This document shows, one piece after another, positions 1 through 64,000 of a stretch of 64,000 nt of DNA. The stretch is from assembly GCA_017625755.1 (NCBI GenBank), contig JAGAKG010000049.1, positions 1 to 64,000 on the forward strand. The letters run 5' to 3'. The translations under genes were made by a program, and so were the position numbers. The notes under the pieces were generated by a model that saw only the letters and a list, made by a program, of their open reading frames with translations, had not been told where the DNA came from and did not search any database. This DNA comes from Clostridia bacterium (lineage in GTDB: Bacteria; Bacillota; Clostridia; Oscillospirales; CAG-272). How positions within the stretch are numbered: position 1 is the stretch's first letter; every line of letters starts with the position of its first letter.

Positions 1-1
1 A

Positions 2-154
2 AAAATAATTGATACTTTTATTAACGCTATCTTCGTTTATGACGATTCACTTAAAATCGTTTATAACGGAAACGGTAAAGAAGAAACTATAAGTCTTGAA
101 GAACTTGAAAGTTCAACCTTGTTTTCACAAGGTGCACCAAACAACCGAGGCTAA
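2..154 (+). CDS. Large serine recombinase, C-terminal end (partial)
   Basis: Only the last 50 residues are in the window; the gene enters from the left. The reading (KIIDTFINAIFVYDDSLKIV, then a short Gly/Asn turn, an ISLEEL helix and a GAP tail) matches the C-terminal tail typical of resolvase/invertase-type large serine recombinases of Tn4451/Tn5397-like elements and prophages. These enzymes cut and rejoin DNA at att sites to integrate or excise an element. The catalytic and DNA-binding domains lie outside the window. The stop codon sits inside the left arm of a strong terminator hairpin. Such genes usually lie at one end of their element, so a mobile-element boundary probably lies close by. 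The family call is from recall of the tail sequence, not a search. Confidence 0.75.
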   Translation, partial: KIIDTFINAIFVYDDSLKIVYNGNGKEETISLEELESSTLFSQGAPNNRG

Positions 155-178
155 CCAAAAGGTTAGCCTCGGTTGTTT
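139..178 (+). terminator. Intrinsic terminator of the recombinase gene
   Basis: Perfect 18-bp inverted repeat (139-156 with 161-178) with an AAAA loop. The recombinase stop codon (152-154) lies inside the left arm. The outermost pairs are A-T, so the 3' arm ends in a short T run. Confidence 0.8.
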
Positions 179-407
179 CGTAGAGAGTTATCTGACGCAG
201 AGCCTCTCCAATCCGCAAGGAATGGATTGCTTTGCGCTTCGCATTTAAGGAGAAATTGTGTTTATACATAGATGTATATGATAAAATCTCCCTTGGAAAA
301 GGAAAAGAAATGGATTCAAAGAGAAAAAGATACACCCCCGCAGATATTCTGTGCTATTTTAAGCCAATTGGGCGTTCTTTACTGTTTTTGCTGTCGGCGC
401 ACACCCG

Positions 408-716
408 CTATGAGCGGTTGCTTTTGGAATTCAATTCCCTCATATCGTTTACGATTAATGAAATATGGGCGATTTGTTCCTCGCTTAATGATGAAACATC
501 AATAACAGACTCCTGCGTTCTTCCGAGAAGATAGTCTGTCGAAACGCAAAAAATATCGGCAATTTTGACAAGCATTTCAACCGACGGCAACACATTGTCA
601 TTTTCCCAGTTTGACACACATTGTTTTGTAACGCCAAGCTTTTTACCGAAGGCAATCTGGTTCAACCCTTGCGACAATCGCAACCTTTTAATATTTTCGT
701 TCAAAGAATACACCAT
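408..716 (-). CDS. XRE-family HTH transcriptional regulator
   Basis: A 102-residue protein with an N-terminal helix-turn-helix of the Cro/C1 (XRE) type at about residues 8-62: an IKRLR helix, GLNQ...GKKLGVTKQCVSNWE recognition region, then VEMLVKIADIFCVSTDYLLGR. This ending is typical of phage- and element-borne repressors. The C-terminal 35 residues look helical and may dimerise. The start at 716 is preceded by GGAG seven bases upstream; an upstream in-frame Met has no such site. It is transcribed away from the small membrane protein gene at 884, with overlapping divergent promoters and a 12-bp palindrome between, so autoregulation is likely (inference). It probably belongs to the mobile element whose recombinase ends at 154. 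Confidence 0.85.
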   Translation of the reverse strand: MVYSLNENIKRLRLSQGLNQIAFGKKLGVTKQCVSNWENDNVLPSVEMLVKIADIFCVSTDYLLGRTQESVIDVSSLSEEQIAHISLIVNDMRELNSKSNRS

Positions 717-736
717 ACAATATCTCCATATCAAAA

Positions 737-748
737 GTAAAATTTTAC
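737..748. promoter_or_regulatory. Palindromic operator candidate for the XRE regulator
   Basis: GTAAAATTTTAC is a perfect 12-bp palindrome between the regulator's start codon and a minus-strand TATAAT (755-760, with a weak TTCAAT -35 at 778-783). That position would let the repressor block its own transcription. Assignment is inference from position only. Confidence 0.4.
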
Positions 749-769
749 AATACAATTATAAATTAACGC

Positions 770-798
770 TTGACATTATTGAAATACTATGGTATACT
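770..798 (+). promoter_or_regulatory. Sigma-A promoter for the 884 gene
   Basis: TTGACA (770-775), 17-bp spacer, TATACT (793-798). It overlaps the weaker minus-strand promoter of the XRE gene, so the two start sites share the same DNA. Confidence 0.8.
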
Positions 799-883
799 AA
801 TAATTGACCAAAGAAGTGAAATTTATACTTTCGGTTTGTAATTTATAAATTATCTGATTTTTATTTGTTTATAGGAGAGGGAT

Positions 884-1288
884 ATGACGAACAATTTGAT
901 GGTAAATGTCTCCGAATGCTTTGATATGGAGAAAATGATCAACGATCTTGTTGAGTGTTACGAGGCGAAAGGCTTTCAGATTCGCGTTGTTAAATTGAAA
1001 AACGGATACAAAGTCACCTTTGAAAAGGATTGCGGAGGTATCAATACTATTCTCGGAATGGGTATTGGACTAAGCGCTACCTGCACGCTGATAGGCAAAG
1101 AACACGATACGCTCAATGTCTGCTTCGGAGAGGAAGAGTGGACAGGAAAAATTATTGCCTGCGCTATCGGACTTTGCTTGTGCTTCATACCGATAATAAC
1201 GGGCATTATCGGAGTTATGAAGCAGCTTTCTTTCCCCAAGGAATTGGGAAACGACATCGAGAGAATAGCAAGAGAACAGATTTTTTAA
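884..1288 (+). CDS. Small membrane protein of unknown function
   Basis: A 134-residue protein not assigned to a known family. Residues 1-50 look like a soluble alpha/beta segment. Two hydrophobic stretches follow: a Gly-rich one (about residues 54-70, ILGMGIGLSATC) and a stronger one (about 90-112, IIACAIGLCLCFIPIITGIIGV). It therefore probably sits in the cytoplasmic membrane with a short charged C-terminal tail. The start has a clear AGGAGAGG site. It is expressed from its own sigma-A promoter opposite the XRE repressor gene and ends at an intrinsic terminator, so it forms a two-gene divergent unit with that regulator. Base composition is more AT-rich than the downstream core genes, in line with a mobile element. 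Confidence 0.7.
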   Translation: MTNNLMVNVSECFDMEKMINDLVECYEAKGFQIRVVKLKNGYKVTFEKDCGGINTILGMGIGLSATCTLIGKEHDTLNVCFGEEEWTGKIIACAIGLCLCFIPIITGIIGVMKQLSFPKELGNDIERIAREQIF

Positions 1289-1300
1289 TATTTGCGTTTC

Positions 1301-1330
1301 AAAAAGTCAAGTCAAGCGACTTGGCTTTTT
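1301..1330 (+). terminator. Intrinsic terminator after the small membrane protein
   Basis: Arms 1301-1313 and 1318-1330 (13 bp, one G-T pair, AAGC loop) with a run of T in the 3' arm and beyond. It is symmetrical enough to serve the convergent ylbJ gene ending at 1345 as well. Confidence 0.8.
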
Positions 1331-1344
1331 TCTTTTTCACCGGC

Positions 1345-2496
1345 TCAGCGTCTATCTTTTTTCTTTAACATCTTTTTCAACACTGCGGCGCAAAAAATGA
1401 AACATATCGGGAGCGCGAGAGCGGGTATGACGCCCTGCGCGGCGTATGCCGAGATGCCGTCGGCTCGGAGAGTGAGGTCTGGCGCGGCAAGGCGGCAATA
1501 GAGGCTCACAAGGGCGGCGCAGAGAAATCCCTGAAAGAGCTTTGCGGCAAAATATGGCTTGAAGGATATCTCCCCGTCGGGGCATAGGCTCATTATCTGA
1601 AAATGCACCGAGAGACCCGACCAGCCCGATATGAGTGCCGCGAGAATGGCTGCGCTATGCGGCGAGGGGAGGGCTGCCGCGGCAGATATTCCGCCCGTAA
1701 GCTCAAAGAGTCCGAACGCTATCGCTCTTGCTTCTGCCGATAGGGACAATCCCTCGCAAGCCGCCCCGAGCGTTCCTACGAGGGCGTTGAAAAATACTAC
1801 GAATGCGCAGACCTTGAGTATTCCTATCGCCGAGTCGGAGACAGAAGCGGTGAGATCGCCCATGCCAAAGCTTTGGCGATCTTCGCTTTTGAGAGAGTTG
1901 TAAGGGAGCTTTTCTGCGTCGGTGCTTTTGTTTTTTCTTTTGAACAGAATATTCTGAAGAATACCCGTGAGGAGCGCGGATAGCAGAATAGCCGTATAGA
2001 GAGCGACACCGAAGGCGCGGCTTCCGAAAAGGCTTATGCCGACGGCGTTTATGATAAAAGCCGAGCTTGGAATATTTGAGAAGGTGAGCACCCGTTCAAG
2101 CTCGGAGCGCGACAGACTTCCTCTTTCGTACATTGACACCGCCGCTCTCGCGCCGACGGGGAAGCCGCAGAGAAATCCGAGAAGCACGGCGCAGCCGCCG
2201 TCACCGCCGATGCCGAAAAGCACTCTCATAGGAGCTCGCAGTCGTTTGCCGATGACAGATACCGCGCCACTCCTTACAACAAGGTCGGATATCACCATAA
2301 AGGGAAAGAGAGATGGAATGACCGTCAAGGCGCAGAGGCGAAGCCCTTCGCCCATATATTTTATCGCCGCGTCGGAGTTGCGTATCACAAGAGCCAGCGA
2401 GAACAGGCTCATAAGTGCGAACGCCATCTGCCCGAGGGGTATATGCTCTCTGTCTTTTTTTGTTCTGCCACCTTGCGCGCGCCATCTTTTCGTCAT
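1345..2496 (-). CDS. ylbJ: Sporulation integral membrane protein YlbJ
   Basis: About 383 residues, polytopic, with a nucleoside-recognition (Gate) domain pattern: an early LTVIPSLFPFMVISDL segment followed by LLGFLCGFPVGARAAV, the equivalent of the conserved GFP-(S/V)-GA motif of YlbJ. YlbJ is a mother-cell membrane protein needed for sporulation in Bacillus subtilis; its transported substrate is not established. The frame is open upstream to 2562, but the Met at 2496 (MTKRW) has an AGAGG stretch about 12 bases upstream, while the next upstream Met (2526) has none; the start remains uncertain. It is divergent from the sporulation genes yqfC/yqfD, which supports the call. Confidence 0.8.
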   Translation of the reverse strand: MTKRWRAQGGRTKKDREHIPLGQMAFALMSLFSLALVIRNSDAAIKYMGEGLRLCALTVIPSLFPFMVISDLVVRSGAVSVIGKRLRAPMRVLFGIGGDGGCAVLLGFLCGFPVGARAAVSMYERGSLSRSELERVLTFSNIPSSAFIINAVGISLFGSRAFGVALYTAILLSALLTGILQNILFKRKNKSTDAEKLPYNSLKSEDRQSFGMGDLTASVSDSAIGILKVCAFVVFFNALVGTLGAACEGLSLSAEARAIAFGLFELTGGISAAAALPSPHSAAILAALISGWSGLSVHFQIMSLCPDGEISFKPYFAAKLFQGFLCAALVSLYCRLAAPDLTLRADGISAYAAQGVIPALALPICFIFCAAVLKKMLKKKDRR

Positions 2497-2512
2497 TTCA
2501 GAATATTTCCTC

Positions 2513-2532
2513 TCATAGAATGTCATAGAATG
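2513..2532. repeat. Tandem 10-bp duplication in the ylbJ leader
   Basis: TCATAGAATG occurs twice head to tail. On the minus strand it reads CATTCTATGA twice and includes an alternative ylbJ start codon. It may be a small slippage duplication. Confidence 0.5.
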
Positions 2533-2648
2533 TTTTTTAAAGGTGGGAGCTGCACACGGCACTACCCACGGTAAATCTTACTTTGAGGGGAGTGGGAATA
2601 TTCCGCCTCAAAAGATGGGAATAAAATATTTTTCGGCGGAGGTGGGAT

Positions 2649-2978
2649 ATGAGAGAGGAAAAATCCGAAAAAAACGCAAAAGGCGGAAAGGATAAAAATG
2701 AAAGGCAGAGTATCGGAGAGAGGCTCAGAAAAACCCTTGAGCTTGACGGAGATATTCTGCCTCACAGCTTTATGCTCGAGGTGCGCGGCAGGAGCGGTCT
2801 GATGCTCAGGGGAGCGGGCAGGATACTGTTATACACGCCCGAGGAGATAAGGCTGCGCGTTCGAGGCGCCGAGATATCGGTGAGAGGAGAGGGATTGATA
2901 TGCTCGTCGTATTACGCCGATGCTGTCGGGATAGAGGGCAGAATATCCTCAATATCTTTTGAGGAGGCAGAGCGGTGA
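2649..2978 (+). CDS. yqfC: Sporulation protein YqfC
   Basis: A 109-residue protein of the YabP/YqfC family. A charged N-terminus of about 30 residues is followed by the compact beta-rich domain: P-HS-F-LEVRGRSGLMLRG, ILLYTPEEIRLRVRG-AEISVRGEGL, ending with a G-I-I-SISF strand. YqfC is made in the mother cell under SigE in B. subtilis and is always found with YqfD. The start has GGAGG six bases upstream. It opens a tightly packed run yqfC-yqfD-phoH-ybeY-era-recO-mutS2 and its stop overlaps the GTG start of yqfD by four bases, indicating translational coupling. No clear SigE-type promoter could be picked out by eye in the 150-bp gap to ylbJ. Confidence 0.88.
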   Translation: MREEKSEKNAKGGKDKNERQSIGERLRKTLELDGDILPHSFMLEVRGRSGLMLRGAGRILLYTPEEIRLRVRGAEISVRGEGLICSSYYADAVGIEGRISSISFEEAER

Positions 2979-4162
2979 GAAGAATATTGCTTTTTATCGG
3001 CGGGTATTGGCTTCTGAGAGCCGACAGAGAGGATGCCGCTCAGATAATGAATATATGTCAGAGGTACGGATTTATATACAGAGACCTCGTTTTCGAGGGC
3101 GACTGTATTCTCTTTAAATGCTCGCTCGCCACGGCGTCAAGGCTCAGGGAGAGGTGCGGAGAGGCTGGGGTGGGAATCGAGTCGGTGCGCGCGTACGGCG
3201 TTCCCTCGCTATTTATGCGTTACCGCCGCCGCTACGGCGTATTTGCGGGGCTTTTGCTCTTTGCGGCGATTATTTTCTTTTCGGGCAGAGTTATCTGGGA
3301 TATCCGAATAGACGGTAACGAGCGGCTTAGCGAGGAAGAGGTGATTGGCGCGCTTCGCGAGTGTGGAATGTCTGTCGGGGATCTGCGCCGAGAGGTCGAT
3401 ACCGCGTCGGTCGAAAACAGGGTGATGATAGCCTCCGATGACATTTCCTGGATGTCGATAAATATTATCGGCACGGTGGCGGAGGTAGAGATAAGAGAGA
3501 GCGAGGTCGTACCCGATGAGGGTGAGAGCTACGCGGCGTCAAATATAGTCGCTGCGCGCGACGGCTATATCGAGCTTTTCGAGGATGTGCGGGGAAAGAT
3601 AGTTCTTGAGATAGGAGATTATGTGCGCGAGGGGGAGCTTATAGTCAGCGGACTTTACGATTCAAAGACGGCGGGGATAAGATATACGAACGCGCGCGGC
3701 AGGGTGCTCGCCCGAGTCGAGCGTGAGTTTTGCGCCGAGATACCTCTCAAATATGATAAAAAGGTTTATACAGGGCGTACTTTTACAGAAAAATACCTTA
3801 TTTTTTTTGAAAAAGAGATAAAATTTTACGGAAATAGTGGAAATTCATACGAAAGTTGTGATACAATAGATACGGTGGAATATCTTGATATATTTTCGGC
3901 GGGAGAGCTTCCCGTGGGAATAAGGACTGTGAAGCATCTCGAGTATACATACGAGAGCAGGGAGAGGGAGCCTGACGAGGCACTTGCTCTTGCCGAATAC
4001 AGACTTGATATCGAGATGCGAGGTGAGCTTCGCGAGAGCGAGCTGCTACGCAAAAGAGCGGTATGCGAGTATACCGATGACGCGTGTATACTGCGATATC
4101 GGGTGGAATGTATCGAGGATATCGCCAGAATAAAAAAGATAGAGATAGAGGGATTGCCGTAA
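2975..4162 (+). CDS. yqfD: Sporulation protein YqfD
   Basis: A 395-residue protein starting with GTG inside the yqfC stop (GTGA overlap). The N-terminal region (about 1-85) is followed by one transmembrane helix (about 88-108, YGVFAGLLLFAAIIFFSG). Next come the hallmark VIWDIRIDGNERLSEEEVI segment and an extracytoplasmic domain with beta-rich repeats, resembling the POTRA-like start of the family. YqfD is a sporulation membrane protein working with YqfC in the mother cell; its molecular activity is unknown. The adjoining phoH starts directly after the stop codon, so the genes are probably one transcript. Length is as expected for the family. Confidence 0.9.
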   Translation: MRRILLFIGGYWLLRADREDAAQIMNICQRYGFIYRDLVFEGDCILFKCSLATASRLRERCGEAGVGIESVRAYGVPSLFMRYRRRYGVFAGLLLFAAIIFFSGRVIWDIRIDGNERLSEEEVIGALRECGMSVGDLRREVDTASVENRVMIASDDISWMSINIIGTVAEVEIRESEVVPDEGESYAASNIVAARDGYIELFEDVRGKIVLEIGDYVREGELIVSGLYDSKTAGIRYTNARGRVLARVEREFCAEIPLKYDKKVYTGRTFTEKYLIFFEKEIKFYGNSGNSYESCDTIDTVEYLDIFSAGELPVGIRTVKHLEYTYESREREPDEALALAEYRLDIEMRGELRESELLRKRAVCEYTDDACILRYRVECIEDIARIKKIEIEGLP

Positions 4163-5227
4163 ATGGAGCAGAAAACCGTCAGAATTGAGAATACCGAGAT
4201 CACCGCGAGAATTTTCGGAAGCTTTGATGTGAATGTCAGAATGATAGAAAATTCCTTTGGGGTGCAAATATATAACCGCTCGGACGATGACGGCGACGCC
4301 GTTATGATAAGCGGAGAGAGCGCTGAGGGCGTGAGAATGGCGGCGGATGCCGTCAAATATCTCGGTGATATGGCGAGATATAACGAGACGCTGAGCGAAC
4401 AGCAGGTGGGATATGTCATAGATATGCTCAGGGACGGAAAGGAAAGTGAGCTTTCGGGGCTTGAGCAGGATTGTATCTGTATTACCGCCAAGGGAAAGCC
4501 GATAAAGGCAAAGACGGTGGGGCAGAAGCATTATGTCAACTCGATATCGAAAAATACGATAGTTTTCGGTGTCGGCCCCGCGGGAACGGGAAAGACCTTT
4601 CTTGCGGTGGCAATGGCGGTCAAGGCGCTCCGCGAGAAGCAGGTGAGCCGAATAATCCTCACCCGTCCCGCGATAGAGGCGGGCGAGAAGCTGGGATTTC
4701 TCCCGGGCGACCTGCAGAGCAAGATAGACCCCTACCTGCGCCCGCTTTACGACGCGCTCTTTGAGATGATGGGCGCGGAAAACTATCAGCGATATATAGA
4801 AAAGGGAATTATCGAGATAGCGCCGCTTGCTTATATGCGAGGAAGAACGCTCGACGACAGCTTTATCATACTCGACGAGGCACAGAACTCAACGCCCGAG
4901 CAGATGAAGATGTTCCTCACAAGACTTGGCTTTAATTCCAAGGCGGTCATTACGGGTGACCTCACTCAGACCGATCTGCCCTCGGGTCAGAGGAGCGGTC
5001 TTGCCACGGCGGTGAAGATACTTGAGGGAATAGACGATATTTCGGTACACCACTTTACAGACAGAGATGTCGTGCGTCATAAGCTCGTGCAGAGCATAAT
5101 CAGGGCGTATGAGAAATATGACAGAGAACGCGCAGAATCCCGCTCTGAGGGCGGTAGATACCGCGCGGACAGACCGATAAAGAACACAAGGGGAAAACGC
5201 CCCGAGGGAGGAGACAAAAATGAATAA
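4163..5227 (+). CDS. PhoH-family ATPase (PhoL type)
   Basis: A 354-residue cytoplasmic protein. An N-terminal KH-like region (about 1-110) precedes the PhoH P-loop domain. That domain holds Walker A GPAGTGKT at 138-145, the LTRPA-EAGE-LGFLPGDL segment after it, and Walker B/DEAQN at 238-242, followed by the TGD-TQ-DLP motif. PhoH proteins are ATPases linked to RNA metabolism and usually sit beside ybeY, as here. The C-terminal 30 residues are basic and low in complexity. Start follows the yqfD stop without a gap. The ybeY start codon overlaps this gene's end by eight bases. Confidence 0.92.
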   Translation: MEQKTVRIENTEITARIFGSFDVNVRMIENSFGVQIYNRSDDDGDAVMISGESAEGVRMAADAVKYLGDMARYNETLSEQQVGYVIDMLRDGKESELSGLEQDCICITAKGKPIKAKTVGQKHYVNSISKNTIVFGVGPAGTGKTFLAVAMAVKALREKQVSRIILTRPAIEAGEKLGFLPGDLQSKIDPYLRPLYDALFEMMGAENYQRYIEKGIIEIAPLAYMRGRTLDDSFIILDEAQNSTPEQMKMFLTRLGFNSKAVITGDLTQTDLPSGQRSGLATAVKILEGIDDISVHHFTDRDVVRHKLVQSIIRAYEKYDRERAESRSEGGRYRADRPIKNTRGKRPEGGDKNE

Positions 5228-5705
5228 TAAGGTTATGATATACTTTGAAAATTCGCAGGATAAGACAGAGATAACATATAAGCTCAAAAGACTCGTTCGG
5301 CTCTCTGTCGAGGCGACACTCGCATACGAGGGATATAAAAACAGCTGCGAGGTGTCGGTGACCTTTACCGATGACGAGGGAATAAGAAAGCTCAATAATA
5401 GCTTCCGCAATATAGATAGCGCGACAGATGTGCTGTCTTTTCCCCTTTTTGATTACGACGGCAGCGACGAGCCGCCTGTGGACGAGCTTCAGAATATGCT
5501 CGGGGATATCGTTATCTCGCTTGAACGCGCCACGGCGCAGGCAGAGGAATACGGACATAGCTTTGAGCGGGAGGTCGCTTTCCTCTGCGTTCATTCGATG
5601 CTCCACCTGCTCGGATATGACCATGTCAATAGCGAGGACGAGGAGCTTGATATGCGCCGCAGACAGACCGCGGTTATGGAAATGCTCGGACTCGCGGTAA
5701 AATAA
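5220..5705 (+). CDS. ybeY: Endoribonuclease YbeY (rRNA maturation)
   Basis: A 161-residue single-domain metalloendoribonuclease that acts in 16S rRNA 3'-end maturation and ribosome quality control. The zinc-binding motif H-x3-H-x5-H is present as HSMLHLLGYDH, with His125, His129 and His135. The conserved N-terminal features (a -N-FRN-D-ATDVLSFP- segment around residues 60-75) are also intact. A GGAGGAG site lies just upstream within the 3' end of phoH. The era gene follows after a 183-bp gap with repeats; the dgkA and cdd genes that often sit at this point in Firmicutes are absent. Confidence 0.95.
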   Translation: MNNKVMIYFENSQDKTEITYKLKRLVRLSVEATLAYEGYKNSCEVSVTFTDDEGIRKLNNSFRNIDSATDVLSFPLFDYDGSDEPPVDELQNMLGDIVISLERATAQAEEYGHSFEREVAFLCVHSMLHLLGYDHVNSEDEELDMRRRQTAVMEMLGLAVK

Positions 5706-5711
5706 GAAAAC

Positions 5712-5876
5712 TAAATCGCCGGCAAGTTCTTTGAAGAAATCCTCTCGAAAGACTTTAACTTAATTTATCGCCAAGTATCTGGCTACAACAAGATAAAAAA
5801 GAAAAAATATAAATCGCCAGCAAGTTCTTTGGAAGGGGTTTGGGGGAACCTTTCTCGAAAGAAAGGTTCCCCCAAA
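5712..5876 (+). repeat. Duplicated repeat with terminator-like hairpin between ybeY and era
   Basis: A 24-base unit starting TAAATCGCC(G/A)GCAAGTTC occurs at 5712-5735 and 5810-5833 with two differences. The second copy runs into a perfect 17-bp hairpin (5839-5855 with 5860-5876, CGAA loop; core GGGGGAACCTTTCT). The first copy is followed by a decayed remnant (CCTCTCGAAAG). It looks like two insertions of the same short element, the first degraded. The hairpin ends only a few bases before the ribosome-binding site of era. Confidence 0.7.
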
Positions 5877-5888
5877 GAAAGGATAAAA

Positions 5889-6776
5889 ATGAAAAAAACA
5901 GGATTTATAGCAATAGTAGGACGCCCGAATGTCGGCAAGTCCACATTGCTCAACTCAATACTCGGAGAGAAGGTTGCCATAGTTTCGAGCAAGCCTCAGA
6001 CGACGAGAAACAGAATAATAGGAATACACACAGTCGGGGAAAATCAGTATGTCTTTCTCGATACGCCGGGTATGCACAATCCCAAGAACAGCCTGGGCGA
6101 ATATATGGTGAACGCGGCTAATTCCTCTATGCAGGAGGCAGACGCGGTGATACTCGTGGTCGACACGGGCAAGGAGATAACAGCGGTAGAGGAGAATGTT
6201 ATCGCTTACCTGAAGAAGTCGGGAATACCGTCAATACTTGCGCTCAATAAGATAGATATGTACCGCAGAGAGGATATCGCGGAGGCGCTTGCCAAGTATT
6301 CCGAGAAGCACAGCTTTGACGCCTTCGTGCCGATAAGCGCGAGAAGCGGAAAGAATGTCGGAGAGCTTCTTGCCGAGTGCGATAAATTCCTGTCGGAGTC
6401 CGAGTGGTTCTTCCCCGAGGATATGGTCACAGACCAGCCCGAGAGACAGATAGCCGCCGAGATAATCAGAGAGAAGATTCTCCGCACGCTCAATAAAGAG
6501 GTACCCCACGGAACGGCGGTGGTGATCGAGGAATTCCGAGACGAGGGAACGCTTATAAGCATTCGCGCCGAGATATTCTGCGAGAAGGCGTCTCATAAGG
6601 GAATTATTGTGGGTAAGAAGGGAGAGTCCCTCAAGCTTATCGGAACATATGCGCGCGAGGAGCTTGAGAAGTTTTTTGGAACGAAGGTGTATCTCAACCT
6701 CTGGGTAAAGGTCAAGGAGAACTGGCGCGACAGCGTTGGAATGGTAAGCAATTTCGGATATTCCAATCAGGAATAA
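5889..6776 (+). CDS. era: GTPase Era
   Basis: A 295-residue ribosome-assembly GTPase that binds the 3' end of 16S rRNA. The G1 motif GRPNVGKS is at residues 11-18, and the switch region KPQTTRNRI follows. G3 DTPG lies near 62-65, G4 NKID near 123-126 and SAR near 154. The C-terminal KH domain has HKGIIVGKKGESLKLIG. The frame is open 20 codons further upstream, but ATG 5889 follows an AAAGGA site and gives the normal Era N-terminus; the upstream codons would be encoded by the repeat hairpin. The stop is followed closely by recO. Confidence 0.96.
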   Translation: MKKTGFIAIVGRPNVGKSTLLNSILGEKVAIVSSKPQTTRNRIIGIHTVGENQYVFLDTPGMHNPKNSLGEYMVNAANSSMQEADAVILVVDTGKEITAVEENVIAYLKKSGIPSILALNKIDMYRREDIAEALAKYSEKHSFDAFVPISARSGKNVGELLAECDKFLSESEWFFPEDMVTDQPERQIAAEIIREKILRTLNKEVPHGTAVVIEEFRDEGTLISIRAEIFCEKASHKGIIVGKKGESLKLIGTYAREELEKFFGTKVYLNLWVKVKENWRDSVGMVSNFGYSNQE

Positions 6777-6789
6777 GAAAGGTAAGGAA

Positions 6790-7584
6790 GTGCGGGGAAC
6801 GGTTGACGGACTCGTTTTGCGTGAGACCGAGACGGGGGAGAGCGATAAGCTGCTCACCGTCCTCACGGCGGAACACGGAAAGATACTTATCTGCGCCAAG
6901 GGCGTCAGAAGTATGCGCAGTAAGAATATGTCTCTGTGCAGACTTTTCACATACGGAAATTTTGAATATTACGAAAAGAACGGAATGAGATGGCTTGCGG
7001 GCGGCTCGGTCAACGATAGCTTTTTCAAGCTCAATTCCGATATAGAGGGATTTGCGCTCGCGGCGTATATATTGGAGATAGCGGCGGAGATAACGGGCGA
7101 GGGAGTGGAAGCTGAGGAGATACTCAGAATGACGCTCAATACGCTCTACGCGATAGAGAACAAGCTCAAGCCCTTTGAGATCATCAAGGGCGCGTACGAG
7201 CTTTTCGCGGCTAACTGCTCGGGCTTTGAGCCCGATGTTTCGGGCTGCTGCCGATGCGGCGAGGTCTATGCCGACACGATGTATCTCGATGTTATGAACG
7301 GCTCGCTTGTCTGTCAGGAGTGCAGGTCGGCGGGAAGCGGAGCGCAGCTTATGCCCGAGCTTGACGCCTTTTCTGCCAGAAATATACTTTTTCCAATGAA
7401 TCGTTCGGTTCTGGCGTCGGTACGATATGTGCTTGGCGCGCGCAGAGAGAGGATTTTCGCCTTTGAGTTGAAGGACGAGAAGGATATATCGGATTTTTCA
7501 AGGCTTGGGGATACATATCTGCTCAATCACCTTGAGAGGGGCTTTGACACCCTCGACTTTTATAAGACGGTAAGAAATAAGTGA
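6790..7584 (+). CDS. recO: DNA repair protein RecO
   Basis: A 264-residue recombination mediator that helps load RecA on SSB-coated DNA in the RecFOR pathway. The N-terminal OB fold (about 1-80, with VLRETETGESDKLLTVLT and G-ILICAKGVR) and helical C-terminal domain are typical. A four-cysteine zinc site is visible: CCRCGE around residue 153 and CQEC around residue 179. Start is GTG 6790, supported by AAGGTAAGGAAG just upstream and by the family's N-terminus. It follows era by 13 bases. Confidence 0.93.
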   Translation: MRGTVDGLVLRETETGESDKLLTVLTAEHGKILICAKGVRSMRSKNMSLCRLFTYGNFEYYEKNGMRWLAGGSVNDSFFKLNSDIEGFALAAYILEIAAEITGEGVEAEEILRMTLNTLYAIENKLKPFEIIKGAYELFAANCSGFEPDVSGCCRCGEVYADTMYLDVMNGSLVCQECRSAGSGAQLMPELDAFSARNILFPMNRSVLASVRYVLGARRERIFAFELKDEKDISDFSRLGDTYLLNHLERGFDTLDFYKTVRNK

Positions 7585-7611
7585 CGGACTCACCGTACGG
7601 TATGGTTTTAA

Positions 7612-9993
7612 ATGATGAAGATAAGTAACAAAACACTTAAAACACTTGAATTTGACAAAATAAGAAATATACTCGCCACCCTCGCTCCGACTGCGGGGGC
7701 TGCGGCGCTTGCGGCGGAGCTGACACCCGCCGAGAATATTGATTTTGCCCACAGAGCGCAGAAGCGCACGACCGACGCGCGCCGTCTGGCTGACGCAAAG
7801 GGAATGCCGTCGTTCGGCGGTGTGGTCGATATGAGCGGCGTATGCGACAGAGCGGACAAGGGAGCGACGCTTACTCCCCGCGAGCTTATGGATGTGGCTG
7901 CGGTGCTGAGAAGCTCGCGTATGCTCAGGGATTATATCCGCTCGAACAAGCTTTTTGACACAGTGCTTGACGAGATCTTCGAGCGTCTGCTTCCTGACAA
8001 GAAGCTTGAGGACAGAATAGCGCGCTCGATAATATCCGAGGATATGATAGCCGACGAGGCGAGTCCCGCGCTCGGCGATATAAGAAGAAAGATAAGAGCT
8101 ACAAACTCGAGGATAAAGGATACGCTGAAAACCTATGTTAACGGCTCGTATTCAAAGTATCTTCAGGAGAATATCGTTACGCAGAGGGGCGGCAGATATG
8201 TCGTTCCCGTCAGGGCGGAATGCAGAAACGATGTAAAGGGACTTATTCACGACACATCATCGTCGGGCGCGACTATATTTGTCGAGCCGATGGCGGTGGT
8301 CGAGGCGAATAACGAGCTGAGAATGCTTGAGGCTAAGGAAGCGCACGAGATAGAGAGAGTACTTATGGAGATGTCGGCAGAGGTCAGCGCGATATCCTCG
8401 CAGATACTGCTGAACTACGCGAACATCACCGAGCTTGCATTTATCTTTGCCTGCGCCGAGCTTTCGCGCCGTATGAACGCCTGCGAGCCGCTCATCTGCG
8501 AGGAAAGACGGATCGAGCTGATACGCGCAAGGCATCCCCTTATAGACAAGGCTACGGTCGTTCCGATAAATGTCGCTCTAGGCAAGGATTACGACACGCT
8601 GATAATTACGGGGCCAAATACGGGTGGAAAGACGGTCACGCTCAAAACTCTCGGACTTTTTGCTCTTATGGCGCAGTCGGGACTTCATATTCCTGCCGAC
8701 GACGGTTCCTGCGTTTGCTTCTTTGAAAAGATACTCGTCGACCTTGGAGACGAGCAGAGCATTGAGCAATCGCTCTCGACCTTCTCGTCGCATATGGTGA
8801 ATATAGTTTCGATAATAAACGAGAAAAACGACCGCTCGCTGGTGCTTTTTGACGAGCTTGGCGCGGGAACAGACCCCGTTGAGGGCGCGGCGCTGGCAGT
8901 GGCGGTCATAGAGAATGTGCGCGCGGCGGGCGCTCTTTGCGCGGCTACTACGCACTATACAGAGCTGAAAGCATACGCGCTTGACACCGAGGGTGTATGC
9001 AACGCGTCCTGCGAGTTTGATGTTGAGACGCTTCGCCCGACCTATAAGCTGGTAATAGGCGCGCCGGGTAAGTCGAACGCCTTCGCGATATCGGCAAAGC
9101 TCGGTCTGCCCGAGCATATAATCGAGCGGGCGCAGGGCTATGTCAGCGAGGAAAATAAGCATTTTGAAAATGTTATAGGCGAGCTTGAGGCAAGCAGATA
9201 CGAAATGGAGAGAGAGCTTGAGAGAGCGAGAGCCGAGCGCGAGGAATATGAGAGATACCGCGAAAGCTCGGAGAAGGAGATCGCTCGAAAGCTTGCGGAG
9301 GCTGAAAGAGTGCTTGAGGGCGCGAGGGCAAAGGCGCAGAATATGGTCGACAGCGCAAAGGCTTCGAGCGACTTTATTCTGGCACAGATGGACAGAGTAA
9401 GGCGTGAGCGCGATTCCGAGAAGCTCGGAGAGGAGCTTGACAGAGCGCGTCGTGAGCTTCGTGAGCATCTCCGCAATAACGAGGGCAAGTACAATCCTGT
9501 CACCGAGCGAAAGAGAGATGAAAAATATGTTCTCCCCAGAGCGCTCAGGGTGGGTGACGAGGTGCTTATCGTCAGCCTGAGCCGAAAAGCGGTGGTTACA
9601 GACCTGCCCGACAAGAGCGGCAAGGTTGGAGTTCAGGCGGGAATAATAAGGACTAAGGTGGATATCTCGGATATCGAGCTTATCGAGGAGAGCGCCGCGG
9701 ATAAGGGAAAGGCTCAGCGAGGCTCGTATAAAATGACGGTAAGCCGCGATTTTCGTGACGAGATAGACCTTCGCGGTAAGACGGGCGATGAGGCGTGGAG
9801 TGCGGTAGACAAGTATTTTGACGAGGCTCAGCTTGCGGGATTTTCGCGCGTGCGTCTGATTCACGGCAAGGGAACGGGTGCGCTCAAGAACGCGCTCTGG
9901 AAGTATCTCAAGTCTGATCCCCGCGTCGCGTCCTTCAGAATAGGCGCGTATGGCGAGGGTGACGGCGGAGTTACCGTGGTTGAGCTGAAGTAA
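7612..9993 (+). CDS. mutS2: Endonuclease MutS2
   Basis: A 793-residue MutS homologue lacking the mismatch-recognition domain; it suppresses homologous recombination and in some bacteria rescues stalled ribosomes. Order: core/lever helices, ATPase domain with Walker A GPNTGGKT followed by LKTLGLF, LVLFDELGAGTDP-EGAALA Walker B region, and a charged coiled coil (about 520-630). A KOW-like linker and a C-terminal Smr nuclease domain (about 715-793, DLRGKTGDEA...LIHGKGTGALK) complete it. Two adjacent Met codons (7612, 7615) could both serve as start. It closes the recO cluster; no obvious terminator follows before the prs promoter. Confidence 0.95.
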   Translation: MMKISNKTLKTLEFDKIRNILATLAPTAGAAALAAELTPAENIDFAHRAQKRTTDARRLADAKGMPSFGGVVDMSGVCDRADKGATLTPRELMDVAAVLRSSRMLRDYIRSNKLFDTVLDEIFERLLPDKKLEDRIARSIISEDMIADEASPALGDIRRKIRATNSRIKDTLKTYVNGSYSKYLQENIVTQRGGRYVVPVRAECRNDVKGLIHDTSSSGATIFVEPMAVVEANNELRMLEAKEAHEIERVLMEMSAEVSAISSQILLNYANITELAFIFACAELSRRMNACEPLICEERRIELIRARHPLIDKATVVPINVALGKDYDTLIITGPNTGGKTVTLKTLGLFALMAQSGLHIPADDGSCVCFFEKILVDLGDEQSIEQSLSTFSSHMVNIVSIINEKNDRSLVLFDELGAGTDPVEGAALAVAVIENVRAAGALCAATTHYTELKAYALDTEGVCNASCEFDVETLRPTYKLVIGAPGKSNAFAISAKLGLPEHIIERAQGYVSEENKHFENVIGELEASRYEMERELERARAEREEYERYRESSEKEIARKLAEAERVLEGARAKAQNMVDSAKASSDFILAQMDRVRRERDSEKLGEELDRARRELREHLRNNEGKYNPVTERKRDEKYVLPRALRVGDEVLIVSLSRKAVVTDLPDKSGKVGVQAGIIRTKVDISDIELIEESAADKGKAQRGSYKMTVSRDFRDEIDLRGKTGDEAWSAVDKYFDEAQLAGFSRVRLIHGKGTGALKNALWKYLKSDPRVASFRIGAYGEGDGGVTVVELK

Positions 9994-10105
9994 CTTAAAT
10001 AAGCGTTTTTTGGATATCAAAATCGACAATTATATCAAAATATTTCGCTCAAATTTATGCAAACCTATATTTTATCAAAAAATACCGAAAAAATGAAAAA
10101 ATTGT

Positions 10106-10134
10106 TTGAAAAAAGCGGAAATATATGTTATAAT
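10106..10134 (+). promoter_or_regulatory. Sigma-A promoter of the PRPP synthetase gene
   Basis: TTGAAA (10106-10111), 17-bp spacer ending in TGT (extended -10), TATAAT (10129-10134). The leader to the start codon is about 65 bases. Confidence 0.75.
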
Positions 10135-10205
10135 TATTTTGGACTTAATTTGACTTTAGCGGCAGACGCCGCAGAATATAAAATAATAAAGCCATGGAGG
10201 AGCAA

Positions 10206-11351
10206 ATGAAGGGACCATACTACGCGGATCTTAGTGTTATCGGAATGAAAGGATGCGAGCAATTCGCAGCACAGGTTGACTATTACTTAAAGGATTGGCG
10301 CCGTCACGGTGGGGAGGGTTCCTTCCTCGTTGATGTCGACTGTCCCAGATTCGGCACGGGAGAGGCAAAGGCGCTTCTTCACGAATCTCTCAGAGGTCAC
10401 GACCTCTATATTATCTGCGATATGTTCAATCACGGAGTGACATACAAGATGTACGGTCAGGAGGTTCCTATGAGCCCCGACGACCACTACGCTGACCTCA
10501 AGCGTATAATCGCCGCAAACGCAGGCAAGGCGAGAAGAGTGTCTGTAATTATGCCGATGCTTTACGAGGGCAGACAGCACAAGAGATCGGGCAGAGAGTC
10601 GCTTGACTGCGCGATTATGCTTCAAGAGCTTGTAAATATAGGTGTTACCAACATCATCACATTCGACGCGCACGACGCGAGAGTTCAAAACGCAATTCCG
10701 CTTTCGGGATTTGACGATGTAAGACCTACCTATCAGATGATAAAGGCTCTCGTGAGAAATGTTCCCGATATATCCCTTGACAAAGAGGATATAATGATCA
10801 TATCTCCCGACGAGGGCGCTATGGCGCGCTGTATGTATTATTCCTCGGTGCTCGGTATAGATATCGGTATGTTCTATAAGCGCCGCAACTATTCTGTTGT
10901 CGTTAACGGACGCAACCCCATCGAGGCGCACGAGTATCTCGGACGCGACCTCTCGGGCAAGGACGCTATTATCGTTGACGATATGATCTCCTCGGGTGAG
11001 TCGCTTATTGATGTTGCCGTTCAGCTCAAGGAAAAGGGAGCTAAGAGAATATTTGCTTTCGCTACCTTTGGTCTCTTTACCGACGGATTTGATAAGTTTG
11101 ATAAGGCTTACAGTGAGGGTGTCTTTGATAAGATATTTACATCTAACCTCGTTTACCGCCGTCCCGGACTTACTGACAGAGATTGGTATGTTGAGGTCAA
11201 TATGTGTAAGTATGTTGCTTATATCATTGATACTCTTAACCACGACGAAACTATAAGCGGACTTCTGAATCCCGTTAAGAGAATTCAGAAGCTGCTCGAT
11301 AATCATAAGAAAAAGCAGCCCTCTCAGATAAAAATGGAGTTTGACGACTGA
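10206..11351 (+). CDS. prs: Ribose-phosphate pyrophosphokinase
   Basis: About 381 residues; makes PRPP from ribose 5-phosphate and ATP for nucleotide, His and Trp synthesis. Family signs: MP-LYEGRQHKRSGRESLDCAIMLQEL (flexible ATP loop), NIITFDAHDARVQNAIPLSGFDDVRPTY, the ISPDEGAMARC segment, and the PRPP loop DAIIVDDMISSGES. It is longer than the usual 310-residue enzyme and belongs to a clostridial variant with extended ends. ATG 10206 is preferred because the GGAGGAG site lies right before it; an ATG at 10194 overlaps that site. A dispersed hairpin repeat follows the stop. Confidence 0.88.
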   Translation: MKGPYYADLSVIGMKGCEQFAAQVDYYLKDWRRHGGEGSFLVDVDCPRFGTGEAKALLHESLRGHDLYIICDMFNHGVTYKMYGQEVPMSPDDHYADLKRIIAANAGKARRVSVIMPMLYEGRQHKRSGRESLDCAIMLQELVNIGVTNIITFDAHDARVQNAIPLSGFDDVRPTYQMIKALVRNVPDISLDKEDIMIISPDEGAMARCMYYSSVLGIDIGMFYKRRNYSVVVNGRNPIEAHEYLGRDLSGKDAIIVDDMISSGESLIDVAVQLKEKGAKRIFAFATFGLFTDGFDKFDKAYSEGVFDKIFTSNLVYRRPGLTDRDWYVEVNMCKYVAYIIDTLNHDETISGLLNPVKRIQKLLDNHKKKQPSQIKMEFDD

Positions 11352-11365
11352 TAGGGTAAAATAAT

Positions 11366-11396
11366 GCGAGGGGGACTTTTTAAAAGTCCCCTTCGC
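11366..11396 (+). repeat. Dispersed hairpin family, copy 1
   Basis: A 15-bp stem (one G-T pair) starting GCGAGGGGGACTTTT. It is preceded by ATAAT, giving a 20-base block (11361-11380) identical to the blocks at 42507 and 49364. It lies 15 bases after the prs stop codon. The T run is inside the loop end of the stem, not after it, so it is not a textbook terminator. Confidence 0.8.
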
Positions 11397-11411
11397 GCTT
11401 CTTGTAAGCCG

Positions 11412-11437
11412 AAAACCCCGCCATAGTGGCGGGTTTT
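11412..11437 (+). terminator. Terminator-like hairpin after prs
   Basis: AAAACCCCGCCA and TGGCGGGTTTT form a stem with a TAG loop and a single bulge. The 3' arm ends in TTTT. Confidence 0.65.
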
Positions 11438-11695
11438 AATAGAGGTTAACCGATAAGCAGAAACAAAATAGAGGATATCAAGAAGGCAAATAATGTGAGT
11501 TTGTAGGGACCGTCGGGGACGCCGGTCCCTACAAGGTGTAACAAAAATCAAAGAGAACCGGTTAAGTAATAATTGCATGGCTGGCAGACCAATAAAAAGC
11601 GCACTTGTGCGCTGCCGGTAGTGTTACTGATATGCCCGAAACTGAAATCCCCCGTGTAACGGGGGGATATTTATTCATAAACCAAAAAATTAACA

Positions 11696-11712
11696 ATGAT
11701 TTGCATAATCAT
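11696..11712. promoter_or_regulatory. Inverted repeat upstream of the ABC exporter gene
   Basis: ATGATT-TGCAT-AATCAT, 6-bp arms with a 5-bp centre, lies some 30 bp upstream of a -10-like TATGATAAT (11738-11746). It may be an operator; no regulator gene is adjacent. Confidence 0.3.
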
Positions 11713-11775
11713 ACACAATAAATTAAAAATATAGTGATATGATAATATATATTTTTGTAATTTGGAGTAAAAACG

Positions 11776-14700
11776 ATGCTTGAATTAAAAAACATAGTAA
11801 AATGTTACTCATCGGGGGATGGCTCTGTCACCGCGCTCAACGGTGTCAGCCTGAAGTTCCGCAGAAACGAATTCGTATCAATTCTCGGAAAATCGGGCTG
11901 TGGAAAAACCACGATGCTCAATATCATCGGCGGACTTGACAGATACACCTCGGGCGACCTTATAATAAACGGGAAGTCCACGAAGGAATACAGAGACGGA
12001 GACTGGGATGTTTACCGCAATCGTTCGATAGGCTTTGTGTTCCAAAGCTACAACCTCATTCCTCACCAGACGGTACTCGCGAATGTTGAGCTTGCGCTTA
12101 CTCTCTCGGGAGTATCAAAGGCGGAGCGCCGTCAGAGGGCTATTCAGGCGCTTGAAAAAGTAGGTCTTGGCGACCAGCTCAAGAAGAAGCCCAGCCAGAT
12201 GTCAGGCGGACAGATGCAAAGAGTTGCCATAGCGAGAGCGCTTGTCAACAATCCCGACATTCTGCTTGCCGACGAGCCGACGGGCGCGCTTGATACCCAC
12301 ACCAGTGTGCAGATAATGGAGATACTCAAAGAGGTCGCGAGCGATAGACTCGTTATTATGGTAACGCACAACCCCGACCTCGCGAACGAGTATTCCACGA
12401 GAATAGTTCAGCTTTCCGACGGGGAGGTTATAGGCGACACCAACCCCTATTACGGCGAGGATATCGCCGAGACGGCAGAGGCGGCAGTCGTTGCAGAGAC
12501 GGCAGATAACGCACCCGCGCAGAAGAAGCAGAAGGTTCAGAAGGTCAAGAAAAAGACTCTCTCCTTTCCCACCGCTCTCTCGCTCTCGCTCAACAATCTG
12601 CTCACCAAGAAAACGAGAACGATACTCACCTCGTTTGCGGGAAGCATCGGAATTATCGGTATCGCGCTTATTCTCTCGCTTTCAAACGGAATTCAGGCAT
12701 ATATCGACCAGGTTCAGGAGGATACACTCTCGACATATCCGCTGACTATCAACGCCACAACTCAGGATTACTCGCAGATGCTCACGGCTATGACAGAGGT
12801 TGCCGAGCTTGAGGAGGGCGAGATAGACCAGAACAAGATATATGTTGACGACTCGCTCGGAACGATGATGTCGGCAATGTCCGCCACCGTCGATAACGAC
12901 CTCGTTTCCTTCAAAAAATATCTCGACGAGCATTACGATGAGATTGAAGGCTCTGTCAGCGATATTCAGTATACCTACGATTTTGACCTTCAGATATTCA
13001 CCGAGGACGGTAGCGTTCAGGTCAGCCCCACCGAGATATTCGACAATATGGGCGACGCTTTCGCGGGAATCAGCGAAATGATGAAGACCATGGGCGGATT
13101 TGGCATTATGTCCGAAATGATAAACAATCAGGACCTGCTCGACCAGCAATATGAGCTTGTCGGCGAGAACAGCCATTGGCCCGAAAATCCCAACGAGATA
13201 GTTCTCGTTGTCGGAAAGAACAATCAGATAAGCAAAATGACTCTTTATATGCTTGGTGTGCTTCCTCAGGACGAGCTTGAGGATATTATGAACAAGCTTA
13301 TGACCGAGGGAACATACGAGTCGGCTCATATGGACGAATACACACTTGACGATTTTATCGGTATGAAGTTCAATCTTCTCAACACCTCGGATTTCTACGA
13401 AAAGACAGATAAGACCTACCCCTCGGGCGGCAAGGATTACCCCATCTGGAACGACCTTCGCGACGATATCGGATTTGATAGATCCAAATTCGTAACCGAG
13501 AACGGAACCGAGCTGGTCATCTCGGGTATCATTCGTCCCCGCGACGGAGTTACCGCGACCTCAATTGCGGGAGCTGTAGGATACACAAAGGGACTCACCG
13601 ACCTTATCCTCGATATGAATACCGAGAGCGAGGTCATCAACCAGCAGAAGGCAACCCCCGATTACAATGTTCTCACAGGACTCAAATTCGAGAGAACCTA
13701 CTACACTCCCGAAACTATCGGAGAGCTTGTTTCAAAGATAGACGACGCGACTATGGAGCAGTTCTACGCGTATATGACCGAGCAGATGCTCTCGAACGAG
13801 GAGTTTTCAAGTCAGCTCGTTGTAACGAAGGATAACTTCCTCGGTATGTTTATGCTGATGCCCGAGCAGACCCAGACAGATATTCTGAGCGGTATGCTTG
13901 CCGCAGCGCAGGCAAATCCCGCTAACGCCGACAGTCTCGATAAGCTTTTCACTATGATAAGTGAGATGACTAAGGACGAAAACGGCAAGGGCGGTATCAT
14001 AGTCACGGCAGATAACTTTATCAAGCTCCTTCCTTCTCTCGGCACAGAACATATCATGACGGCTATCGCGGGTATTCCCGAGACTACGGTCGATATGGGA
14101 GGAACGCCCATAACCATTCCCCCAACTGCGGGACTCGTTTCCCTTGCGGGAGACGCGGTTATGAATAATATATACGCTGAAATGACCGCGGGACTTCAGA
14201 ATATGACGGTCAACGAGGATATTTTCGTCGCTATACTTTCAACTATGAAAGCCGACGACAAGGCGTTTATCCAGCTTGAGGAAACGCTCTACAAGCTTGC
14301 GCCTCAGACAGACGCGACTTACGATTCGGTACTGACGCTTCTCGGTGATGCCGAAAAAGCCGCTCCCGCTTCGATAAACTTCTATGCTAAGGATTTCGAG
14401 TCCAAGGATAATATCGAGGCGTTTATCAAGGGATATAACGAGGGTGTCGAGGACGAAACCAAGGAGATAAAGTATTCCGATATTATCGGAATTATGATGT
14501 CCTCTGTTTCGACCATCATAGATGTTATTTCCTATGTTCTTATCGCGTTCGTATCCATCTCGCTGGTGGTATCCTCTATAATGATAGGAATTATCACCTA
14601 TATCTCGGTGCTTGAGAGAACCAAGGAGATAGGAGTTCTCCGTTCTATCGGTGCGTCGAAGAAGGATATATCGAGAGTGTTCAACGCAGAAACGCTTATT

Positions 14701-14931
14701 GTCGGACTTACCGCGGGACTTATCGGTATTCTCTCGACAGTGCTTCTCTGCCTGCCCATTAACGCGATAATCCATCTGGCGTCGGGAATCACCACGATAA
14801 ATGCGGTACTTCCCGTAGCAGGCGGCGTGGCGCTCGTGCTTATCAGTATGCTCCTGACCTTTATAGCGGGACTTATCCCCTCGGGTCTTGCTGCTAAGAA
14901 GGACCCCGTTGAGGCGCTTCGTTCGGAATAA
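11776..14931 (+). CDS. ABC transporter, fused ATPase and FtsX-type permease
   Basis: A 1051-residue single-chain exporter of the MacB/LolCDE-like type. Residues 1-225 are the ATPase: Walker A GKSGCGKTT (about 38-46), Q-loop FVFQSYNLIP, signature MSGGQMQR, Walker B ILLADEPTGALD and switch His (MVTHNPDLA). A Lys-rich linker (about 240-265) leads to the first transmembrane helix (about 283-305). Next is a very long extracytoplasmic region (about 310-900). Three C-terminal helices end in the FtsX pattern, with KEIGVLRSIGASKKDISRVFNAE and the terminal AAKKDPVEALR. Members export or resist antimicrobial peptides or remodel the envelope; the substrate cannot be told. It is followed by a strong terminator. 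Confidence 0.9.
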   Translation: MLELKNIVKCYSSGDGSVTALNGVSLKFRRNEFVSILGKSGCGKTTMLNIIGGLDRYTSGDLIINGKSTKEYRDGDWDVYRNRSIGFVFQSYNLIPHQTVLANVELALTLSGVSKAERRQRAIQALEKVGLGDQLKKKPSQMSGGQMQRVAIARALVNNPDILLADEPTGALDTHTSVQIMEILKEVASDRLVIMVTHNPDLANEYSTRIVQLSDGEVIGDTNPYYGEDIAETAEAAVVAETADNAPAQKKQKVQKVKKKTLSFPTALSLSLNNLLTKKTRTILTSFAGSIGIIGIALILSLSNGIQAYIDQVQEDTLSTYPLTINATTQDYSQMLTAMTEVAELEEGEIDQNKIYVDDSLGTMMSAMSATVDNDLVSFKKYLDEHYDEIEGSVSDIQYTYDFDLQIFTEDGSVQVSPTEIFDNMGDAFAGISEMMKTMGGFGIMSEMINNQDLLDQQYELVGENSHWPENPNEIVLVVGKNNQISKMTLYMLGVLPQDELEDIMNKLMTEGTYESAHMDEYTLDDFIGMKFNLLNTSDFYEKTDKTYPSGGKDYPIWNDLRDDIGFDRSKFVTENGTELVISGIIRPRDGVTATSIAGAVGYTKGLTDLILDMNTESEVINQQKATPDYNVLTGLKFERTYYTPETIGELVSKIDDATMEQFYAYMTEQMLSNEEFSSQLVVTKDNFLGMFMLMPEQTQTDILSGMLAAAQANPANADSLDKLFTMISEMTKDENGKGGIIVTADNFIKLLPSLGTEHIMTAIAGIPETTVDMGGTPITIPPTAGLVSLAGDAVMNNIYAEMTAGLQNMTVNEDIFVAILSTMKADDKAFIQLEETLYKLAPQTDATYDSVLTLLGDAEKAAPASINFYAKDFESKDNIEAFIKGYNEGVEDETKEIKYSDIIGIMMSSVSTIIDVISYVLIAFVSISLVVSSIMIGIITYISVLERTKEIGVLRSIGASKKDISRVFNAETLIVGLTAGLIGILSTVLLCLPINAIIHLASGITTINAVLPVAGGVALVLISMLLTFIAGLIPSGLAAKKDPVEALRSE

Positions 14932-14949
14932 AATTAATTAATATTTAAA

Positions 14950-14983
14950 AATAAAGCTGACACGGTTTCGTGTCAGCTTTATT
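14950..14983 (+). terminator. Intrinsic terminator after the ABC exporter
   Basis: Perfect 15-bp stem (14950-14964 with 14969-14983), GTTT loop, 3' arm ending in TTTATT. The ribosome-binding site of the next gene begins right at its 3' edge, so it could also attenuate that gene. Confidence 0.8.
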
Positions 14984-14993
14984 GGGAGAAAAA

Positions 14994-15401
14994 ATGGGAA
15001 AGCTAAAAAATAAACTTTACAGATTTATGTACGGAAGATACGGATACGATACTCTCAGCAAGGTTCTGCTCTGGGTATACGCCGCGCTTCTGCTAATATA
15101 TATGATATTAAGCTTATTCGTCGATAATCCTATTTTTAGCGTACTTTATTATATTGCAATTTTCTCCATTGTGTGCTATACTTTATATAGGGTTATGTCA
15201 AGGAACATCGCAAAGCGCCGCGCGGAGAACGAAAGGTTCTGTAATTTCTTCAAGCTCAGGCGCAACAAGTTCCGCGACAGAAAAACTCATATTTATCGCA
15301 AATGCCCCGATTGCAAGGCGGTGCTGAGACTGCCAAAGTTAAAGGGAAAGCACTCGGTCGTCTGCCCCAGATGCAAAAAGAGGTTTGAGGTAAAAGGATA
15401 A
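14994..15401 (+). CDS. Small membrane protein with C-terminal zinc ribbon
   Basis: A 135-residue protein of unknown function. Two transmembrane helices (about 24-43, VLLWVYAALLLIYMILSLF, and 49-65) are followed by a basic stretch. The C-terminal treble-clef-like zinc ribbon has CPDCKAVLRLPKLKGKHSVVCPRC, with four cysteines in two CxxC pairs. The ribbon would lie in the cytoplasm. ATG 14994 with GGGAG seven bases upstream is chosen over an upstream start that would be encoded by the terminator hairpin. It is 31 bases from the GDPD gene, so the two are probably co-transcribed. Confidence 0.8.
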   Translation: MGKLKNKLYRFMYGRYGYDTLSKVLLWVYAALLLIYMILSLFVDNPIFSVLYYIAIFSIVCYTLYRVMSRNIAKRRAENERFCNFFKLRRNKFRDRKTHIYRKCPDCKAVLRLPKLKGKHSVVCPRCKKRFEVKG

Positions 15402-15432
15402 AAAGGATAATAAAAAAAGGACGGTTAAAAAA

Positions 15433-16266
15433 ATGGACTTCAATTTGTTTGAAACAGCGAAAAAGAAAGTTATCGTTGTAGCGCACAGAGGCACTTGTGG
15501 CGGAAATATCCCCTGCAACACTCTCGCGTCTTATGAAATTGCTCTCAAGCAGGGCGCAGACATGATAGAGATAGATGTCGAAATGAGTGCTGACAAAAAG
15601 CTCTATATATTCCATCCGGGTATGGAGAGCAGTCACCTTTTCCACTGTGAGAGAATTTCGAGAATGAACTCCGAGGATATAGCGAGACTTCGTTTTGTAA
15701 ATATGGACGACACGAGAACTCAGTTTGGCATCAACACACTCGATGAAATCTTCGAGACCTTTAAGGGAAGATGCTACATAAATGTAGACAAGTTCTGGGG
15801 ACACCCCGTTGAAATTGCGGAAAAGATACGCAGACACAATATCGCCGACCAGATACTCGTAAAGTCGGGACTTTCCGATAAGGTTCTCACGGCTCTTGAG
15901 GAGACCGCTCCCGAGCTTCAGTTTATGCCTATCGTCAAGAACACATTCGACGCTCACGAAAGACTTATGAACAGTAATATAAACTATATCGGAGCAGAGG
16001 TCGTTTTCAACTCCGAGGATTCAGCCGTTGCGAGCGATGAATTCATAGAAATGATGCACAAGGACGGAAAGCTCGTCTGGGCAAATGCTATAATATACAA
16101 CTTCAAGGAGCAGCTCAGCGCGGGACACTCGGACGATACCGCTCTGACTGAGAGCGAGGAAAAGGGTTGGGGTTGGCTTGCCGATAAGGGATTTGACTTC
16201 ATTCAGACCGACTGGCCGCTCATGCTCATAAACTTCCTTAAGGAAACGGGAAGATATTACAGATAA
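15433..16266 (+). CDS. Glycerophosphodiester phosphodiesterase family protein
   Basis: A 277-residue TIM-barrel phosphodiesterase (GDPD/UgpQ-like) that splits glycerophosphodiesters from phospholipids or teichoic acids into glycerol 3-phosphate and an alcohol. Catalytic and metal residues are visible: HRG near 18-20, the EIDVEMS segment (Glu and Asp) near 47-53, and HPG near 62. The fit is further supported by N-TLASYEIALKQGADMIEIDV, by INVDKF and by the C-terminal D-IQTDWP ending. There is no signal peptide, so it should act in the cytoplasm. It shares an operon with the preceding zinc-ribbon protein. Confidence 0.9.
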   Translation: MDFNLFETAKKKVIVVAHRGTCGGNIPCNTLASYEIALKQGADMIEIDVEMSADKKLYIFHPGMESSHLFHCERISRMNSEDIARLRFVNMDDTRTQFGINTLDEIFETFKGRCYINVDKFWGHPVEIAEKIRRHNIADQILVKSGLSDKVLTALEETAPELQFMPIVKNTFDAHERLMNSNINYIGAEVVFNSEDSAVASDEFIEMMHKDGKLVWANAIIYNFKEQLSAGHSDDTALTESEEKGWGWLADKGFDFIQTDWPLMLINFLKETGRYYR

Positions 16267-16281
16267 TCCGAATGAATAACA

Positions 16282-16315
16282 ACACCTCCCCTCAAGGCGC
16301 TTTTTAATGCGCCTC
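16282..16315 (+). repeat. GC-rich hairpin after the GDPD gene
   Basis: CCCCTCAAGGCGC and GCGCCTCGAGGGG pair with one mismatch around a T-rich loop. It resembles, but is not identical to, the dispersed hairpins behind prs, the glycosylase and the radical SAM gene. Confidence 0.5.
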
Positions 16316-16380
16316 GAGGGGGACCAACAACAAACGGGGGATTAATACCTTGCTGTTGGGGTTAAAATGGAGTATAAATA

Positions 16381-16411
16381 CGAAAAAGGCGTTCGCAGAA
16401 CGCCTTTTTCG
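16381..16411. terminator. Bidirectional terminator between convergent genes
   Basis: Perfect 14-bp stem CGAAAAAGGCGTTC / GAACGCCTTTTTCG with a GCA loop. It has A run and T run on both sides, so it suits both the GDPD gene (plus) and the 16421 gene (minus). Confidence 0.85.
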
Positions 16412-16420
16412 TTACCCGAT

Positions 16421-16870
16421 TCAAAGAAACTTTTTGAGCTTTTCTATGCTTTTATCCTCAAATTCGGCAATCTCGCGCGCAAGGCGGAGCGGCGCCTCGC
16501 CGCACTCTCTGTTTTCGTACTCACGCACTATTTTCGTCATATCGGTCATTCCCATCGTCGCGCCCTCTATAACCATTTGCGCAAGATGACTCGTTGTCGA
16601 GTCGGTCATAGTGTTCATCGCCATACCTATCTTTGCCGACATCTTGGTCATGATACCTTCCTCGCGCGGCTTTCCGCCCGCTTCGTAGATCATATCCCCA
16701 ACCTGCCTCGAATATCCCTCGTAGGCGTCAAGCTGAGATGTCAGCTCGCGGCGGAAGCTGTCGTCCTTCACCCTTGACATTATATTTATCATAGAGTCCG
16801 AGCCCATCTTCACATTTTTATACATTCTGTCGAGCATCTCGGCGTTTACCGAGCTTTTATTTGAATTCAT
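16421..16870 (-). CDS. Conserved helical protein of unknown function
   Basis: A 149-residue, all-helical, Met-rich protein recalled as widespread but uncharacterised in Clostridia. The pattern of four predicted helices (an MYKNVKMGSDSMINIM start, SFRRELTSQLDAYEGYSRQVGDMIYEAGGKP, MTDSTTSHLAQMVIEGATMGM, and a C-terminal LAREIAEFEDKSIEKLKKFL) recalls ferritin-like or DUF2383-type four-helix bundles. However, the carboxylate/His metal-site motifs are not obvious. No signal peptide. A separate terminator divides it from the dnaI operon, so it has its own transcription unit. The fold assignment is inference. Confidence 0.7.
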   Translation of the reverse strand: MNSNKSSVNAEMLDRMYKNVKMGSDSMINIMSRVKDDSFRRELTSQLDAYEGYSRQVGDMIYEAGGKPREEGIMTKMSAKIGMAMNTMTDSTTSHLAQMVIEGATMGMTDMTKIVREYENRECGEAPLRLAREIAEFEDKSIEKLKKFL

Positions 16871-16906
16871 ATCATATTTCCTTACTTTCTCAATATTTTA
16901 AAACAA

Positions 16907-16937
16907 AAAGGATATACCCTTTTGCGGTATATCCTTT
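16907..16937 (-). terminator. Terminator of the dCMP deaminase-dnaI operon
   Basis: Perfect 12-bp stem (16907-16918 with 16926-16937); on the minus strand the 3' arm is followed by TTTTTGTTTT. It lies about 30 bases after the dnaI stop codon. Confidence 0.8.
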
Positions 16938-16968
16938 ATTATTTGCGTAAAATCGCCTTTTATTCCTA

Positions 16969-17952
16969 TTACTTGCCTCGCTTCGCGCCCGATATCTTCT
17001 GCTCTCTGATATCCTTTCCGAGGAACAGAACGGGAAGATATTCGCCAAACAGACGGCTGGTTATTCTGTCGCCGTAACGCGAATTAAGCTCCTGACGGTT
17101 CAGGTTCGTGTTGATTATCGTAGATTTTCTGTTTATAATACGCGTGTTTATCACATCGTAGAAGCAGGAAAGAGTGAACTGATTTGTCAGCTCTGTTCCG
17201 AAATCGTCGATTATAAGCAGGTCGGACTCGTAATATCTCGAGAGGTCGACCCTTTCGTCAGATCCTCTGTCGCCGAAGCGTCTCTCCTCAAAGTCGGATA
17301 TCATTGAGCAGGCGGAGACATAATGCACATCAAAGCCGCGTTCTATGACCTTGACCGCCACAGAGGTCGAGATATGTGTCTTGCCAAGTCCCGTATTTCC
17401 TATGAATATAAAATTCTTATATGTATTTTGGTCAAAGCCCTCGGCGTATTTTTTAAGCAGAGCGACCTCCTGCTTCATCATCGAGTAGGCTTCCTCGCTG
17501 TCGCGGTAGTAGTCGAGCGAAAAGTTTTCAAAGGACTGTGTCTGCATAAGTCCGTAAATGCCCGAGGAGCGATATCCCGCAAGTATGAGCTCCTTTTTCA
17601 TACAGCCGCACATCTTGGTGTCGACATATCCCGTATCTCCGCAAAGCTCGCATTCATAATGAACATCGGTGTAATCCTCTGGATAACCGTATGCGGCGAG
17701 CAGCTTAGCCCTCTCGCCCAGGAGCCTTTCGTTCTCCCGACGAAGCTCACTTATGCGCTCCTCGGCGTTATTACTGCACACCGCGCCCATAATTTTTGCC
17801 GCGGTTCCCGCAAGTATGCCGTCAAGCGTTTTCAGCTCGGGAATCTTTTCGTAAAGCTCTCTGGCGCGCGCGTCTGCCGCCTCTCTCGCTTTAAGATATT
17901 TTTTTGAGTATTCCTCGCGAATTCTTATAAAATCACTTCTGTTATATGCCAT
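16969..17952 (-). CDS. DnaI/DnaC-type helicase loader ATPase
   Basis: A 327-residue AAA+ ATPase that loads the replicative helicase DnaB/DnaC. A helical N-terminal part (about 1-100) is followed by a zinc-binding motif CELCGDTGYVDTKMCGC (about 100-116). The ATPase core has Walker A GNTGLGKTH (about residues 185-193), Walker B LLIIDDFGTE, an INTNL sensor 1 and ITSRLFGEY before the C-terminus. It directly follows the DnaD-domain gene, its known partner in primosome assembly in Firmicutes. It is the last gene of the minus-strand operon. Confidence 0.9.
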   Translation of the reverse strand: MAYNRSDFIRIREEYSKKYLKAREAADARARELYEKIPELKTLDGILAGTAAKIMGAVCSNNAEERISELRRENERLLGERAKLLAAYGYPEDYTDVHYECELCGDTGYVDTKMCGCMKKELILAGYRSSGIYGLMQTQSFENFSLDYYRDSEEAYSMMKQEVALLKKYAEGFDQNTYKNFIFIGNTGLGKTHISTSVAVKVIERGFDVHYVSACSMISDFEERRFGDRGSDERVDLSRYYESDLLIIDDFGTELTNQFTLSCFYDVINTRIINRKSTIINTNLNRQELNSRYGDRITSRLFGEYLPVLFLGKDIREQKISGAKRGK

Positions 17953-17978
17953 AAGTAGTATCCTTTCGGATTTATTTT

Positions 17979-18989
17979 TTAAATCTCGTCAAATGTTCGC
18001 TTGAGCGCCGCGGCAAAAAACTCGTCGGTATCAAAGCTCTTGTCCTGACCCTTTGCCGCCTTAGCCTTTGCCCGTCTTTCCTCCTCCGCCGCAACGATAG
18101 CGTCGTATGTGCGCAATCCGTCGTTATACCAATTTGTCAGAATCGTATTTGCGTAGGCGGGGAGTGGCTCGTGGGTATTGTCGACCGTTATGTCATAGGC
18201 AAGTCGTATGCAATCGACATCGTATCCCATAACCTCTATCCAGGACTGTAAAAATTTCTTTTCTTTAGCAGTGAGCGCTCTGCCGCTCATACCGAACATA
18301 GCCACGACAGCCGCTTCGGTCTTTGCGTTTTCCTCCATCTGACGGAACTTCTTTTGCAACGCCTCAGGGGTAGTGATCCCCTCGTCATAAAGCGCGAATG
18401 CCATCTGCTCGGCGTATCTGAGCGACTTCTTTCCTTTTTGCTTGACATGTGAGAGCAGAAGAATCACGCTCGCCTCGTCAAAGCCTATATAATCGACCAT
18501 TCCGACGAGTATATTTATTTCGTGCGTGTTGAACACCTTTCCGAAAACTCTCTGCGCCTCGTCGATAAACTCGGCGGTTATATGTCTGCGCTCAATAAGC
18601 TCGGCAAGCTCGGCTGATGAGTACGAGGGTATCTCGCTCGCTCTCTCGAGCTTACCGCCCCTGTGCGCGTCGGACACAGCTTCCTGCGCCGCCTTTTTCG
18701 GCTTGCTCTCAGAGTCCGCGCCCTCGGTTTTATTTGAGCTTTTCGTGTTCTTTTTCCCTTTTTTGAGCAAGCCCGCTCCGCACCAGTATTTTACCGACGC
18801 GTCAAACTCGCTCTCGCTAAGCTCGAGTGTCTCGCAAAGCTTCGCGAGGTCTGTATCCTCTCCGTCGAGCAGAGCAAGTGTCAGCATCACGCGCAGGTCG
18901 TTTTCATCTGCCGCCTTGAGCGACTCGAGAAAGCTGTCGGGAAGGCGAGTCTCCTTATATTTCAAATTTATTTTTTCGTTCTTTTTCAT
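17979..18989 (-). CDS. DnaD-domain replication initiation protein
   Basis: A 336-residue protein. The N-terminal winged-helix-like region (about 1-80) is followed by a low-complexity linker rich in Lys, Ser and Glu (about 80-130). Two DnaD C-terminal-type helical domains follow. The first includes FGKVFNTHEINILVGMVDYIGFDEASVILLLSHV; the second, WIEVMGYDVDCIRLAYDITVDNTHEPLPAYANTILTNWYNDGL, contains the family's conserved YxxxIL/W signature. DnaD-like proteins act in primosome assembly with DnaI and DnaB. The start overlaps the rex stop by four bases, so the two are translationally coupled. Confidence 0.88.
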   Translation of the reverse strand: MKKNEKINLKYKETRLPDSFLESLKAADENDLRVMLTLALLDGEDTDLAKLCETLELSESEFDASVKYWCGAGLLKKGKKNTKSSNKTEGADSESKPKKAAQEAVSDAHRGGKLERASEIPSYSSAELAELIERRHITAEFIDEAQRVFGKVFNTHEINILVGMVDYIGFDEASVILLLSHVKQKGKKSLRYAEQMAFALYDEGITTPEALQKKFRQMEENAKTEAAVVAMFGMSGRALTAKEKKFLQSWIEVMGYDVDCIRLAYDITVDNTHEPLPAYANTILTNWYNDGLRTYDAIVAAEEERRAKAKAAKGQDKSFDTDEFFAAALKRTFDEI

Positions 18990-19696
18990 TTTGCGGAACT
19001 GTCTCCGTTATCTTTTTTTCTTGCTATCTCATAGCAGAGTGTCATCAGAGAGTCGCCGATATGCACATTTTCGATAACTATATCCGATTCGAGCTTCAGC
19101 TCTTTCCCCGTGAAGTTCCATATACCGCCGATGTTCGTCCTTGTCAGACGCTCGGCAGTCTCCTGCGCAAACTCCTTGGGCATAGTGAGTATAGCAATGT
19201 CTATGGCGTAATCCTCGAATATCCTCTCGATATCCGAGACATTGAAAATTCTGATATGTCCGAGCCTCTTTCCCACGAGGCTCTCATCGACATCGAACAT
19301 AGCCACGACATCGACTCCTCTTTTCTCGAACATAGGACTCTTTACGAGTGCGCTTCCGAGATTTCCCGCGCCGATCACCGCCGCGCGGAAGCCGCAGCCC
19401 ACGCCGAGTATTTCACAAATCTTGGTATAAAGATAGTTTACATTATATCCGTAGCCCTGCTGACCGAAGCCGCCGAAGCAGTTCAGGTCCTGCCTTATCT
19501 GCGACGCGGTGACATTCATCATTTTCGAAAGCTCGGCAGAGCTGACTCGCGTCTTGCCCATTCGTATAAGCTCACGCAGATATCTGAAATATCTGGGCAG
19601 ACGCTTGATGACTGCGGGGGAGACAGCGTGCTTTTCGGCGTCTATGGCAGACACATCTATCTCAATATCGTCAAAAATATCCTTTTCGTTTTTCAT
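18986..19696 (-). CDS. rex: Redox-sensing transcriptional repressor Rex
   Basis: A 236-residue NADH-sensing repressor of fermentation and respiration genes. The N-terminal winged helix is typical: AVIKRLPRYFRYLREL, SSAELSKMMNVTASQIRQDLNCFGGFGQQGYGYNV. It is followed by a Rossmann domain with GAGNLGSAL (about residues 110-118). The C-terminal domain-swap helix ends with MTLCYEIARKK. An N-terminal extension of about 25 acidic residues precedes the usual start. It lies within an operon with tsaD upstream and dnaD/dnaI downstream. No full Rex operator (TTGTTAA-N4-TTAACAA) was seen in the window. Confidence 0.95.
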   Translation of the reverse strand: MKNEKDIFDDIEIDVSAIDAEKHAVSPAVIKRLPRYFRYLRELIRMGKTRVSSAELSKMMNVTASQIRQDLNCFGGFGQQGYGYNVNYLYTKICEILGVGCGFRAAVIGAGNLGSALVKSPMFEKRGVDVVAMFDVDESLVGKRLGHIRIFNVSDIERIFEDYAIDIAILTMPKEFAQETAERLTRTNIGGIWNFTGKELKLESDIVIENVHIGDSLMTLCYEIARKKDNGDSSAK

Positions 19697-19744
19697 TTTT
19701 TACAAATTATCCTTTCAAACAAGTTGGGATAGCCCGAGACAAAT

Positions 19745-20755
19745 TCACATATTGTCATTCGCCGAGGCGTTGAGGTCGACCGAGGCAAGGTTGCCTATCT
19801 CATACTCGAAAAATCCTGCCGCCGCTACCATCGCGGCATTGTCTCCGCAAAGCGAGAGACTCGGTACACACAGACGCACCCCGCGTCTTTCACACATAGC
19901 GCCAAGCTCTCGGCGTATATGCGAGTTTGCGGCAACTCCGCCCGCGAGGACGAGTGTCCTCGAGCCTGTTCTGTCAAGCGCCGCAGATGCCTTCTTGACT
20001 ATCGCCTTGACGATGGCGTGTGTATAGGAAGCGGCAAGGTCGCCCACATCGGGCTCCTCTCCGCGCTGTTTTGCGCTGTTTATATAATTGAGCGCGGCGG
20101 TCTTTATACCGCTGAAGGAAAAATCAAGATTGTCGCCCGAAAGCGCGGGAGACGGAAGATTTACCGCAAGGGGATTTCCGCCGTAGGATACCCTGTCAAA
20201 CTCAGCTCCGCCCGGATACGGCATGCCGAGAACCCTCGCTACCTTGTCGAACGCCTCGCCTGCCGCGTCATCGCGCGTTGAGCCGATAGTTTTAAAATCG
20301 GTATACGAGCTTATCTCGTAAATCGAGGTATGTCCACCCGACACCACCATAGCGGTAAATGGCGGCTCAAGCTCGGGGTATTCAAGATACGCCGCGGCAA
20401 CATGCGCCTTGACATGATTTACCGCCACGAGCGGAATATTATTCGCAAACGCCAAGGATTTGGCAAAATTCACTCCCACGATAAGCGCCCCGATAAGCCC
20501 CGGGTGAGAGGTAACGGCAACCGCCCCTATATCCGAGAGCTTCACTCCCGCTTCATCGAGCGCGCGATATGTTATCCCCGATATCGCCTCGATATGCGCT
20601 CTGCTGGCTATCTCGGGCACGACGCCGCCGTAAAGTCTGTGAATTTCTATCTGTGACGCAACGATATTTGAAAGTATCTGCCGCTTGCCGTTCTCCATTC
20701 TGACGACCGCCGCAGAGGTCTCGTCACACGAGCTTTCAAGTCCCAATATCAACAT
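19745..20755 (-). CDS. tsaD: tRNA N6-adenosine threonylcarbamoyltransferase TsaD
   Basis: A 336-residue ASKHA-fold enzyme that transfers threonylcarbamoyl to A37 of ANN-reading tRNAs. Intact marks: LGLESSCDETS at the N-terminus, metal ligands His114 and His118 (HVKAH), VSGGHT near 139, LAGGVAANSHIRREL and the final CGDNAAMVA. It needs TsaB and TsaE, which are often adjacent but are not in this window. The rimI gene ends 21 bases upstream and rex starts 49 bases downstream on the same strand. Confidence 0.96.
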   Translation of the reverse strand: MLILGLESSCDETSAAVVRMENGKRQILSNIVASQIEIHRLYGGVVPEIASRAHIEAISGITYRALDEAGVKLSDIGAVAVTSHPGLIGALIVGVNFAKSLAFANNIPLVAVNHVKAHVAAAYLEYPELEPPFTAMVVSGGHTSIYEISSYTDFKTIGSTRDDAAGEAFDKVARVLGMPYPGGAEFDRVSYGGNPLAVNLPSPALSGDNLDFSFSGIKTAALNYINSAKQRGEEPDVGDLAASYTHAIVKAIVKKASAALDRTGSRTLVLAGGVAANSHIRRELGAMCERRGVRLCVPSLSLCGDNAAMVAAAGFFEYEIGNLASVDLNASANDNM

Positions 20756-20776
20756 TTTATTTTCGCACCATTTTCT

Positions 20777-21220
20777 TTAAGTCAAATTTTTTATCATAAC
20801 TACCGCGTTCTCGGTCGGCTGACGGTAAAAATTCTTTCGCAGTCCCGACTCGCGGTAGCCCTGCTTTTTGTAAAGCCCTATTGCGGGCAGATTGCTCTCT
20901 CTGACCTCGAGAGATATCGAGATTATTCCCTCCGTGCGGCAAAAATCCTCCGCCGCGCAAAGGAGCGACGCCCCAAAGCCCTGTCCTCTGTATCCCTCTC
21001 TCACCGCCAGATTTATTATCTGCAGCTCGTCAAGCGCTCTCTGCGCGCTGAGGTATCCTATTACCTCGCCCGAAGCTGTCACCAAAACGAAAGACGGGTA
21101 ATCCTCGGTGAGCAAAATAGCCAGACTGCCCTCCGACCACGGCTCGGAGAAAAACTTTCTCTCAAGCTCAGCCACCTGACCGATATGCTCCTTTGCAAAC
21201 CGAGAGAGGCGGACTCCCAT
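20777..21220 (-). CDS. rimI: Ribosomal protein S18 alanine N-acetyltransferase RimI
   Basis: A 147-residue GNAT acetyltransferase. The acetyl-CoA loop is seen in VREGYRGQGFGASLL (R/Q-x-x-G-x-G/A pattern) around residues 76-90. Substrate and fold marks FFSEPWSEGSLAILL and LEVRESNLPAIGLYKKQGYRESGLRKNFY fit RimI. Adjacent tsaD supports this over other GNATs, since rimI commonly sits in the tsa cluster. The ATG at 21220 gives the usual RimI N-terminus; an in-frame ATG at 21238 overlaps the preceding lipoprotein gene and has no better ribosome-binding site, so the start is uncertain. Confidence 0.85.
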   Translation of the reverse strand: MGVRLSRFAKEHIGQVAELERKFFSEPWSEGSLAILLTEDYPSFVLVTASGEVIGYLSAQRALDELQIINLAVREGYRGQGFGASLLCAAEDFCRTEGIISISLEVRESNLPAIGLYKKQGYRESGLRKNFYRQPTENAVVMIKNLT

Positions 21221-21224
21221 TTTA

Positions 21225-21890
21225 TCAGGACAGCTCATTGATGTATTTTACGAGGGCATCGGGAGCCTGAACGAACCTGTCCTCGAATCTGTTGTAAAGA
21301 AAATCCTTGCCGTAATTTTTCTCGGTACCGTCGGTTTCCTTAACGGTATAATCCTCGGCGTATCTGACGAACACCACCGAGTAAAATACTCCGATAGAGC
21401 TATCGGCAAATCTTATTTTATAGGTCAGCGCGGGGGTGTTGCCGCGATAATATATGCTGTCTGCGCTGACATAGGCGCTGACGATATCCGAAATATCCTC
21501 GGCGCTCTGCACCTTGGTGCGAGTTACCGTCGTGTTCGTCTCGACGCAGATGTTTATATAGGATATCTCCATCTCGTCAAGCGAGGGAAGCTCAACTCCG
21601 TCAGCATAAAATACCGTTCCGCCCTCCTCGCAGATCCAGTTAAGAGGATTCTGACCCTCTATCTCGTAGAAGCTCACATTTTCCGACTCTCCGTACACCT
21701 CGCTACCGACCGATATCGGCTCGTAGCAGGCGGGAGCCGCCTCGTAGGAGACATCTGTTTTCTTGTCCTTATACACCGCTCCGTCCGCCTCGAACTTGTT
21801 TCCCTTCGAGCAGGAGCAGAGCAGGGTGAGAAGAATACACGCCGCGCAGACTATACACAGTATACGGGCGCCTCTTTTTCTGTAAGTCAT
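21225..21890 (-). CDS. Lipoprotein of unknown function
   Basis: A 221-residue secreted lipoprotein. A basic N-terminus and hydrophobic stretch end in a lipobox LCSC with Cys27 as the predicted lipidated residue. The mature part has mixed alpha/beta character with a Tyr- and acid-rich sequence and no recognised domain. It is the second gene in the operon between the dCMP deaminase gene and rimI. Functional inference from these neighbours is not warranted. Confidence 0.75.
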   Translation of the reverse strand: MTYRKRGARILCIVCAACILLTLLCSCSKGNKFEADGAVYKDKKTDVSYEAAPACYEPISVGSEVYGESENVSFYEIEGQNPLNWICEEGGTVFYADGVELPSLDEMEISYINICVETNTTVTRTKVQSAEDISDIVSAYVSADSIYYRGNTPALTYKIRFADSSIGVFYSVVFVRYAEDYTVKETDGTEKNYGKDFLYNRFEDRFVQAPDALVKYINELS

Positions 21891-21902
21891 TTTGCCTCCG
21901 TA

Positions 21903-22391
21903 TCAATATCCGAAAATTCCGCTCAGAGAGTCGTCGTTCTCTATCCAGTCGTTGACATCTATTATTCTGAATTCGTCCTTGGTATCTCTTATCACAACGG
22001 TCGAAATTCCCGCGTTGATTACCTGACGCTTGCACATCATACAGCTGCTCGTGCCCGAGACGATAGAGTGGTCTGACGGCTCGATACAAGCGATATATAT
22101 AGTCGCTCCGAGCATCCGCTCGCGCGCCGCCGCGATAATTGCGTTCGCCTCTGCGTGAACCGAACGGCACATCTCGTATCTCTCTCCTCTGGGAATGTTC
22201 AGTTTATCTCTCATACAGTACTTGATGTCACAGCAATTCTTGCGTCCTCTGGGCGCGCCGTTATATCCCGTGGATACGATAACATCGTCCTTCACGATTA
22301 TCGCGCCGTACATCTTTCGCAAGCAGGTGCTGCGCTCGGCAACGGTCTGGGCAATATCAAGGTAATAGTTATGCTTTGATACTCTGTCCAT
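21903..22391 (-). CDS. Deoxycytidylate (dCMP) deaminase family protein
   Basis: A 162-residue zinc-dependent cytidine deaminase-fold protein. The HAEANAI motif (His and catalytic Glu, about residues 80-86) and the SCMMCKR pair of zinc cysteines (about 112-118) are complete. GYNGAPRG near 42 is typical of dCMP deaminases (ComEB type), which supply dUMP for thymidylate synthesis. It is the first gene of a seven-gene minus-strand operon reaching dnaI, with a good sigma-A promoter upstream. Confidence 0.9.
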   Translation of the reverse strand: MDRVSKHNYYLDIAQTVAERSTCLRKMYGAIIVKDDVIVSTGYNGAPRGRKNCCDIKYCMRDKLNIPRGERYEMCRSVHAEANAIIAAARERMLGATIYIACIEPSDHSIVSGTSSCMMCKRQVINAGISTVVIRDTKDEFRIIDVNDWIENDDSLSGIFGY

Positions 22392-22448
22392 AATAAAAAT
22401 ATCCTTTCATTTGTGTCGGGCTTGTCCGACGAATAGTTATTCACAATA

Positions 22449-22477
22449 ATTATATTACTTTTTTACGCATAAATCAA
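22449..22477 (-). promoter_or_regulatory. Promoter of the dCMP deaminase-rex-dnaI operon
   Basis: On the minus strand TTGATT (22472-22477), 17-bp spacer, TATAAT (22449-22454). It lies back to back with the plus-strand promoter at 22507-22535. Confidence 0.75.
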
Positions 22478-22506
22478 GCCTTTTAGATAAAAAACGAATT
22501 ATAATA

Positions 22507-22535
22507 TTTACAAACGAAAAAAAGTGTGCTAAAAT
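22507..22535 (+). promoter_or_regulatory. Promoter of the LRR lipoprotein gene
   Basis: TTTACA (22507-22512), 17-bp spacer, TAAAAT (22530-22535). Confidence 0.65.
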
Positions 22536-22578
22536 TAGAAAGTAAAGAGAACCCGCATAATACCTTACGGAGGAAGAT

Positions 22579-24117
22579 ATGAAAAGAAAAATATTGCTTG
22601 CGCTCATAGCACTTCTGCTCGTTACACTAGCGATATCGGCTTGCGGTAAAGAGTCCGATAACCCCGAAACGACGGTAAGTACCACCGAGCGGACCACCGC
22701 TGAAACGACGGCGGGTACGACGAACGGAGACGACGACAAGCACAAGCCCGAAACGGTATCTGTTGAATACTATAACGGCGACGAGCTTATCAAAACCGAT
22801 TCGGCGAGCCTAAACTCGGAGCTTGCTCTGACATACACGGCGGACGCGCCCGAGGGATATAGCTTCAGCGGTTGGAAATACGAAAACGGCGAGCCCTGCG
22901 GAGATAAGATAACACTTACTAAGAGTATCAAGCTCTACGCCGACTTTACCGCAAATACATATACAGTCACCTACAACGCCGACGGTGGCGATATAGCTGC
23001 CGAGAACGCGACGGTAACATACCGAGAGAGCTTCACCCTTGCGGTTCCCACGCGCGCGGATTATATCTTTGAGGGCTGGTTCGACGGCACGACTAAAGTA
23101 ACCGACGCTGAGGGAAAAAGCCTTGCTGAGTGGACATTCCTCTCAAACAAGGAGCTTGTTGCAAGCTGGCTCCCCGTGCGCAATCTTTCCCTCACAAACG
23201 CTGACAGCGCGGCAGGCTCGATAGGCGGAGCGGGAAAATATTACGAGGGACAGAGCGTGACCGCCACGGCAACCCCGAACCTCGGATACAGCTTCATCGG
23301 CTGGTACGACGGAGAGGATATGGTAAGCGAGGATATGGAATATACCTTTACCATAACCCTCAGCGACCGCGCATACGAGGCAAGATGGGAGGAAAAGAGC
23401 GAAATGGCTCCTTTCGTATTCACCTCGACCGCAGACACTTGCGTTATCACGGGACTGAAGGACGGTGACGCGACAGAGATATATCTGCCGAGCTTCGTCA
23501 CCGAAATTGCGGACCGAGCATTTGAGGGAAGCGCGGCAACGGTATTCGTTGAATATAAGGGCGGAAAATATCGCGGTAACGCAGAAAACTTCTATCACAC
23601 GATTTATGAGATAACCGACAAGACTGTTACCTCGTTCGAGCTTCACCCCTCGACAAAGGTGGTAGGCTCCTCGCTTTTCATCGGTTGCATCGAGCTTGCG
23701 ACGGTATCGTTTCCCACGGGGCTTGAAAGCATCGGCGAGGGCGCGTTCAACGGCTGTACCTCGCTTCGCGAGATAACCATTCCCGAGGGAGTGGTAAGCA
23801 TAGCCGAGCATGCCTTCAACGGTTGCTCAAAGCTTGAGAGCGTTATTTTCCCCGAAAGCCTGACGACCATCGGAAACTTCGCGTTCAACGGTTGCGTCAA
23901 GCTCACAAGCATAGAGCTTCCCGCAAAGCTCGAGAGAATAGGCGTTTGGGCGTTCCAGAAATGCGACGCGCTGACAAGCGTTGATTTCGGCGTCACAGAG
24001 GATTGGGTAGCGGGTATCGTTTCGATAGAGTCCGCAGACCTTTCCGATACGGCTACGGCGGCAAAATATCTGACTACGACATATTACAGCTCACTCTGGC
24101 GCAGAGGCGTGCAGTAA
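22579..24117 (+). CDS. Lipoprotein with InlB-type and BspA-type leucine-rich repeats
   Basis: A 512-residue surface lipoprotein. The signal sequence ends in ISAC with Cys22 as lipid anchor. A Thr/Glu-rich linker (about 30-55) follows. Three Listeria-Bacteroides (InlB B) repeats are recognisable by FSGW, FEGW and FIGW motifs with TVTYNADGG (about 65-275). The C-terminal part (about 330-490) holds LRR_5/BspA repeats of roughly 23 residues (SIGEGAFNGCTSLREITIPEGV, SIAEHAFNGCSKLESVIFPESL and so on). Such proteins usually bind surfaces, hosts or other cells; no enzyme domain is visible. GGAGG precedes the start, and a terminator follows. Confidence 0.88.
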   Translation: MKRKILLALIALLLVTLAISACGKESDNPETTVSTTERTTAETTAGTTNGDDDKHKPETVSVEYYNGDELIKTDSASLNSELALTYTADAPEGYSFSGWKYENGEPCGDKITLTKSIKLYADFTANTYTVTYNADGGDIAAENATVTYRESFTLAVPTRADYIFEGWFDGTTKVTDAEGKSLAEWTFLSNKELVASWLPVRNLSLTNADSAAGSIGGAGKYYEGQSVTATATPNLGYSFIGWYDGEDMVSEDMEYTFTITLSDRAYEARWEEKSEMAPFVFTSTADTCVITGLKDGDATEIYLPSFVTEIADRAFEGSAATVFVEYKGGKYRGNAENFYHTIYEITDKTVTSFELHPSTKVVGSSLFIGCIELATVSFPTGLESIGEGAFNGCTSLREITIPEGVVSIAEHAFNGCSKLESVIFPESLTTIGNFAFNGCVKLTSIELPAKLERIGVWAFQKCDALTSVDFGVTEDWVAGIVSIESADLSDTATAAKYLTTTYYSSLWRRGVQ

Positions 24118-24133
24118 GAAAATAAAAATTTAG

Positions 24134-24162
24134 CCTGCGGTATCGCGTTGCGGTACCGCAGG
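24134..24162 (+). terminator. Terminator of the LRR lipoprotein gene
   Basis: CCTGCGGTA (24134-24142) pairs with TACCGCAGG (24154-24162), followed by ATTTTCTC. Confidence 0.7.
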
Positions 24163-24206
24163 ATTTTCTCATTATCATATTATTTAAAAATATTTCACTT
24201 TTTACC

Positions 24207-24235
24207 TTGACATATCGCAATTAAAGTGCTATAAT
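24207..24235 (+). promoter_or_regulatory. Sigma-A promoter of the antiporter gene
   Basis: TTGACA (24207-24212), 17-bp spacer, TATAAT (24230-24235): a full consensus promoter. Confidence 0.85.
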
Positions 24236-24282
24236 TCATAGGTTCAAAATGACTAAAAAGACTTTTTTTACGGAGGCATATT

Positions 24283-25572
24283 ATGCAGGCTCTTCTCAGT
24301 TTGTCTATTGCTCTTTTTGCGGGACTTATGCTGTCCCGTCTGGCGAAGCTCGCAAAGCTTCCCGCAGTTACCGCGTACCTTATCGCGGGTATTCTGGTCG
24401 GACCGTATCTTCTCGGCTCGCTCGGAATTTCGGGACTTGGATTTACGAGTATGGAAAATGTAAAGGCGTTTTCTCTGCTCTCCGATGTGGCGCTCGGATT
24501 TATCGCGTTCTCTATCGGAAACGAGTTCCGTTTATCTCAGCTGAAAAAAACGGGTAAGCAGGCAACGGTTATAGGTATATTTCAGGCGGTAGTTACCACA
24601 CTGGTGGTTGACGCTATCCTTATCGGACTTCACTTCGCGATGCCCGACAAGCTCTCGCTCCCCGCGGCAATAATTCTCGGAGCGATAGCCTCGGCAACCG
24701 CTCCAGCGGCAACTCTTATGGTCGTTCGTCAGTATAAGGCGAAGGGCCCGCTTACCGACATTCTTCTCCCCGTCGTAGCGCTTGACGACGCGGTTGGACT
24801 TATGCTCTTTGCGGCGTCCTTCGGCGTGGCAAAGGCACTTATGTCGGGCAAGGTCGATATTATCTCTATAATTGTTGAGCCTATTCTGGAGATAGTTCTC
24901 TCGCTCCTGCTCGGTCTTATTATGGGACTGTTGTTCACCTTCTGCGAGAAATTCTTCCATTCAAATTCAAAGAGACTTTCAATGTCGGTGACCTTCGTTT
25001 TCCTCACAGTCGCGCTCTCTATGATGAAATTTGAGATCGGCGGTATACACATTGGATTTTCCTCTCTGCTCGTTTGTATGATGCTAGGAACGATTTTCTG
25101 CAATGTCTGCGATTTCTCTCCCGAGCTTATGGGGCGAGTTGACAGATGGACCGCTCCGCTGTTCATTCTCTTTTTCGTACTGAGTGGTGCCGAGCTTGAG
25201 CTTTCGGTGTTCGCGGATGTGGCGATAGTTGTAGTAGGCTTGGTCTATATTCTCGCGCGCTCCCTTGGAAAGTATAGCGGAGCATTCCTGAGCGCAAAGT
25301 CGGTCAAGTGTGACAGCAATATAGTGAAATATCTCGGAGTTACCCTGCTTCCGCAGGCAGGAGTCGCCCTTGGTATGGCTATCAAGGCGGAACAGCTCGG
25401 CCCCGAGGGTGCCATAGTTGCTAACATCACTCTTTTCGCGGTTTTGATATACGAGCTTGTAGGCCCTATGCTCACAAAGATTGCTCTGCTTAAGGCAGGC
25501 GATATCCGCCCCGAGGGTAAGGTCAGCGCCCGCGAGGAGGCAAAAAAGGCTCTCGCGGAAAAGAAAGATTAA
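24283..25572 (+). CDS. Cation:proton antiporter, CPA2 (Kef-like) family
   Basis: A 429-residue polytopic membrane protein with about 12 helices. CPA2 marks: LPAVTAYLIAGILVGPYLLG near the N-terminus, SDVALGFIAFSIGNEF, the unwound-helix region ATAPAATLMVVRQYKAKGPLTDILLPVVALDDAVGL with the DD pair of the transport site, and a C-terminal LPQAGVALGMAI. No TrkA-N/RCK domain is attached, unlike full KefC. It most likely exchanges Na+ or K+ for protons. It is monocistronic between its own promoter and terminator and is convergent with the V-ATPase operon. Confidence 0.88.
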   Translation: MQALLSLSIALFAGLMLSRLAKLAKLPAVTAYLIAGILVGPYLLGSLGISGLGFTSMENVKAFSLLSDVALGFIAFSIGNEFRLSQLKKTGKQATVIGIFQAVVTTLVVDAILIGLHFAMPDKLSLPAAIILGAIASATAPAATLMVVRQYKAKGPLTDILLPVVALDDAVGLMLFAASFGVAKALMSGKVDIISIIVEPILEIVLSLLLGLIMGLLFTFCEKFFHSNSKRLSMSVTFVFLTVALSMMKFEIGGIHIGFSSLLVCMMLGTIFCNVCDFSPELMGRVDRWTAPLFILFFVLSGAELELSVFADVAIVVVGLVYILARSLGKYSGAFLSAKSVKCDSNIVKYLGVTLLPQAGVALGMAIKAEQLGPEGAIVANITLFAVLIYELVGPMLTKIALLKAGDIRPEGKVSAREEAKKALAEKKD

Positions 25573-25614
25573 AGTAAAGCTTTATTTGAAAACAGATAAA
25601 AAATATCATATCGG

Positions 25615-25642
25615 AAGCCCGAGCCGTGAAAGGCTCGGGCTT
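25615..25642 (+). terminator. Terminator of the antiporter gene
   Basis: AAGCCCGAGCC (25615-25625) pairs perfectly with GGCTCGGGCTT (25632-25642) around GTGAAA. Confidence 0.75.
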
Positions 25643-25714
25643 TGCGTTTGGGGTGTAAATATACGAAAAAATTAAAAATCCCCACTCTTTAAGATTTTTG
25701 AAAGGAGAGGGGGT

Positions 25715-25762
25715 GCAGGGGGAGAGGAGAGCTTTTTGCAAAAAGCTCTCCTCTCCCCCTGC
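25715..25762. terminator. Perfect 48-bp palindrome between convergent genes
   Basis: A 24-bp inverted repeat with no spacer (core AGCTTTTTGCAAAAAGCT, arms rich in GGGGGAGAGG), located 12 bp after the stop of the V-ATPase subunit D gene (minus). It resembles the G-rich repeat hairpins elsewhere in this window and may end transcription from either side. Confidence 0.7.
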
Positions 25763-25774
25763 CATTATTATTAT

Positions 25775-26449
25775 CTATTCTTCTTCTTCTTCTTCTTCGT
25801 CCTTTTGCTCAAGCTGGGCTTTAAGCATCATATCCTTGACCTTCATAAGTCTTGTGGTATTACCTCTGTCGTTCTCATCGAGCTTCATTTTTATCGACTT
25901 GATAGCGTCGAGGTACTGAGGCATCATTATATACTCAAGGGCGTTGACTCGTCTACGGGTCTTTTCAATCTCCTCTGCGAGCAGCTGAGCTGTTTTCTCA
26001 AGCTCTGCCATACGCAGAATATCCTCAAGCAGGGAATTCAGCTCACGCAGAGAGGTGTCAAGCTCGCCCGAGGTAAACGCCATACCGTAATTGATGCTCT
26101 CGGTTGCGTTATCTCCGATCACCTGCATTTTGAACTCGGGAACGGTAACGCTCATAAGATTTTTATAGCCAACCTCAAGACTGCCCTCTTTTTTGGGGCA
26201 TATAAGCGCCTCTTCGAGCATCTTCGGACTGCCGACGGCACCGGCTACCGAAAAGCTTTTATAAACCTTATCAAGAGAGGCTTCCACGCGCTCGCGCAGC
26301 TCCTTGTCCTCACGGACGACATCGAGAAAGCGCTTCATAAGCTCGTCACGCTTATCCTTAAGCAGCTTATGTCCGCGTCGTGCCATAGTATATCTTCCCT
26401 GAAGCTTTTTCAGCTCCATTCTCGTGGGATTAACTCTTATCTCAGCCAT
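25775..26449 (-). CDS. atpD: V-type ATP synthase subunit D
   Basis: A 224-residue central-stalk subunit, the coiled-coil rotor axle linking the A3B3 head to the membrane ring. N-terminal NPTRMELKKLQGRYTMARRGHKLLKDKRDEL and C-terminal EKTRRRVNALEYIMMPQYLDAIKSIKMKLDENDRG are family hallmarks. The extreme C-terminus is a run of eight Glu residues after KD, longer than usual and probably disordered. It is the last gene of the nine-gene operon. Confidence 0.95.
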   Translation of the reverse strand: MAEIRVNPTRMELKKLQGRYTMARRGHKLLKDKRDELMKRFLDVVREDKELRERVEASLDKVYKSFSVAGAVGSPKMLEEALICPKKEGSLEVGYKNLMSVTVPEFKMQVIGDNATESINYGMAFTSGELDTSLRELNSLLEDILRMAELEKTAQLLAEEIEKTRRRVNALEYIMMPQYLDAIKSIKMKLDENDRGNTTRLMKVKDMMLKAQLEQKDEEEEEEE

Positions 26450-26494
26450 ATTTCGTCAGCTCCTTTCTCCGAAATTTCTCTATTGGCGTATCTA

Positions 26495-27868
26495 TCAGCC
26501 GCGGGGCCAATATTTTTCAACCATTTCGGGCTTGATACGCTTCATTTCGCTCTTGGGGAGAATTGAGAGCAGCTTCCAGCCGAGGTCGAGAGTTTCCTCT
26601 ATCGTTCTGTTCTCATAGAAGCCCTGATTTATATAGCTTTCCTCGAAGGCGTCGGCAAACTTTGCGTAGAGACGGTCCATTGGAGAGAGCGCAGCCTCAC
26701 CAAGCACGACCATAAGCTCCTTCGCTTCCTTACCTCTCGCGTAGCTTGAGAAGAGCTGGTTCATAGTTCCCGCGTGGTCCTCACGCGTCTTGCCCTCACC
26801 TATACCCTTGTCCTTCAGACGGGAGAGCGAAGGGAGAACATCGACGGGGGGCATATATCCCTTGCGGTACATATCTCTGGAGAGGATTATCTGTCCCTCT
26901 GTGATATAACCCGTAAGGTCGGGAATCGGATGAGTTTTATCGTCCTCGGGCATTGAAAGTATCGGAATCATCGTGATAGAGCCCTCGGAGCCCATTTTTC
27001 TTCCCGCTCTTTCGTACATAGTCGCGAGGTCGGTATAAAGATAACCAGGGTATCCGCGTCTGCCGGGAACCTCCTTACGCGCCGCCGAGACCTCACGCAG
27101 AGCCTCTGCGTAGTTGGTGATATCGGTGATAATAACGAGTACATGCATATCGCACTCAAACGCAAGGTATTCCGCCGCTGTCAGCGCCATACGGGGAGTT
27201 GAAATTCTCTCGATAGCGGGGTCTGACGCGAGGTTTATAAAGAGGACGGTTCTGTCGATAGCTCCCGTTTTCTTGAAGTCCGAGATAAAGAAGTCGGCTT
27301 CCTCGAAGGTGATACCTACCGCCGCGAAAACAACGGCGAACTTCGAGTCGGAATTACGCACCTTTGCCTGACGGGCTATCTGCGCCGCGAGGTTTGCGTG
27401 GGGAAGTCCCGAGCCCGAGAAGATTGGCAGCTTCTGTCCTCTTACAAGGGTGTTAAGACCGTCGATTGTCGAAATACCCGTCTGGATAAACTCCGAGGGG
27501 TAATATCTTGCCGCGGGGTTTATCGGAGTACCGTTTATGTCGAGTGACTTTTCGGGAATTATCTTTGCTCCGCCGTCGGTGGGCTCGCCCATACCGTTAA
27601 AGACTCTGCCGAGCATATTGGGTGAGACGGGAAGCTCAACGCTGTGTCCCGTAAATCTTACCTTGCTCTGTGCGAGGTTAAGTCCCGCGCTCGATTCAAA
27701 GAGCTGAACCAAGACATTTCTGCCATTGACCTCAAGTACGCGGCAGCGGCGGATATCGCCGTTGGGAAGCTCTATTTCTCCAAGCTCGTCGTATTTGACT
27801 CCCTCGACCTGCTTTACAAGCATCAGAGGTCCTGCGACTTCTTCAATTGTTCTGTATTCTCTTATCAT
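26495..27868 (-). CDS. atpB: V-type ATP synthase subunit B
   Basis: A 457-residue non-catalytic nucleotide-binding subunit of the A3B3 head. Family segments: [25 protein letters not shown] at the N-terminus, [21 protein letters not shown] in place of a true Walker A, and [53 protein letters not shown] and [16 protein letters not shown] follow. The start lies 13 bases after the subunit A stop, and subunit D follows. Confidence 0.96.
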
Positions 27869-27881
27869 ATCAGCACCTCAA

Positions 27882-29651
27882 TCATTCGCCCGCGTTAGCT
27901 ACGAGAAAATCGAGCTGCTCGGTTATCTCGGCGTCTATCTTGGCGTATTCGGTCTTGTATTTATCGTAAGGAACTGCCTTCGCGCGTCCTATTTTCTCTC
28001 TTACGGGAAGCTCGGAAATGCTCTGGATATCCGCGCCCGACGCGAGAGCGCGCCTTGCCTTTTCGTCAAAGGAGAATATAAGCTCTATGAGGGCATTCTG
28101 CTTGTCGAGGTGAGTGAAGCTGTCGTCCTCCTCAAACGCGTTCTGCTGCAAAAAGTCCTCTCTTATCGACTGAGCGACCTCGAGCGTCATTCTGTCTTCT
28201 GCCGAGAGTGCGTCGACACCGACGAGCTTGACTATCTCCTGAAGCTCGTTTTCGTTTTGCAGTATCTTGAGTAGCTTACCCGTATTCTCCATCCAGTTCT
28301 TCGAGACATTCTCAGAGAACCAGTCGCTAAGTCTATCGCGGTAGAGCGAGTAGGAATTGAGCCAGTTTATAGCGGGGAAGTGGCGGCGGTACGCAAGCGA
28401 GGAATCAAGTCCCCAGAATACCTTTACGATACGAAGCGTCGCCTGAGTTACAGGCTCGGAGATATCACCGCCCTGCGGCGATACCGCGCCGATAGCCGAG
28501 AGCGCGCCCTCTCTGCCGTCCTCGCCGAGACAGACTACCTTTCCCGCTCTCTCATAGAACTGAGCGAGACGGCTGGTGAGGTATGCGGGATATCCCTCCT
28601 CACCGGGCATTTCCTCGAGTCGTCCCGACATCTCACGCAGAGCCTCTGCCCAACGCGAGGTCGAGTCGGCTATAACCGCTACCGAATATCCCATATCTCT
28701 GTAATACTCGGCGATAGTTATACCCGTGTATATAGATGCTTCTCGCGCCGCAACGGGCATATCCGATGTGTTCGCGATAAGCACTGTTCTCATCATAAGT
28801 GATTTGCCTGTTCTGGGGTCCTTCAGCTCGGGGAATTCACGCAGAACATCTGTCATTTCGTTTCCGCGCTCGCCGCAGCCGATATAGACCACGAGGTCGA
28901 CATCGCTCCATTTAGCGAGCTGGTGCTGAACGACCGTCTTTCCCGAACCGAAGGGGCCGGGAACGCAGGCGGTACCGCCTTTAGCTATGGGGAACAGAGC
29001 GTCGATAACTCTCTGTCCCGATATCATAGGCTCAACGGGAGGGAGCTTCTTTGCGTAGGGACGCGCGACACGCACGGGCCACTTCTGCATAAGAGTTATC
29101 TCCTCGATAGTTCCGTCCTCAAGCTTGAGCTTGCCTATTCTGTCGGTAATTCTGAAATCTCCCGAGCGGAGCTCAACTATCGTACCCTTTTTTCTGGGGG
29201 GGACGAGTATCTTGTGCTGAATTACCTCGGTCTCCATAACAGTTCCGTAAACATCGCCCTCGGAAACTCTGTCTCCGAATGCGAGATTTGCCTCGAAGTG
29301 CCAGACCTTGTCTCTGTCAAGTGAAGGAACCTCGATACCCTTTGTAATATTCGAGCCGCATTTAGCTCTCATCGCCTCAAGGGGACGCTGAATTCCGTCG
29401 TATATGTTTGTAAGAAGTCCGGGACCCAGCTCAACCGAGAGGGGGGCTCCTGTGGAGACGACTATATCTCCTCTGCCTATTCCCGCAGTCTCCTCATATA
29501 CCTGAATAGAGGCGCGGTCTCCGTGCATTTCTATAATTTCTCCGATCAGATGCTTCTCACCGACTCTGACCACATCGAACATATTTGCCTCGCGCATACC
29601 CTCGGCGATTACAAGAGGGCCCGAAACCTTAAGAATTTTTCCTTGAATCAT
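27882..29651 (-). CDS. atpA: V-type ATP synthase subunit A (catalytic)
   Basis: A 589-residue catalytic subunit. Intact parts: an N-terminal beta barrel, the A-type non-homologous insert (about 110-185), Walker A GPFGSGKT near residue 234, [13 protein letters not shown], and [32 protein letters not shown] long helical C-terminus follows. It hydrolyses or makes ATP in the soluble head. Gene order F-A-B-D matches other clostridial V-ATPase operons. Confidence 0.97.
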
Positions 29652-29692
29652 ATCTACTCCATAAATTATAAATTAAAAATTTAGTTTACGGT

Positions 29693-30016
29693 TCAGTCGT
29701 TTTTGAAAAGAATGTCAGCGCCGACAGCGCGCTCTACGGCGGTCTTGATATTTGCCATACCGTAGCCGTTTCCACCCATAACACCCGGGATAACGGTTAT
29801 TGCGGGCAGGGGAAGGTCCTTGTATTTCGCAATATCCTCCTCGAGCTTCACGGCGTAGTTTTCCACGATAAATATAACCGCGTATTCTCCGCTTTTTACG
29901 AGCGTGTGCAAGAGCTTTTCAGCCTCGCCCACATCTGCCGCCTCGTGTACCGAAAAGCCGAGAGCCATAAATCCGAGAACGCTGTCGCGCTCTCCTATAA
30001 TTCCAATCTTATACAT
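29693..30016 (-). CDS. V-type ATP synthase subunit F
   Basis: A 107-residue Rossmann-like central-stalk subunit. It begins KIGIIGERDSVLGFMALGFSV, has a conserved Y-VIFIVENYA strand and the AITVIPGVMG segment. Position between subunits C and A, and an eight-base overlap with the end of the subunit C gene, agree with its role beside subunit D in the rotor. Confidence 0.93.
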   Translation of the reverse strand: MYKIGIIGERDSVLGFMALGFSVHEAADVGEAEKLLHTLVKSGEYAVIFIVENYAVKLEEDIAKYKDLPLPAITVIPGVMGGNGYGMANIKTAVERAVGADILFKND

Positions 30017-31025
30017 AGCTCGTCCTCAGTCTTTCCTTGATAACATCCGAATTGAGTCCCGCGTCCTTACCCGCGAGGATTATGCGGAGATTCTTTACCT
30101 CGTATTCAAGCGCGACGAGATATCCGACGATAACGGGGGCTCCGAATGGGATATATTTTGCTTTCCTTGCCCTTTCCATCCACAAATCGTCCGCCGCCTT
30201 TTCTATAAGATAGAGCGGGGAGGTTTGTTCAACCTGCTTGACAAGCTCTGCGTAGCGCGAATATTCAAGCTCGGCAAAAAGTACCTGCGCTCCGTGCTGA
30301 ATACCCGAGATGAAGAAATCAAGTCCGAGCGTACCGCCCTCAAGATATGCTTCCTTCATAAAGGACTCTGCCGCGAAGTACATCTTCATATTAATGATTC
30401 TGATGCAGGTCATTATATTTAGCAGGTCTATTTTTGTCTGCACGAGGTCTATTATATAGTCGACGCCCGTCGCCCTGGCCACTGCGAGCATATCCGCAAA
30501 GCAGGCACGGTCGAGAGTGAGGTCTATCTGCTGGGGATTTGCGCTTTCCGCGAACGCCTCAATCGCTGTCGGAATGGCAGCCGCCATATTCTCGGGCAGG
30601 GCAGAGTAGTCCTTTTCTCTTATAGCCTCGACAACTGTCTCGGGGGTGAGAGTTCCGAGCCTGAAAAGCATATCCCCGAAATCAACTCCTCGGCTATTGC
30701 ATTTTATCACCGCTTTTATGTTGTTACAGTCGTACTGATAACGCAAAAAGTCTGCCACAGGAGCGTCGCCGCACATATCCGATACCTCCGAGTACGCCCT
30801 CTGGAGTACCGAGAGTAGAGTATCCTCGCGGAGAATTCCGTCCGCCTCGCTCTCGCCTCGGTAGATTATCTCAAATCCGTATTCGGGGAGCGCGGCGATT
30901 ATGTCCGATGACGCTTTTGCTTCGAGCAAGCGCTCGGTTGCCTCACGGCTGATGACCGAATTTTCAAGCGCTCTCACTCTTGCGGAGGCGTACATAAAAT
31001 CGGTATCCTTGTATCTGAGAGCCAT
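30009..31025 (-). CDS. V-type ATP synthase subunit C
   Basis: A 338-residue helical subunit that joins the central stalk to the membrane c-ring. Visible marks are the YASARVRALE start, FLRYQYDCNNIKAVIKC, the repeated helical layout of three similar units, and the C-terminal PFGAPVIVGYLVALEYEVKNLRIILAGK segment characteristic of the family. Its end overlaps the subunit F start. Confidence 0.94.
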   Translation of the reverse strand: MALRYKDTDFMYASARVRALENSVISREATERLLEAKASSDIIAALPEYGFEIIYRGESEADGILREDTLLSVLQRAYSEVSDMCGDAPVADFLRYQYDCNNIKAVIKCNSRGVDFGDMLFRLGTLTPETVVEAIREKDYSALPENMAAAIPTAIEAFAESANPQQIDLTLDRACFADMLAVARATGVDYIIDLVQTKIDLLNIMTCIRIINMKMYFAAESFMKEAYLEGGTLGLDFFISGIQHGAQVLFAELEYSRYAELVKQVEQTSPLYLIEKAADDLWMERARKAKYIPFGAPVIVGYLVALEYEVKNLRIILAGKDAGLNSDVIKERLRTSYV

Positions 31026-31038
31026 CAGTTAAACTCCT

Positions 31039-31713
31039 TTATTGTTTATCGAACAAAATATGGCTGACACGCGCCTCCATTGCGGGACGCGACTGCTCAA
31101 AGAGCATAGATATCGAGCTGTTTATCTCGATGCTTCCGTATCTGAGGATAAGTCCGCCGTCTATCTTTGCCGTCTCGCCTGAGAGCTTGGTTTTTGCTAT
31201 CACATCGGAATTGTTCTTTCCGACGAGTCTGCGACGGAGATTTTCCATAAGGGCTTTTCCGTGCTTTGCGAGGTCGCGTTCGTTGAGTATTATCTCATAG
31301 CAGTCTGCCTCCGGGGCGTCCTCCTCACCGTAGACCTCACGGCTTATCCTTTCGTCCTCCAACTGCCGCTTGAGCACCGCCACCAGCATAGAGGTGAGGA
31401 AATCAAGGTATTTATCGTCGGGGAGATAGAGAATTTCTTTTTTAGCGCTTTCAAAGGCTTTGTCGATAAGATTGCTTTGTGCTGCGAGAGCGGCGTTTCT
31501 CTGCTCCATAGCCGCTGAGGTTTTTGCTCTGGAGACGATGGCTGCCGCCTCCGCCTCGGTGCGCTCCTCAATATCTTTCTTTATCTTTTCAGCCTTGCGC
31601 TTGTATTCATCTGCGATCCTTTTGCATTCGGCGTCTGCCTCGGCGCGTATTTTTGCCGCGTCGTTATTCGCCTCAGCGATGATCTTATCGGTTATTTTGC
31701 TTAAACCAGTCAT
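31039..31713 (-). CDS. V-type ATP synthase subunit E
   Basis: A 224-residue peripheral-stalk subunit. The N-terminal two fifths is a long charged coiled coil rich in Ala, Lys and Glu (to about residue 85). The globular C-terminal part contains the GGLILRYGSIEINSSISMLFEQSR ending of the family. ATG 31713 is chosen because GGAGG lies five bases upstream; a Met four codons earlier has no such site. It pairs with subunit G/H, the first gene of the operon. Confidence 0.92.
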   Translation of the reverse strand: MTGLSKITDKIIAEANNDAAKIRAEADAECKRIADEYKRKAEKIKKDIEERTEAEAAAIVSRAKTSAAMEQRNAALAAQSNLIDKAFESAKKEILYLPDDKYLDFLTSMLVAVLKRQLEDERISREVYGEEDAPEADCYEIILNERDLAKHGKALMENLRRRLVGKNNSDVIAKTKLSGETAKIDGGLILRYGSIEINSSISMLFEQSRPAMEARVSHILFDKQ

Positions 31714-31761
31714 TAAAACCTCCATTGCCGCAAAATACGGCGTGATAATAGTTCTTCGCTA

Positions 31762-32274
<513 letters not shown>

Positions 32275-32296
32275 TTAACATTTGTTTTGAATTGAT

Positions 32297-34267
32297 TTAT
32301 TCGTTTGTATATTTATCCGAGGGGGCGGCGGGCTCAAAAGCTCTGCCTCCGTCCTCATAAAATTTATTGAAGAACTCGATATACTGCAAGCGCGATGCGT
32401 GAACGAAGGTTCCCAGCACATTAAGCACTATATTGAGCAGGTGACCGATAAGGAAGGCGAAAACGAGTCCGATAAAGCCTCCCACAGTAGGGCCTCCGAT
32501 GGTTCCGAGAATATTCACCACCTGAGCGATGACCGCCGCGGCAAGACCGAGGGCGAGGATTCTCGAATAGGAAAGCAGGTCAGACGCGTAATTTATAAGG
32601 TCGTAAAGACCGAGCAGTCCCTTGAGAAATTTCATAATTATATTCTTTTCCGCTCTGCCGTGCGTCAGGACTATAACGGCGACCGCCGCGATAAGCACCC
32701 ATTTGCCCACAGACGGAGCGAGGAAGAGAAGTCCGAGTCCCGCAAAGAGGAGCCAGTATGCGCCGATGTCGAGTATAGCGTCAAGCACTTTGCCTTCCTT
32801 ACACAGCAGGTAGAACTTGACCGCCATTCCCGCGATAAGGTGTACCGCACCGATTCCAAGTGACACGAGCAGGAATCCAACGGGATTCTGGAGCGGGTCG
32901 AACAGGAGCGCAACATTTGGAGCGTTCGAGCCGAGAAGCGCGAGGTTCGGAAGCTCGGATTCCGCCATGCCCAGCATATTTCTCATAAACGCAAGAGGCA
33001 GGTCTCCGAAATACGAACCGAACAGAACTCCTCCGATGATACAGGATATTCCGCAATATCCAAACATCAGAAGGAATCGCTTCATACTCTCCGATGGGTG
33101 TATGAATTTCACCGCCGCGAAGCAGACGAGAGACAGCACAAGTCCGTATCCCGCATCGGCAAACATTATGCCGAATATTATGAAGTAGAAGATACTCATA
33201 ATAAAGGTAGGATCAAAGCCGCCGTAAACGGGGTATGCGTACATTCCGAGCACCCACTCGAAATTTCTGGCGTATGCGTTATTCTCGAGAAGTATCGGGG
33301 GATTGTCTTCCTCCTCGGGCTCATCAAGACTGTACGCGCACTCGAATCTGTCAAGTGTTTCGCATACCTTTTTTTCGCTCTTTTCGGGAACCCAACCGCT
33401 TATGAGAGCGGTCGATTTTGTCGAAAGAAGCTTTTGCATATTTTCTGTTGCCGTCAGCGAGGTCTGCTCTATGTCGTAGAGAATTTCGACCGCGGTGATA
33501 CTGTCGGCGAGACCGACGAGCTTGTCCGTCAGCGCGTCATATTCTGTCTGAAGCGCCTTTATCTGCTTTTTCAGCTCGCTTATATACGCTGCCGCGGTTT
33601 TGTCGACCGCGGGGAAGGTGACGCGTACAAATCCGTATTTTGAGAGGGTTCTCAACACAGCCTCTCCGTCCTGCCTGCAGAATACGAGCGAGATATAGAT
33701 TCCCGAGGTGTCTGACGAGAGAGCTTCCGCAACGGCACCCGCCGTGTAAAGCTCCTTGCCTATAACTCCAAGGTCGCTTCCCGCGGGTAGCGAGCCGAGC
33801 AGGATATCTGTGTGTGCCGTTCCCGTCATATTCAGGGGAAGGTCGTATTTCAGCCACGGCTGCACAGACGATATGGCTGCCGAAAGCTTGTTTGTTTCAT
33901 TTTTGATTTCGTTCTGACGCGCTATCGCATCGTTTGCCGCATCCACCGCGAATCTCGCCTTTTCGGCATAGCCGTCGCTGACGAACTTGTCTTTTTTCAC
34001 CTTTATCTTATCGGCAAAAAGACCTTTCTTTCGGTGGGTATATTTATCGAGAATATTGATGGCTTCGCTTATTCTCGCGATACTGCTCTCAAGCTCGGCT
34101 CTCCTCGCGTCGCAATTGACCTTGCGGACGGGGATAGTCTCCTTCAGCTCGTCGGGCTCAGCCGCGTCTATCTGAACGCACCTGAGATTTATGAGCTTGC
34201 GTATGAGAGCATCGGAATCGGCGTTATGAGCGAACACGGTCAGCTTTTTCATCGAGCTTACTGACAT
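32297..34267 (-). CDS. V-type ATP synthase subunit I (membrane stator)
   Basis: A 656-residue protein. The cytoplasmic N-terminal half (to about 340) has coiled coils that hold the peripheral stalks. The C-terminal half has about eight transmembrane helices, including TFIMSIFYFIIFGIMFADAGYG and LSYSRILALGLAAAVIAQVVN. The latter carries the Arg equivalent to the essential ion-path arginine. The last segment NIVLNVLGTFVHASRLQYIEFFNKFYEDGGRAFEPA is diagnostic. Its start overlaps the subunit G/H gene by ten bases. Confidence 0.95.
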   Translation of the reverse strand: MSVSSMKKLTVFAHNADSDALIRKLINLRCVQIDAAEPDELKETIPVRKVNCDARRAELESSIARISEAINILDKYTHRKKGLFADKIKVKKDKFVSDGYAEKARFAVDAANDAIARQNEIKNETNKLSAAISSVQPWLKYDLPLNMTGTAHTDILLGSLPAGSDLGVIGKELYTAGAVAEALSSDTSGIYISLVFCRQDGEAVLRTLSKYGFVRVTFPAVDKTAAAYISELKKQIKALQTEYDALTDKLVGLADSITAVEILYDIEQTSLTATENMQKLLSTKSTALISGWVPEKSEKKVCETLDRFECAYSLDEPEEEDNPPILLENNAYARNFEWVLGMYAYPVYGGFDPTFIMSIFYFIIFGIMFADAGYGLVLSLVCFAAVKFIHPSESMKRFLLMFGYCGISCIIGGVLFGSYFGDLPLAFMRNMLGMAESELPNLALLGSNAPNVALLFDPLQNPVGFLLVSLGIGAVHLIAGMAVKFYLLCKEGKVLDAILDIGAYWLLFAGLGLLFLAPSVGKWVLIAAVAVIVLTHGRAEKNIIMKFLKGLLGLYDLINYASDLLSYSRILALGLAAAVIAQVVNILGTIGGPTVGGFIGLVFAFLIGHLLNIVLNVLGTFVHASRLQYIEFFNKFYEDGGRAFEPAAPSDKYTNE

Positions 34268-34578
34268 TGTTCTGTTATTCCTCCGATGATATATCGTATC
34301 GCTTCACGCATATTGAGTCCCGCCGAGCCGTAATTTTCTTTGGCTTCGGCTTCTGCCGCCTCTCTGCTGTGAACTATCATTTCGTTCGCTTTTTCGCGAA
34401 TAAGCTCAAGCTTTTTCTCGTTTTCGGCAGTTACGCGAAGCTCGGTCTGCTCACAGAGCCGTTTTCCGAGGCGTTCGGTGTCCGCAATACGCGTTTTTGC
34501 CTGAGCTGTGGCAGACGCGCGAATAGCCTCTGCCTCCTCTTCGGCTTCCTTGATTTTGAGGATGGTTTCCTTTGACAA
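34258..34578 (-). CDS. V-type ATP synthase subunit G/H (peripheral stalk)
   Basis: A 106-residue, almost wholly coiled-coil protein rich in Ala, Glu and Lys, expected to pair with subunit E in the peripheral stalk. The start is probably TTG 34578 (LSKETILKIKEAEEEAE), with AAAGGCGGTGA just upstream. Extending to an earlier TTG at 34611 lacks a ribosome-binding site. It is the first gene of the operon; the end overlaps subunit I. Assignment rests mainly on position and coiled-coil character. Confidence 0.82.
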   Translation of the reverse strand: MSKETILKIKEAEEEAEAIRASATAQAKTRIADTERLGKRLCEQTELRVTAENEKKLELIREKANEMIVHSREAAEAEAKENYGSAGLNMREAIRYIIGGITEQCQ

Positions 34579-34640
34579 AATTTCACCGCCTTTCAGGAAA
34601 TATCTGCACAAACTGCAAATATATAATAATATTAATTACA

Positions 34641-34669
34641 ATGATACCATATTTTAACAGATATTTCAA
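34641..34669 (-). promoter_or_regulatory. Promoter of the V-ATPase operon
   Basis: On the minus strand TTGAAA (34664-34669), 17-bp spacer, TATCAT (34641-34646), about 60 bases ahead of the first start codon. Confidence 0.7.
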
Positions 34670-34819
34670 TAACTTTGCTCAATTTTTCGCTCAATATATT
34701 TAAAATTTTATGAACTTCGAGTTCGGTCAGGCTGCTCTGCCGTGATGTGTCGGCATAAATACGCCAGCGGGAGTATTCGCTTTGCTTGAGAATGACGGCG
34801 TGGGAGCGCAAATATAACT

Positions 34820-35314
34820 TTAATTGCTATATGGCATAAAAAGGAGAGATTTTCCGTCGGTTCCCACCGAGACTGCTCCACGCGGAAACGGCGGAATATC
34901 TGTTTCAAGCTCTCCACATATAAGTTTTGCGGCGTATTTTGACGGAAGCAGCTCTCCCTCGGGGAGCGACCAGACCTGATATTCCTCAAACAGAGTGCGT
35001 GTCTCTCCTCTGAAAAGAGAGGATCTTGCTCGGGAGAGGACGCAGAGAGTGTGTTCGGATATATATGTGACCTCACAATTGAGCGAATAAGAAATTTTCC
35101 TGTAAATATATTTTTGTTGGGATAGCGAGTTATATTCCTCGCAAAGCGCGGGAAAGGCAGAATCTTCACACCATTTTATGAAATTATTTGAAATCTCGGA
35201 ATAAAAATCCGATATCGTCTCAAAGGACTCTGCCAGAGGGACTGACGCGCTCACCCTCATTATTTCGTTCCCCTCAAAAACAAAACGGCGGCGCCTGACG
35301 GTGAAGGTATACAT
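34820..35314 (-). CDS. Hypothetical protein, possibly DUF3298-like
   Basis: A 164-residue protein without a signal peptide or membrane helix. The pattern of a beta strand (NEIMRVSASVPLAE), a helix (SFETISDFYSEISNNFIKWCEDSAFPALCEEY), then strands ISYSLNCEVTYISEHTLCVLSRA and EEYQVWSLPEGELLPSKY recalls uncharacterised clostridial proteins with a DUF3298-like fold. This is a weak resemblance by eye. A second start at 35260 (MRVSAS, with GAGGGG upstream) is also possible. It follows recG on the same strand. An 18-bp inverted repeat brackets its translation start. Confidence 0.65.
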   Translation of the reverse strand: MYTFTVRRRRFVFEGNEIMRVSASVPLAESFETISDFYSEISNNFIKWCEDSAFPALCEEYNSLSQQKYIYRKISYSLNCEVTYISEHTLCVLSRARSSLFRGETRTLFEEYQVWSLPEGELLPSKYAAKLICGELETDIPPFPRGAVSVGTDGKSLLFMPYSN

Positions 35315-35376
35315 TGTTTCGTATTCTCCCTTGAAAATCTTTTACAATATATACATATACCGTCAAGCGCCGCCGT
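35285..35376 (-). repeat. Long-range inverted repeat around a translation start
   Basis: Arms 35285-35302 and 35359-35376 are 18 bp with one mismatch that is a G-U pair in RNA. On the minus strand the upstream arm lies just after the recG stop. The downstream arm covers codons 5-10 of the 34820 gene, so the ribosome-binding site and start codon lie in the 56-base loop. Confidence 0.6.
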
Positions 35377-35384
35377 ATTCGCTG

Positions 35385-37517
35385 TCAGCTCATTACTCCC
35401 GCGTCGAGAGTGAACATTTTATTGACAGACGCGAGCAGGGCGGGGTATCTGTCAAGCTCGCCCGACGCCGTAAGTCTTTCGGCTTCGGCAAATGCGCATT
35501 TGAGAAGCCCCGTATCGTCGCAGAGCTGAGCCAATCTGAAGCGGACTCCGCCGCTCTGGCGGATATCGGCGCTGTCGCTGCTGTGCAGAAAGTCACCGGG
35601 GCCTCGCATCTCAAGGTCTTTTTCAGCGATGGCGTATCCGTCGTATGTGCTTCTCATTGTTTGAAGCCTTTGCGCCGCGTTGCCTTCCTCAGCCTCGGAA
35701 ACGAGGATACAGTAGGACTTTCTCGCGCCTCTGCCTACGCGTCCCCTGAGCTGGTGAAGCTGAGAGAGACCAAAGCGCTCTGCGTTCTCGATTATCATAA
35801 GCGAGGCGTTCGGAACATTGACTCCGACCTCTATAACTGTCGTCGAAACGAGAATATCTGTATCTCCCTCGGCAAATCTTTTCATAACGGCTTCCTTATC
35901 TGCCGCCTTCATTTTTCCGTGCATATACTCGACCCGCATGTCCGAGAAGGTTTCGGCTATCTGCTCGGAAAATCCGACCGCCGTTTTCAGCGCGGGGCGC
36001 GCCTTGATATTTCCGTCGGCGTCGATATCTCCTATGTCGATATCTCCCTCCTCGTCCTCGCCGCGCTCCTCGACCGCGGGGCATACGATATAGACCTGTC
36101 CGCCCTCGGCAACCTGCTTCCTTATAAATCCGTTGAGCCTTTCGCGATAGCTTTCGTTGACCGCGAAGGTGTCGACTCTCTGTCTGCCCGCGGGCATCTC
36201 GTCGATAAGCGAGAGGTCAAGATCACCAAAGAGCGCGAGTGCCATAGAACGCGGTATCGGCGTTGCGCTCATAACGAGAACATGAACCCCGTGGCTTTTG
36301 TCTGAGAGCATCATTCTCTGATTTACACCGAATCGGTGCTGTTCGTCTGTCACGACGAGTCCGAGGTCTGAAAAGTTCACTCCCTCTGTCAGAAGTGCTT
36401 GCGTGCCGATGACCACATCGACGCGTTTTTCGGGGGAGTCGGTGGCGAGTGCCGAGTATATCTCAAGCTTTTTCGCTCTTTTGACAGATGAGGTCAGCAG
36501 CTCACACCTGATTCCGAGCTGTGAGAGCAGCTCACGCAGGTCGTTGTAATGCTGTATCGCAAGAATTTCGGTCGGCACCATAAGAGCCGCCTGCTTGCCG
36601 TTTTTTACCGCTATATAGATAGCCGCCGCGGCGCATACCGTCTTTCCGCAGCCAACATCTCCCACGATAATTCTGCTCATTGCCAGCTCGCCCGCCATAT
36701 CCCGTCTCACCTCGTCTATGACGCGCTTCTGAGCGCCTGTGAGGTCATAGGGAAGAAGTCCGAGCAGGGGGGATATGTCACCGTCGGGGCAGGGCGACGC
36801 CACCTCGGCGCGACGCTTGACCTTCGTGAGCGAAAGACCGAGCGCGAATGTGAAAAATTCGTCGAATATAAGTCGTTTTTTAGCCGCCGCCAAAGACACA
36901 TAATTTTCGGGGCGGTGGATATTTTTTATTGCGTATGAGAGGGTGCAGAGCGAGTTTCGTCTGCGTATATCCTCGGGCAGAGTATCCTCCGCCGTGCTTG
37001 TGTTTACCGAGGAAAAGACAGTGTCGATATCCTTGTTTACCTGCTTTTGCGAAAGCCCCTCGGTAAGTCGGTATACAGAGGTGAGCGGGGGAAGGGGAGC
37101 GTCCTCGGAAAAGGGCTCGTATGCGGGAGAGGACATAGCAAATCTCTTTCCCTTGCGCTCGACCTTTCCGTAAAATCTGAACTGCGCTCCGAGGGAGAAA
37201 ACATTCTTCAGAAAATTCTGGTTGAAATATATTAATTCGCACACACCGCTGTCGTCGTACGCCTTGAATTTGAGCAGAGAAAGTCTGCCGCGCAGAGTCG
37301 ATACCTTCGGCTCTGTGGCGACTGTGAGGATAACCGAGCTTTTAGCGTCGGGCTCGGTGTCTGTGAGGAGCTTGACATCTCCTCGGTTCTCGTATCTTGC
37401 GGGGTAGTGCGAGAGCAGGTCGCCGAGGTCACGGATGCCAAGACGCGCGTATGCCGCCGCCTTCGCGGGACCGACGCCGCGAAGCGAGCTTATGTCGGAA
37501 TTAAGATAGTGAGCCAT
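35385..37517 (-). CDS. recG: ATP-dependent DNA helicase RecG
   Basis: A 710-residue helicase that regresses stalled forks and processes Holliday junctions. N-terminal wedge/OB domain (about 1-220, starting ISSLRGVGPAKAAAYARLGI), then the SF2 core: Walker A GDVGCGKT near residue 280, DEQHRFG (DExH box), SATPIPRSMA, and STTVIEVGVNVPNASLMIIENAERFGLSQLHQLRGRVGRG. The C-terminus matches the family. ATG 37517 has GGGGAGG five bases upstream; the frame is open further but without such a site. It has its own consensus promoter and is divergent from a lipoprotein gene. Confidence 0.96.
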   Translation of the reverse strand: MAHYLNSDISSLRGVGPAKAAAYARLGIRDLGDLLSHYPARYENRGDVKLLTDTEPDAKSSVILTVATEPKVSTLRGRLSLLKFKAYDDSGVCELIYFNQNFLKNVFSLGAQFRFYGKVERKGKRFAMSSPAYEPFSEDAPLPPLTSVYRLTEGLSQKQVNKDIDTVFSSVNTSTAEDTLPEDIRRRNSLCTLSYAIKNIHRPENYVSLAAAKKRLIFDEFFTFALGLSLTKVKRRAEVASPCPDGDISPLLGLLPYDLTGAQKRVIDEVRRDMAGELAMSRIIVGDVGCGKTVCAAAAIYIAVKNGKQAALMVPTEILAIQHYNDLRELLSQLGIRCELLTSSVKRAKKLEIYSALATDSPEKRVDVVIGTQALLTEGVNFSDLGLVVTDEQHRFGVNQRMMLSDKSHGVHVLVMSATPIPRSMALALFGDLDLSLIDEMPAGRQRVDTFAVNESYRERLNGFIRKQVAEGGQVYIVCPAVEERGEDEEGDIDIGDIDADGNIKARPALKTAVGFSEQIAETFSDMRVEYMHGKMKAADKEAVMKRFAEGDTDILVSTTVIEVGVNVPNASLMIIENAERFGLSQLHQLRGRVGRGARKSYCILVSEAEEGNAAQRLQTMRSTYDGYAIAEKDLEMRGPGDFLHSSDSADIRQSGGVRFRLAQLCDDTGLLKCAFAEAERLTASGELDRYPALLASVNKMFTLDAGVMS

Positions 37518-37547
37518 AGACACCTCCCCAAGAGTAATCATACAAAT

Positions 37548-37576
37548 ATTATACACTTCAAAAAAGCGACTGTCAA
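37548..37576 (-). promoter_or_regulatory. Sigma-A promoter of recG
   Basis: On the minus strand TTGACA (37571-37576), 17-bp spacer, TATAAT (37548-37553): a full consensus promoter about 30 bases from the start codon. Confidence 0.85.
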
Positions 37577-37665
37577 GTGGGGAGAGATATTAACTATTTC
37601 ACCTAAAACAGGGAAACCCGATTGTGAAAAATTGAAAATATTTACAAAGTCGGCGTTTTTTTGTA

Positions 37666-37694
37666 TTGACAATCCGAGAATAGTGCGGTATAAT
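37666..37694 (+). promoter_or_regulatory. Sigma-A promoter of the second LRR lipoprotein gene
   Basis: TTGACA (37666-37671), 17-bp spacer, TATAAT (37689-37694): full consensus, suggesting strong constitutive transcription. Confidence 0.85.
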
Positions 37695-37725
37695 AGTGTG
37701 TAAACAGAATTTTTGGAGGTTACCC

Positions 37726-38544
37726 ATGAAGAAGTTTTTTGCAATAATACTTGCCGCTCTTATGCTTCTTACCTTTGCTTCCTGTAAGAAGATCGAGGAA
37801 GAAGAGGGCAATAATCAAGTCACGCTTGAGAACGATGCGGAGATATACGAGGACGCCGAAACGGGCGATATCTTTACATACGCTGTAAACGAGCTCGGAA
37901 CATATGAGATCGTTGATTTCGAGTCGAAGAAGAACGAGCCCCATAAGGTAGAGGTTCCCGCCGATATCGAGAATATCGAGGTTACGGGAATTGCCGCTGA
38001 CGCTTTCAAGGTCAAGAACAATGTTTCCGAGGTCGTTATTCCCGATTCTATTCTCTATATCGGCGACTATGCTTTCTTCGGTTGTAGCTATCTGAAGAAG
38101 GTAGTTATGTCCGATTCCGTTGAAACTCTCGGAATCGGCGCGTTTGATAGCTGCGTTGCTCTTGAGTCTGTAACGCTTTCGGCGAAGATCAAGGTTATAC
38201 CCGAGTTTGCGTTCCGTGATTGCGCGGCACTTGCGGCTGTTACTTTTTCCGCTTCTGTTGAGGAAATCGGCGCGGCGGCGTTCAGAGATTGCGTTGCTAT
38301 CAAGGAACTTGTGATTCCCGATTCGGTTAAGGTTATTGGCGATTGCGCGTTCTACGGTTGTACCGCGCTTGAGAAGGCTACTCTTCCCGAAGAAATAGAG
38401 TCCTGCGGAAAGTTCGTTTTCACGGCAGGTAAGGAAGATTTCAAGATGGTTAGCGGAGCGGAGAGCTGGGCAAAGGCTTATGCCGAGGAATACGGACATA
38501 TATTTGAGGTTGCAGGCGGAGAATCCGAAGCAACGACCGCGTAA
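37726..38544 (+). CDS. Lipoprotein with BspA-type leucine-rich repeats
   Basis: A 272-residue surface lipoprotein. The signal peptide ends in the lipobox FASC with Cys20 as anchor; an acidic stretch follows. From about residue 75, five to six LRR_5 repeats of about 23 residues are visible (VSEVVIPDSILYIGDYAFFGCSYLKKVVM and following), each with an A-F-x-(G/D)-C pattern. GGAGG lies six bases before ATG 37726; an earlier Met lacks a site. It is probably displayed on the cell surface for binding. It is related in architecture to the larger lipoprotein at 22579. A terminator follows. Confidence 0.87.
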   Translation: MKKFFAIILAALMLLTFASCKKIEEEEGNNQVTLENDAEIYEDAETGDIFTYAVNELGTYEIVDFESKKNEPHKVEVPADIENIEVTGIAADAFKVKNNVSEVVIPDSILYIGDYAFFGCSYLKKVVMSDSVETLGIGAFDSCVALESVTLSAKIKVIPEFAFRDCAALAAVTFSASVEEIGAAAFRDCVAIKELVIPDSVKVIGDCAFYGCTALEKATLPEEIESCGKFVFTAGKEDFKMVSGAESWAKAYAEEYGHIFEVAGGESEATTA

Positions 38545-38564
38545 GATAACTGAATATTAAAATC

Positions 38565-38596
38565 AAAAGGAGCTTTCCGAGGAAGGCTCCTTTTTT
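38565..38596 (+). terminator. Terminator of the second LRR lipoprotein gene
   Basis: AAAAGGAGCTTTCC pairs with GGAAGGCTCCTTTT (one G-T pair), followed by TT. Confidence 0.8.
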
Positions 38597-38714
38597 GCTT
38601 CGCAATCACTTGTCGCCGAGGCACGCATCTTGTTCCCTATAACGAAAACAGGGCGTTTGCGACAACCGTCGGATAGAACAGTTGTATATATCATTTCTTA
38701 AAAAAATATATAAA

Positions 38715-38730
38715 ACCGTGCCAAGGCACG
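38715..38730 (-). terminator. Terminator of the VanY-type peptidase gene
   Basis: CCGTGC/GCACGG stem with a CAAG centre; on the minus strand it is followed by TTTTATATATTTTTTT. The stem is short but the T-rich tract is long. Confidence 0.6.
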
Positions 38731-38754
38731 GATTTATAGCACAGTAATATATAT

Positions 38755-40131
38755 TCAGATAAATTCCAGATATTCCTCAAAGCAGATGTCCGAGAGGTAT
38801 ATCGCGGTCGCGGCATCTCTGCCGACGAAGCGGTAGTGCCACGATTCGTAGCTATATGATGTGATATGAGTTTTATCCTTGGGATATCTGAGGATAAAGC
38901 CGTATTTATAGGCGTTCTCCGAGAGCCATCTGAATGCGGCGGTACGCTCAAATTCCTCGTTGTTGAGTCCGTTTTTCATACCTACCGTTATGAAGTCGAC
39001 GCACAGACCGCTCTGATGCTCACTCGTCCCGGGGCGCGCCGAGGTTTTGAGCACCTCTGCCTCTGCCTCCTCGGGGGTATAGCCCTTTTTTACATACTCC
39101 TCTATATATTTTTGAAATATATCCTCTTGATATTCATAGCTTCTGTATGCGCTGGTGACATAAGCTCCGTTGTTCGGAATGTCGCGGTACATCGCTTGTA
39201 CCATAGCAAGGAGCGCCTCTGCTGCGCACTCGTCGAGATAGTATTTCTCGCCCTGTCCCGTATATTTTGAGGGCAAGGGCTCTGTCGAGAGATTTTCGGG
39301 CTCAAAGTCGGTGGGTAGGGGATTATCGGCGTTGACGAGCATAAGATAGGGGGTGTTATCCTCGGGCGCTATGTATTTCAGGTACTGAGTTACATCAGCG
39401 TTGTATTCAAAGGACACGCCCGCTGTGCTTTGCAGTGCTCCGACTGCCGTGAAATCGGCGGCGGAGAATGTGATATCCTCGTTATACAATATATCCTCGA
39501 CCGCGTATGTGACTCGGGTTATGCTGACTGTATGCTTCGCGCGGTCACTCTTGAACTCTATTCCCGTGTCGACCGCTTTGGAAATCACCTCGTACGGTAC
39601 AAGGCAGGTGCCGCCCTTGATTATCGCGGGCGCGGGAATTACCACCTTCGTGGCGTTTATTATGGCGTACTCGCTCTCGTTCATAAACTTGACATACTGC
39701 TCGTCGGATACCATATATTTCATAGTTTCGTCAGAGCCGCTGACCGACAGCTCGGCGTACTGCGCGAGCTTATTCATATCGACATAAAGTACATCGTCGA
39801 TAACTATTTTTTCGTATTTTACCCTCATCTCCTCCTCGCCGAAGGTGAAAAGATAGTCGCGCTTGTTCTTTCCGTTTGTAATACTCGTCACAAGATAGAC
39901 GCTCAGAAGCACGATAACGGCAACGAGCGCCGTGACAAAGACCGAGATTATGACGGTCGCCGCGGTGTTCTTTTTTGCGAGCTTGACAATCTTACTCTGC
40001 TTTTTGTTTTCGGGAGGGGGAATTTGGCTTCTGTCCTCAGCGTCGGCAAGGCTTGACTGAAGCAGCTGAAGCTCGGCGGCGTTCAGCTCTGTTTCCCTCG
40101 TTTCGGGGGAGGACATATCGTCTTTTTTCAT
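38755..40131 (-). CDS. D-alanyl-D-alanine carboxypeptidase, M15/VanY family
   Basis: A 458-residue type II membrane protein: cytoplasmic tail (about 55 residues), one transmembrane helix (about 58-82, TVIISVFVTALVAVIVLLSVYLV), then an extracellular part. A region of about residues 95-210 resembles a copper-amine-oxidase-N-like stalk (LVPYEVISKAVDTGIEF, VSITR). The C-terminal peptidase has intact M15B residues: SAYRSYEYQ, Zn ligands His372 and Asp379 (SEHQSGLCVD), catalytic Glu429 and Zn ligand His432 (ESWHYRFVG). It trims D-Ala from peptidoglycan stem peptides. It is third in an operon with the 40723 and 40143 genes. Confidence 0.88.
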   Translation of the reverse strand: MKKDDMSSPETRETELNAAELQLLQSSLADAEDRSQIPPPENKKQSKIVKLAKKNTAATVIISVFVTALVAVIVLLSVYLVTSITNGKNKRDYLFTFGEEEMRVKYEKIVIDDVLYVDMNKLAQYAELSVSGSDETMKYMVSDEQYVKFMNESEYAIINATKVVIPAPAIIKGGTCLVPYEVISKAVDTGIEFKSDRAKHTVSITRVTYAVEDILYNEDITFSAADFTAVGALQSTAGVSFEYNADVTQYLKYIAPEDNTPYLMLVNADNPLPTDFEPENLSTEPLPSKYTGQGEKYYLDECAAEALLAMVQAMYRDIPNNGAYVTSAYRSYEYQEDIFQKYIEEYVKKGYTPEEAEAEVLKTSARPGTSEHQSGLCVDFITVGMKNGLNNEEFERTAAFRWLSENAYKYGFILRYPKDKTHITSYSYESWHYRFVGRDAATAIYLSDICFEEYLEFI

Positions 40132-40142
40132 ATTAACACCTC

Positions 40143-40697
40143 TTACGGTTTATTTTCGACAACTATAAAAAATGGAGATGTGGGGGAATTCAGAATATTT
40201 ATCTTAGTGGCGCAGACCTTGTATCTCGAAAGCCCTGCGAGGTAGTCGCATATAAGCTTACCCTCCTCGGCGCCCTCGGGGTGCCCCGGGTATACCGCGA
40301 TAAGGATTATGGCGTCGGGTGCCATAAGCGATATCGCCGCCTCTATGGCGGGAAGTGTGGTCGAGCGCATGGTCGTTATCTTTTTATCGCTTCCAGGGAG
40401 ATATCCGAGATTGAACATTCCCGCTTTTATCGGAACATCGACATATTTTTTTACATTGTGGTGTGAATCAAGGATGAGCGTGCAGTTGTCGGGGCAGTCG
40501 GAGCGCGCCAGACGGTCGGAGGTTGAGGCGAGAGCCTGTTCCTGAATGTCGAAGGCGAACACATGCCCGAACTCGCCCACCGCACGGGAGAGAAATTCCG
40601 TGTCGTGACCGTTGCCCATGGTGAAATCCACGGCGATATCACCCTCCTTGAGGTGGGTGAGGATAAAATGCTTTTGCAGCTGGAGAAGGTCTATCAT
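40143..40697 (-). CDS. mnmM: Class I SAM-dependent methyltransferase, YtqB/MnmM type
   Basis: A 184-residue Rossmann-fold methyltransferase. SAM-binding motif I is VDFTMGNGHDTEFL (about 23-36), with the acidic strand end FAFDIQ near 48-53. The family signature GMFNLGYLPGSDKKITTMRSTTLPAIEAAI is complete. YtqB of B. subtilis has been identified as MnmM, which methylates the wobble nucleoside nm5s2U34 of tRNA; the same role is inferred here. It lies between a Cys-rich unknown protein gene and the VanY gene, with gaps of 25 and 11 bases. Confidence 0.85.
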   Translation of the reverse strand: MIDLLQLQKHFILTHLKEGDIAVDFTMGNGHDTEFLSRAVGEFGHVFAFDIQEQALASTSDRLARSDCPDNCTLILDSHHNVKKYVDVPIKAGMFNLGYLPGSDKKITTMRSTTLPAIEAAISLMAPDAIILIAVYPGHPEGAEEGKLICDYLAGLSRYKVCATKINILNSPTSPFFIVVENKP

Positions 40698-40722
40698 TTC
40701 GCAAAATGCCTTTCGTTGAAAA

Positions 40723-41445
40723 TCATTGGTTTTTCGGAGTCTTTGGCGGCTCGGGGAGGTGAATATCGCTCCTCAGAAATTTTATCGAGCGCTCGACCGA
40801 GTCGCGGGAATTATACCACGGCTCATCGCCGTATCGGTAGTCGAATTTCTTGCAGAACCAGCTTATGTCGTCCTTCAGCTCGGCGAGATATTTGTTGACT
40901 ATCTCCGAGCAGTCCTTCGCAAACGCGGCGGACTTCTTCTTTTGCAGTCTGTTATCGGCGCACTCGAGCAGGGCGCGGTAATGGGGCAGACAGAAATATG
41001 GCTGAGCCTTCAGCTTGGCAACGAATTCCTCGTCCTTATCCCAGAGAAAAACGACTGTTTCTATCATATGTCTGAAATTGAAATCTATTCTTCGGCAGAC
41101 ATAGCAGGACGCCTCAAGCTCCGCTATCCGCTTCTGCGGCTTGTTCGTACCAAGCAGTCCGCCGCTCTTGAGGTCTCCTATAAGCTCGTCTAGGTGGCTC
41201 TCAAGCGTGAGTGCCATACCGAGTCTGTTCTTTCGCACGAACATCATATCGTAATGCGTTCTGCAAAAGCCCTCCTCGTTGGTCTTTATACGGATATCGG
41301 GTGACATCATAGAAGCTCCGAGAATATCTTCAAGCTCGTTATTCTCCAGTTTGTTATAGAGCGCGCAGAGCGGACAACCGCACGCGGCATCGTCGCGCGA
41401 GGCTTCAAACGCCTCGTTGACGGGAATAGTGTAAATTTGTTCCAT
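40723..41445 (-). CDS. Cys/His-rich protein, DUF6062-like
   Basis: A 240-residue cytoplasmic protein of unknown function that I recognise as similar to DUF6062 proteins of Clostridia. Repeated metal-site-like motifs occur: CGCPLC near residue 22-27, FCRTH near 60-64, CYVC near 114-117 and CLPHY near 152-156. Two CxxC/CxxH sets suggest two zinc-binding units arranged as a tandem duplication. It is the first gene of the operon with mnmM and the VanY-type peptidase gene. The metal binding is inference from spacing. Confidence 0.75.
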   Translation of the reverse strand: MEQIYTIPVNEAFEASRDDAACGCPLCALYNKLENNELEDILGASMMSPDIRIKTNEEGFCRTHYDMMFVRKNRLGMALTLESHLDELIGDLKSGGLLGTNKPQKRIAELEASCYVCRRIDFNFRHMIETVVFLWDKDEEFVAKLKAQPYFCLPHYRALLECADNRLQKKKSAAFAKDCSEIVNKYLAELKDDISWFCKKFDYRYGDEPWYNSRDSVERSIKFLRSDIHLPEPPKTPKNQ

Positions 41446-41589
41446 AATCCTTCCCCCGAAAAAAGTCTTGAAAAAAGCTTCGCTTAGGTATATAATATAG
41501 CGTATAGCAATACTTTAGCAATTATATCATATTTCAAAGCTATTTTCAAGAGATTTTGATATTTTGGCTATCAAGCGGAGGATAAATAT

Positions 41590-42495
41590 ATGGTTTGTCT
41601 TAATGAAACGGTAAAAAAATTGAGCTGCGTGAGGCTTGAGGGTGTCGAGAACTTTGACATAGGAAAGGTTTTCGACTGCGGTCAGTGCTTCCGATTTGAC
41701 GCCGTCGGAAATACTTCTCACGAGATTGAGTTTTCGGGTGTTGCCCACGGAAAACTGATTTCGGTAGCTCAGGACGGGCAGACCGTTTACATATACAATT
41801 CCACAAAAGAGGATTTTGAGAATATATGGAAGCGATTTCTTGGGCTTGACGAGGATTACGGCGCAATAGCCGAGGATATCCTCTCGCGCTCCGATAATCC
41901 CGCGCTTGGCAGGGCGGTCGAGTACGGGCGGGGCATAAGAATACTGCGGCAGGAGCCGTGGGAGACAATATGTTCGTTTATTATTTCTCAGAATAATAAT
42001 ATTCCCAGAATAAAGAAAATTATAGGTGCTCTCGCGCAAAAGTGCGGCGAGCCGATTGGGCTCCCCGAGGGTATGGAGTGTCATATATCGTCCGCTACGG
42101 TGCCGTACGCCTTTCCGACGCCCGAGGCGCTTTGCGACCTCGGCGTTGACGGTTTGTTTGAACTGAAAACGGGATTTCGCGCAAAGTATATATACGATGC
42201 CGCGTCGCGCGCGGCTGCAGGGAATATCGACTATTCCTATCTTGAAAGTGCCGACGACACCGCCGAGTGTGTGCGCGAGCTTTGCGAGATAAAGGGGGTT
42301 GGGCCTAAGGTCGCAAGCTGCGCTTTGCTGTTCGGCTTCGGGCGGTACGACGCTTTTCCCGTTGATGTGTGGATAAAAAAGGTTATTCAAAAGTATTTTT
42401 CGGCAGACGGTGAGGATTTTTCACCCGAAGCGCTCGGGCCGTACGCGGGCATAGCCCAGCAGTTTTTGTTTTATTACGAAAGATACCTGGCGTGA
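41590..42495 (+). CDS. ogg: 8-oxoguanine DNA glycosylase (OGG1-like)
   Basis: A 301-residue bifunctional glycosylase/lyase that removes 8-oxoguanine. The N-terminal OGG domain has FDIGKVFDCGQCFRFD. The HhH-GPD domain has IISQNNNIPRIKKIIGAL, then the hairpin EIKGVGPKVASCALLFGF with the catalytic Lys (GPK) and PVDVW with the catalytic Asp. Length and order match the clostridial OGG1-type enzymes. GGAGGA precedes the ATG. A dispersed hairpin repeat follows the stop by 14 bases. Confidence 0.92.
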   Translation: MVCLNETVKKLSCVRLEGVENFDIGKVFDCGQCFRFDAVGNTSHEIEFSGVAHGKLISVAQDGQTVYIYNSTKEDFENIWKRFLGLDEDYGAIAEDILSRSDNPALGRAVEYGRGIRILRQEPWETICSFIISQNNNIPRIKKIIGALAQKCGEPIGLPEGMECHISSATVPYAFPTPEALCDLGVDGLFELKTGFRAKYIYDAASRAAAGNIDYSYLESADDTAECVRELCEIKGVGPKVASCALLFGFGRYDAFPVDVWIKKVIQKYFSADGEDFSPEALGPYAGIAQQFLFYYERYLA

Positions 42496-42508
42496 GGATT
42501 TATATATA

Positions 42509-42544
42509 ATGCGAGGGGGACTTTTGCAAAAGTCCCCCTCGCAT
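42509..42544 (+). repeat. Dispersed hairpin family, copy 2
   Basis: A perfect 36-bp palindrome (18-bp arms, ATGCGAGGGGGACTTTTG). The 20-base block from 42507 is identical to the blocks at 11361 and 49364. It lies between convergent genes, the glycosylase and lysyl-tRNA synthetase genes. Confidence 0.85.
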
Positions 42545-42569
42545 CGCATACCCGCGTTTCCGCGTTATA

Positions 42570-44609
42570 TTATTTTATCTGTGTTCCCTCGGGAATCATA
42601 TCGTCCACGAAGATAACCTTACAGCCGCAGGCGTTATTGGTACCTGCGAGAAGCATACCGTTGCTGGTAACACCCGCGAATCTTGCGGGCTTGAGGTTAG
42701 CCACAACTATAATCTTCTTACCGATAAGCTCCTCGGGCTTATACTCGCCCTTGATGCTCGAAACGATAACTCTCTGTCCGATACCGTCGTTAAGCGTCAG
42801 CTTCAGACAGCTATGCGACTTTCTTATCTCAGCCGCCTTTTCAATCTTGCATACGCGCAGGTCAAGCTTCGAGAAGAAACCAATATCTATCTCCTCCTTG
42901 ATAGGCTCAACGGGATCAGGCTCGCCGTAAACTCTCTGTTCTGCTACCTCCTCTGTCTCCTCTACCTCGGGAGCAAGCTCTGCCTCGGTTGCGGGGTAGG
43001 AGAAATCAAGCAGACCGATATAATCCGCCTTGTTTATCGCATAGAGGAACAGATAAAGTCTCGGTCCCTTTTCTCTGTCGATAAGCAGCTTATATACATT
43101 CTTGAAGAAGGTTCCCTGAATAGCCTTCATTTCCTTGTCTGTAAAGCCCTCGCCGTAAACCCTCTTGGGAATAGCGTAAAGCTCGGCGTTAAGCTCGTCA
43201 AGCGAATATCCATCGGTTGAGAGGAATTCGTGAAGCAGCTCAATCTCGCGCTTCTCGTTCTCGTCCATTTCGCCAAACACTTCCCAATTGCGTCCGCGGC
43301 GAAGCTTGTTCATGCTCTCGGGAGAGCATTGCTCAAGCCAGAACTTAGCGCGCTCAAGTCTGTCGGCAAACTGCTCGTACTTATAGGGCGTGCCTATCTT
43401 CTCAAACACGGTTTCAAGCATCGGAACATTGAAATTCACGATAGAGCCAAGCTGAACGAGCAGAGACATCGGAACGGTTTCGATATGGCGTCCCTCAACC
43501 TCGGTGTTGTAAATAACAGTCTGAGTAAACTCGTTGGCGGTTCCCGCTCTGACCTCATTCAGCGTCTTGTCGTATTCAAAATACTGACGCAGAATACCGT
43601 CGTCAAAGCAGATATCGAACGCCTTCGTGGGGTCTGTCTTGGAATAGAGCCAGAGCAGAACCTCGGGCTGATAGATCTTTAGAAGCGTCTCGGGGGTGAG
43701 GTTGAGTCCCGATGAGCTGGACATCTTACCCGTCATACCCTTGATACCGATAAACTCGTACCCTTGGAAAAGAGGTGCCTCGTGGTTGAATATCTTCTTT
43801 GAGATGACCTTCGAGTTGTTGTACGAGCCCGTGGGCGCGGCGTGATCCTTTCCACCCGGCTCAAAGTCTACCTGCTCGTATCTCCAACGCATAGGCCAGT
43901 CTATCTTCCAGCCAAGCTTGCAGTTGAAGTTTTCAAGGAAATTGAAATGTCCCTTGTGTCCGCAACGGCACTCGTAGTCCGCCTCGGTGCAGTCCTCGGA
44001 GAGCGATGTTATCGTCGTGAAGTCGGTCTTACACTCAGGGCAGAAAATACTTACGGGATAGTAAGCCGCCTTCTCGGCGTCGTGCTCCGCGCGAAGCTCC
44101 TCCTCGCTCTTGCCCGCTTCCTTGGTCTTGAAGGAGTCAAGTATCTCAAATATCTCCCCTCTCTTTTGCAGAGATTCGATTATATCCTTAGTGTACTTGC
44201 CCGAGCGGTACATTTCTGCCTGATAACGGCAGTCAAGCTCGATACCAAAGGGCTTTATTCCGTTGAGGAACTCCTCCTCAAAGTGCTTTGCGTAATTCTC
44301 GTGACAGCCCCAGGGGTCGGGAATGTCAACATAAGGGCAGCCGATGTACTTATCATAGCTGTCGCCAACCACCGCCTGAACATTTGCGGGGATCTTGCGG
44401 CAACGGTCATACTCGTCCCAAGAGATAATAAGTCTTGCCTTCTTGCCCTTTCTCTGCAGAGCCTTCACAACAAAAAGAGGGGTTGCGAGGTCTCTGAAGT
44501 TTCCGATGTGAACCGAGCCCGAGGGGCTTACGCCCGCGGCACACACATATTCTTCCTTATTCGGATTGCGTTCAATAAGCTTTTCTGCAATTTCTTCCGA
44601 CCAATGCAT
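42570..44609 (-). CDS. lysK: Class I lysyl-tRNA synthetase with C-terminal tRNA-binding domain
   Basis: A 679-residue archaeal-type (class I) LysRS. The Rossmann core has HIGN at residues 34-37 and the KMSKS equivalent KMSSS at 295-299 (GMTGKMSSSSG). A zinc-finger-like insert is CPEC (190-193) with CRCGH (about 214-218). Residues 574-679 form an OB-fold tRNA-binding domain of the EMAPII/Trbp111 type (FSKLDLRVCKIEKAA, VANLKPARFAGVTSNGMLLAG), like the C-terminus of MetRS. No class II LysRS or T-box leader is present here. It has its own consensus promoter and AGGAG site. Confidence 0.92.
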   Translation of the reverse strand: MHWSEEIAEKLIERNPNKEEYVCAAGVSPSGSVHIGNFRDLATPLFVVKALQRKGKKARLIISWDEYDRCRKIPANVQAVVGDSYDKYIGCPYVDIPDPWGCHENYAKHFEEEFLNGIKPFGIELDCRYQAEMYRSGKYTKDIIESLQKRGEIFEILDSFKTKEAGKSEEELRAEHDAEKAAYYPVSIFCPECKTDFTTITSLSEDCTEADYECRCGHKGHFNFLENFNCKLGWKIDWPMRWRYEQVDFEPGGKDHAAPTGSYNNSKVISKKIFNHEAPLFQGYEFIGIKGMTGKMSSSSGLNLTPETLLKIYQPEVLLWLYSKTDPTKAFDICFDDGILRQYFEYDKTLNEVRAGTANEFTQTVIYNTEVEGRHIETVPMSLLVQLGSIVNFNVPMLETVFEKIGTPYKYEQFADRLERAKFWLEQCSPESMNKLRRGRNWEVFGEMDENEKREIELLHEFLSTDGYSLDELNAELYAIPKRVYGEGFTDKEMKAIQGTFFKNVYKLLIDREKGPRLYLFLYAINKADYIGLLDFSYPATEAELAPEVEETEEVAEQRVYGEPDPVEPIKEEIDIGFFSKLDLRVCKIEKAAEIRKSHSCLKLTLNDGIGQRVIVSSIKGEYKPEELIGKKIIVVANLKPARFAGVTSNGMLLAGTNNACGCKVIFVDDMIPEGTQIK

Positions 44610-44650
44610 TTTTATAGCTCCTTTAAATCAAAAATCTTTATAACTTATAT

Positions 44651-44679
44651 ATTTTACCACAGTTTACGAGGATTGTCAA
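44651..44679 (-). promoter_or_regulatory. Sigma-A promoter of the LysRS gene
   Basis: On the minus strand TTGACA (44674-44679), 17-bp spacer, TAAAAT (44651-44656), about 40 bases before the start codon: too short a leader for a T-box. Confidence 0.8.
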
Positions 44680-44693
44680 CATCCTACTTTACG

Positions 44694-45002
44694 CTACTTT
44701 ATAAACAGCTCCAGCACGAACACAGTCACCGAGCTGAGTACCGCCACGGGAAAGAGCCCGAACTTGAAGTACGCGAGAGCTATCGCCACCACGAGCGCCG
44801 CGATAGCCGATATCGGCGACTGAGTCGCGTCAAGTATCGCGGGGAATGTCATTACCGCGAGAGTTACATAGGGTACATAATAGAGAAACGACCGAATCGT
44901 TACATTTTTTATTTCCTTTCGGATAAGGGTAAGCGGCAAAACCCTTATGAGATATGTCACCAACGCCATTCCGAAAATATAGATATATACATTATGCGAC
45001 AT
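44694..45002 (-). CDS. azlD: AzlD-family membrane protein (amino-acid exporter small subunit), copy 1
   Basis: A 102-residue protein with about four helices. The GMALVTYLIRVLPL start, with the conserved T-x-x-x-R-x-x-P pattern, and the mid segment VPYVTLAVMTFPAIL are typical of AzlD. AzlC and AzlD together export branched-chain amino acids or analogues. Its start overlaps the end of azlC by 11 bases, so translation is coupled. Confidence 0.9.
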   Translation of the reverse strand: MSHNVYIYIFGMALVTYLIRVLPLTLIRKEIKNVTIRSFLYYVPYVTLAVMTFPAILDATQSPISAIAALVVAIALAYFKFGLFPVAVLSSVTVFVLELFIK

Positions 45003-45708
45003 CCTTCTTTTCCTCCTTTACAGGGAAGATAAGCGCCGCCGCAAGAGAGATGACGACCGTCAGCAGGATTATTTTCACGCCGTCCGAAATTCCGTCAAAC
45101 CACGGGATAGCCGAAACCGCGTAGCTCAAAGCAAAGCTTATCGCAACAAGCCCCGCCACTATTTTGTTCTTTCTTGACTCGGGAATAAACACCGAAATGA
45201 ACATTCCGTAAAGGCTCACTCCGAGCGCGCTGAGCAGACTTACGGGAAGTACCGCTCCGAGCATCGCTCCGCAAAGCGTTCCAAGCGACCACCCAGGTAT
45301 CGCGACAGACGCCACGCCGTAGGTATAAAAGGGGTCGAGTCTTTCGTCGAGTGCTATCGACACGCCGAAATTCTCGTCGGTAATGCAGTAACCGAGAAGC
45401 ATTCTCTGCACCGTTCCGACCCCCGGCTTGAGCTTCTGACTGAGCGCCGCCGACATAAGCATATATCTTGCGTTGGCGATAGCCTCCATCAGAAAGACCT
45501 CAAGGTAGCTCGCCCCTGCCGCAATAAGCGTGAATCCTATGTACTCACCCGCCGACGCGTTTATAAGAAAGCTGGTAAGCGTTGCCTGAAAGGGACTCAA
45601 CCCCGCCTTTTTAGCGGCAACACCCAAAGCAAGCGCTACGGCGAAATATCCGAGTCCTATCGGTATTCCCGCCTTCATTCCTCGCAGATAATTTCTTTTT
45701 CGACTCAT
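44992..45708 (-). CDS. azlC: AzlC-family amino-acid exporter large subunit, copy 1
   Basis: A 238-residue polytopic protein. Family marks: GIPIGLGYFAVALALGVAAKKAGLSPFQATLTSFLINASAGEYIG and EAIANARYMLMSAALSQKLKPG, with a LLGYCITDENFGVSIA segment. With AzlD it forms a two-component amino-acid efflux system. A second azlCD pair at 61338-62395 is clearly divergent in sequence, so substrates may differ. Confidence 0.92.
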   Translation of the reverse strand: MSRKRNYLRGMKAGIPIGLGYFAVALALGVAAKKAGLSPFQATLTSFLINASAGEYIGFTLIAAGASYLEVFLMEAIANARYMLMSAALSQKLKPGVGTVQRMLLGYCITDENFGVSIALDERLDPFYTYGVASVAIPGWSLGTLCGAMLGAVLPVSLLSALGVSLYGMFISVFIPESRKNKIVAGLVAISFALSYAVSAIPWFDGISDGVKIILLTVVISLAAALIFPVKEEKKDVA

Positions 45709-45737
45709 TATATCACTTCCAAAACAAGCAAATATCT

Positions 45738-45768
45738 GCGGGGAAACCCAAAAATCAGGCTTCCCCGC
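45738..45768 (-). terminator. Hairpin downstream of pfkA
   Basis: GCGGGGAA (45738-45745) pairs with TTCCCCGC (45761-45768). It lacks a T run, so it may be only a weak terminator or a processing site. Confidence 0.4.
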
Positions 45769-45796
45769 TCAAATACATCACATCAGTTATCGCGTC

Positions 45797-46885
45797 TTAT
45801 CTGCAGATCTCCTGCGCCATCTTGTAGAGCGTAGATATCTCTTCGCGTCTCTTTTCGCAGATAGCCTCCATAGCGCGAAGCTCCTCGGCACCGAACTTGT
45901 CAAGGTCGCCGTCCTTCAGCTTGTTCTTATACATACGGTCTGTGGTAAGAGCAAACAGAATGTCAAGGCTTGTTATCTCGCCGTTGTCCTCAATAACCAC
46001 AAGGTTGCTCTTGCCCTCGAGCAACAGCTCAACAGCCTTAGCGCCCATCTTTGTAGCGGTGAGTCTGTCGCGAAGCGTGGGAGAACCGCCTCTGACTATG
46101 TGAGCCAGACGCGCGAACTTGGTCTCGATTCCTGTCTTTTCCTCGATGGTATTTCTGAGAAGCTCGCCGTAAGGAACCTTGTTGCCGTTCGCGTCGGTTG
46201 CGAAAACGCCCTCGCTGACAACAACTATCATTCCTCTCTTGCCCTGCTCCTTAGCCTTATTTATCTCCGCGATAGCGGCGTCCTCATCGAAGGGTATCTC
46301 GGGGATACAAACCGCCATAGCTCCCGAGGATATACCCGTCATAAGCGCTATCTGTCCGCAGTCGCGTCCCATAACCTCAACGACATTACATCTCGCGTGC
46401 GACTCACAGGTGTCTCTGAGTCTGTCAACCGTTTCAAGAACTGTGTTCATCGCGGTATCAAATCCAACGGTGTAGTCTGTCGCGGTGATATCGTTGTCGA
46501 TAGTACCCGTAACGCCGATGGTGGGAATACCTCTGAGGGTGAGGTCCGTAGCGCCTCTGAATGTTCCGTCGCCGCCGATAGCAACGATTGCATCTATGTT
46601 ATATTTCTTACAGGTAGCTACCGCTTTCTGCATACCCTCCTCGGTCTTGAACTCGGGGCAACGGTCGGAATAAAGCATAGTTCCGCCGTGGGTAATAATG
46701 TTAGAAACAGCTCCCGAGGTCAGGGGGATAAGCTTCTCGTTGATAAGTCCGCTGTATCCGCCGATAATTCCCATTACCTCAACGCCCTCGTCAAGCGCCT
46801 TTCTCGTGATAGCTCTGATTGCCGCGTTCATTCCGGGCGCGTCTCCGCCCGAGGTAAGCACGCCGATTCTCTTGAATTTTTTCAT
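45797..46885 (-). CDS. pfkA: ATP-dependent 6-phosphofructokinase
   Basis: A 362-residue glycolytic enzyme. GVLTSGGDAPGMNAAIR at the N-terminus, GGDGTFRGA (the Gly after GGD marks the ATP- rather than the pyrophosphate-dependent type), the catalytic TIDNDI, GRDCGQIALMTG and the HIVRGGSPTLRDR effector-site segment are all present. It is somewhat longer than the 320-residue Bacillus enzyme because of a C-terminal extension. A TATAAT is visible upstream but no clear -35. Confidence 0.95.
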   Translation of the reverse strand: MKKFKRIGVLTSGGDAPGMNAAIRAITRKALDEGVEVMGIIGGYSGLINEKLIPLTSGAVSNIITHGGTMLYSDRCPEFKTEEGMQKAVATCKKYNIDAIVAIGGDGTFRGATDLTLRGIPTIGVTGTIDNDITATDYTVGFDTAMNTVLETVDRLRDTCESHARCNVVEVMGRDCGQIALMTGISSGAMAVCIPEIPFDEDAAIAEINKAKEQGKRGMIVVVSEGVFATDANGNKVPYGELLRNTIEEKTGIETKFARLAHIVRGGSPTLRDRLTATKMGAKAVELLLEGKSNLVVIEDNGEITSLDILFALTTDRMYKNKLKDGDLDKFGAEELRAMEAICEKRREEISTLYKMAQEICR

Positions 46886-47014
46886 TTCCGTTGTACCTTC
46901 ATTTCCATATTATAGTTATTTATTTAACATACTTTACATATTTATACTATTTTAATACATACTCGAAAAAAAATCAATACCTTTTTTGAGGAATGTTGTC
47001 AAAAAAATAAATTT

Positions 47015-48277
47015 TTATCTACAAAACTTCAGTATTATATCAAATGCGTTGTTGGAAGATACATTTCTGATATAATTTCTGCTTCTCATAGCCGACAAGC
47101 TGAGCTTTCTGACCTGAACACCCCTCTCGGTAGATATTCCGACGAAAACAGTTCCAACGGGCTTTTCGGGGGTTCCTCCGCCGGGACCCGCTATTCCCGT
47201 GACAGAAATTCCGACATCCGCGCCGAGCGCCGCTCTGATACCCTCAGCCATCTCCGACGCCGTTTGCTCGGACACCGCGCCGTATCTTTCAAGGGTTTCC
47301 GCCCTGACTCCGAGCAGACGCATCTTCGCCTCATTCGCGTAGGTCACGCAACCGCCCAGAAAAACATCCGAGCAACCCGAAATATCTGTTATGCGCTTTG
47401 AGACAAGTCCTCCCGTGCAGGACTCGGCACAAGCGAGAGTCAGTCCCCTCTCGCGGAGAAATTCGACCACCGCTCTCTCAAGCGAGTCAATGTCGACTCC
47501 ATAAATATATTGCCCTATTTCGGTAGCCTCAATTCGCGATATCATTTCGTCGCAGATTTTGAGCGCCTCGTTCTCGGTCTGCGCAGACGCCGTCACGCGA
47601 AGTCTTACCTCTCCATCTTTGCAATAGGGCGCGACCGTGGGATTTTTCGAGCATTTCATTATATCGCTTATAACCGTTTCGACCGCAGATTCACCTATAC
47701 CGAAGATGTGTATATTCCGACTCGCGATAACGCTGTTGCGCCGCGAGAGAAGATATGGAAGAACCTTGTCATTGAATATCGGGATTATCTCAGAGGGCGG
47801 CCCCGGGAGCATAATTACCGTCTTTGAATCGTTTTCTCCGCCGCAGAGCGCAAGCGCAGGAGCAGTACCGTAGTCGTTGTCGAAAATCACCGCTCCGCGC
47901 GGCATCATCGCCTGCTTGCGGTTATTTTCTGTCATAACTCTGCCCGTTCTTCTGAAATATTCCTCTATTCTTCCGAGAGAGTGCGCGTCAAGCTCCATCT
48001 CTCTGCCGAAATATTCCGCTACCGTCTCCTTGGTGAGGTCGTCGTATGTGGGACCGAGTCCGCCGCTCGTTATGACCATATCCGCGCTCTCAAGCGCGCG
48101 GGATAGCGCATCCCGCAGTCTTGCGGGGTTATCCCCCACCGCCGTGTGACGGTAAACGCAAATTCCAAGCTCGGCTAATTTCTGCGAAAGAAACGCCGCG
48201 TTTGTGTTTACTATATCTCCGAGCAGAAGCTCTGTGCCGACGCAGAGTATCTCTGCGCTTCTTATCTTATTGTCCAT
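47015..48277 (-). CDS. cinA: CinA family protein (competence/damage-inducible, NMN deamidase)
   Basis: A 420-residue two-domain protein. The N-terminal MoaB/MogA-like domain (about 1-170) has AEILCVGTELLLGDIVNTNAAFLSQKLAELG, SGGLGPTYDDLT and PGPPSE. The C-terminal CinA domain (about 265-420) has ACAESCTGGLVSKRIT, GGCVTYANEAK and GISVTGIAGPGGGTPEKPVGTVFVG. It recycles pyridine nucleotides (NMN deamidase/ADP-ribose pyrophosphatase activities in the family). It has its own promoter and is divergent from a radical SAM gene. Confidence 0.95.
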   Translation of the reverse strand: MDNKIRSAEILCVGTELLLGDIVNTNAAFLSQKLAELGICVYRHTAVGDNPARLRDALSRALESADMVITSGGLGPTYDDLTKETVAEYFGREMELDAHSLGRIEEYFRRTGRVMTENNRKQAMMPRGAVIFDNDYGTAPALALCGGENDSKTVIMLPGPPSEIIPIFNDKVLPYLLSRRNSVIASRNIHIFGIGESAVETVISDIMKCSKNPTVAPYCKDGEVRLRVTASAQTENEALKICDEMISRIEATEIGQYIYGVDIDSLERAVVEFLRERGLTLACAESCTGGLVSKRITDISGCSDVFLGGCVTYANEAKMRLLGVRAETLERYGAVSEQTASEMAEGIRAALGADVGISVTGIAGPGGGTPEKPVGTVFVGISTERGVQVRKLSLSAMRSRNYIRNVSSNNAFDIILKFCR

Positions 48278-48316
48278 AAAAATAAAACCTCGTATCTATC
48301 AGGATTTCCCGAATAT

Positions 48317-48345
48317 ATTTTACCACACTTTTCCGAGTTTGTCCA
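48317..48345 (-). promoter_or_regulatory. Promoter of cinA
   Basis: On the minus strand TGGACA (48340-48345), 17-bp spacer, TAAAAT (48317-48322). Confidence 0.6.
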
Positions 48346-48372
48346 CACAAGCCAATAATTTTTGGAAATCTA

Positions 48373-48401
48373 TTGATTGTCGGGCAACAAAAAGGTATAA
48401 T
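48373..48401 (+). promoter_or_regulatory. Promoter of the radical SAM gene
   Basis: TTGATT (48373-48378), 17-bp spacer, TATAAT (48396-48401). Confidence 0.75.
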
Positions 48402-48403
48402 AT

Positions 48404-48434
48404 TTATCGGTAATTACCGAAAGTTATCGGTAAT
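48404..48434 (+). promoter_or_regulatory. Triple half-site operator candidate at the transcription start
   Basis: TTATCGGTAAT occurs at 48404-48414 and again at 48424-48434, spaced 20 bp (two DNA turns). The first copy is also half of the perfect palindrome CGGTAATTACCG (48408-48419). It begins right after the -10 element, where a bound repressor would block transcription. The regulator is unknown. Confidence 0.5.
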
Positions 48435-48461
48435 ATCAGCAAAAAGAAGGGAGGCTGCTAT

Positions 48462-49343
48462 ATGTCAGGGTGTAATCTTTGCCCTCGTTCCTGCGGAGCG
48501 GACAGGACTCTTGGGGAGCTTGGATTTTGCGGCGAGAGCAATAAAATAACGGTATCGCGAGCCTCGCTGCATCTGTGGGAGGAGCCTCCGATAAGCGGAG
48601 TGCGCGGCTCGGGGACGATATTCTTCTGCGGCTGTAATCTGAAATGCGTTTTCTGCCAGAACAGAGTTATAAGCTCGGGCGGCGGAGTACGGCGCGAGCT
48701 GAGCGCATATGAGCTTTCCGAGCTTATGCTGGAGCTTGAGGCGTCGGGCGCGCACAATATAAATCTCGTCACGCCGACTCATTTTTCCGACTCGATAGCG
48801 CGCTCCCTCGAGCAGGTGCGTCACAAGCTGAAAATTCCCGTGGTATATAATTCCTCGGGCTACGAATCGCTCGGAGCGCTGAAGCGGCTTGATGGGCTTG
48901 TGGACATATATCTGCCCGATTTCAAGTACGCCTCTGCCGACCTTGCGGAGAAATATTCAAGCGCTCCCGACTACCCCGAGGTCGCTCTCGCGGCGATTTC
49001 CGAGATGTTCCGTCAAGTGGGCGAGTGCGCTTTGGGCGAGGACGGTTTGATGAAAAAGGGACTTATCGTGCGTCATCTCGTCCTTCCCGCGTGCAGGCAC
49101 GACAGTATGAAGGCGCTCGACCTTCTCGCCGACGCACTTCCCGTAAAGCAGATAAAGCTGAGCCTTATGAGTCAGTATACGCCCGAGTTCGCCTCGGAGT
49201 GCGAATATAAAAATTTGCATAGGAGAGTGACCTCGTTCGAGTATAATTCGGTTCTCGAACACGCCGTTTCCCTCGGATTTGACGGCTACTTCCAATCCCT
49301 CTCCTCCGCCTCGGCTCAATACACGCCAAATTTTGAGGAATAG
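48462..49343 (+). CDS. Radical SAM protein, PflX-type
   Basis: A 293-residue iron-sulfur protein resembling the PflX group of putative pyruvate formate-lyase-activating-like enzymes. The N-terminus has extra cysteines (CNLCPRSC, FCGE). The radical SAM cluster motif is GCNLKCVFCQN, i.e. CxxxCxxC, near residues 57-64. NLVTPTHF and VYNSSGYE match the barrel strands of the family. The substrate is not known; no glycyl radical enzyme gene is next to it. The promoter carries an operator-like triple repeat, pointing to specific control. Confidence 0.85.
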   Translation: MSGCNLCPRSCGADRTLGELGFCGESNKITVSRASLHLWEEPPISGVRGSGTIFFCGCNLKCVFCQNRVISSGGGVRRELSAYELSELMLELEASGAHNINLVTPTHFSDSIARSLEQVRHKLKIPVVYNSSGYESLGALKRLDGLVDIYLPDFKYASADLAEKYSSAPDYPEVALAAISEMFRQVGECALGEDGLMKKGLIVRHLVLPACRHDSMKALDLLADALPVKQIKLSLMSQYTPEFASECEYKNLHRRVTSFEYNSVLEHAVSLGFDGYFQSLSSASAQYTPNFEE

Positions 49344-49368
49344 CAAGGGGAGAAACAGTGCGGATAAT

Positions 49369-49402
49369 GCGAGGGGGACTTTTTGAGAAAAGTTCCCCTC
49401 GC
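49369..49402 (+). repeat. Dispersed hairpin family, copy 3
   Basis: A 15-bp stem (one G-T pair, TGAG loop) beginning GCGAGGGGGACTTTT. The 20-base block from 49364 is identical to copies 1 and 2. It begins about 25 bases after the radical SAM stop codon. Confidence 0.8.
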
Positions 49403-49566
49403 GCTCAGGTTGAAATTATCCGAATAAATTATACCAAATTCGGTATGAGTCGGCGCTCACGACGACCCGAGAACGAAAAAACAAGACAATATGTGAGGAG
49501 CAGGGCGCAAAGTGATGCGGCTCTGTTTTTTGCGATAAAAATATTGCTTAAATGCGTATCTTTCGG

Positions 49567-49596
49567 TTGACAAAAGGGAGTGTAAAATGGTATAAT
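49567..49596 (+). promoter_or_regulatory. Promoter of the transglutaminase-dlt operon
   Basis: TTGACA (49567-49572), 18-bp spacer, TATAAT (49591-49596), about 65 bases before the first start codon. Confidence 0.75.
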
Positions 49597-49666
49597 AAAA
49601 ATAAGTATGCGGATATGCAAAAAAGTGCCGTGTGCGAGTCTTAAAATCCATTCGGAGGACGAATAA

Positions 49667-51010
49667 ATGAACAGTAAATACACCGACAGCTGTGCCGAAA
49701 TTGTCGGAAAAAATATAAAAAAAGTAACCCTTGCGCTCAAGATAACAGTCTGCGTTCTCGCGGCGCTTATGATATTTCTTGCCGTCGCGCTTATAATAGA
49801 TATTGTCGGTCTTACGATAGAGCATACGCTTGAAGCGGGCGACAAGCTCCCGAGCGCGGTATCGCTTTCGGGAAAATCAAACGCAAGATACGAGTTTGGC
49901 GACTATGACGGTGAGTTTACCGTACCCGGTGAATATGAGTTTTATATAATTTCGGGCAGCCGCCGCTTCAAGGTCAAGCTTACCGTTGAGGATACCACCG
50001 CCCCTCGAGCTGAGCTTTTGCAGCTTTATGTCAACAAGGGTGGTCCGTACCCCTCGGCTATCGACTTTTTCAAGAATGTGACAGACGCTTCGGAGGTCAC
50101 CGCAAGATTTAAAAACGGAGTTAACCCCTCTGAGCTTGGCGAGTACGATATAGAGCTGGAGCTTTCCGACGCCTACGGAAATAAGCGAAACTACAAAACC
50201 AAGATGATTCTTATCACGGACACCGTTCCGCCCGTCATATCGGGACCTTCCGCAATAACGGGATATCTTGGCGAGGCTGTCGCCTATCGCAAGGATATCG
50301 TGGTTACAGACAACTGCTTTGGCGAGGTCAAGCTCGATGTTGACACATCTAAGGTCAATCCCGACAAGGCGGGAACCTACAAGGTGATATACACCGCGAC
50401 CGACGCGGCAGGAAATGCTTCTACCTTTGAGCTTAATCTGACTATTGTCGCAGAGAGAGTTACCTACGAAGCTCTTATGGAGCAGGTAGGCACGCTTGCG
50501 GCTCAGCTTGGAATTACCAAGAATATGACAAAAGAGGAGCAGGTCAAGCGGATATACGGATATGTCAACAGTCCAAATCTTTCGGCGTCGACGGCGAACA
50601 TCAAGTTCTTTGACGAGTCGAACACCGACAGAAGCGACTGGATAAGAGAGGCGGCGCTCACGCTCAGAGCAGGCTCGGGCGACTGCTATTCCTATTTCGC
50701 GGTATCCAAGGCTTTCTTTGAGTATTTCGGAATAGAGAACAGGGATATCGAGCGCTCGAAGGGAGTTACCACGCAGAGCGGAACTCACTTCTGGAGCATG
50801 GTCAACATAGGAACTGCGGAGAATCCCCAGTGGTATTATTACGACGCGACAAGGCTCAAAACACCGCACGCGAGCGGAAACGCTTGTTTGTTTACCGAGT
50901 CTCAGCTCGTGGATTATAACACCAACAAGCAAAAGGGATTTCTGACCTACGACCACGCGGGTTATCCCACGGCTTCAACGAAAATTATTAATACAGGATA
51001 CGCTTGGTAA
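49667..51010 (+). CDS. Membrane-anchored protein with Ig-like and transglutaminase-like domains
   Basis: A 447-residue protein: N-terminal cytoplasmic tail, one transmembrane helix (about 25-52), then an extracellular part. Two or three beta-sandwich repeats (about 65-270) each end in patterns like GEYDIELELSDAYGNKRNYKTKM and AGTYKVIYTATDAAGNASTFEL, as in HYR/DUF5011-type domains. The C-terminal transglutaminase-like domain has Cys340 (GSGDCYSY), His374 (GTHFWSMVN) and Asp393 (WYYYDAT) as a catalytic triad. Such domains cleave or cross-link wall peptides or proteins. The stop codon overlaps the ATG of the dltA-like gene (TAATG), so it heads this operon. Confidence 0.85.
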   Translation: MNSKYTDSCAEIVGKNIKKVTLALKITVCVLAALMIFLAVALIIDIVGLTIEHTLEAGDKLPSAVSLSGKSNARYEFGDYDGEFTVPGEYEFYIISGSRRFKVKLTVEDTTAPRAELLQLYVNKGGPYPSAIDFFKNVTDASEVTARFKNGVNPSELGEYDIELELSDAYGNKRNYKTKMILITDTVPPVISGPSAITGYLGEAVAYRKDIVVTDNCFGEVKLDVDTSKVNPDKAGTYKVIYTATDAAGNASTFELNLTIVAERVTYEALMEQVGTLAAQLGITKNMTKEEQVKRIYGYVNSPNLSASTANIKFFDESNTDRSDWIREAALTLRAGSGDCYSYFAVSKAFFEYFGIENRDIERSKGVTTQSGTHFWSMVNIGTAENPQWYYYDATRLKTPHASGNACLFTESQLVDYNTNKQKGFLTYDHAGYPTASTKIINTGYAW

Positions 51011-52512
51011 TGAGAAAGAATATACTTCAATATCTTGAGGACAGCGCGGCGCGTCTGCCCGAGAAAATCGCATTTTCAAACGGCGAAGAGGATATAAGCT
51101 TTGGCGAGCTTGAGAGAGCGTCGAGAGCGATAGGAAGCTATCTTGCCGCGAGAGGGATAAGGAGAGAGGCGGTCGCGGTCTTTATGGACAAGCATCCGAT
51201 GACGCTTGCGGCGTTTTTCGGAGTGATATACGCGGGTTGCTTTTATGTCTGCATCGACTCGGCTATGCCCGAGGAGAGAATAAAAACTATACTGAATAAT
51301 GTTTCCGCGAGGGTCATTATTTCCGACGAGAAGAATTACAAAAAGGCGTCCGCTCTGGGTGTCGAAGTGCTTCTTGGCTACGACGATATCGCGCAGACAG
51401 AGATAGACGGGGCGCTTCTCGCGTCTATCCGCGCAAGGCAGATAGATACAGACGCGATATATGTCGTTTTCACATCGGGCTCAACGGGAGTTCCAAAGGG
51501 AGTGGTGGCGTGTCACCGCTCGGTGATAGACTACACAGAGGCGCTCTGCGAGGCGCTTGAGTTCTCCGAGGACACGGTTTTCGGAAATCAGACGCCGCTC
51601 TACTTTGACGCGCCGCTCAAGGAGATAATGCCGACGCTCAAATACGGAGCTACGACATATTTTATCCCGAAATCTAAGTTTATGTTTCCCGTCAGGCTTG
51701 TGGAGTATCTCAACACATACAAAATAAACACGATATGCTGGGTCGTTTCGGCGCTTACGCAGATATCGGCGCTCGGCACTTTTGAGGTCTGCCGTCCCGA
51801 GCATTTGCGTCTCGTGGCGTTCGGAAGCGAGGTCTTTCCCGAAAAGGACTACCGTCTGTGGAGAGAGAATATTCCCGAGGCTATCTTTTACAATCTTTAC
51901 GGCCCGACCGAGGCGACGGGCATGTCCTGCTATTGGCGCGCCGACAGAGAGCTGTCCGAGGGTGAGCCGATACCGATAGGAAAGCCATTTAACAACACAG
52001 ATGTTTTCCTGCTCGACGAGAGCGGCAGAGAGGCGGACGAGGGAGAGATATCTATTCGCGGTACCTGCCTTACTATGGGGTATTACAGCAATCCCGAAAA
52101 GACTGCCGAGGCGTTCGTGCAGAATCCGCTCAATGGGGCGTACGGCGAGCTGATATACCGTACGGGAGATATCGGACGGAGAAATGAATACGGCGAGCTT
52201 GTTTTCGTTACGCGAAAGGATTCTCAGATAAAGCATCAGGGACACCGTATCGAGCTTGGCGAGATAGAGGCGTCGGCACTGAGATGTCAGAATGTCAGAA
52301 AGGCGTGCTGCGTCTATGATGCAGAGCATAAGAGGATAGCGCTTTTCTACGAAGGCGATGCCGAGACGGCGGAGCTGAAGCGCGAGATAGCTCGGATTTT
52401 ACCGAAATATATGCTTCCCGCGATATGCGAAAGAGTTCCCGCAATGCCATTGACGGAAAACGGAAAAATAAACCGCAGACAGCTCAAGGAGCGCGCGGAA
52501 AAATACGATTGA
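51010..52512 (+). CDS. dltA: DltA-like amino-acid adenylating enzyme (D-alanine ligase subunit 1)
   Basis: A 500-residue ANL-superfamily adenylating enzyme. The phosphate-binding loop FTSGSTGVPKG lies near residues 155-165. NLYGPTEATGMSCYW, YRTGDIGRRNEYGELVFVTRKDSQIKHQGHRIELGEIE and the catalytic Lys in ENGKINRRQL are intact. DltA loads D-Ala onto the carrier DltC for teichoic-acid alanylation; downstream DltC-, DltB- and DltD-like genes support this. Amino-acid specificity was not read from sequence. ATG 51010 overlaps the preceding stop. Order here is A-C-B-D rather than the usual A-B-C-D. Confidence 0.87.
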   Translation: MRKNILQYLEDSAARLPEKIAFSNGEEDISFGELERASRAIGSYLAARGIRREAVAVFMDKHPMTLAAFFGVIYAGCFYVCIDSAMPEERIKTILNNVSARVIISDEKNYKKASALGVEVLLGYDDIAQTEIDGALLASIRARQIDTDAIYVVFTSGSTGVPKGVVACHRSVIDYTEALCEALEFSEDTVFGNQTPLYFDAPLKEIMPTLKYGATTYFIPKSKFMFPVRLVEYLNTYKINTICWVVSALTQISALGTFEVCRPEHLRLVAFGSEVFPEKDYRLWRENIPEAIFYNLYGPTEATGMSCYWRADRELSEGEPIPIGKPFNNTDVFLLDESGREADEGEISIRGTCLTMGYYSNPEKTAEAFVQNPLNGAYGELIYRTGDIGRRNEYGELVFVTRKDSQIKHQGHRIELGEIEASALRCQNVRKACCVYDAEHKRIALFYEGDAETAELKREIARILPKYMLPAICERVPAMPLTENGKINRRQLKERAEKYD

Positions 52513-52533
52513 TAACTGAGAATGGAGAAAATT

Positions 52534-52761
52534 ATGGAAAGGCTTATAGAAATTTTGCAGGAGCTTCACGACGATGTGGATTTTTACGCCGAGCAGGGAC
52601 TTGTTGATGACGGAGTGCTTGATTCGCTCGATATCGTCGCGATAGTTACCGAGATAGATTCCGAGTTCGGAGTCAGAATTCCGCCCGAGGAGATAGTTCC
52701 CGAAAACTTCAACTCGGCAGAGGCGCTCTGGGCGCTTATCTCAAGACTCGACGAGGTTTGA
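52534..52761 (+). CDS. dltC: DltC-like acyl carrier protein
   Basis: A 75-residue carrier protein. The phosphopantetheine site is Ser31 in GVLDSLDIVAI; residues FGVRIPPEEIVPENF follow, as in DltC/ACP helix III. It would carry the activated amino acid from the DltA-like enzyme to the membrane acyltransferase. ATG 52534 has GGAG six bases upstream and is preferred to a Met four codons earlier. Confidence 0.88.
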   Translation: MERLIEILQELHDDVDFYAEQGLVDDGVLDSLDIVAIVTEIDSEFGVRIPPEEIVPENFNSAEALWALISRLDEV

Positions 52762-52827
52762 TGTTTGTTTTTGATATTGCAGAATAAAGATATAAATTAA
52801 TTAACAATCAAAGGAGGAGAAAATAAA

Positions 52828-54420
52828 ATGCTGTTTACATCGTACGAATTTCTGGCGTTTCTGGCAGTCGTTTTTCTCCTCTATTATATTCTCCCAAAAA
52901 AGCTTCAATGGGTGACCCTGCTCGTCGCGAGCTACGCTTTCTACGCTCTCGCGGGAGTTGAATATCTCGCGTTTATCGCGGTGACGACTGTATCGTCCTT
53001 TATCGCGACGATTCTTATGGGCAGAGTCAGCGCACGAGAGAACAGCTATCTTGAGCAGAACAGAGCGGGGCTGTCTAAGGACGAGATAAAGGCGTATCGC
53101 GAGAAGGCTAAGGGGCGCAGATTTTTGATTTTGTGTCTTGCGCTTCTGCTCAACTTCGGAATACTCGCGGTGCTGAAATACACGGCGTTCGCCGTTGTTA
53201 ATATCAACTCGTGGCTTCACACATTTGGCGCGGAGGGGCAGCTTACCGTTCCGTCTCTGATACTTCCTCTCGGAATATCCTTCTATACCTTCCAGACGAT
53301 GGGATATCTTATAGACGCGTACCGAGGAAAGGCGGAGATAGAGAGGAACCCCTTCAAGCTCGCGCTTTTCGTGTCATTCTTCCCTCAGCTGATACAAGGC
53401 CCTATCTCGAGGTTCAAGGATCTGGGCGCGCAGCTCACCTCTCCCCACGCCTTTGAGAGAAGGAATTTTACATACGGATTGCAGAGAATTCTCTGGGGAT
53501 ATTTCAAGAAGCTCGTTGTGGCGGACAGAGTGCTTGTTGCCATAAACACTATGATAGACGCGCCCGAGAGCTATGGCGGATTTTATGTATTTCTGCTCAT
53601 AATCCTTTATTCGGTGCAGATATACGCCGACTTCACGGGTGGTATCGACATCACTATCGGTATCGCCGAGGCGCTCGGAATCAGGCTTACCGAAAACTTC
53701 AACCGTCCGTTCTCCTCGCGCTCGACCAAGGAATACTGGAACCGTTGGCACATCACGATGGGCTCCTGGTTTACAGACTATATTTTCTATCCGCTCTCGG
53801 TCTGCCGTCCTATGGCGAAGCTGACCAAGGGCTGTCGAAAGATTTTCGGAAAGAATATCGGCAAGAGAATCCCCGTTTATCTCGCGACCGTAATCACCTG
53901 GTTCCTGACGGGTCTGTGGCACGGCGCGGGTTGGAACTTTATCGTGTGGGGACTGCTTAACTGTCTCATTATCCTCGTTTCGCGAGAGCTTGAACCGCTT
54001 TACGCAAAATTTGAGAAGAAATTTCCGAGGCTTCACGCGTCCTACGCCTACGGCGTGTTTATGTCGGTCAGAACATTTTTGCTTATGGGACTTATCCGCT
54101 CGCTCGATTGTTACAGAGATGTCCCGCTTACATTCAGAATGTGGGGCAGTATGTTCACGCAATTCAATATTTTCGAGGCGCTCGGCGGCGGAATAGAGGC
54201 GCTCGGTCTCGGTCTTGCCGACTACATAATAATCGCGCTCGGCTGTGTCGTTATGCTTGCGGTCAGCAAGGCGGGCAAGGAGATAAGCGTGAGGGAAAGG
54301 CTTTACGACCGTCCCGTGCTTTCCTGGCTTTGCTTTGGCGCGCTCTTTGTGGCGATAATCCTTTTCGGCGCGTACAGCGTCGGGTATGACGCAAGTCAGT
54401 TTATCTACAATCAGTTCTGA
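52828..54420 (+). CDS. dltB: DltB-like MBOAT-family membrane acyltransferase
   Basis: A 530-residue polytopic O-acyltransferase. MBOAT marks: FISYEFL-type start, LPLGISFYTFQTMGYLIDAYRG, FFPQLIQGPISRF, RPFSSRSTKEYWNRWHITMGSWFTDYIFYPL, and the catalytic His in LTGLWHGAGWNFIVWG. It passes the activated acyl or alanyl group across the membrane to a surface polymer. GGAGGAG precedes the ATG, and the SGNH-type partner gene follows by 17 bases. Confidence 0.9.
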   Translation: MLFTSYEFLAFLAVVFLLYYILPKKLQWVTLLVASYAFYALAGVEYLAFIAVTTVSSFIATILMGRVSARENSYLEQNRAGLSKDEIKAYREKAKGRRFLILCLALLLNFGILAVLKYTAFAVVNINSWLHTFGAEGQLTVPSLILPLGISFYTFQTMGYLIDAYRGKAEIERNPFKLALFVSFFPQLIQGPISRFKDLGAQLTSPHAFERRNFTYGLQRILWGYFKKLVVADRVLVAINTMIDAPESYGGFYVFLLIILYSVQIYADFTGGIDITIGIAEALGIRLTENFNRPFSSRSTKEYWNRWHITMGSWFTDYIFYPLSVCRPMAKLTKGCRKIFGKNIGKRIPVYLATVITWFLTGLWHGAGWNFIVWGLLNCLIILVSRELEPLYAKFEKKFPRLHASYAYGVFMSVRTFLLMGLIRSLDCYRDVPLTFRMWGSMFTQFNIFEALGGGIEALGLGLADYIIIALGCVVMLAVSKAGKEISVRERLYDRPVLSWLCFGALFVAIILFGAYSVGYDASQFIYNQF

Positions 54421-54437
54421 CGGAGGTGAGGGCGTAT

Positions 54438-55451
54438 ATGAAAAAAAGAATATTGATTTCGGTATCGGCTCTGCTTGTAATATGCGTTCTGTTATCGCTT
54501 CTGCAGGCGCTTGTGATACCGAAATATACAGATAATAAAGAGGGGGCGCTCGTCTCGGAATATTACGGCGAGGTGGGCGACCACGACCTTATTTTCGTAG
54601 GTGACTGCGAGGTTTACGAGAGCTTCGTTCCCGCATATCTCTGGGAGAAATACGGAATAAGCTCCTATGTGAGAGGGAGCGCTCAGCAGCTCGTATGGCA
54701 GTCCTACTACCTGCTTGAGGAAACGCTGAAATATGAAACGCCGAAGGCGGTAGTATTCAATGTTATGGCGCTGAAATACGGCGAGCCGCAAAGAGAGGCG
54801 TACAACCGAATGACGCTTGACGGTATGCGGTGGTCGACATCAAAGATAGGCGCGATAAACGCCTCGATGACCGAGGAGGAAAGCTTTGTTGAGTATGTTT
54901 TCCCGCTTCTGCGCTTCCATTCGAGGATAACCGAGCTGACGCCCGACGATTTCAGGTACGCCTTCCGCGACAACAAGGTGTCGCACAGCGGATATCTTAT
55001 GCAGACGGGAATAGTTCCGCAGACAGACTTTTCCGAGGGACGCGCCGAGGTAGACTATGAGATAGACGAGAACGCTTGGAAATACCTCGATATGATGCGT
55101 GAGCTTTGCGCGGACGAGGGAATAGAGCTGATACTCGTCAAGGCTCCGACAAACTCGTGGATGTACTGGTGGCACGACGAGTGGGAGGCGCAGGTCGACG
55201 ATTACGCCGAGCGTCACGGCTTGACCTACTACAATTTCATTCCTCTCGCCGACGAGATGGGGATAGATTGGTCGACAGACACATACGACGCGGGGGCACA
55301 TCTCAATGTATACGGAGCCGAGAAGCTGACCGAGTATTTCGGGCAGATACTCAGCGAGAAGCACGGACTTGCCGACAGGCGCAACGAGACGGAGCTTGCC
55401 GAGGCTTGGGACGCGCGGCTTGAAAAATATTATGAAGAAAGAAATAAATAA
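54438..55451 (+). CDS. SGNH-like (DltD-like) surface protein with Cys at the nucleophile position
   Basis: A 337-residue protein with an N-terminal signal anchor (about 5-27) and an extracytoplasmic SGNH-like domain. Block I reads FVGDCEVYES with Cys57 at the place of the usual Ser. The C-terminal block reads DAGAHLNVYG with Asp284 and His288. AAs around LEETLKYETPKAVVFNVMALKYGEP match a clostridial family found beside MBOAT genes. By position it should complete the acyl transfer as DltD does, but sequence identity to classical DltD is not apparent. ATG 54438 with GAGGG five bases upstream is preferred over a GTG at 54426 that overlaps the Shine-Dalgarno sequence. Confidence 0.8.
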   Translation: MKKRILISVSALLVICVLLSLLQALVIPKYTDNKEGALVSEYYGEVGDHDLIFVGDCEVYESFVPAYLWEKYGISSYVRGSAQQLVWQSYYLLEETLKYETPKAVVFNVMALKYGEPQREAYNRMTLDGMRWSTSKIGAINASMTEEESFVEYVFPLLRFHSRITELTPDDFRYAFRDNKVSHSGYLMQTGIVPQTDFSEGRAEVDYEIDENAWKYLDMMRELCADEGIELILVKAPTNSWMYWWHDEWEAQVDDYAERHGLTYYNFIPLADEMGIDWSTDTYDAGAHLNVYGAEKLTEYFGQILSEKHGLADRRNETELAEAWDARLEKYYEERNK

Positions 55452-55467
55452 AACGGAGGATAGATAA

Positions 55468-56001
55468 ATGAAGAAATTTTTGGCGTTACTGCTCTGCCTT
55501 ATGATGGCGTTTTGCTTTGTGGCTTGTGAGGACAAGAAAACGAATAACAGGGACAACGACGATGACGGTGATAGCGGCGGAGCTTCAAAGAAAAGCTCGG
55601 TGAGCTTCTATGTGAATTACAACTCGGTGAAGATAGAGCTTGGAGCCGATGCAAAGGCAGTCCTCGCGGCGCTCGGAGCTCCCAAGAGCAGCTCTCCTAT
55701 GGGCAACTGCGCGGGTCAGGGAACACTTACCAAGTACACCTACAATTCCTTTGATATATACACTGTAAGCAACGGAAACACAGAGACGATAGACCAGATA
55801 ACCCTGCTTGACGACGCGGTAAAATGCCCCGAGGGTGTTGGTATCGGCTCGGCGTCCGCCGATGTGCTAAAGGCGTGCGGAGCAAATCCGACGAAAAAGA
55901 GCGATACGGGAATTACCTATACCTCGGGAAGCAAAAATCTTATATTCTCGCTCAGGGACGGCGCCGTCGTTGGAATTGATTACAGAGTTATAAGCGGTTG
56001 A
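55468..56001 (+). CDS. Small lipoprotein with two BamE-like repeats
   Basis: A 177-residue lipoprotein: signal sequence ending in FVAC with Cys20, an Asp/Asn/Gly-rich linker (about 22-45), then two similar units. Unit 1 has IELGADAKAVLAALGAPKSS ... ETIDQITLLD; unit 2 has VGIGSASADVLKACGANPTK ... GAVVGIDY. The I/V-x-x-G-x-x-x-x-x-V-x-x-x-x-G-x-P pattern recalls BamE/SmpA or BLIP-type folds (inference). GGAGG precedes the start. It lies 17 bases after the DltD-like gene and probably closes that operon, as an envelope protein of unknown function. Confidence 0.75.
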   Translation: MKKFLALLLCLMMAFCFVACEDKKTNNRDNDDDGDSGGASKKSSVSFYVNYNSVKIELGADAKAVLAALGAPKSSSPMGNCAGQGTLTKYTYNSFDIYTVSNGNTETIDQITLLDDAVKCPEGVGIGSASADVLKACGANPTKKSDTGITYTSGSKNLIFSLRDGAVVGIDYRVISG

Positions 56002-56051
56002 TTTTTTATCAAAAAGTATTGATTTAAAGCTGAGCTTGTGATGTAATATAG

Positions 56052-56213
56052 TCATTTGAAGCAGATGTTTACGAGTATCACTCGCTCGACAGGCTTCCAT
56101 ACAACAACGGTTGGGAGAATGTGAACTATGACAGCCTCGAGGCTTGGGCGGACAATGTCTAGCTTGACGGACTTAACGGTATCTACACCGAAAAGGGCTA
56201 TCCCATCAAGTAA
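56052..56213 (+). pseudogene. Degraded 3' remnant of a gene with an in-frame TAG
   Basis: A 53-codon open stretch without a start codon reads like genuine protein (YEYHSLDRLPYNNGWENV, YDSLEAWADNV) but is interrupted by TAG at 56160-56162. It continues in the same frame (LDGLNGIYTEKGYPIK) to TAA 56211-56213. A terminator hairpin follows at the normal distance. I read it as the tail of a deleted gene. The parent family was not recognised. Confidence 0.6.
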
Positions 56214-56232
56214 TTGAATAAAAATAAAAAGC

Positions 56233-56265
56233 GCGAGCCTGGCGGATTATCCGCGCCAGGCTCGC
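56233..56265 (+). terminator. Terminator behind the gene remnant
   Basis: A 12-bp perfect stem GCGAGCCTGGCG (56233-56244) with CGCCAGGCTCGC (56254-56265), followed by TGTTTG. A run of A precedes it. Probably the original terminator of the lost gene. Confidence 0.7.
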
Positions 56266-56406
56266 TGTTTGTTGGTTATGACTTATTCTTTTATTCGTTT
56301 TGGTCGGACGATTTATGGTCGTCCATTCCAAGTACGAAAAGTTTTATAAATCAAGCTTTACTTGATTATCTGTTATATCAAGCACGGGGTGTTGCCTGCG
56401 CGAAAT

Positions 56407-57006
56407 TTACCAACTGCCATCAATTTTCTTGGCAGTATATATAATTGCGTGAGTGAAAAAATTTGGTTCACCATAGCAAAAATCTGGTGCATGAAATGTT
56501 CCATATTCTAATGTTCGTATAATCTTCTCAATTTCAACATATATTTCTTTTTCGGAAAGATTCGAGGAAATCATTTCGCAAAGAACACTTTCAAAAAAAA
56601 CATGTTGATCGGGTTTTAAGTTAGGCAATCCGTTTTTATCGAAACGAAAAATTTGTAATATTTTTTTGTGTTCCGAACATGTATATTTATTGAGATTCGG
56701 TAGATATATAGATTGAAGATTTTCTCCAAAAGCGATTTCCTGATTAAACGCACGCAAATGAAATTCCCTATCCAGATATGGATTGTTTGCAATGTTTTCT
56801 TCGATATTTTGACACATAGTATTTACCCAAAAAATGATTGTTTCGTTCGTTTTAATACGATCAATTCTGTTTTGAAGTTCTTTTTCTTCTCTTGCTTTTT
56901 CTAATCGTTTTTTCTCTTCCAGTTTTTCTTTTCGCTTTTTATGCGAGGTATAGCATAATGCAATTAAAAAAACGATGACAATAAAAATAATGATAATTTT
57001 GAACAT
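56407..57006 (-). CDS. Orphan membrane-anchored coiled-coil protein
   Basis: A 199-residue protein not recognised. Residues 2-20 (FKIIIIFIVIVFLIALCY) are a single membrane helix. A strongly charged coiled coil follows (about 24-55, Lys/Glu-rich), then a soluble domain of about 140 residues with several Cys and His (CSEHKKILQIF, APDFCYGEPNFF). The soluble part is probably cytoplasmic by the positive-inside rule. The ATG at 57006 has GGAGGAAC just upstream. Codon use and base composition are clearly more AT-rich than the neighbours, suggesting acquisition. A long structured leader with its own promoter and a terminator controls it. Confidence 0.75.
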   Translation of the reverse strand: MFKIIIIFIVIVFLIALCYTSHKKRKEKLEEKKRLEKAREEKELQNRIDRIKTNETIIFWVNTMCQNIEENIANNPYLDREFHLRAFNQEIAFGENLQSIYLPNLNKYTCSEHKKILQIFRFDKNGLPNLKPDQHVFFESVLCEMISSNLSEKEIYVEIEKIIRTLEYGTFHAPDFCYGEPNFFTHAIIYTAKKIDGSW

Positions 57007-57246
57007 AACTGTTCCTCCTGAAAATAAAAAGGTGTGCCAACAGAAGTCAGCACACCGAAAAATGCGAACTTCCATTGTTGCCACACAATTCTCAACAAAT
57101 CAGGATACTCTCCATCACATGCCAAGCGGAAATCGCATTTTTGCCAAATCCATTATTGACATGTAAAAAAGGTATAAGTCACAAAACCCTCTAAAAAATA
57201 GAGAGCTATCCCATAACTTTGTTGATTAAATTGTGTGGCAGTTAAA
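57007..57246 (-). ncRNA. Structured leader RNA with crossing helices and attenuator-like terminator
   Basis: About 240 bases between a consensus promoter and the ATG of the orphan gene. Helix P1: 57229-57240 with 57079-57090 (12 bp), plus 57218-57225 with 57092-57099 (8 bp). Helix P2: 57128-57142 with 57058-57073 (about 15 bp, one bulge, one G-U). P2 has one strand inside and one outside P1, so the two form a pseudoknot or compete. A small hairpin CTCTCTA/TAGAGGG lies within P1. A terminator (57031-57056) follows P2 directly. It matches no RNA class I recognise. Confidence 0.6.
57031..57056 (-). terminator. Intrinsic terminator between leader and start codon
   Basis: On the minus strand GGTGTGC pairs with GCACACC (7 bp). 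The stem extends by TGAC/GTTG to 11 bp with a TTCT loop, followed by TTTTTATTTT. The Shine-Dalgarno sequence of the orphan gene begins a few bases later, so this is placed for transcription attenuation. Confidence 0.75.
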
Positions 57247-57275
57247 ATTGTATCATAAAATATGCAGTTTGTCAA
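57247..57275 (-). promoter_or_regulatory. Sigma-A promoter of the leader RNA and orphan gene
   Basis: On the minus strand TTGACA (57270-57275), 17-bp spacer, TACAAT (57247-57252). The expected start is within a few bases of the 5' strand of helix P1. Confidence 0.8.
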
Positions 57276-57327
57276 TATGTTAAAAATACTCACAAACTGA
57301 ATTTCGCAAAAATTTTCTTAACAAAAA

Positions 57328-57356
57328 ACAGGCTGAACCATTATGGTTCAGCCTGT
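57328..57356 (-). terminator. Terminator of the VanY-like pseudoenzyme gene
   Basis: Perfect 13-bp stem (57328-57340 with 57344-57356), followed on the minus strand by TTTTTTGTTAAG. Confidence 0.85.
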
Positions 57357-57366
57357 GTGTTTTGTT

Positions 57367-58392
57367 TTACTGAGTATTCTTTACCGTTTTTGATTTGTTT
57401 ACGGTCACGATATATCCGCTCTTGTTGTTGCCGCTTATTTCATAAGCGTACTTTGAGGGAACCTGAATCTCACCCGCGTCATCTGCGGTGGTGTAATAGA
57501 CCTCGTAGGTCTTGCCGTCTCCGCCCTTGACGCTCAGAGCCGTGCCGAAATTGTAGTTTTCCTCGAGCAACTCGAGATATTCCTCAAGGCAAAGCTCGTT
57601 GTTGTAAATATAAGTCGCGTGAGCTATTCCAACATATCTGAAAACATAAGAGAAATCAGAAACTCCCGTAATCGAGGCAAAATCCTTGCCCGCGTTGTTT
57701 CCTGTGTCGGAAGCGGGAATGTTGTCGGGATATCTTACGATAAAGCCATACTTGTGAGCATTCTCATAGAGCCAATCGTATTTTCCGTTAAGGCTCTTGT
57801 CGTTGATAAACACCCAGGCGTCACCGTCCTGAAGCTCGAAGGACATTCCCGTGTGGAAATCGCTGTATCCCGCGGGGAGCGCATCGTTCGGATTCTTTTC
57901 GTGCTTGGCTGCCTGGTCCTCAAAGGAACGGTATGCTTCTCTGACTACCACATTTGCATTGGGTACTGCCGCGTATGTCGCGGTCATAAGCTCGTTGAAT
58001 GCCGAAAGCGCCGTGGGGTTGACCTTCAGGCTTCCGTCGCGCAGACCGTATATACGGTTTGTCGTGGGGAAGGAGACAACCTCGGGATTATCCTCGAATA
58101 CATATTCGTTGTCGGCGTTTACAAGCACGAGGCTTCCCGAATGAAGCTGACCGTCTGCAATTTCCACGGCGACATATCCTGCGTTTGCTCCGCCACCTGC
58201 GCCGTCACCGCCGCCTTCGCCTTCCGAGCCCGCTGTCTTATCCTTGATAAGAGCGACGCCCTGAGCTATCAGGAATGTCAGGAACAAAACGGCTATCAGA
58301 ATTATTGTTGCGCAAATAACCGTTACGGTCATCTTTTTCTTTTTCTGACTCTCAATAGAACCGCCTTCGAGAGCTGCGAAAATCTTTTTCAT
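57367..58392 (-). CDS. VanY-family protein lacking catalytic residues (predicted pseudoenzyme)
   Basis: A 341-residue type II membrane protein: cytoplasmic tail, one transmembrane helix (about 22-49), a Gly-rich linker, then an M15/VanY-like domain. Compared with the active paralogue at 38755, the domain keeps the scaffold (REAYRSFEDQ, YDWLYENAHKYGFIVRYP, FRYVG, EEYLELL). The active-site positions have changed: Zn His becomes Phe179, Zn Asp becomes Glu186, catalytic Glu becomes Phe247 and Zn His becomes Val250. A C-terminal extension of about 60 residues follows. It may bind peptidoglycan without cutting it (inference). GGAGG precedes the start. Confidence 0.82.
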   Translation of the reverse strand: MKKIFAALEGGSIESQKKKKMTVTVICATIILIAVLFLTFLIAQGVALIKDKTAGSEGEGGGDGAGGGANAGYVAVEIADGQLHSGSLVLVNADNEYVFEDNPEVVSFPTTNRIYGLRDGSLKVNPTALSAFNELMTATYAAVPNANVVVREAYRSFEDQAAKHEKNPNDALPAGYSDFHTGMSFELQDGDAWVFINDKSLNGKYDWLYENAHKYGFIVRYPDNIPASDTGNNAGKDFASITGVSDFSYVFRYVGIAHATYIYNNELCLEEYLELLEENYNFGTALSVKGGDGKTYEVYYTTADDAGEIQVPSKYAYEISGNNKSGYIVTVNKSKTVKNTQ

Positions 58393-58404
58393 CGTTTATC
58401 CTCC

Positions 58405-58520
58405 TGCTTTAATAATAGGTTATAGGTAAGAGTTAAGAGTGAAGAGGTAAGGAAGAAAAATTCCCGCGGGAATTTTTCAACCAAACTTATTCACTATTAC
58501 TTTTTACTTTTTACTTCTTA
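58405..58520. repeat. Imperfect long palindrome with a GC core at the pnp 3' end
   Basis: The centre is a perfect 24-bp palindrome GAAAAATTCCCGCGGGAATTTTTC (58455-58478 spelled here only as the site description; arms of 12 bp). Confidence 0.6.
58455..58478 (-). terminator. Terminator of pnp
   Basis: 12-bp arms of the palindrome (AAAAATTCCC against GGGAATTTTT) end in a T run on the minus strand, about 50 bases after the pnp stop codon. Confidence 0.65.
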
Positions 58521-58527
58521 CTTGCCC

Positions 58528-60642
58528 TTACTCTGCGTCCTTGATAGAGAAGTCCATACGGCCCTTCTTGTCAAGTCCGATATATTTTACTCTTACAACA
58601 TCGCCAATCTTGAGAACATCCTCAACCTTGTCGATTCTGGTCTTTGCTATCTTGGATATGTGAACCATACCCTCTTTTCCGGGAGCGTACTCAACGAAGC
58701 ATCCGAACTCCTTGATTCCCGTAACGGTACCCGTGTAAACAGCGCCTACCTCGGGCTCGAATACGATAGCGTCTATCATAGCCTTAGCTATGGCTGCGCT
58801 CTCACCGTTGATAGCGGCGATGCAAATCGTTCCGTCGTCGTCGATATCGACCTTAGCGCCCGACTCTGCAACTATCTTCTGGATAACAGAGCCGCCCTTA
58901 CCGATAACCTCACGAATCTTGTCGGGGTCTATCTTGAAGCTTGTCATCTTGGGAGCGTACTTGGAGACCTCAGCTCTGGGAGCAGCGATAGCCTTGAGGA
59001 TAACCTCGTCGATTATATAGTCACGGCCGACATGCGTCTGCGCGAGAGCCGCCTTGATTATCTCGGGGGTAAGTCCGTCTATCTTGAGGTCCATCTGGAT
59101 AGATGTGATACCCTTGTGAGTACCTGCTACCTTGAAGTCCATATCTCCGTAGAAGTCCTCAAGTCCCTGAATGTCGAGCATTGTATCCCAGCTTCCGTCC
59201 TCTGCCGTGATAAGTCCGCAGGAGATACCTGCAACGGGAGCCTTTATCGGAACGCCCGCGTCCATAAGAGCGAGGGTAGAGCCGCAAACAGAGCCCTGCG
59301 ATGTGGAACCGTTAGAGGAAACTACATCGGATACGAGACGGATAGCATAGGGGAATTCCTCGGGAGAGGGGAGAACGGGAATGAGCGAACGCTCTGCGAG
59401 CGCGCCGTGACCGATCTCGCGGCGTCCGGGGCTTCTTGTGGGCTTAGCCTCACCTGTAGAGAAGCCGGGCATATTGTAGTGGTGCATATATCTCTTTTCG
59501 GTCTCGCTGTCGATACCGTCGAGCATCTGAGCCTCGGAGAGTGTTCCGAGAGTTGCGACTGTGAGCACCTGAGTCTGTCCACGGGTAAAGAGACCCGAGC
59601 CGTGTGCGCGGGGAAGGAGACCAACCTCACTTCCGAGAGGTCTTATCTGATCCATTCTTCTTCCGTCAACACGCTTCTTGTCAACAAGGAGCCAACGGCG
59701 GACTATCTTCTTCTGAATCTTATAGATAAGCTCGTCCATCATAGTGGGAAGGTCGGGATACTCCTCGCCGAACTTTTCGAGTATCGCGTCGGTTATCGGA
59801 ACGACCTTTTCATCGCGGATATTCTTATCGTCGGTGTCAAGAGCCTCCATCATGTCCTTCTCGCAGAATGCGAAGATCTTGTCGAACATATCGTGGTCAA
59901 GCTCGCAAGAGGGATAAGCGAACTTGGGCTTGCCTATCTCGTCGATGATAGCGTTGATGAACTCGAGAAGGTCCTTTATCTCTCTGTGCGCGAGCATGAT
60001 AGCGTCGTACATAGTGTCGTCGTCTACCTCGTTAGCGCCAGCCTCGATCATAACTACCTTCTGCATAGAAGCCGCAACCGTCAGCTGAAGGTCGCTCTTC
60101 TTCTGCTCTGCCTCGGTGGGGTTAACGACGAACTTGCCGTCAACAAGTCCTATAAACGCGCCGCCTATCGGGCCGTTCCACGGAATATCCGAGATAGAGA
60201 GGGCGATGGACGCGCCGATCATTGCGGTGATCTCAGGCGAGCAGTCGGGGTCTACCGACATAACGGTGAGTGTGAGCGCAACATCGTTTCTGAGGTCCTT
60301 GGGGAAAAGGGGACGGATGGGGCGGTCGATGACACGGGATGTCAGCACTGCCTTCTCAGAGGGCTTGCCCTCTCTCTTGAGGTATCCGCCGGGAATCTTT
60401 CCCGCTGCGTACATTCTCTCGTCGTAGTCTACCGAGAGGGGAAGGAAGTCGATTCCGTCACGGGGCTTTGCCGATGCCGTAGCGCAGCAAAGAATTGCCG
60501 TCTCGCCGTAGCGAATGAGAACCGAGCCGTTTGCAAGACCTGCCATCTTACCCGTTTCAACAACGAGGGGGCGGCCTGCGTAGGTGTAGTTAAACACCTT
60601 GTAGTTTTTAAACTCCATTTGTGAGCTTATTGCGTTGGACAT
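58528..60642 (-). CDS. pnp: Polyribonucleotide nucleotidyltransferase (PNPase)
   Basis: A 704-residue 3'-5' phosphorolytic exoribonuclease of RNA decay. Two RNase PH domains: the first holds RPLFPKDLRNDVALTLTVMSVD and the second DQIRPLGSEVGLLPRAHGSGLFTRGQTQVL with GREIGHGALAERSLIPVLPS and GDMDFKVAGT, which includes the catalytic Asp. A KH domain (PDKIREVIGKGGSVIQKI, about 560-620) and an S1 domain (VYTGTVTGIKEFGCFVEYAPGKEGMVHISKI) finish the protein. ATG 60642 has GGAGG eight bases upstream; a longer frame lacks a site. rpsO lies directly upstream in the same direction, the usual rpsO-pnp order. Confidence 0.96.
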   Translation of the reverse strand: MSNAISSQMEFKNYKVFNYTYAGRPLVVETGKMAGLANGSVLIRYGETAILCCATASAKPRDGIDFLPLSVDYDERMYAAGKIPGGYLKREGKPSEKAVLTSRVIDRPIRPLFPKDLRNDVALTLTVMSVDPDCSPEITAMIGASIALSISDIPWNGPIGGAFIGLVDGKFVVNPTEAEQKKSDLQLTVAASMQKVVMIEAGANEVDDDTMYDAIMLAHREIKDLLEFINAIIDEIGKPKFAYPSCELDHDMFDKIFAFCEKDMMEALDTDDKNIRDEKVVPITDAILEKFGEEYPDLPTMMDELIYKIQKKIVRRWLLVDKKRVDGRRMDQIRPLGSEVGLLPRAHGSGLFTRGQTQVLTVATLGTLSEAQMLDGIDSETEKRYMHHYNMPGFSTGEAKPTRSPGRREIGHGALAERSLIPVLPSPEEFPYAIRLVSDVVSSNGSTSQGSVCGSTLALMDAGVPIKAPVAGISCGLITAEDGSWDTMLDIQGLEDFYGDMDFKVAGTHKGITSIQMDLKIDGLTPEIIKAALAQTHVGRDYIIDEVILKAIAAPRAEVSKYAPKMTSFKIDPDKIREVIGKGGSVIQKIVAESGAKVDIDDDGTICIAAINGESAAIAKAMIDAIVFEPEVGAVYTGTVTGIKEFGCFVEYAPGKEGMVHISKIAKTRIDKVEDVLKIGDVVRVKYIGLDKKGRMDFSIKDAE

Positions 60643-60862
60643 TTTTCTATCCTCCAAAATAAATTTATTTATATCTCTCACAAAGGTTTAGCACTTAATT
60701 GCGTGTCGTCCGCAAGACCCGCCGCGCACGGCAGACAATTAACTGCTAATCCGCGTGAGAAAATATATTCGTGAGAGCGCGGACAAGCTGACTTGTCCGC
60801 ATAAAAGAGTACGGAGTGAGGAGCCGAGATACATCCGCTCTTCACTCCGACAATTATTGAAC
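60643..60862 (-). other. rpsO-pnp intergenic region with two strong hairpins
   Basis: No gene. GCGGACAAG/CTTGTCCGC (60779-60787 with 60792-60800) is a perfect 9-bp stem. CGGAGTGAGGAGC/GCTCTTCACTCCG (60812-60824 with 60837-60849) is 13 bp with one G-T pair, right after the rpsO stop. They may end or process the rpsO transcript ahead of pnp; in Escherichia coli this junction carries an RNase III site. Confidence 0.6.
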
Positions 60863-61126
60863 TTACTTTCTGATGTTCAGCTTTGCGATGATCGCGCGGT
60901 AACGCTCGATATCGGTTTTCTGAAGGTAGTTCAGAAGGTTTCTTCTGTGACCGACCATCTTGAGAAGACCTCTGCGGCTATGGTGGTCCTTGTGGTTGCT
61001 CTTAAGGTGCTCGGTAAGATTGTTGATTCTGTAAGTCAGAAGCGCGATCTGTACCTCAGGCGAGCCTGTGTCACCTTCGTGAGTAGCGTACTGTTCGATA
61101 ATTGCCTGCTTTTCGTCTTTAAGCAT
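60863..61126 (-). CDS. rpsO: 30S ribosomal protein S15
   Basis: An 87-residue primary 16S-binding protein that starts platform assembly. It shows the family's [61 protein letters not shown] and [17 protein letters not shown] 61126 with AAGAGGTG upstream gives the standard length; a GTG three codons earlier is part of the ribosome-binding site. A leader of about 100 bases precedes it. Confidence 0.97.
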
Positions 61127-61229
61127 TTTTTTCACCTCTTATTTTTATTTGTCAGGAACACAGCAGGCGGTGGGTGAACAACCGAAACGGTCTTATATCC
61201 GCAAACCGAGTCCCAGACATTTTCAGCCT
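61127..61229 (-). promoter_or_regulatory. rpsO leader, candidate autoregulatory RNA
   Basis: About 100 bases between the -10 element and the start codon. The minus strand has alternative pairings of CGGT/ACCG blocks (an ACTCGGTTTGCGG segment, then a GACCG-TTT-CGGTT hairpin), followed by a GC-rich CACCCACCGCC. S15 often binds its own leader RNA; this would fit but is not proven by sequence. Confidence 0.35.
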
Positions 61230-61258
61230 ATTATATCACATAATTTTTGTTTTGTAAA
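61230..61258 (-). promoter_or_regulatory. Promoter of rpsO-pnp
   Basis: On the minus strand TTTACA (61253-61258), 17-bp spacer, TATAAT (61230-61235). Confidence 0.75.
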
Positions 61259-61337
61259 TAGTTTTTTCCAACTTTTTTATTTATATATTTTATTTTTTCA
61301 AAAAAGCTCGGAAATATGTCGCAATATGACGCCTCGC

Positions 61338-61664
61338 TCAGAACACGAGTTGAACGAGAAGCATATATATTACGGTGCCCGAGAGGATAGAGAGCAGGGT
61401 GTTCTTTTTCCACAGGTGAACGCCCACGACAGCGCATATCGCCACCGCTTCGGGGATTCCGTGGCTACCCGATAAAATGCTTACATTTTTCAGGCAATAA
61501 ACAACTAGCATCGCGAATATTGCCGCGGGTAGAGCGGCGCCGAGATAGCGCACGAATTTCGGGGTTGGCTTCTTTGAGGAAAATACGAGGAAGGGCAGAG
61601 CTCGTGTGAGTACGGTGGCAAGCACGCACATAAGCACCGTTATTATCTGTTGCGTTACCGTCAT
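61338..61664 (-). CDS. azlD: AzlD-family membrane protein, copy 2
   Basis: A 108-residue small subunit with about four helices. [17 protein letters not shown] carries the family's T-x-x-x-R-x-x-P pattern, and [21 protein letters not shown] the central helix. It is only distantly similar to the copy at 44694. The start overlaps the azlC stop by four bases. Confidence 0.88.
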
Positions 61665-62395
61665 AAGCTCTCACCCCCAAAAGGCTCTCCCATATCCAAG
61701 GATGGCTCGATGAAGCGTCTGCCTGCCGTAAGGGCGAGAATTATTATGAGCATTGCGGGAATGAGGAAGCTGTCGGCACCGAACGCGACAAGGCATATCA
61801 GCGACGCGACAAGTCCGATAAGCGCGGTGTAGGGTCGCTTTTCCTTTTTGAGCTGCTCGATGAGAATTACGACGAACATTGCCGTCATAACGAAGTCAAT
61901 TCCCTCGGTGTTGAAGGGAATGAAATTTCCCGCAATTCCGCCCACAGCCGAGCCTATCACCCAGTATGTCTGGTTGAGCAGAGTCACCCAGAACATAAAC
62001 CAGCCGCGGTCGACTCCCTCGGGAATTTTGGCGGTATAGTTTATCGAAAAGCTCTCGTCGCAGAGTCCGAAGATAAGATAGGGCTTTTTCCAGCCCGTGT
62101 TTTTATATCTGTCGAGCATAGCTATACCGTAAAAGAGGTGACGCGCCTGAATCATCAGGGATACGGCGAAGGCTTGAATAGGATTGAAGGCATCGAGCAG
62201 AAGATTTACCGCGATAAATTGCAGAGAGCCGCCGAAGACCGTCAGGCTTATGAGAAACGGATAAAGCGCGCTAAATCCCTGGGCGCTCATAAATATTCCG
62301 TATGTTATGCCGAGAAATCCGAATCCCGTGAGAATAGGAATCGTATGCGGGAATGCCGCTCTCAGCGCTCTGAGGGAAGCTTGTCGTTTGCTCAT
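61661..62395 (-). CDS. azlC: AzlC-family amino-acid exporter large subunit, copy 2
   Basis: A 244-residue polytopic protein. [57 protein letters not shown] and [37 protein letters not shown] are typical of AzlC. This one is closer to the classical BrnF/AzlC type than the copy at 44992. ATG 62395 with GGAGAG seven bases upstream is preferred over a Met seven codons earlier. It follows the sugar-nucleotide dehydratase gene on the same strand. Confidence 0.9.
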
Positions 62396-62436
62396 TTTTT
62401 CTCTCCGTTCTGCCATATTCTGTGCTGAAATTAATT

Positions 62437-62479
62437 TCAGGGAAGAGAAAACCCGAGTGGGCGCTTTCGTCTTCCCTGA
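62437..62479 (-). terminator. Hairpin after the sugar-nucleotide dehydratase gene
   Basis: TCAGGGAAG (62437-62445) pairs with CTTCCCTGA (62471-62479), with inner partial pairing. No strong T run follows on the minus strand, so its strength is uncertain. Confidence 0.4.
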
Positions 62480-62486
62480 GAGAATC

Positions 62487-64000
62487 TTATTTTACTCCAG
62501 CCATCTTCATTTCGTCTGTCTGAAGGGCTGAGCAGTTTACCTTTTCGGGGTCCTTGTAAGAGGGGACTACCTTCTTCATAGCTTCCTTGATGCACTCGGA
62601 ATCAAAGGTTTTGTCGGCTTCCTTTGCCGCCGCCTTGAGTATCGCTATCTTTTCATCGACCTCTGCGCGGCTGAGCGGGGTGTCGTGCTCTATGAATATC
62701 TTCTTGTTTGCCGTCTTTGCGAGAGTTTCTGTCTTTATGAGCAGCTCCTCGTAAAGCTTCTCCCCCGGGCGCAGACCTATCTCAATTATATCGATATCCT
62801 TGTAGGGGGTGAGTCCCGAGAGACGCACCATATTCTCGGCAAGGTCGAGTATTTTGATCGGCTTGCCCATATCAAGCACGAACAGCTCTCCGCGGTTTGC
62901 GATAACTCCCGCGTACATAACGAGCTGGCTCGCCTCGGGGATAGTCATAAAGTATCTGATTATTCTCTTGTCCGTCAGAGTTATCGGGCCGCCTCTCTCT
63001 ATCTGTGTCTTGAAAAGCGGAATAACCGAGCCGTTTGAGCCGAGAACATTTCCGAATCTGACTGCCACGAAGGAGGTTGCGCTGTCTGTGCGGCACTGAA
63101 CTATCATCTCGCACATTCTCTTTGACGCGCCCATAACATTCGTGGGGTTTACCGCCTTGTCGGTCGATATCAGTATAAATTTCTTTACGCCGTGCTTCTC
63201 CGCCATATTCGCGGTGTTGTATGTTCCGATGACATTGTTCTTTACAGCCTCGGCAGAGCTATGCTCCATAAGCGGAACATGCTTGTGAGCCGCCGCGTGG
63301 AATACCACATCGGGCTTGTAATGCTCGAAGATGCAATCGAGTCGCGCTACATCTCGTACAGAGGCTATCTCGACGCAGAAGTCGAGCGTGTCGCCGTATT
63401 CGTTGCGCAGATACTGCTCAATTGCGTAGGCATTGTTTTCATATATATCGAGAATGATGAGCTTTTTGGGGGCGTGACGGGCTATCTGACGGCAAAGCTC
63501 GCTTCCTATCGAGCCGCCACCACCCGTTACGAGAATCGTTTTGCCCGTGTAATTCGACTTGAGGAAGTCGGTATCGACATCTATACTGTCTCTGAAAAGC
63601 AGGTCCTCGATCTTGAATTCTCTGAGGCTGAGCTTGTCCTCTTTGTGGGTGTCGTTGAGAAGGGCTACGGGAAGGTCGTATATCTTTATTTTGAGATTGC
63701 TCTGACTGTAAAAATTATATACCTTCTCGACCTCCTCGCTACTGAGCTTGGGCAGAGCGATGAAAATTTCCTGAACGGGCAGCTTTCCGAGAAGCTTGAG
63801 TGTGTCGTCGTTCTCGGGATATACCTTGATGCCCGACACATAATTTCCGACCTTGTGGGTATCCGAGTCTATGAAGCAGTAGGGCGTGTATTTTGAGTTG
63901 GCGTTGAAGGTCAGCTCCTTTGCGAGCAGTACTCCAACCTTTCCCGCTCCGACGATGGCTACATTTATCTTATTGCGGGAGCCCTTGATGTTGTTCGCGT
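62487..64000 (-). CDS. WbpM/CapD-type UDP-sugar 4,6-dehydratase/epimerase (5' end outside window)
   Basis: The frame stays open to the window edge; at least 504 residues are visible. The first visible part, KINVAIVGAGKVGVLLAKEL, is the CoA-binding-like nucleotide fold that follows the membrane helices in full-length members. The SDR domain has the NAD motif GGGGSIGSEL, HAAAHKHVPLME and STDKAVNPTNVMGASKR, where Met replaces the usual catalytic Tyr, as is normal for this subfamily. GLRPGEKLYEELL closes the domain. These membrane-associated enzymes start synthesis of rare sugars for capsule, S-layer or glycan decoration. The beginning of the gene lies past 64000. Confidence 0.92.
   Translation of the reverse strand, partial: ANNIKGSRNKINVAIVGAGKVGVLLAKELTFNANSKYTPYCFIDSDTHKVGNYVSGIKVYPENDDTLKLLGKLPVQEIFIALPKLSSEEVEKVYNFYSQSNLKIKIYDLPVALLNDTHKEDKLSLREFKIEDLLFRDSIDVDTDFLKSNYTGKTILVTGGGGSIGSELCRQIARHAPKKLIILDIYENNAYAIEQYLRNEYGDTLDFCVEIASVRDVARLDCIFEHYKPDVVFHAAAHKHVPLMEHSSAEAVKNNVIGTYNTANMAEKHGVKKFILISTDKAVNPTNVMGASKRMCEMIVQCRTDSATSFVAVRFGNVLGSNGSVIPLFKTQIERGGPITLTDKRIIRYFMTIPEASQLVMYAGVIANRGELFVLDMGKPIKILDLAENMVRLSGLTPYKDIDIIEIGLRPGEKLYEELLIKTETLAKTANKKIFIEHDTPLSRAEVDEKIAILKAAAKEADKTFDSECIKEAMKKVVPSYKDPEKVNCSALQTDEMKMAGVK

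Follow-up and report, generated by a model that had tools for sequence, protein, structure and literature searches.

The window analysed here, a 64,000-nucleotide stretch of a Clostridia bacterium contig, carries on its minus strand a leader RNA of ~220 nt, counted between the promoter and the end of the terminator, that lies before a gene for a 199-residue protein (Table 1). The promoter, a long helix P1, a crossing helix P2 and the terminator had all been claimed in a preliminary description of this DNA, and direct reading, a motif scan and folding recover each of them in the window. The minimum-energy fold of the leader, which includes P1, reaches -87.2 kcal/mol, compared with -49.1 +/- 4.3 kcal/mol for shuffled sequences (z = -8.8). 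Because a vanY-like gene upstream ends in its own terminator and a strong terminator lies 3' of the open reading frame (ORF), the unit consists of the leader and one gene. The sole Pfam match of the encoded protein, to PspB, is sub-threshold, and no relatives of it were found in 29 other genomes of the genus. The window gene is an orphan, and the conserved part of the locus is the leader. On the plus strand (51004-55451), AMP-ligase, acyl-carrier, MBOAT and DltD-like ORFs stand in a row that resembles a dlt (D-alanylation) operon, as judged from the ORFs alone.

Table 1. Features of the leader locus in the window, listed in the direction of transcription.
Feature	Position	Strand	Basis or remark
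13-bp terminator of the upstream vanY-like gene	57356-57328	-	scan and gene annotation
Promoter TTGACA-17-TACAAT, TG(n) before -10	57275-57247	-	11/12 matches, near-consensus
P1 5' strand, at inferred transcript start	57240-57218	-	read directly, fold, own-versus-swapped test
P5 hairpin CTCTCTA/TAGAGGG, U-rich loop	57205-57187	-	read directly; variable in family
P4 5' strand ACATGTCAA	57164-57156	-	read directly
P3 hairpin GGATTTGGCAAAAATGCGATTTCC; its loop plus 3' arm supply the P2 5' strand	57151-57128	-	family covariation
P2 5' strand AAAAATGCGATTTCC	57142-57128	-	read directly, family covariation
P4 3' strand TTGGCATGT	57125-57117	-	read directly
P1 3' strand	57099-57079	-	read directly, fold, own-versus-swapped test
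Antiterminator 5' strand CAATGGAAG, overlapping P2 3' strand	57077-57069	-	family covariation
P2 3' strand GGAAGTTCGCATTTTT	57073-57058	-	read directly, family covariation
Intrinsic terminator: 11-bp stem 57056-57031 plus TTTTTATTTT	57056-57021	-	motif scan
Antiterminator 3' strand CTTCTGTTG, in terminator loop and 3' arm	57046-57038	-	family covariation
Ribosome-binding site AGGAGGA	57019-57013	-	read directly
199-residue ORF, orphan, N-terminal membrane segment; ATG at 57006	57006-56407	-	ORF list
Terminator after ORF, 12-bp, loop of 9	56265-56233	-	read directly; outside the limits of the terminator scan

In the window copy P1 is 20 bp long, comprising TGCCACACAATT and a CAACAAA block, and P2 forms 15 pairs with one bulge, crossing P1 as a pseudoknot and abutting the terminator. 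Pairing with GGAGAGTATCC is an equally possible alternative to the P5 hairpin, and P3 is weak in this copy.

The leader had been described as belonging to no known class and as lying before an orphan gene, and both statements hold. At the gathering score no Rfam 15 family matched the window or 20 relatives of the leader, and lax thresholds returned nothing relevant; direct reading and the Rfam scans likewise agree with the earlier statement that a T-box sequence is lacking. We found no description of the leader family in the literature, including the searchable text of two RNA-discovery papers. Thousands of unnamed candidate structured RNAs have been mined from human microbiomes (PMC8040213); the passages of its main text that were compared contain nothing of the leader's kind, and a fragment of the leader family is possibly among those candidates. 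As far as we found, this RNA switch family is new to description.

Searched with the leader DNA, the window genome yielded one further copy at 68% identity, and 15 of 59 relatives gave matches. For family searches we used R1, a covariance model of the 3' part of the leader, which matches 13 places in the window genome (the last one weakly, at 26.9 bits). R1 has at least one match in all 30 genomes of the genus, in 121 of 196 genomes and 56 of 71 genera of the taxonomic family, and in 83 of 245 genomes of the order, where a single genome holds as many as 15 copies. Across a phylum-wide sample of 398 genomes only one weak match fell outside the order; this locus (L103 in G517, 38.8 bits) has neither the CAAYNGG core nor a proper P1, and we took it to be a chance terminator. 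No phage record, plasmid record or IMG/VR viral contig matched, and thus within the records searched the family is not viral or plasmid-borne. The family is carried by Clostridia and Oscillospiraceae bins, most of them originating in the gut of ruminants and deer; a named isolate, Anaeromassilibacillus senegalensis An867 (Acutalibacteraceae), is a carrier too.

Leaders often stand at contig ends (G004:C3 start, G004:C18 end, G350:C32 end, and the starts of G028:C1 and C94), and because repeats break short-read assemblies the copy numbers are minimum values. Tandem or clustered leaders occur at L106 (G000:C24:15628 and 15965), L105 (G000:C57:42122 and 42319), L007/L034, L082/L135, L128, L121 and L120 (4 copies in 5 kb). 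In some of these, what stands behind the first copy is a broken gene remnant (MSKFGK* in L082) or no gene at all.

The copies follow a common plan. In the 5' half, the promoter is followed by P1, which has an inner extension, by a hairpin that varies, and by a long P4 stem ending in P3, whose loop reads GGYAAAAAYGC; the 3' half consists of the P1 3' strand, CAAYNGGRG, NNNGCRUUUUU, the terminator, the ribosome-binding site (RBS) and the gene. In 133 of 134 copies a -10 element ends 3-14 nt upstream of P1, the distance being 4 or 6 nt in most, and TGn is present in 108. A short form of ~150-180 nt replaces the three-way junction with a single long hairpin. The window copy has all five family parts, namely P1, P2, the antiterminator, the terminator and the promoter at P1.

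Pairing was assessed in 134 distinct copies. Because a MAFFT alignment of the full leader misplaced the variable middle, we used anchored alignments and an own-versus-swapped test, in which a strand is paired with its own partner and, in permutations, with partners from other copies. Pair counts were additionally checked against slide controls and against shuffles, which leave sequence relatedness in place. With its own partner P1 exceeded all permutations (z = 32 across the 134 copies), and so did its inner extension (z = 20.9), P4 (z = 26.5), P2 (z = 11) and P3. For P2, 98.1% of cells were paired, double changes occurred at 6 of 15 pairs, and all 15 pairs were complete in 88 of the 134 copies; its four AAAA/UUUU pairs are invariant and thus uninformative on covariation. 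The terminator was paired in 99.4% of cells with double changes at 9 of 12 pairs, and the P3 arms covaried moderately (81.1% paired, z 6.4). Slid control versions dropped to a paired fraction of roughly 10-66%. On this comparative evidence the parts of the window leader are not products of chance, as the same parts are found again, with covariation, in the 134 distinct relatives. The preliminary description had proposed Rfam covariance models and a search for covariation and conservation of the pairs in homologous loci as checks; the former gave no family match, the latter found both, and the claimed fold stands.

The family comparison adds parts that the preliminary description did not contain: an antiterminator, the P4/P3 hairpin, on which the 5' strand of P2 is displayed, and the family itself with about a dozen further copies in the genome. 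The antiterminator was paired in 94.3% of cells, with double changes at 6 of 9 pairs, and none of 500 shuffles scored as high. Its own-versus-swapped z was 9 in the 48 copies with divergent strands; in the 86 consensus-strand copies it is nearly invariant, with too little variation to test (p = 0.10). At the antiterminator the window copy shows a compensated change of its own, CAATGGAAG/CTTCTGTTG as against CAATCGGAG/CTTCGGTTG. As the antiterminator shares bases both with P2 and with the terminator, the arrangement points to a switch. The overlaps form a chain, in which AAAUUC is common to P3 and P2, GGRG to P2 and the antiterminator, and CUUCGGUUG both to the antiterminator and to the terminator, as the latter's loop and 3' arm. 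Shared bases and covariation, as comparative evidence, give the family the mutually exclusive terminator and antiterminator of an expression platform, and the whole is a covarying structured 5' UTR leader, as a riboswitch would be. The riboswitch or attenuator layout proposed earlier is therefore strengthened, with P1 and P2 covarying across the order and the terminator competing with a covarying antiterminator.

We consider it probable, at roughly 80%, that the leader acts in cis to attenuate transcription, as a structured RNA switch whose family lies outside Rfam. Comparison among relatives shows the helices, their overlaps, a promoter at the 5' end of the RNA and a gene start ~18 nt past the terminator; that the leader changes between two states in the cell, and which state a signal favours, we infer. 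RNA polymerase would start at P1, and P4 and P3 would fold first, displaying AAAAAYGCNNNNYCC, before P1 closes the 5' domain. The next segment, CAAYNGGRG-NNN-GCRUUUUU, would then have two alternative partners. In the OFF state it would join the P3 loop and arm (P2, 15 bp, in a pseudoknot with P1), masking GGRG, so that the terminator forms and the gene stays off. When P3 remains closed or a signal alters the 5' domain, P2 would be incomplete, and in the resulting ON state CAAYNGGRG would join CUUCGGUUG in the terminator loop and 3' arm, blocking the terminator and allowing the downstream gene to be transcribed.

Mean calculated energies in the family are about -18 kcal/mol for P2, about -14 for the terminator, about -11 for the antiterminator and -5 for P3. 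Those of P2, the terminator and the antiterminator are close enough for competition, so that switching would be feasible. For the copy in the window the calculation gives a stronger terminator (-17.1) than antiterminator (-7.5), and reaching the ON state would thus take help from kinetics or a ligand. Additionally, U-runs of at least 5 upstream of the conserved A-run occur in 94% of the long form versus 64% in shuffles, which points to, without deciding for, a possible U-A-U triple helix of the conserved upstream U-run with the A-U pairs of P2.

As a sub-case of the attenuator, the P1/P4/P3/P2-core may bind a metabolite or second messenger and so constitute a small-molecule riboswitch in the strict sense, to which we give a little less than even odds. 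A complex conserved 5' domain with a pseudoknot and the loop GGYAAAAAYGC, coupled to a terminator/antiterminator pair, is consistent with this, as are the several copies per genome before surface and accessory genes, an arrangement found in second-messenger riboswitches. However, the downstream genes have no common pathway that would name a ligand, and the domain sequence varies among subtypes (the short form lacks the three-way junction), such that no invariant binding pocket stands out. The trigger might instead be a protein or another RNA that binds the P3 loop or single-stranded CAAYNGG and shifts the balance between P2 and the antiterminator. The conserved loop and joining segment would be accessible until P2 forms, and confinement of the family to one order fits a lineage-specific partner; no candidate partner was identified, however, and we regard this trigger as rather unlikely.

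Transcription-attenuating riboswitches with a pseudoknotted aptamer, such as fluoride, ZTP/pfl, SAM-II and preQ1, resemble the leader in position, pseudoknot, exclusive terminator and antiterminator, and control of a single gene. The leader family differs from them in having no sequence or covariance-model match in Rfam 15, in a long P1 that begins at the first base of the transcript, in a P2 that itself competes with the antiterminator, and in downstream genes without a common pathway. T-box leaders are likewise long 5' leaders of Bacillota that choose between terminator and antiterminator; the family described here lacks the T-box sequence and any Rfam T-box match, and no aminoacyl-tRNA or amino-acid families are among its commonest downstream families. 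ToxI-type antitoxin leaders share the order of pseudoknotted RNA, terminator and gene, and an antitoxin-type attenuator had been one of the earlier suggestions. We abandon that suggestion, as each leader is a single unit without the tandem short repeats of ToxI and type III toxin-antitoxin systems, and is followed by diverse surface and accessory genes. The raiA motif, or ModT RNA (PMC11706538), is also a large structured RNA in Clostridia, but the leader has no Rfam match to it and occurs in many copies per genome, each before a different gene.

An ORF with an RBS begins within 100 nt of the terminator in 121 of 134 copies, at a median of 18 nt, and the 13 copies without a nearby ORF are mostly tandem copies or lie at contig ends. 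By a simple lipobox rule, 28 of the 121 downstream ORFs are lipoprotein-like, compared with 15 of 272 other ORFs at the same loci. Among the 111 downstream proteins scanned, the commonest Pfam families were BspA-type LRR (10), SHOCT (7), DUF6809 (4) and zinc ribbons (4); SLOG, collagen-like and HTH proteins also follow leaders. The downstream genes are mostly unrelated to each other. Defence genes were considered as targets and rejected, as PADLOC gave no consistent family.

The regular position of these RBS-bearing genes bears on another explanation, in which a stable terminated RNA of ~220 nt acting in trans is the main product and adjacency to a gene is secondary. The leaders have their own promoter and terminator and many copies, and the tandem copies at L007, L106 and L105 have no intervening gene. 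A trans-acting RNA would, however, have no use for an antiterminator that covaries with the terminator, and together with the gene position this makes the explanation improbable.

Similarity between leaders was no predictor of the gene that follows. Leader pairs at 80-85% identity had homologous downstream proteins in 3 of 70 cases, compared with 2.4% of all pairs, and 71 of 74 leader pairs at identities of at least 80% had no flanking similarity; just beyond the transcript, similarity between leaders is near background, promoter hexamers excepted. In the 20-kb surroundings of leaders from two congeneric genomes, whose pnp genes are 84% identical, the sole similarity is 301 bp at 90.7% over promoter, leader and RBS. 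The leaders of two genomes in different families reach 83% identity, compared with 67% for pnp between the window genome and the distant genome of that pair, and another pair has in common the leader and 1.47 kb upstream (about 70% identity), but not the gene. Thus, leaders and genes are being reshuffled or exchanged, a process that may run through recombination of one leader copy with another or through a dedicated mechanism. The fall in similarity just outside the transcript led us to consider retro-copying of the leader transcript; as the closest pair keeps the promoter too (-42 to +21), we prefer DNA-level spread or recombination.

Similar leaders in unrelated contexts would also be expected of a repeat or miniature transposon whose inverted repeats mimic P1 and which has no function as RNA. 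The ends of such an element conserve sequence, whereas P1, P4, P2, the antiterminator and the terminator keep their pairing through sequence change. The conserved unit also does not stop at the 'inverted repeat' but reaches the terminator, the orientation promoter, leader and gene is kept in nearly every copy, and no virus or plasmid record matched, so that we consider a mobile repeat very improbable. Returning to the attenuator, we tentatively suggest, as an idea more doubtful than probable, that promoter, leader and RBS (~290 bp) may form a portable cassette. It would spread among unrelated genes within a genus, and possibly across families, so that a single signal common to the order would control a changing set of accessory and surface genes, and it would serve as a site of gene exchange. 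To our knowledge, close leaders in riboswitch classes in general precede orthologous genes, and compared with these the uncoupling of leader from gene is unusual.

Taken together, these comparisons indicate that the window leader belongs to a family of transcription-attenuating leader RNAs that spans the order, and to this picture an antiterminator and the reshuffling of leaders and genes are now added. The preliminary description identified the object correctly and rated its importance cautiously. About one-third of the genomes sampled from an order of gut Clostridia carry this putative switch RNA, which is not in Rfam. The family points to a signal used by many uncultured gut bacteria to control surface and accessory genes, and because the named isolate An867 has a copy, the question is testable.

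Some small proteins recur behind leaders. A Cys-rich protein, VCLGNGEQGFECCCDECDYFLLCFPEFD, without a Pfam match, follows leaders in several genomes (L192:1375-1578, L114:1524-1727, L154, L134, L003, L070, L044 and others). Small 'FxGHR/FCGH' proteins follow leaders at L016, L038, L039, L124, L164 and L162; that at L164 weakly matches SLOG/YpsA and that at L016 has no Pfam match. The protein at L030 is of a different, SLOG/DprA-like type, with an above-threshold match.
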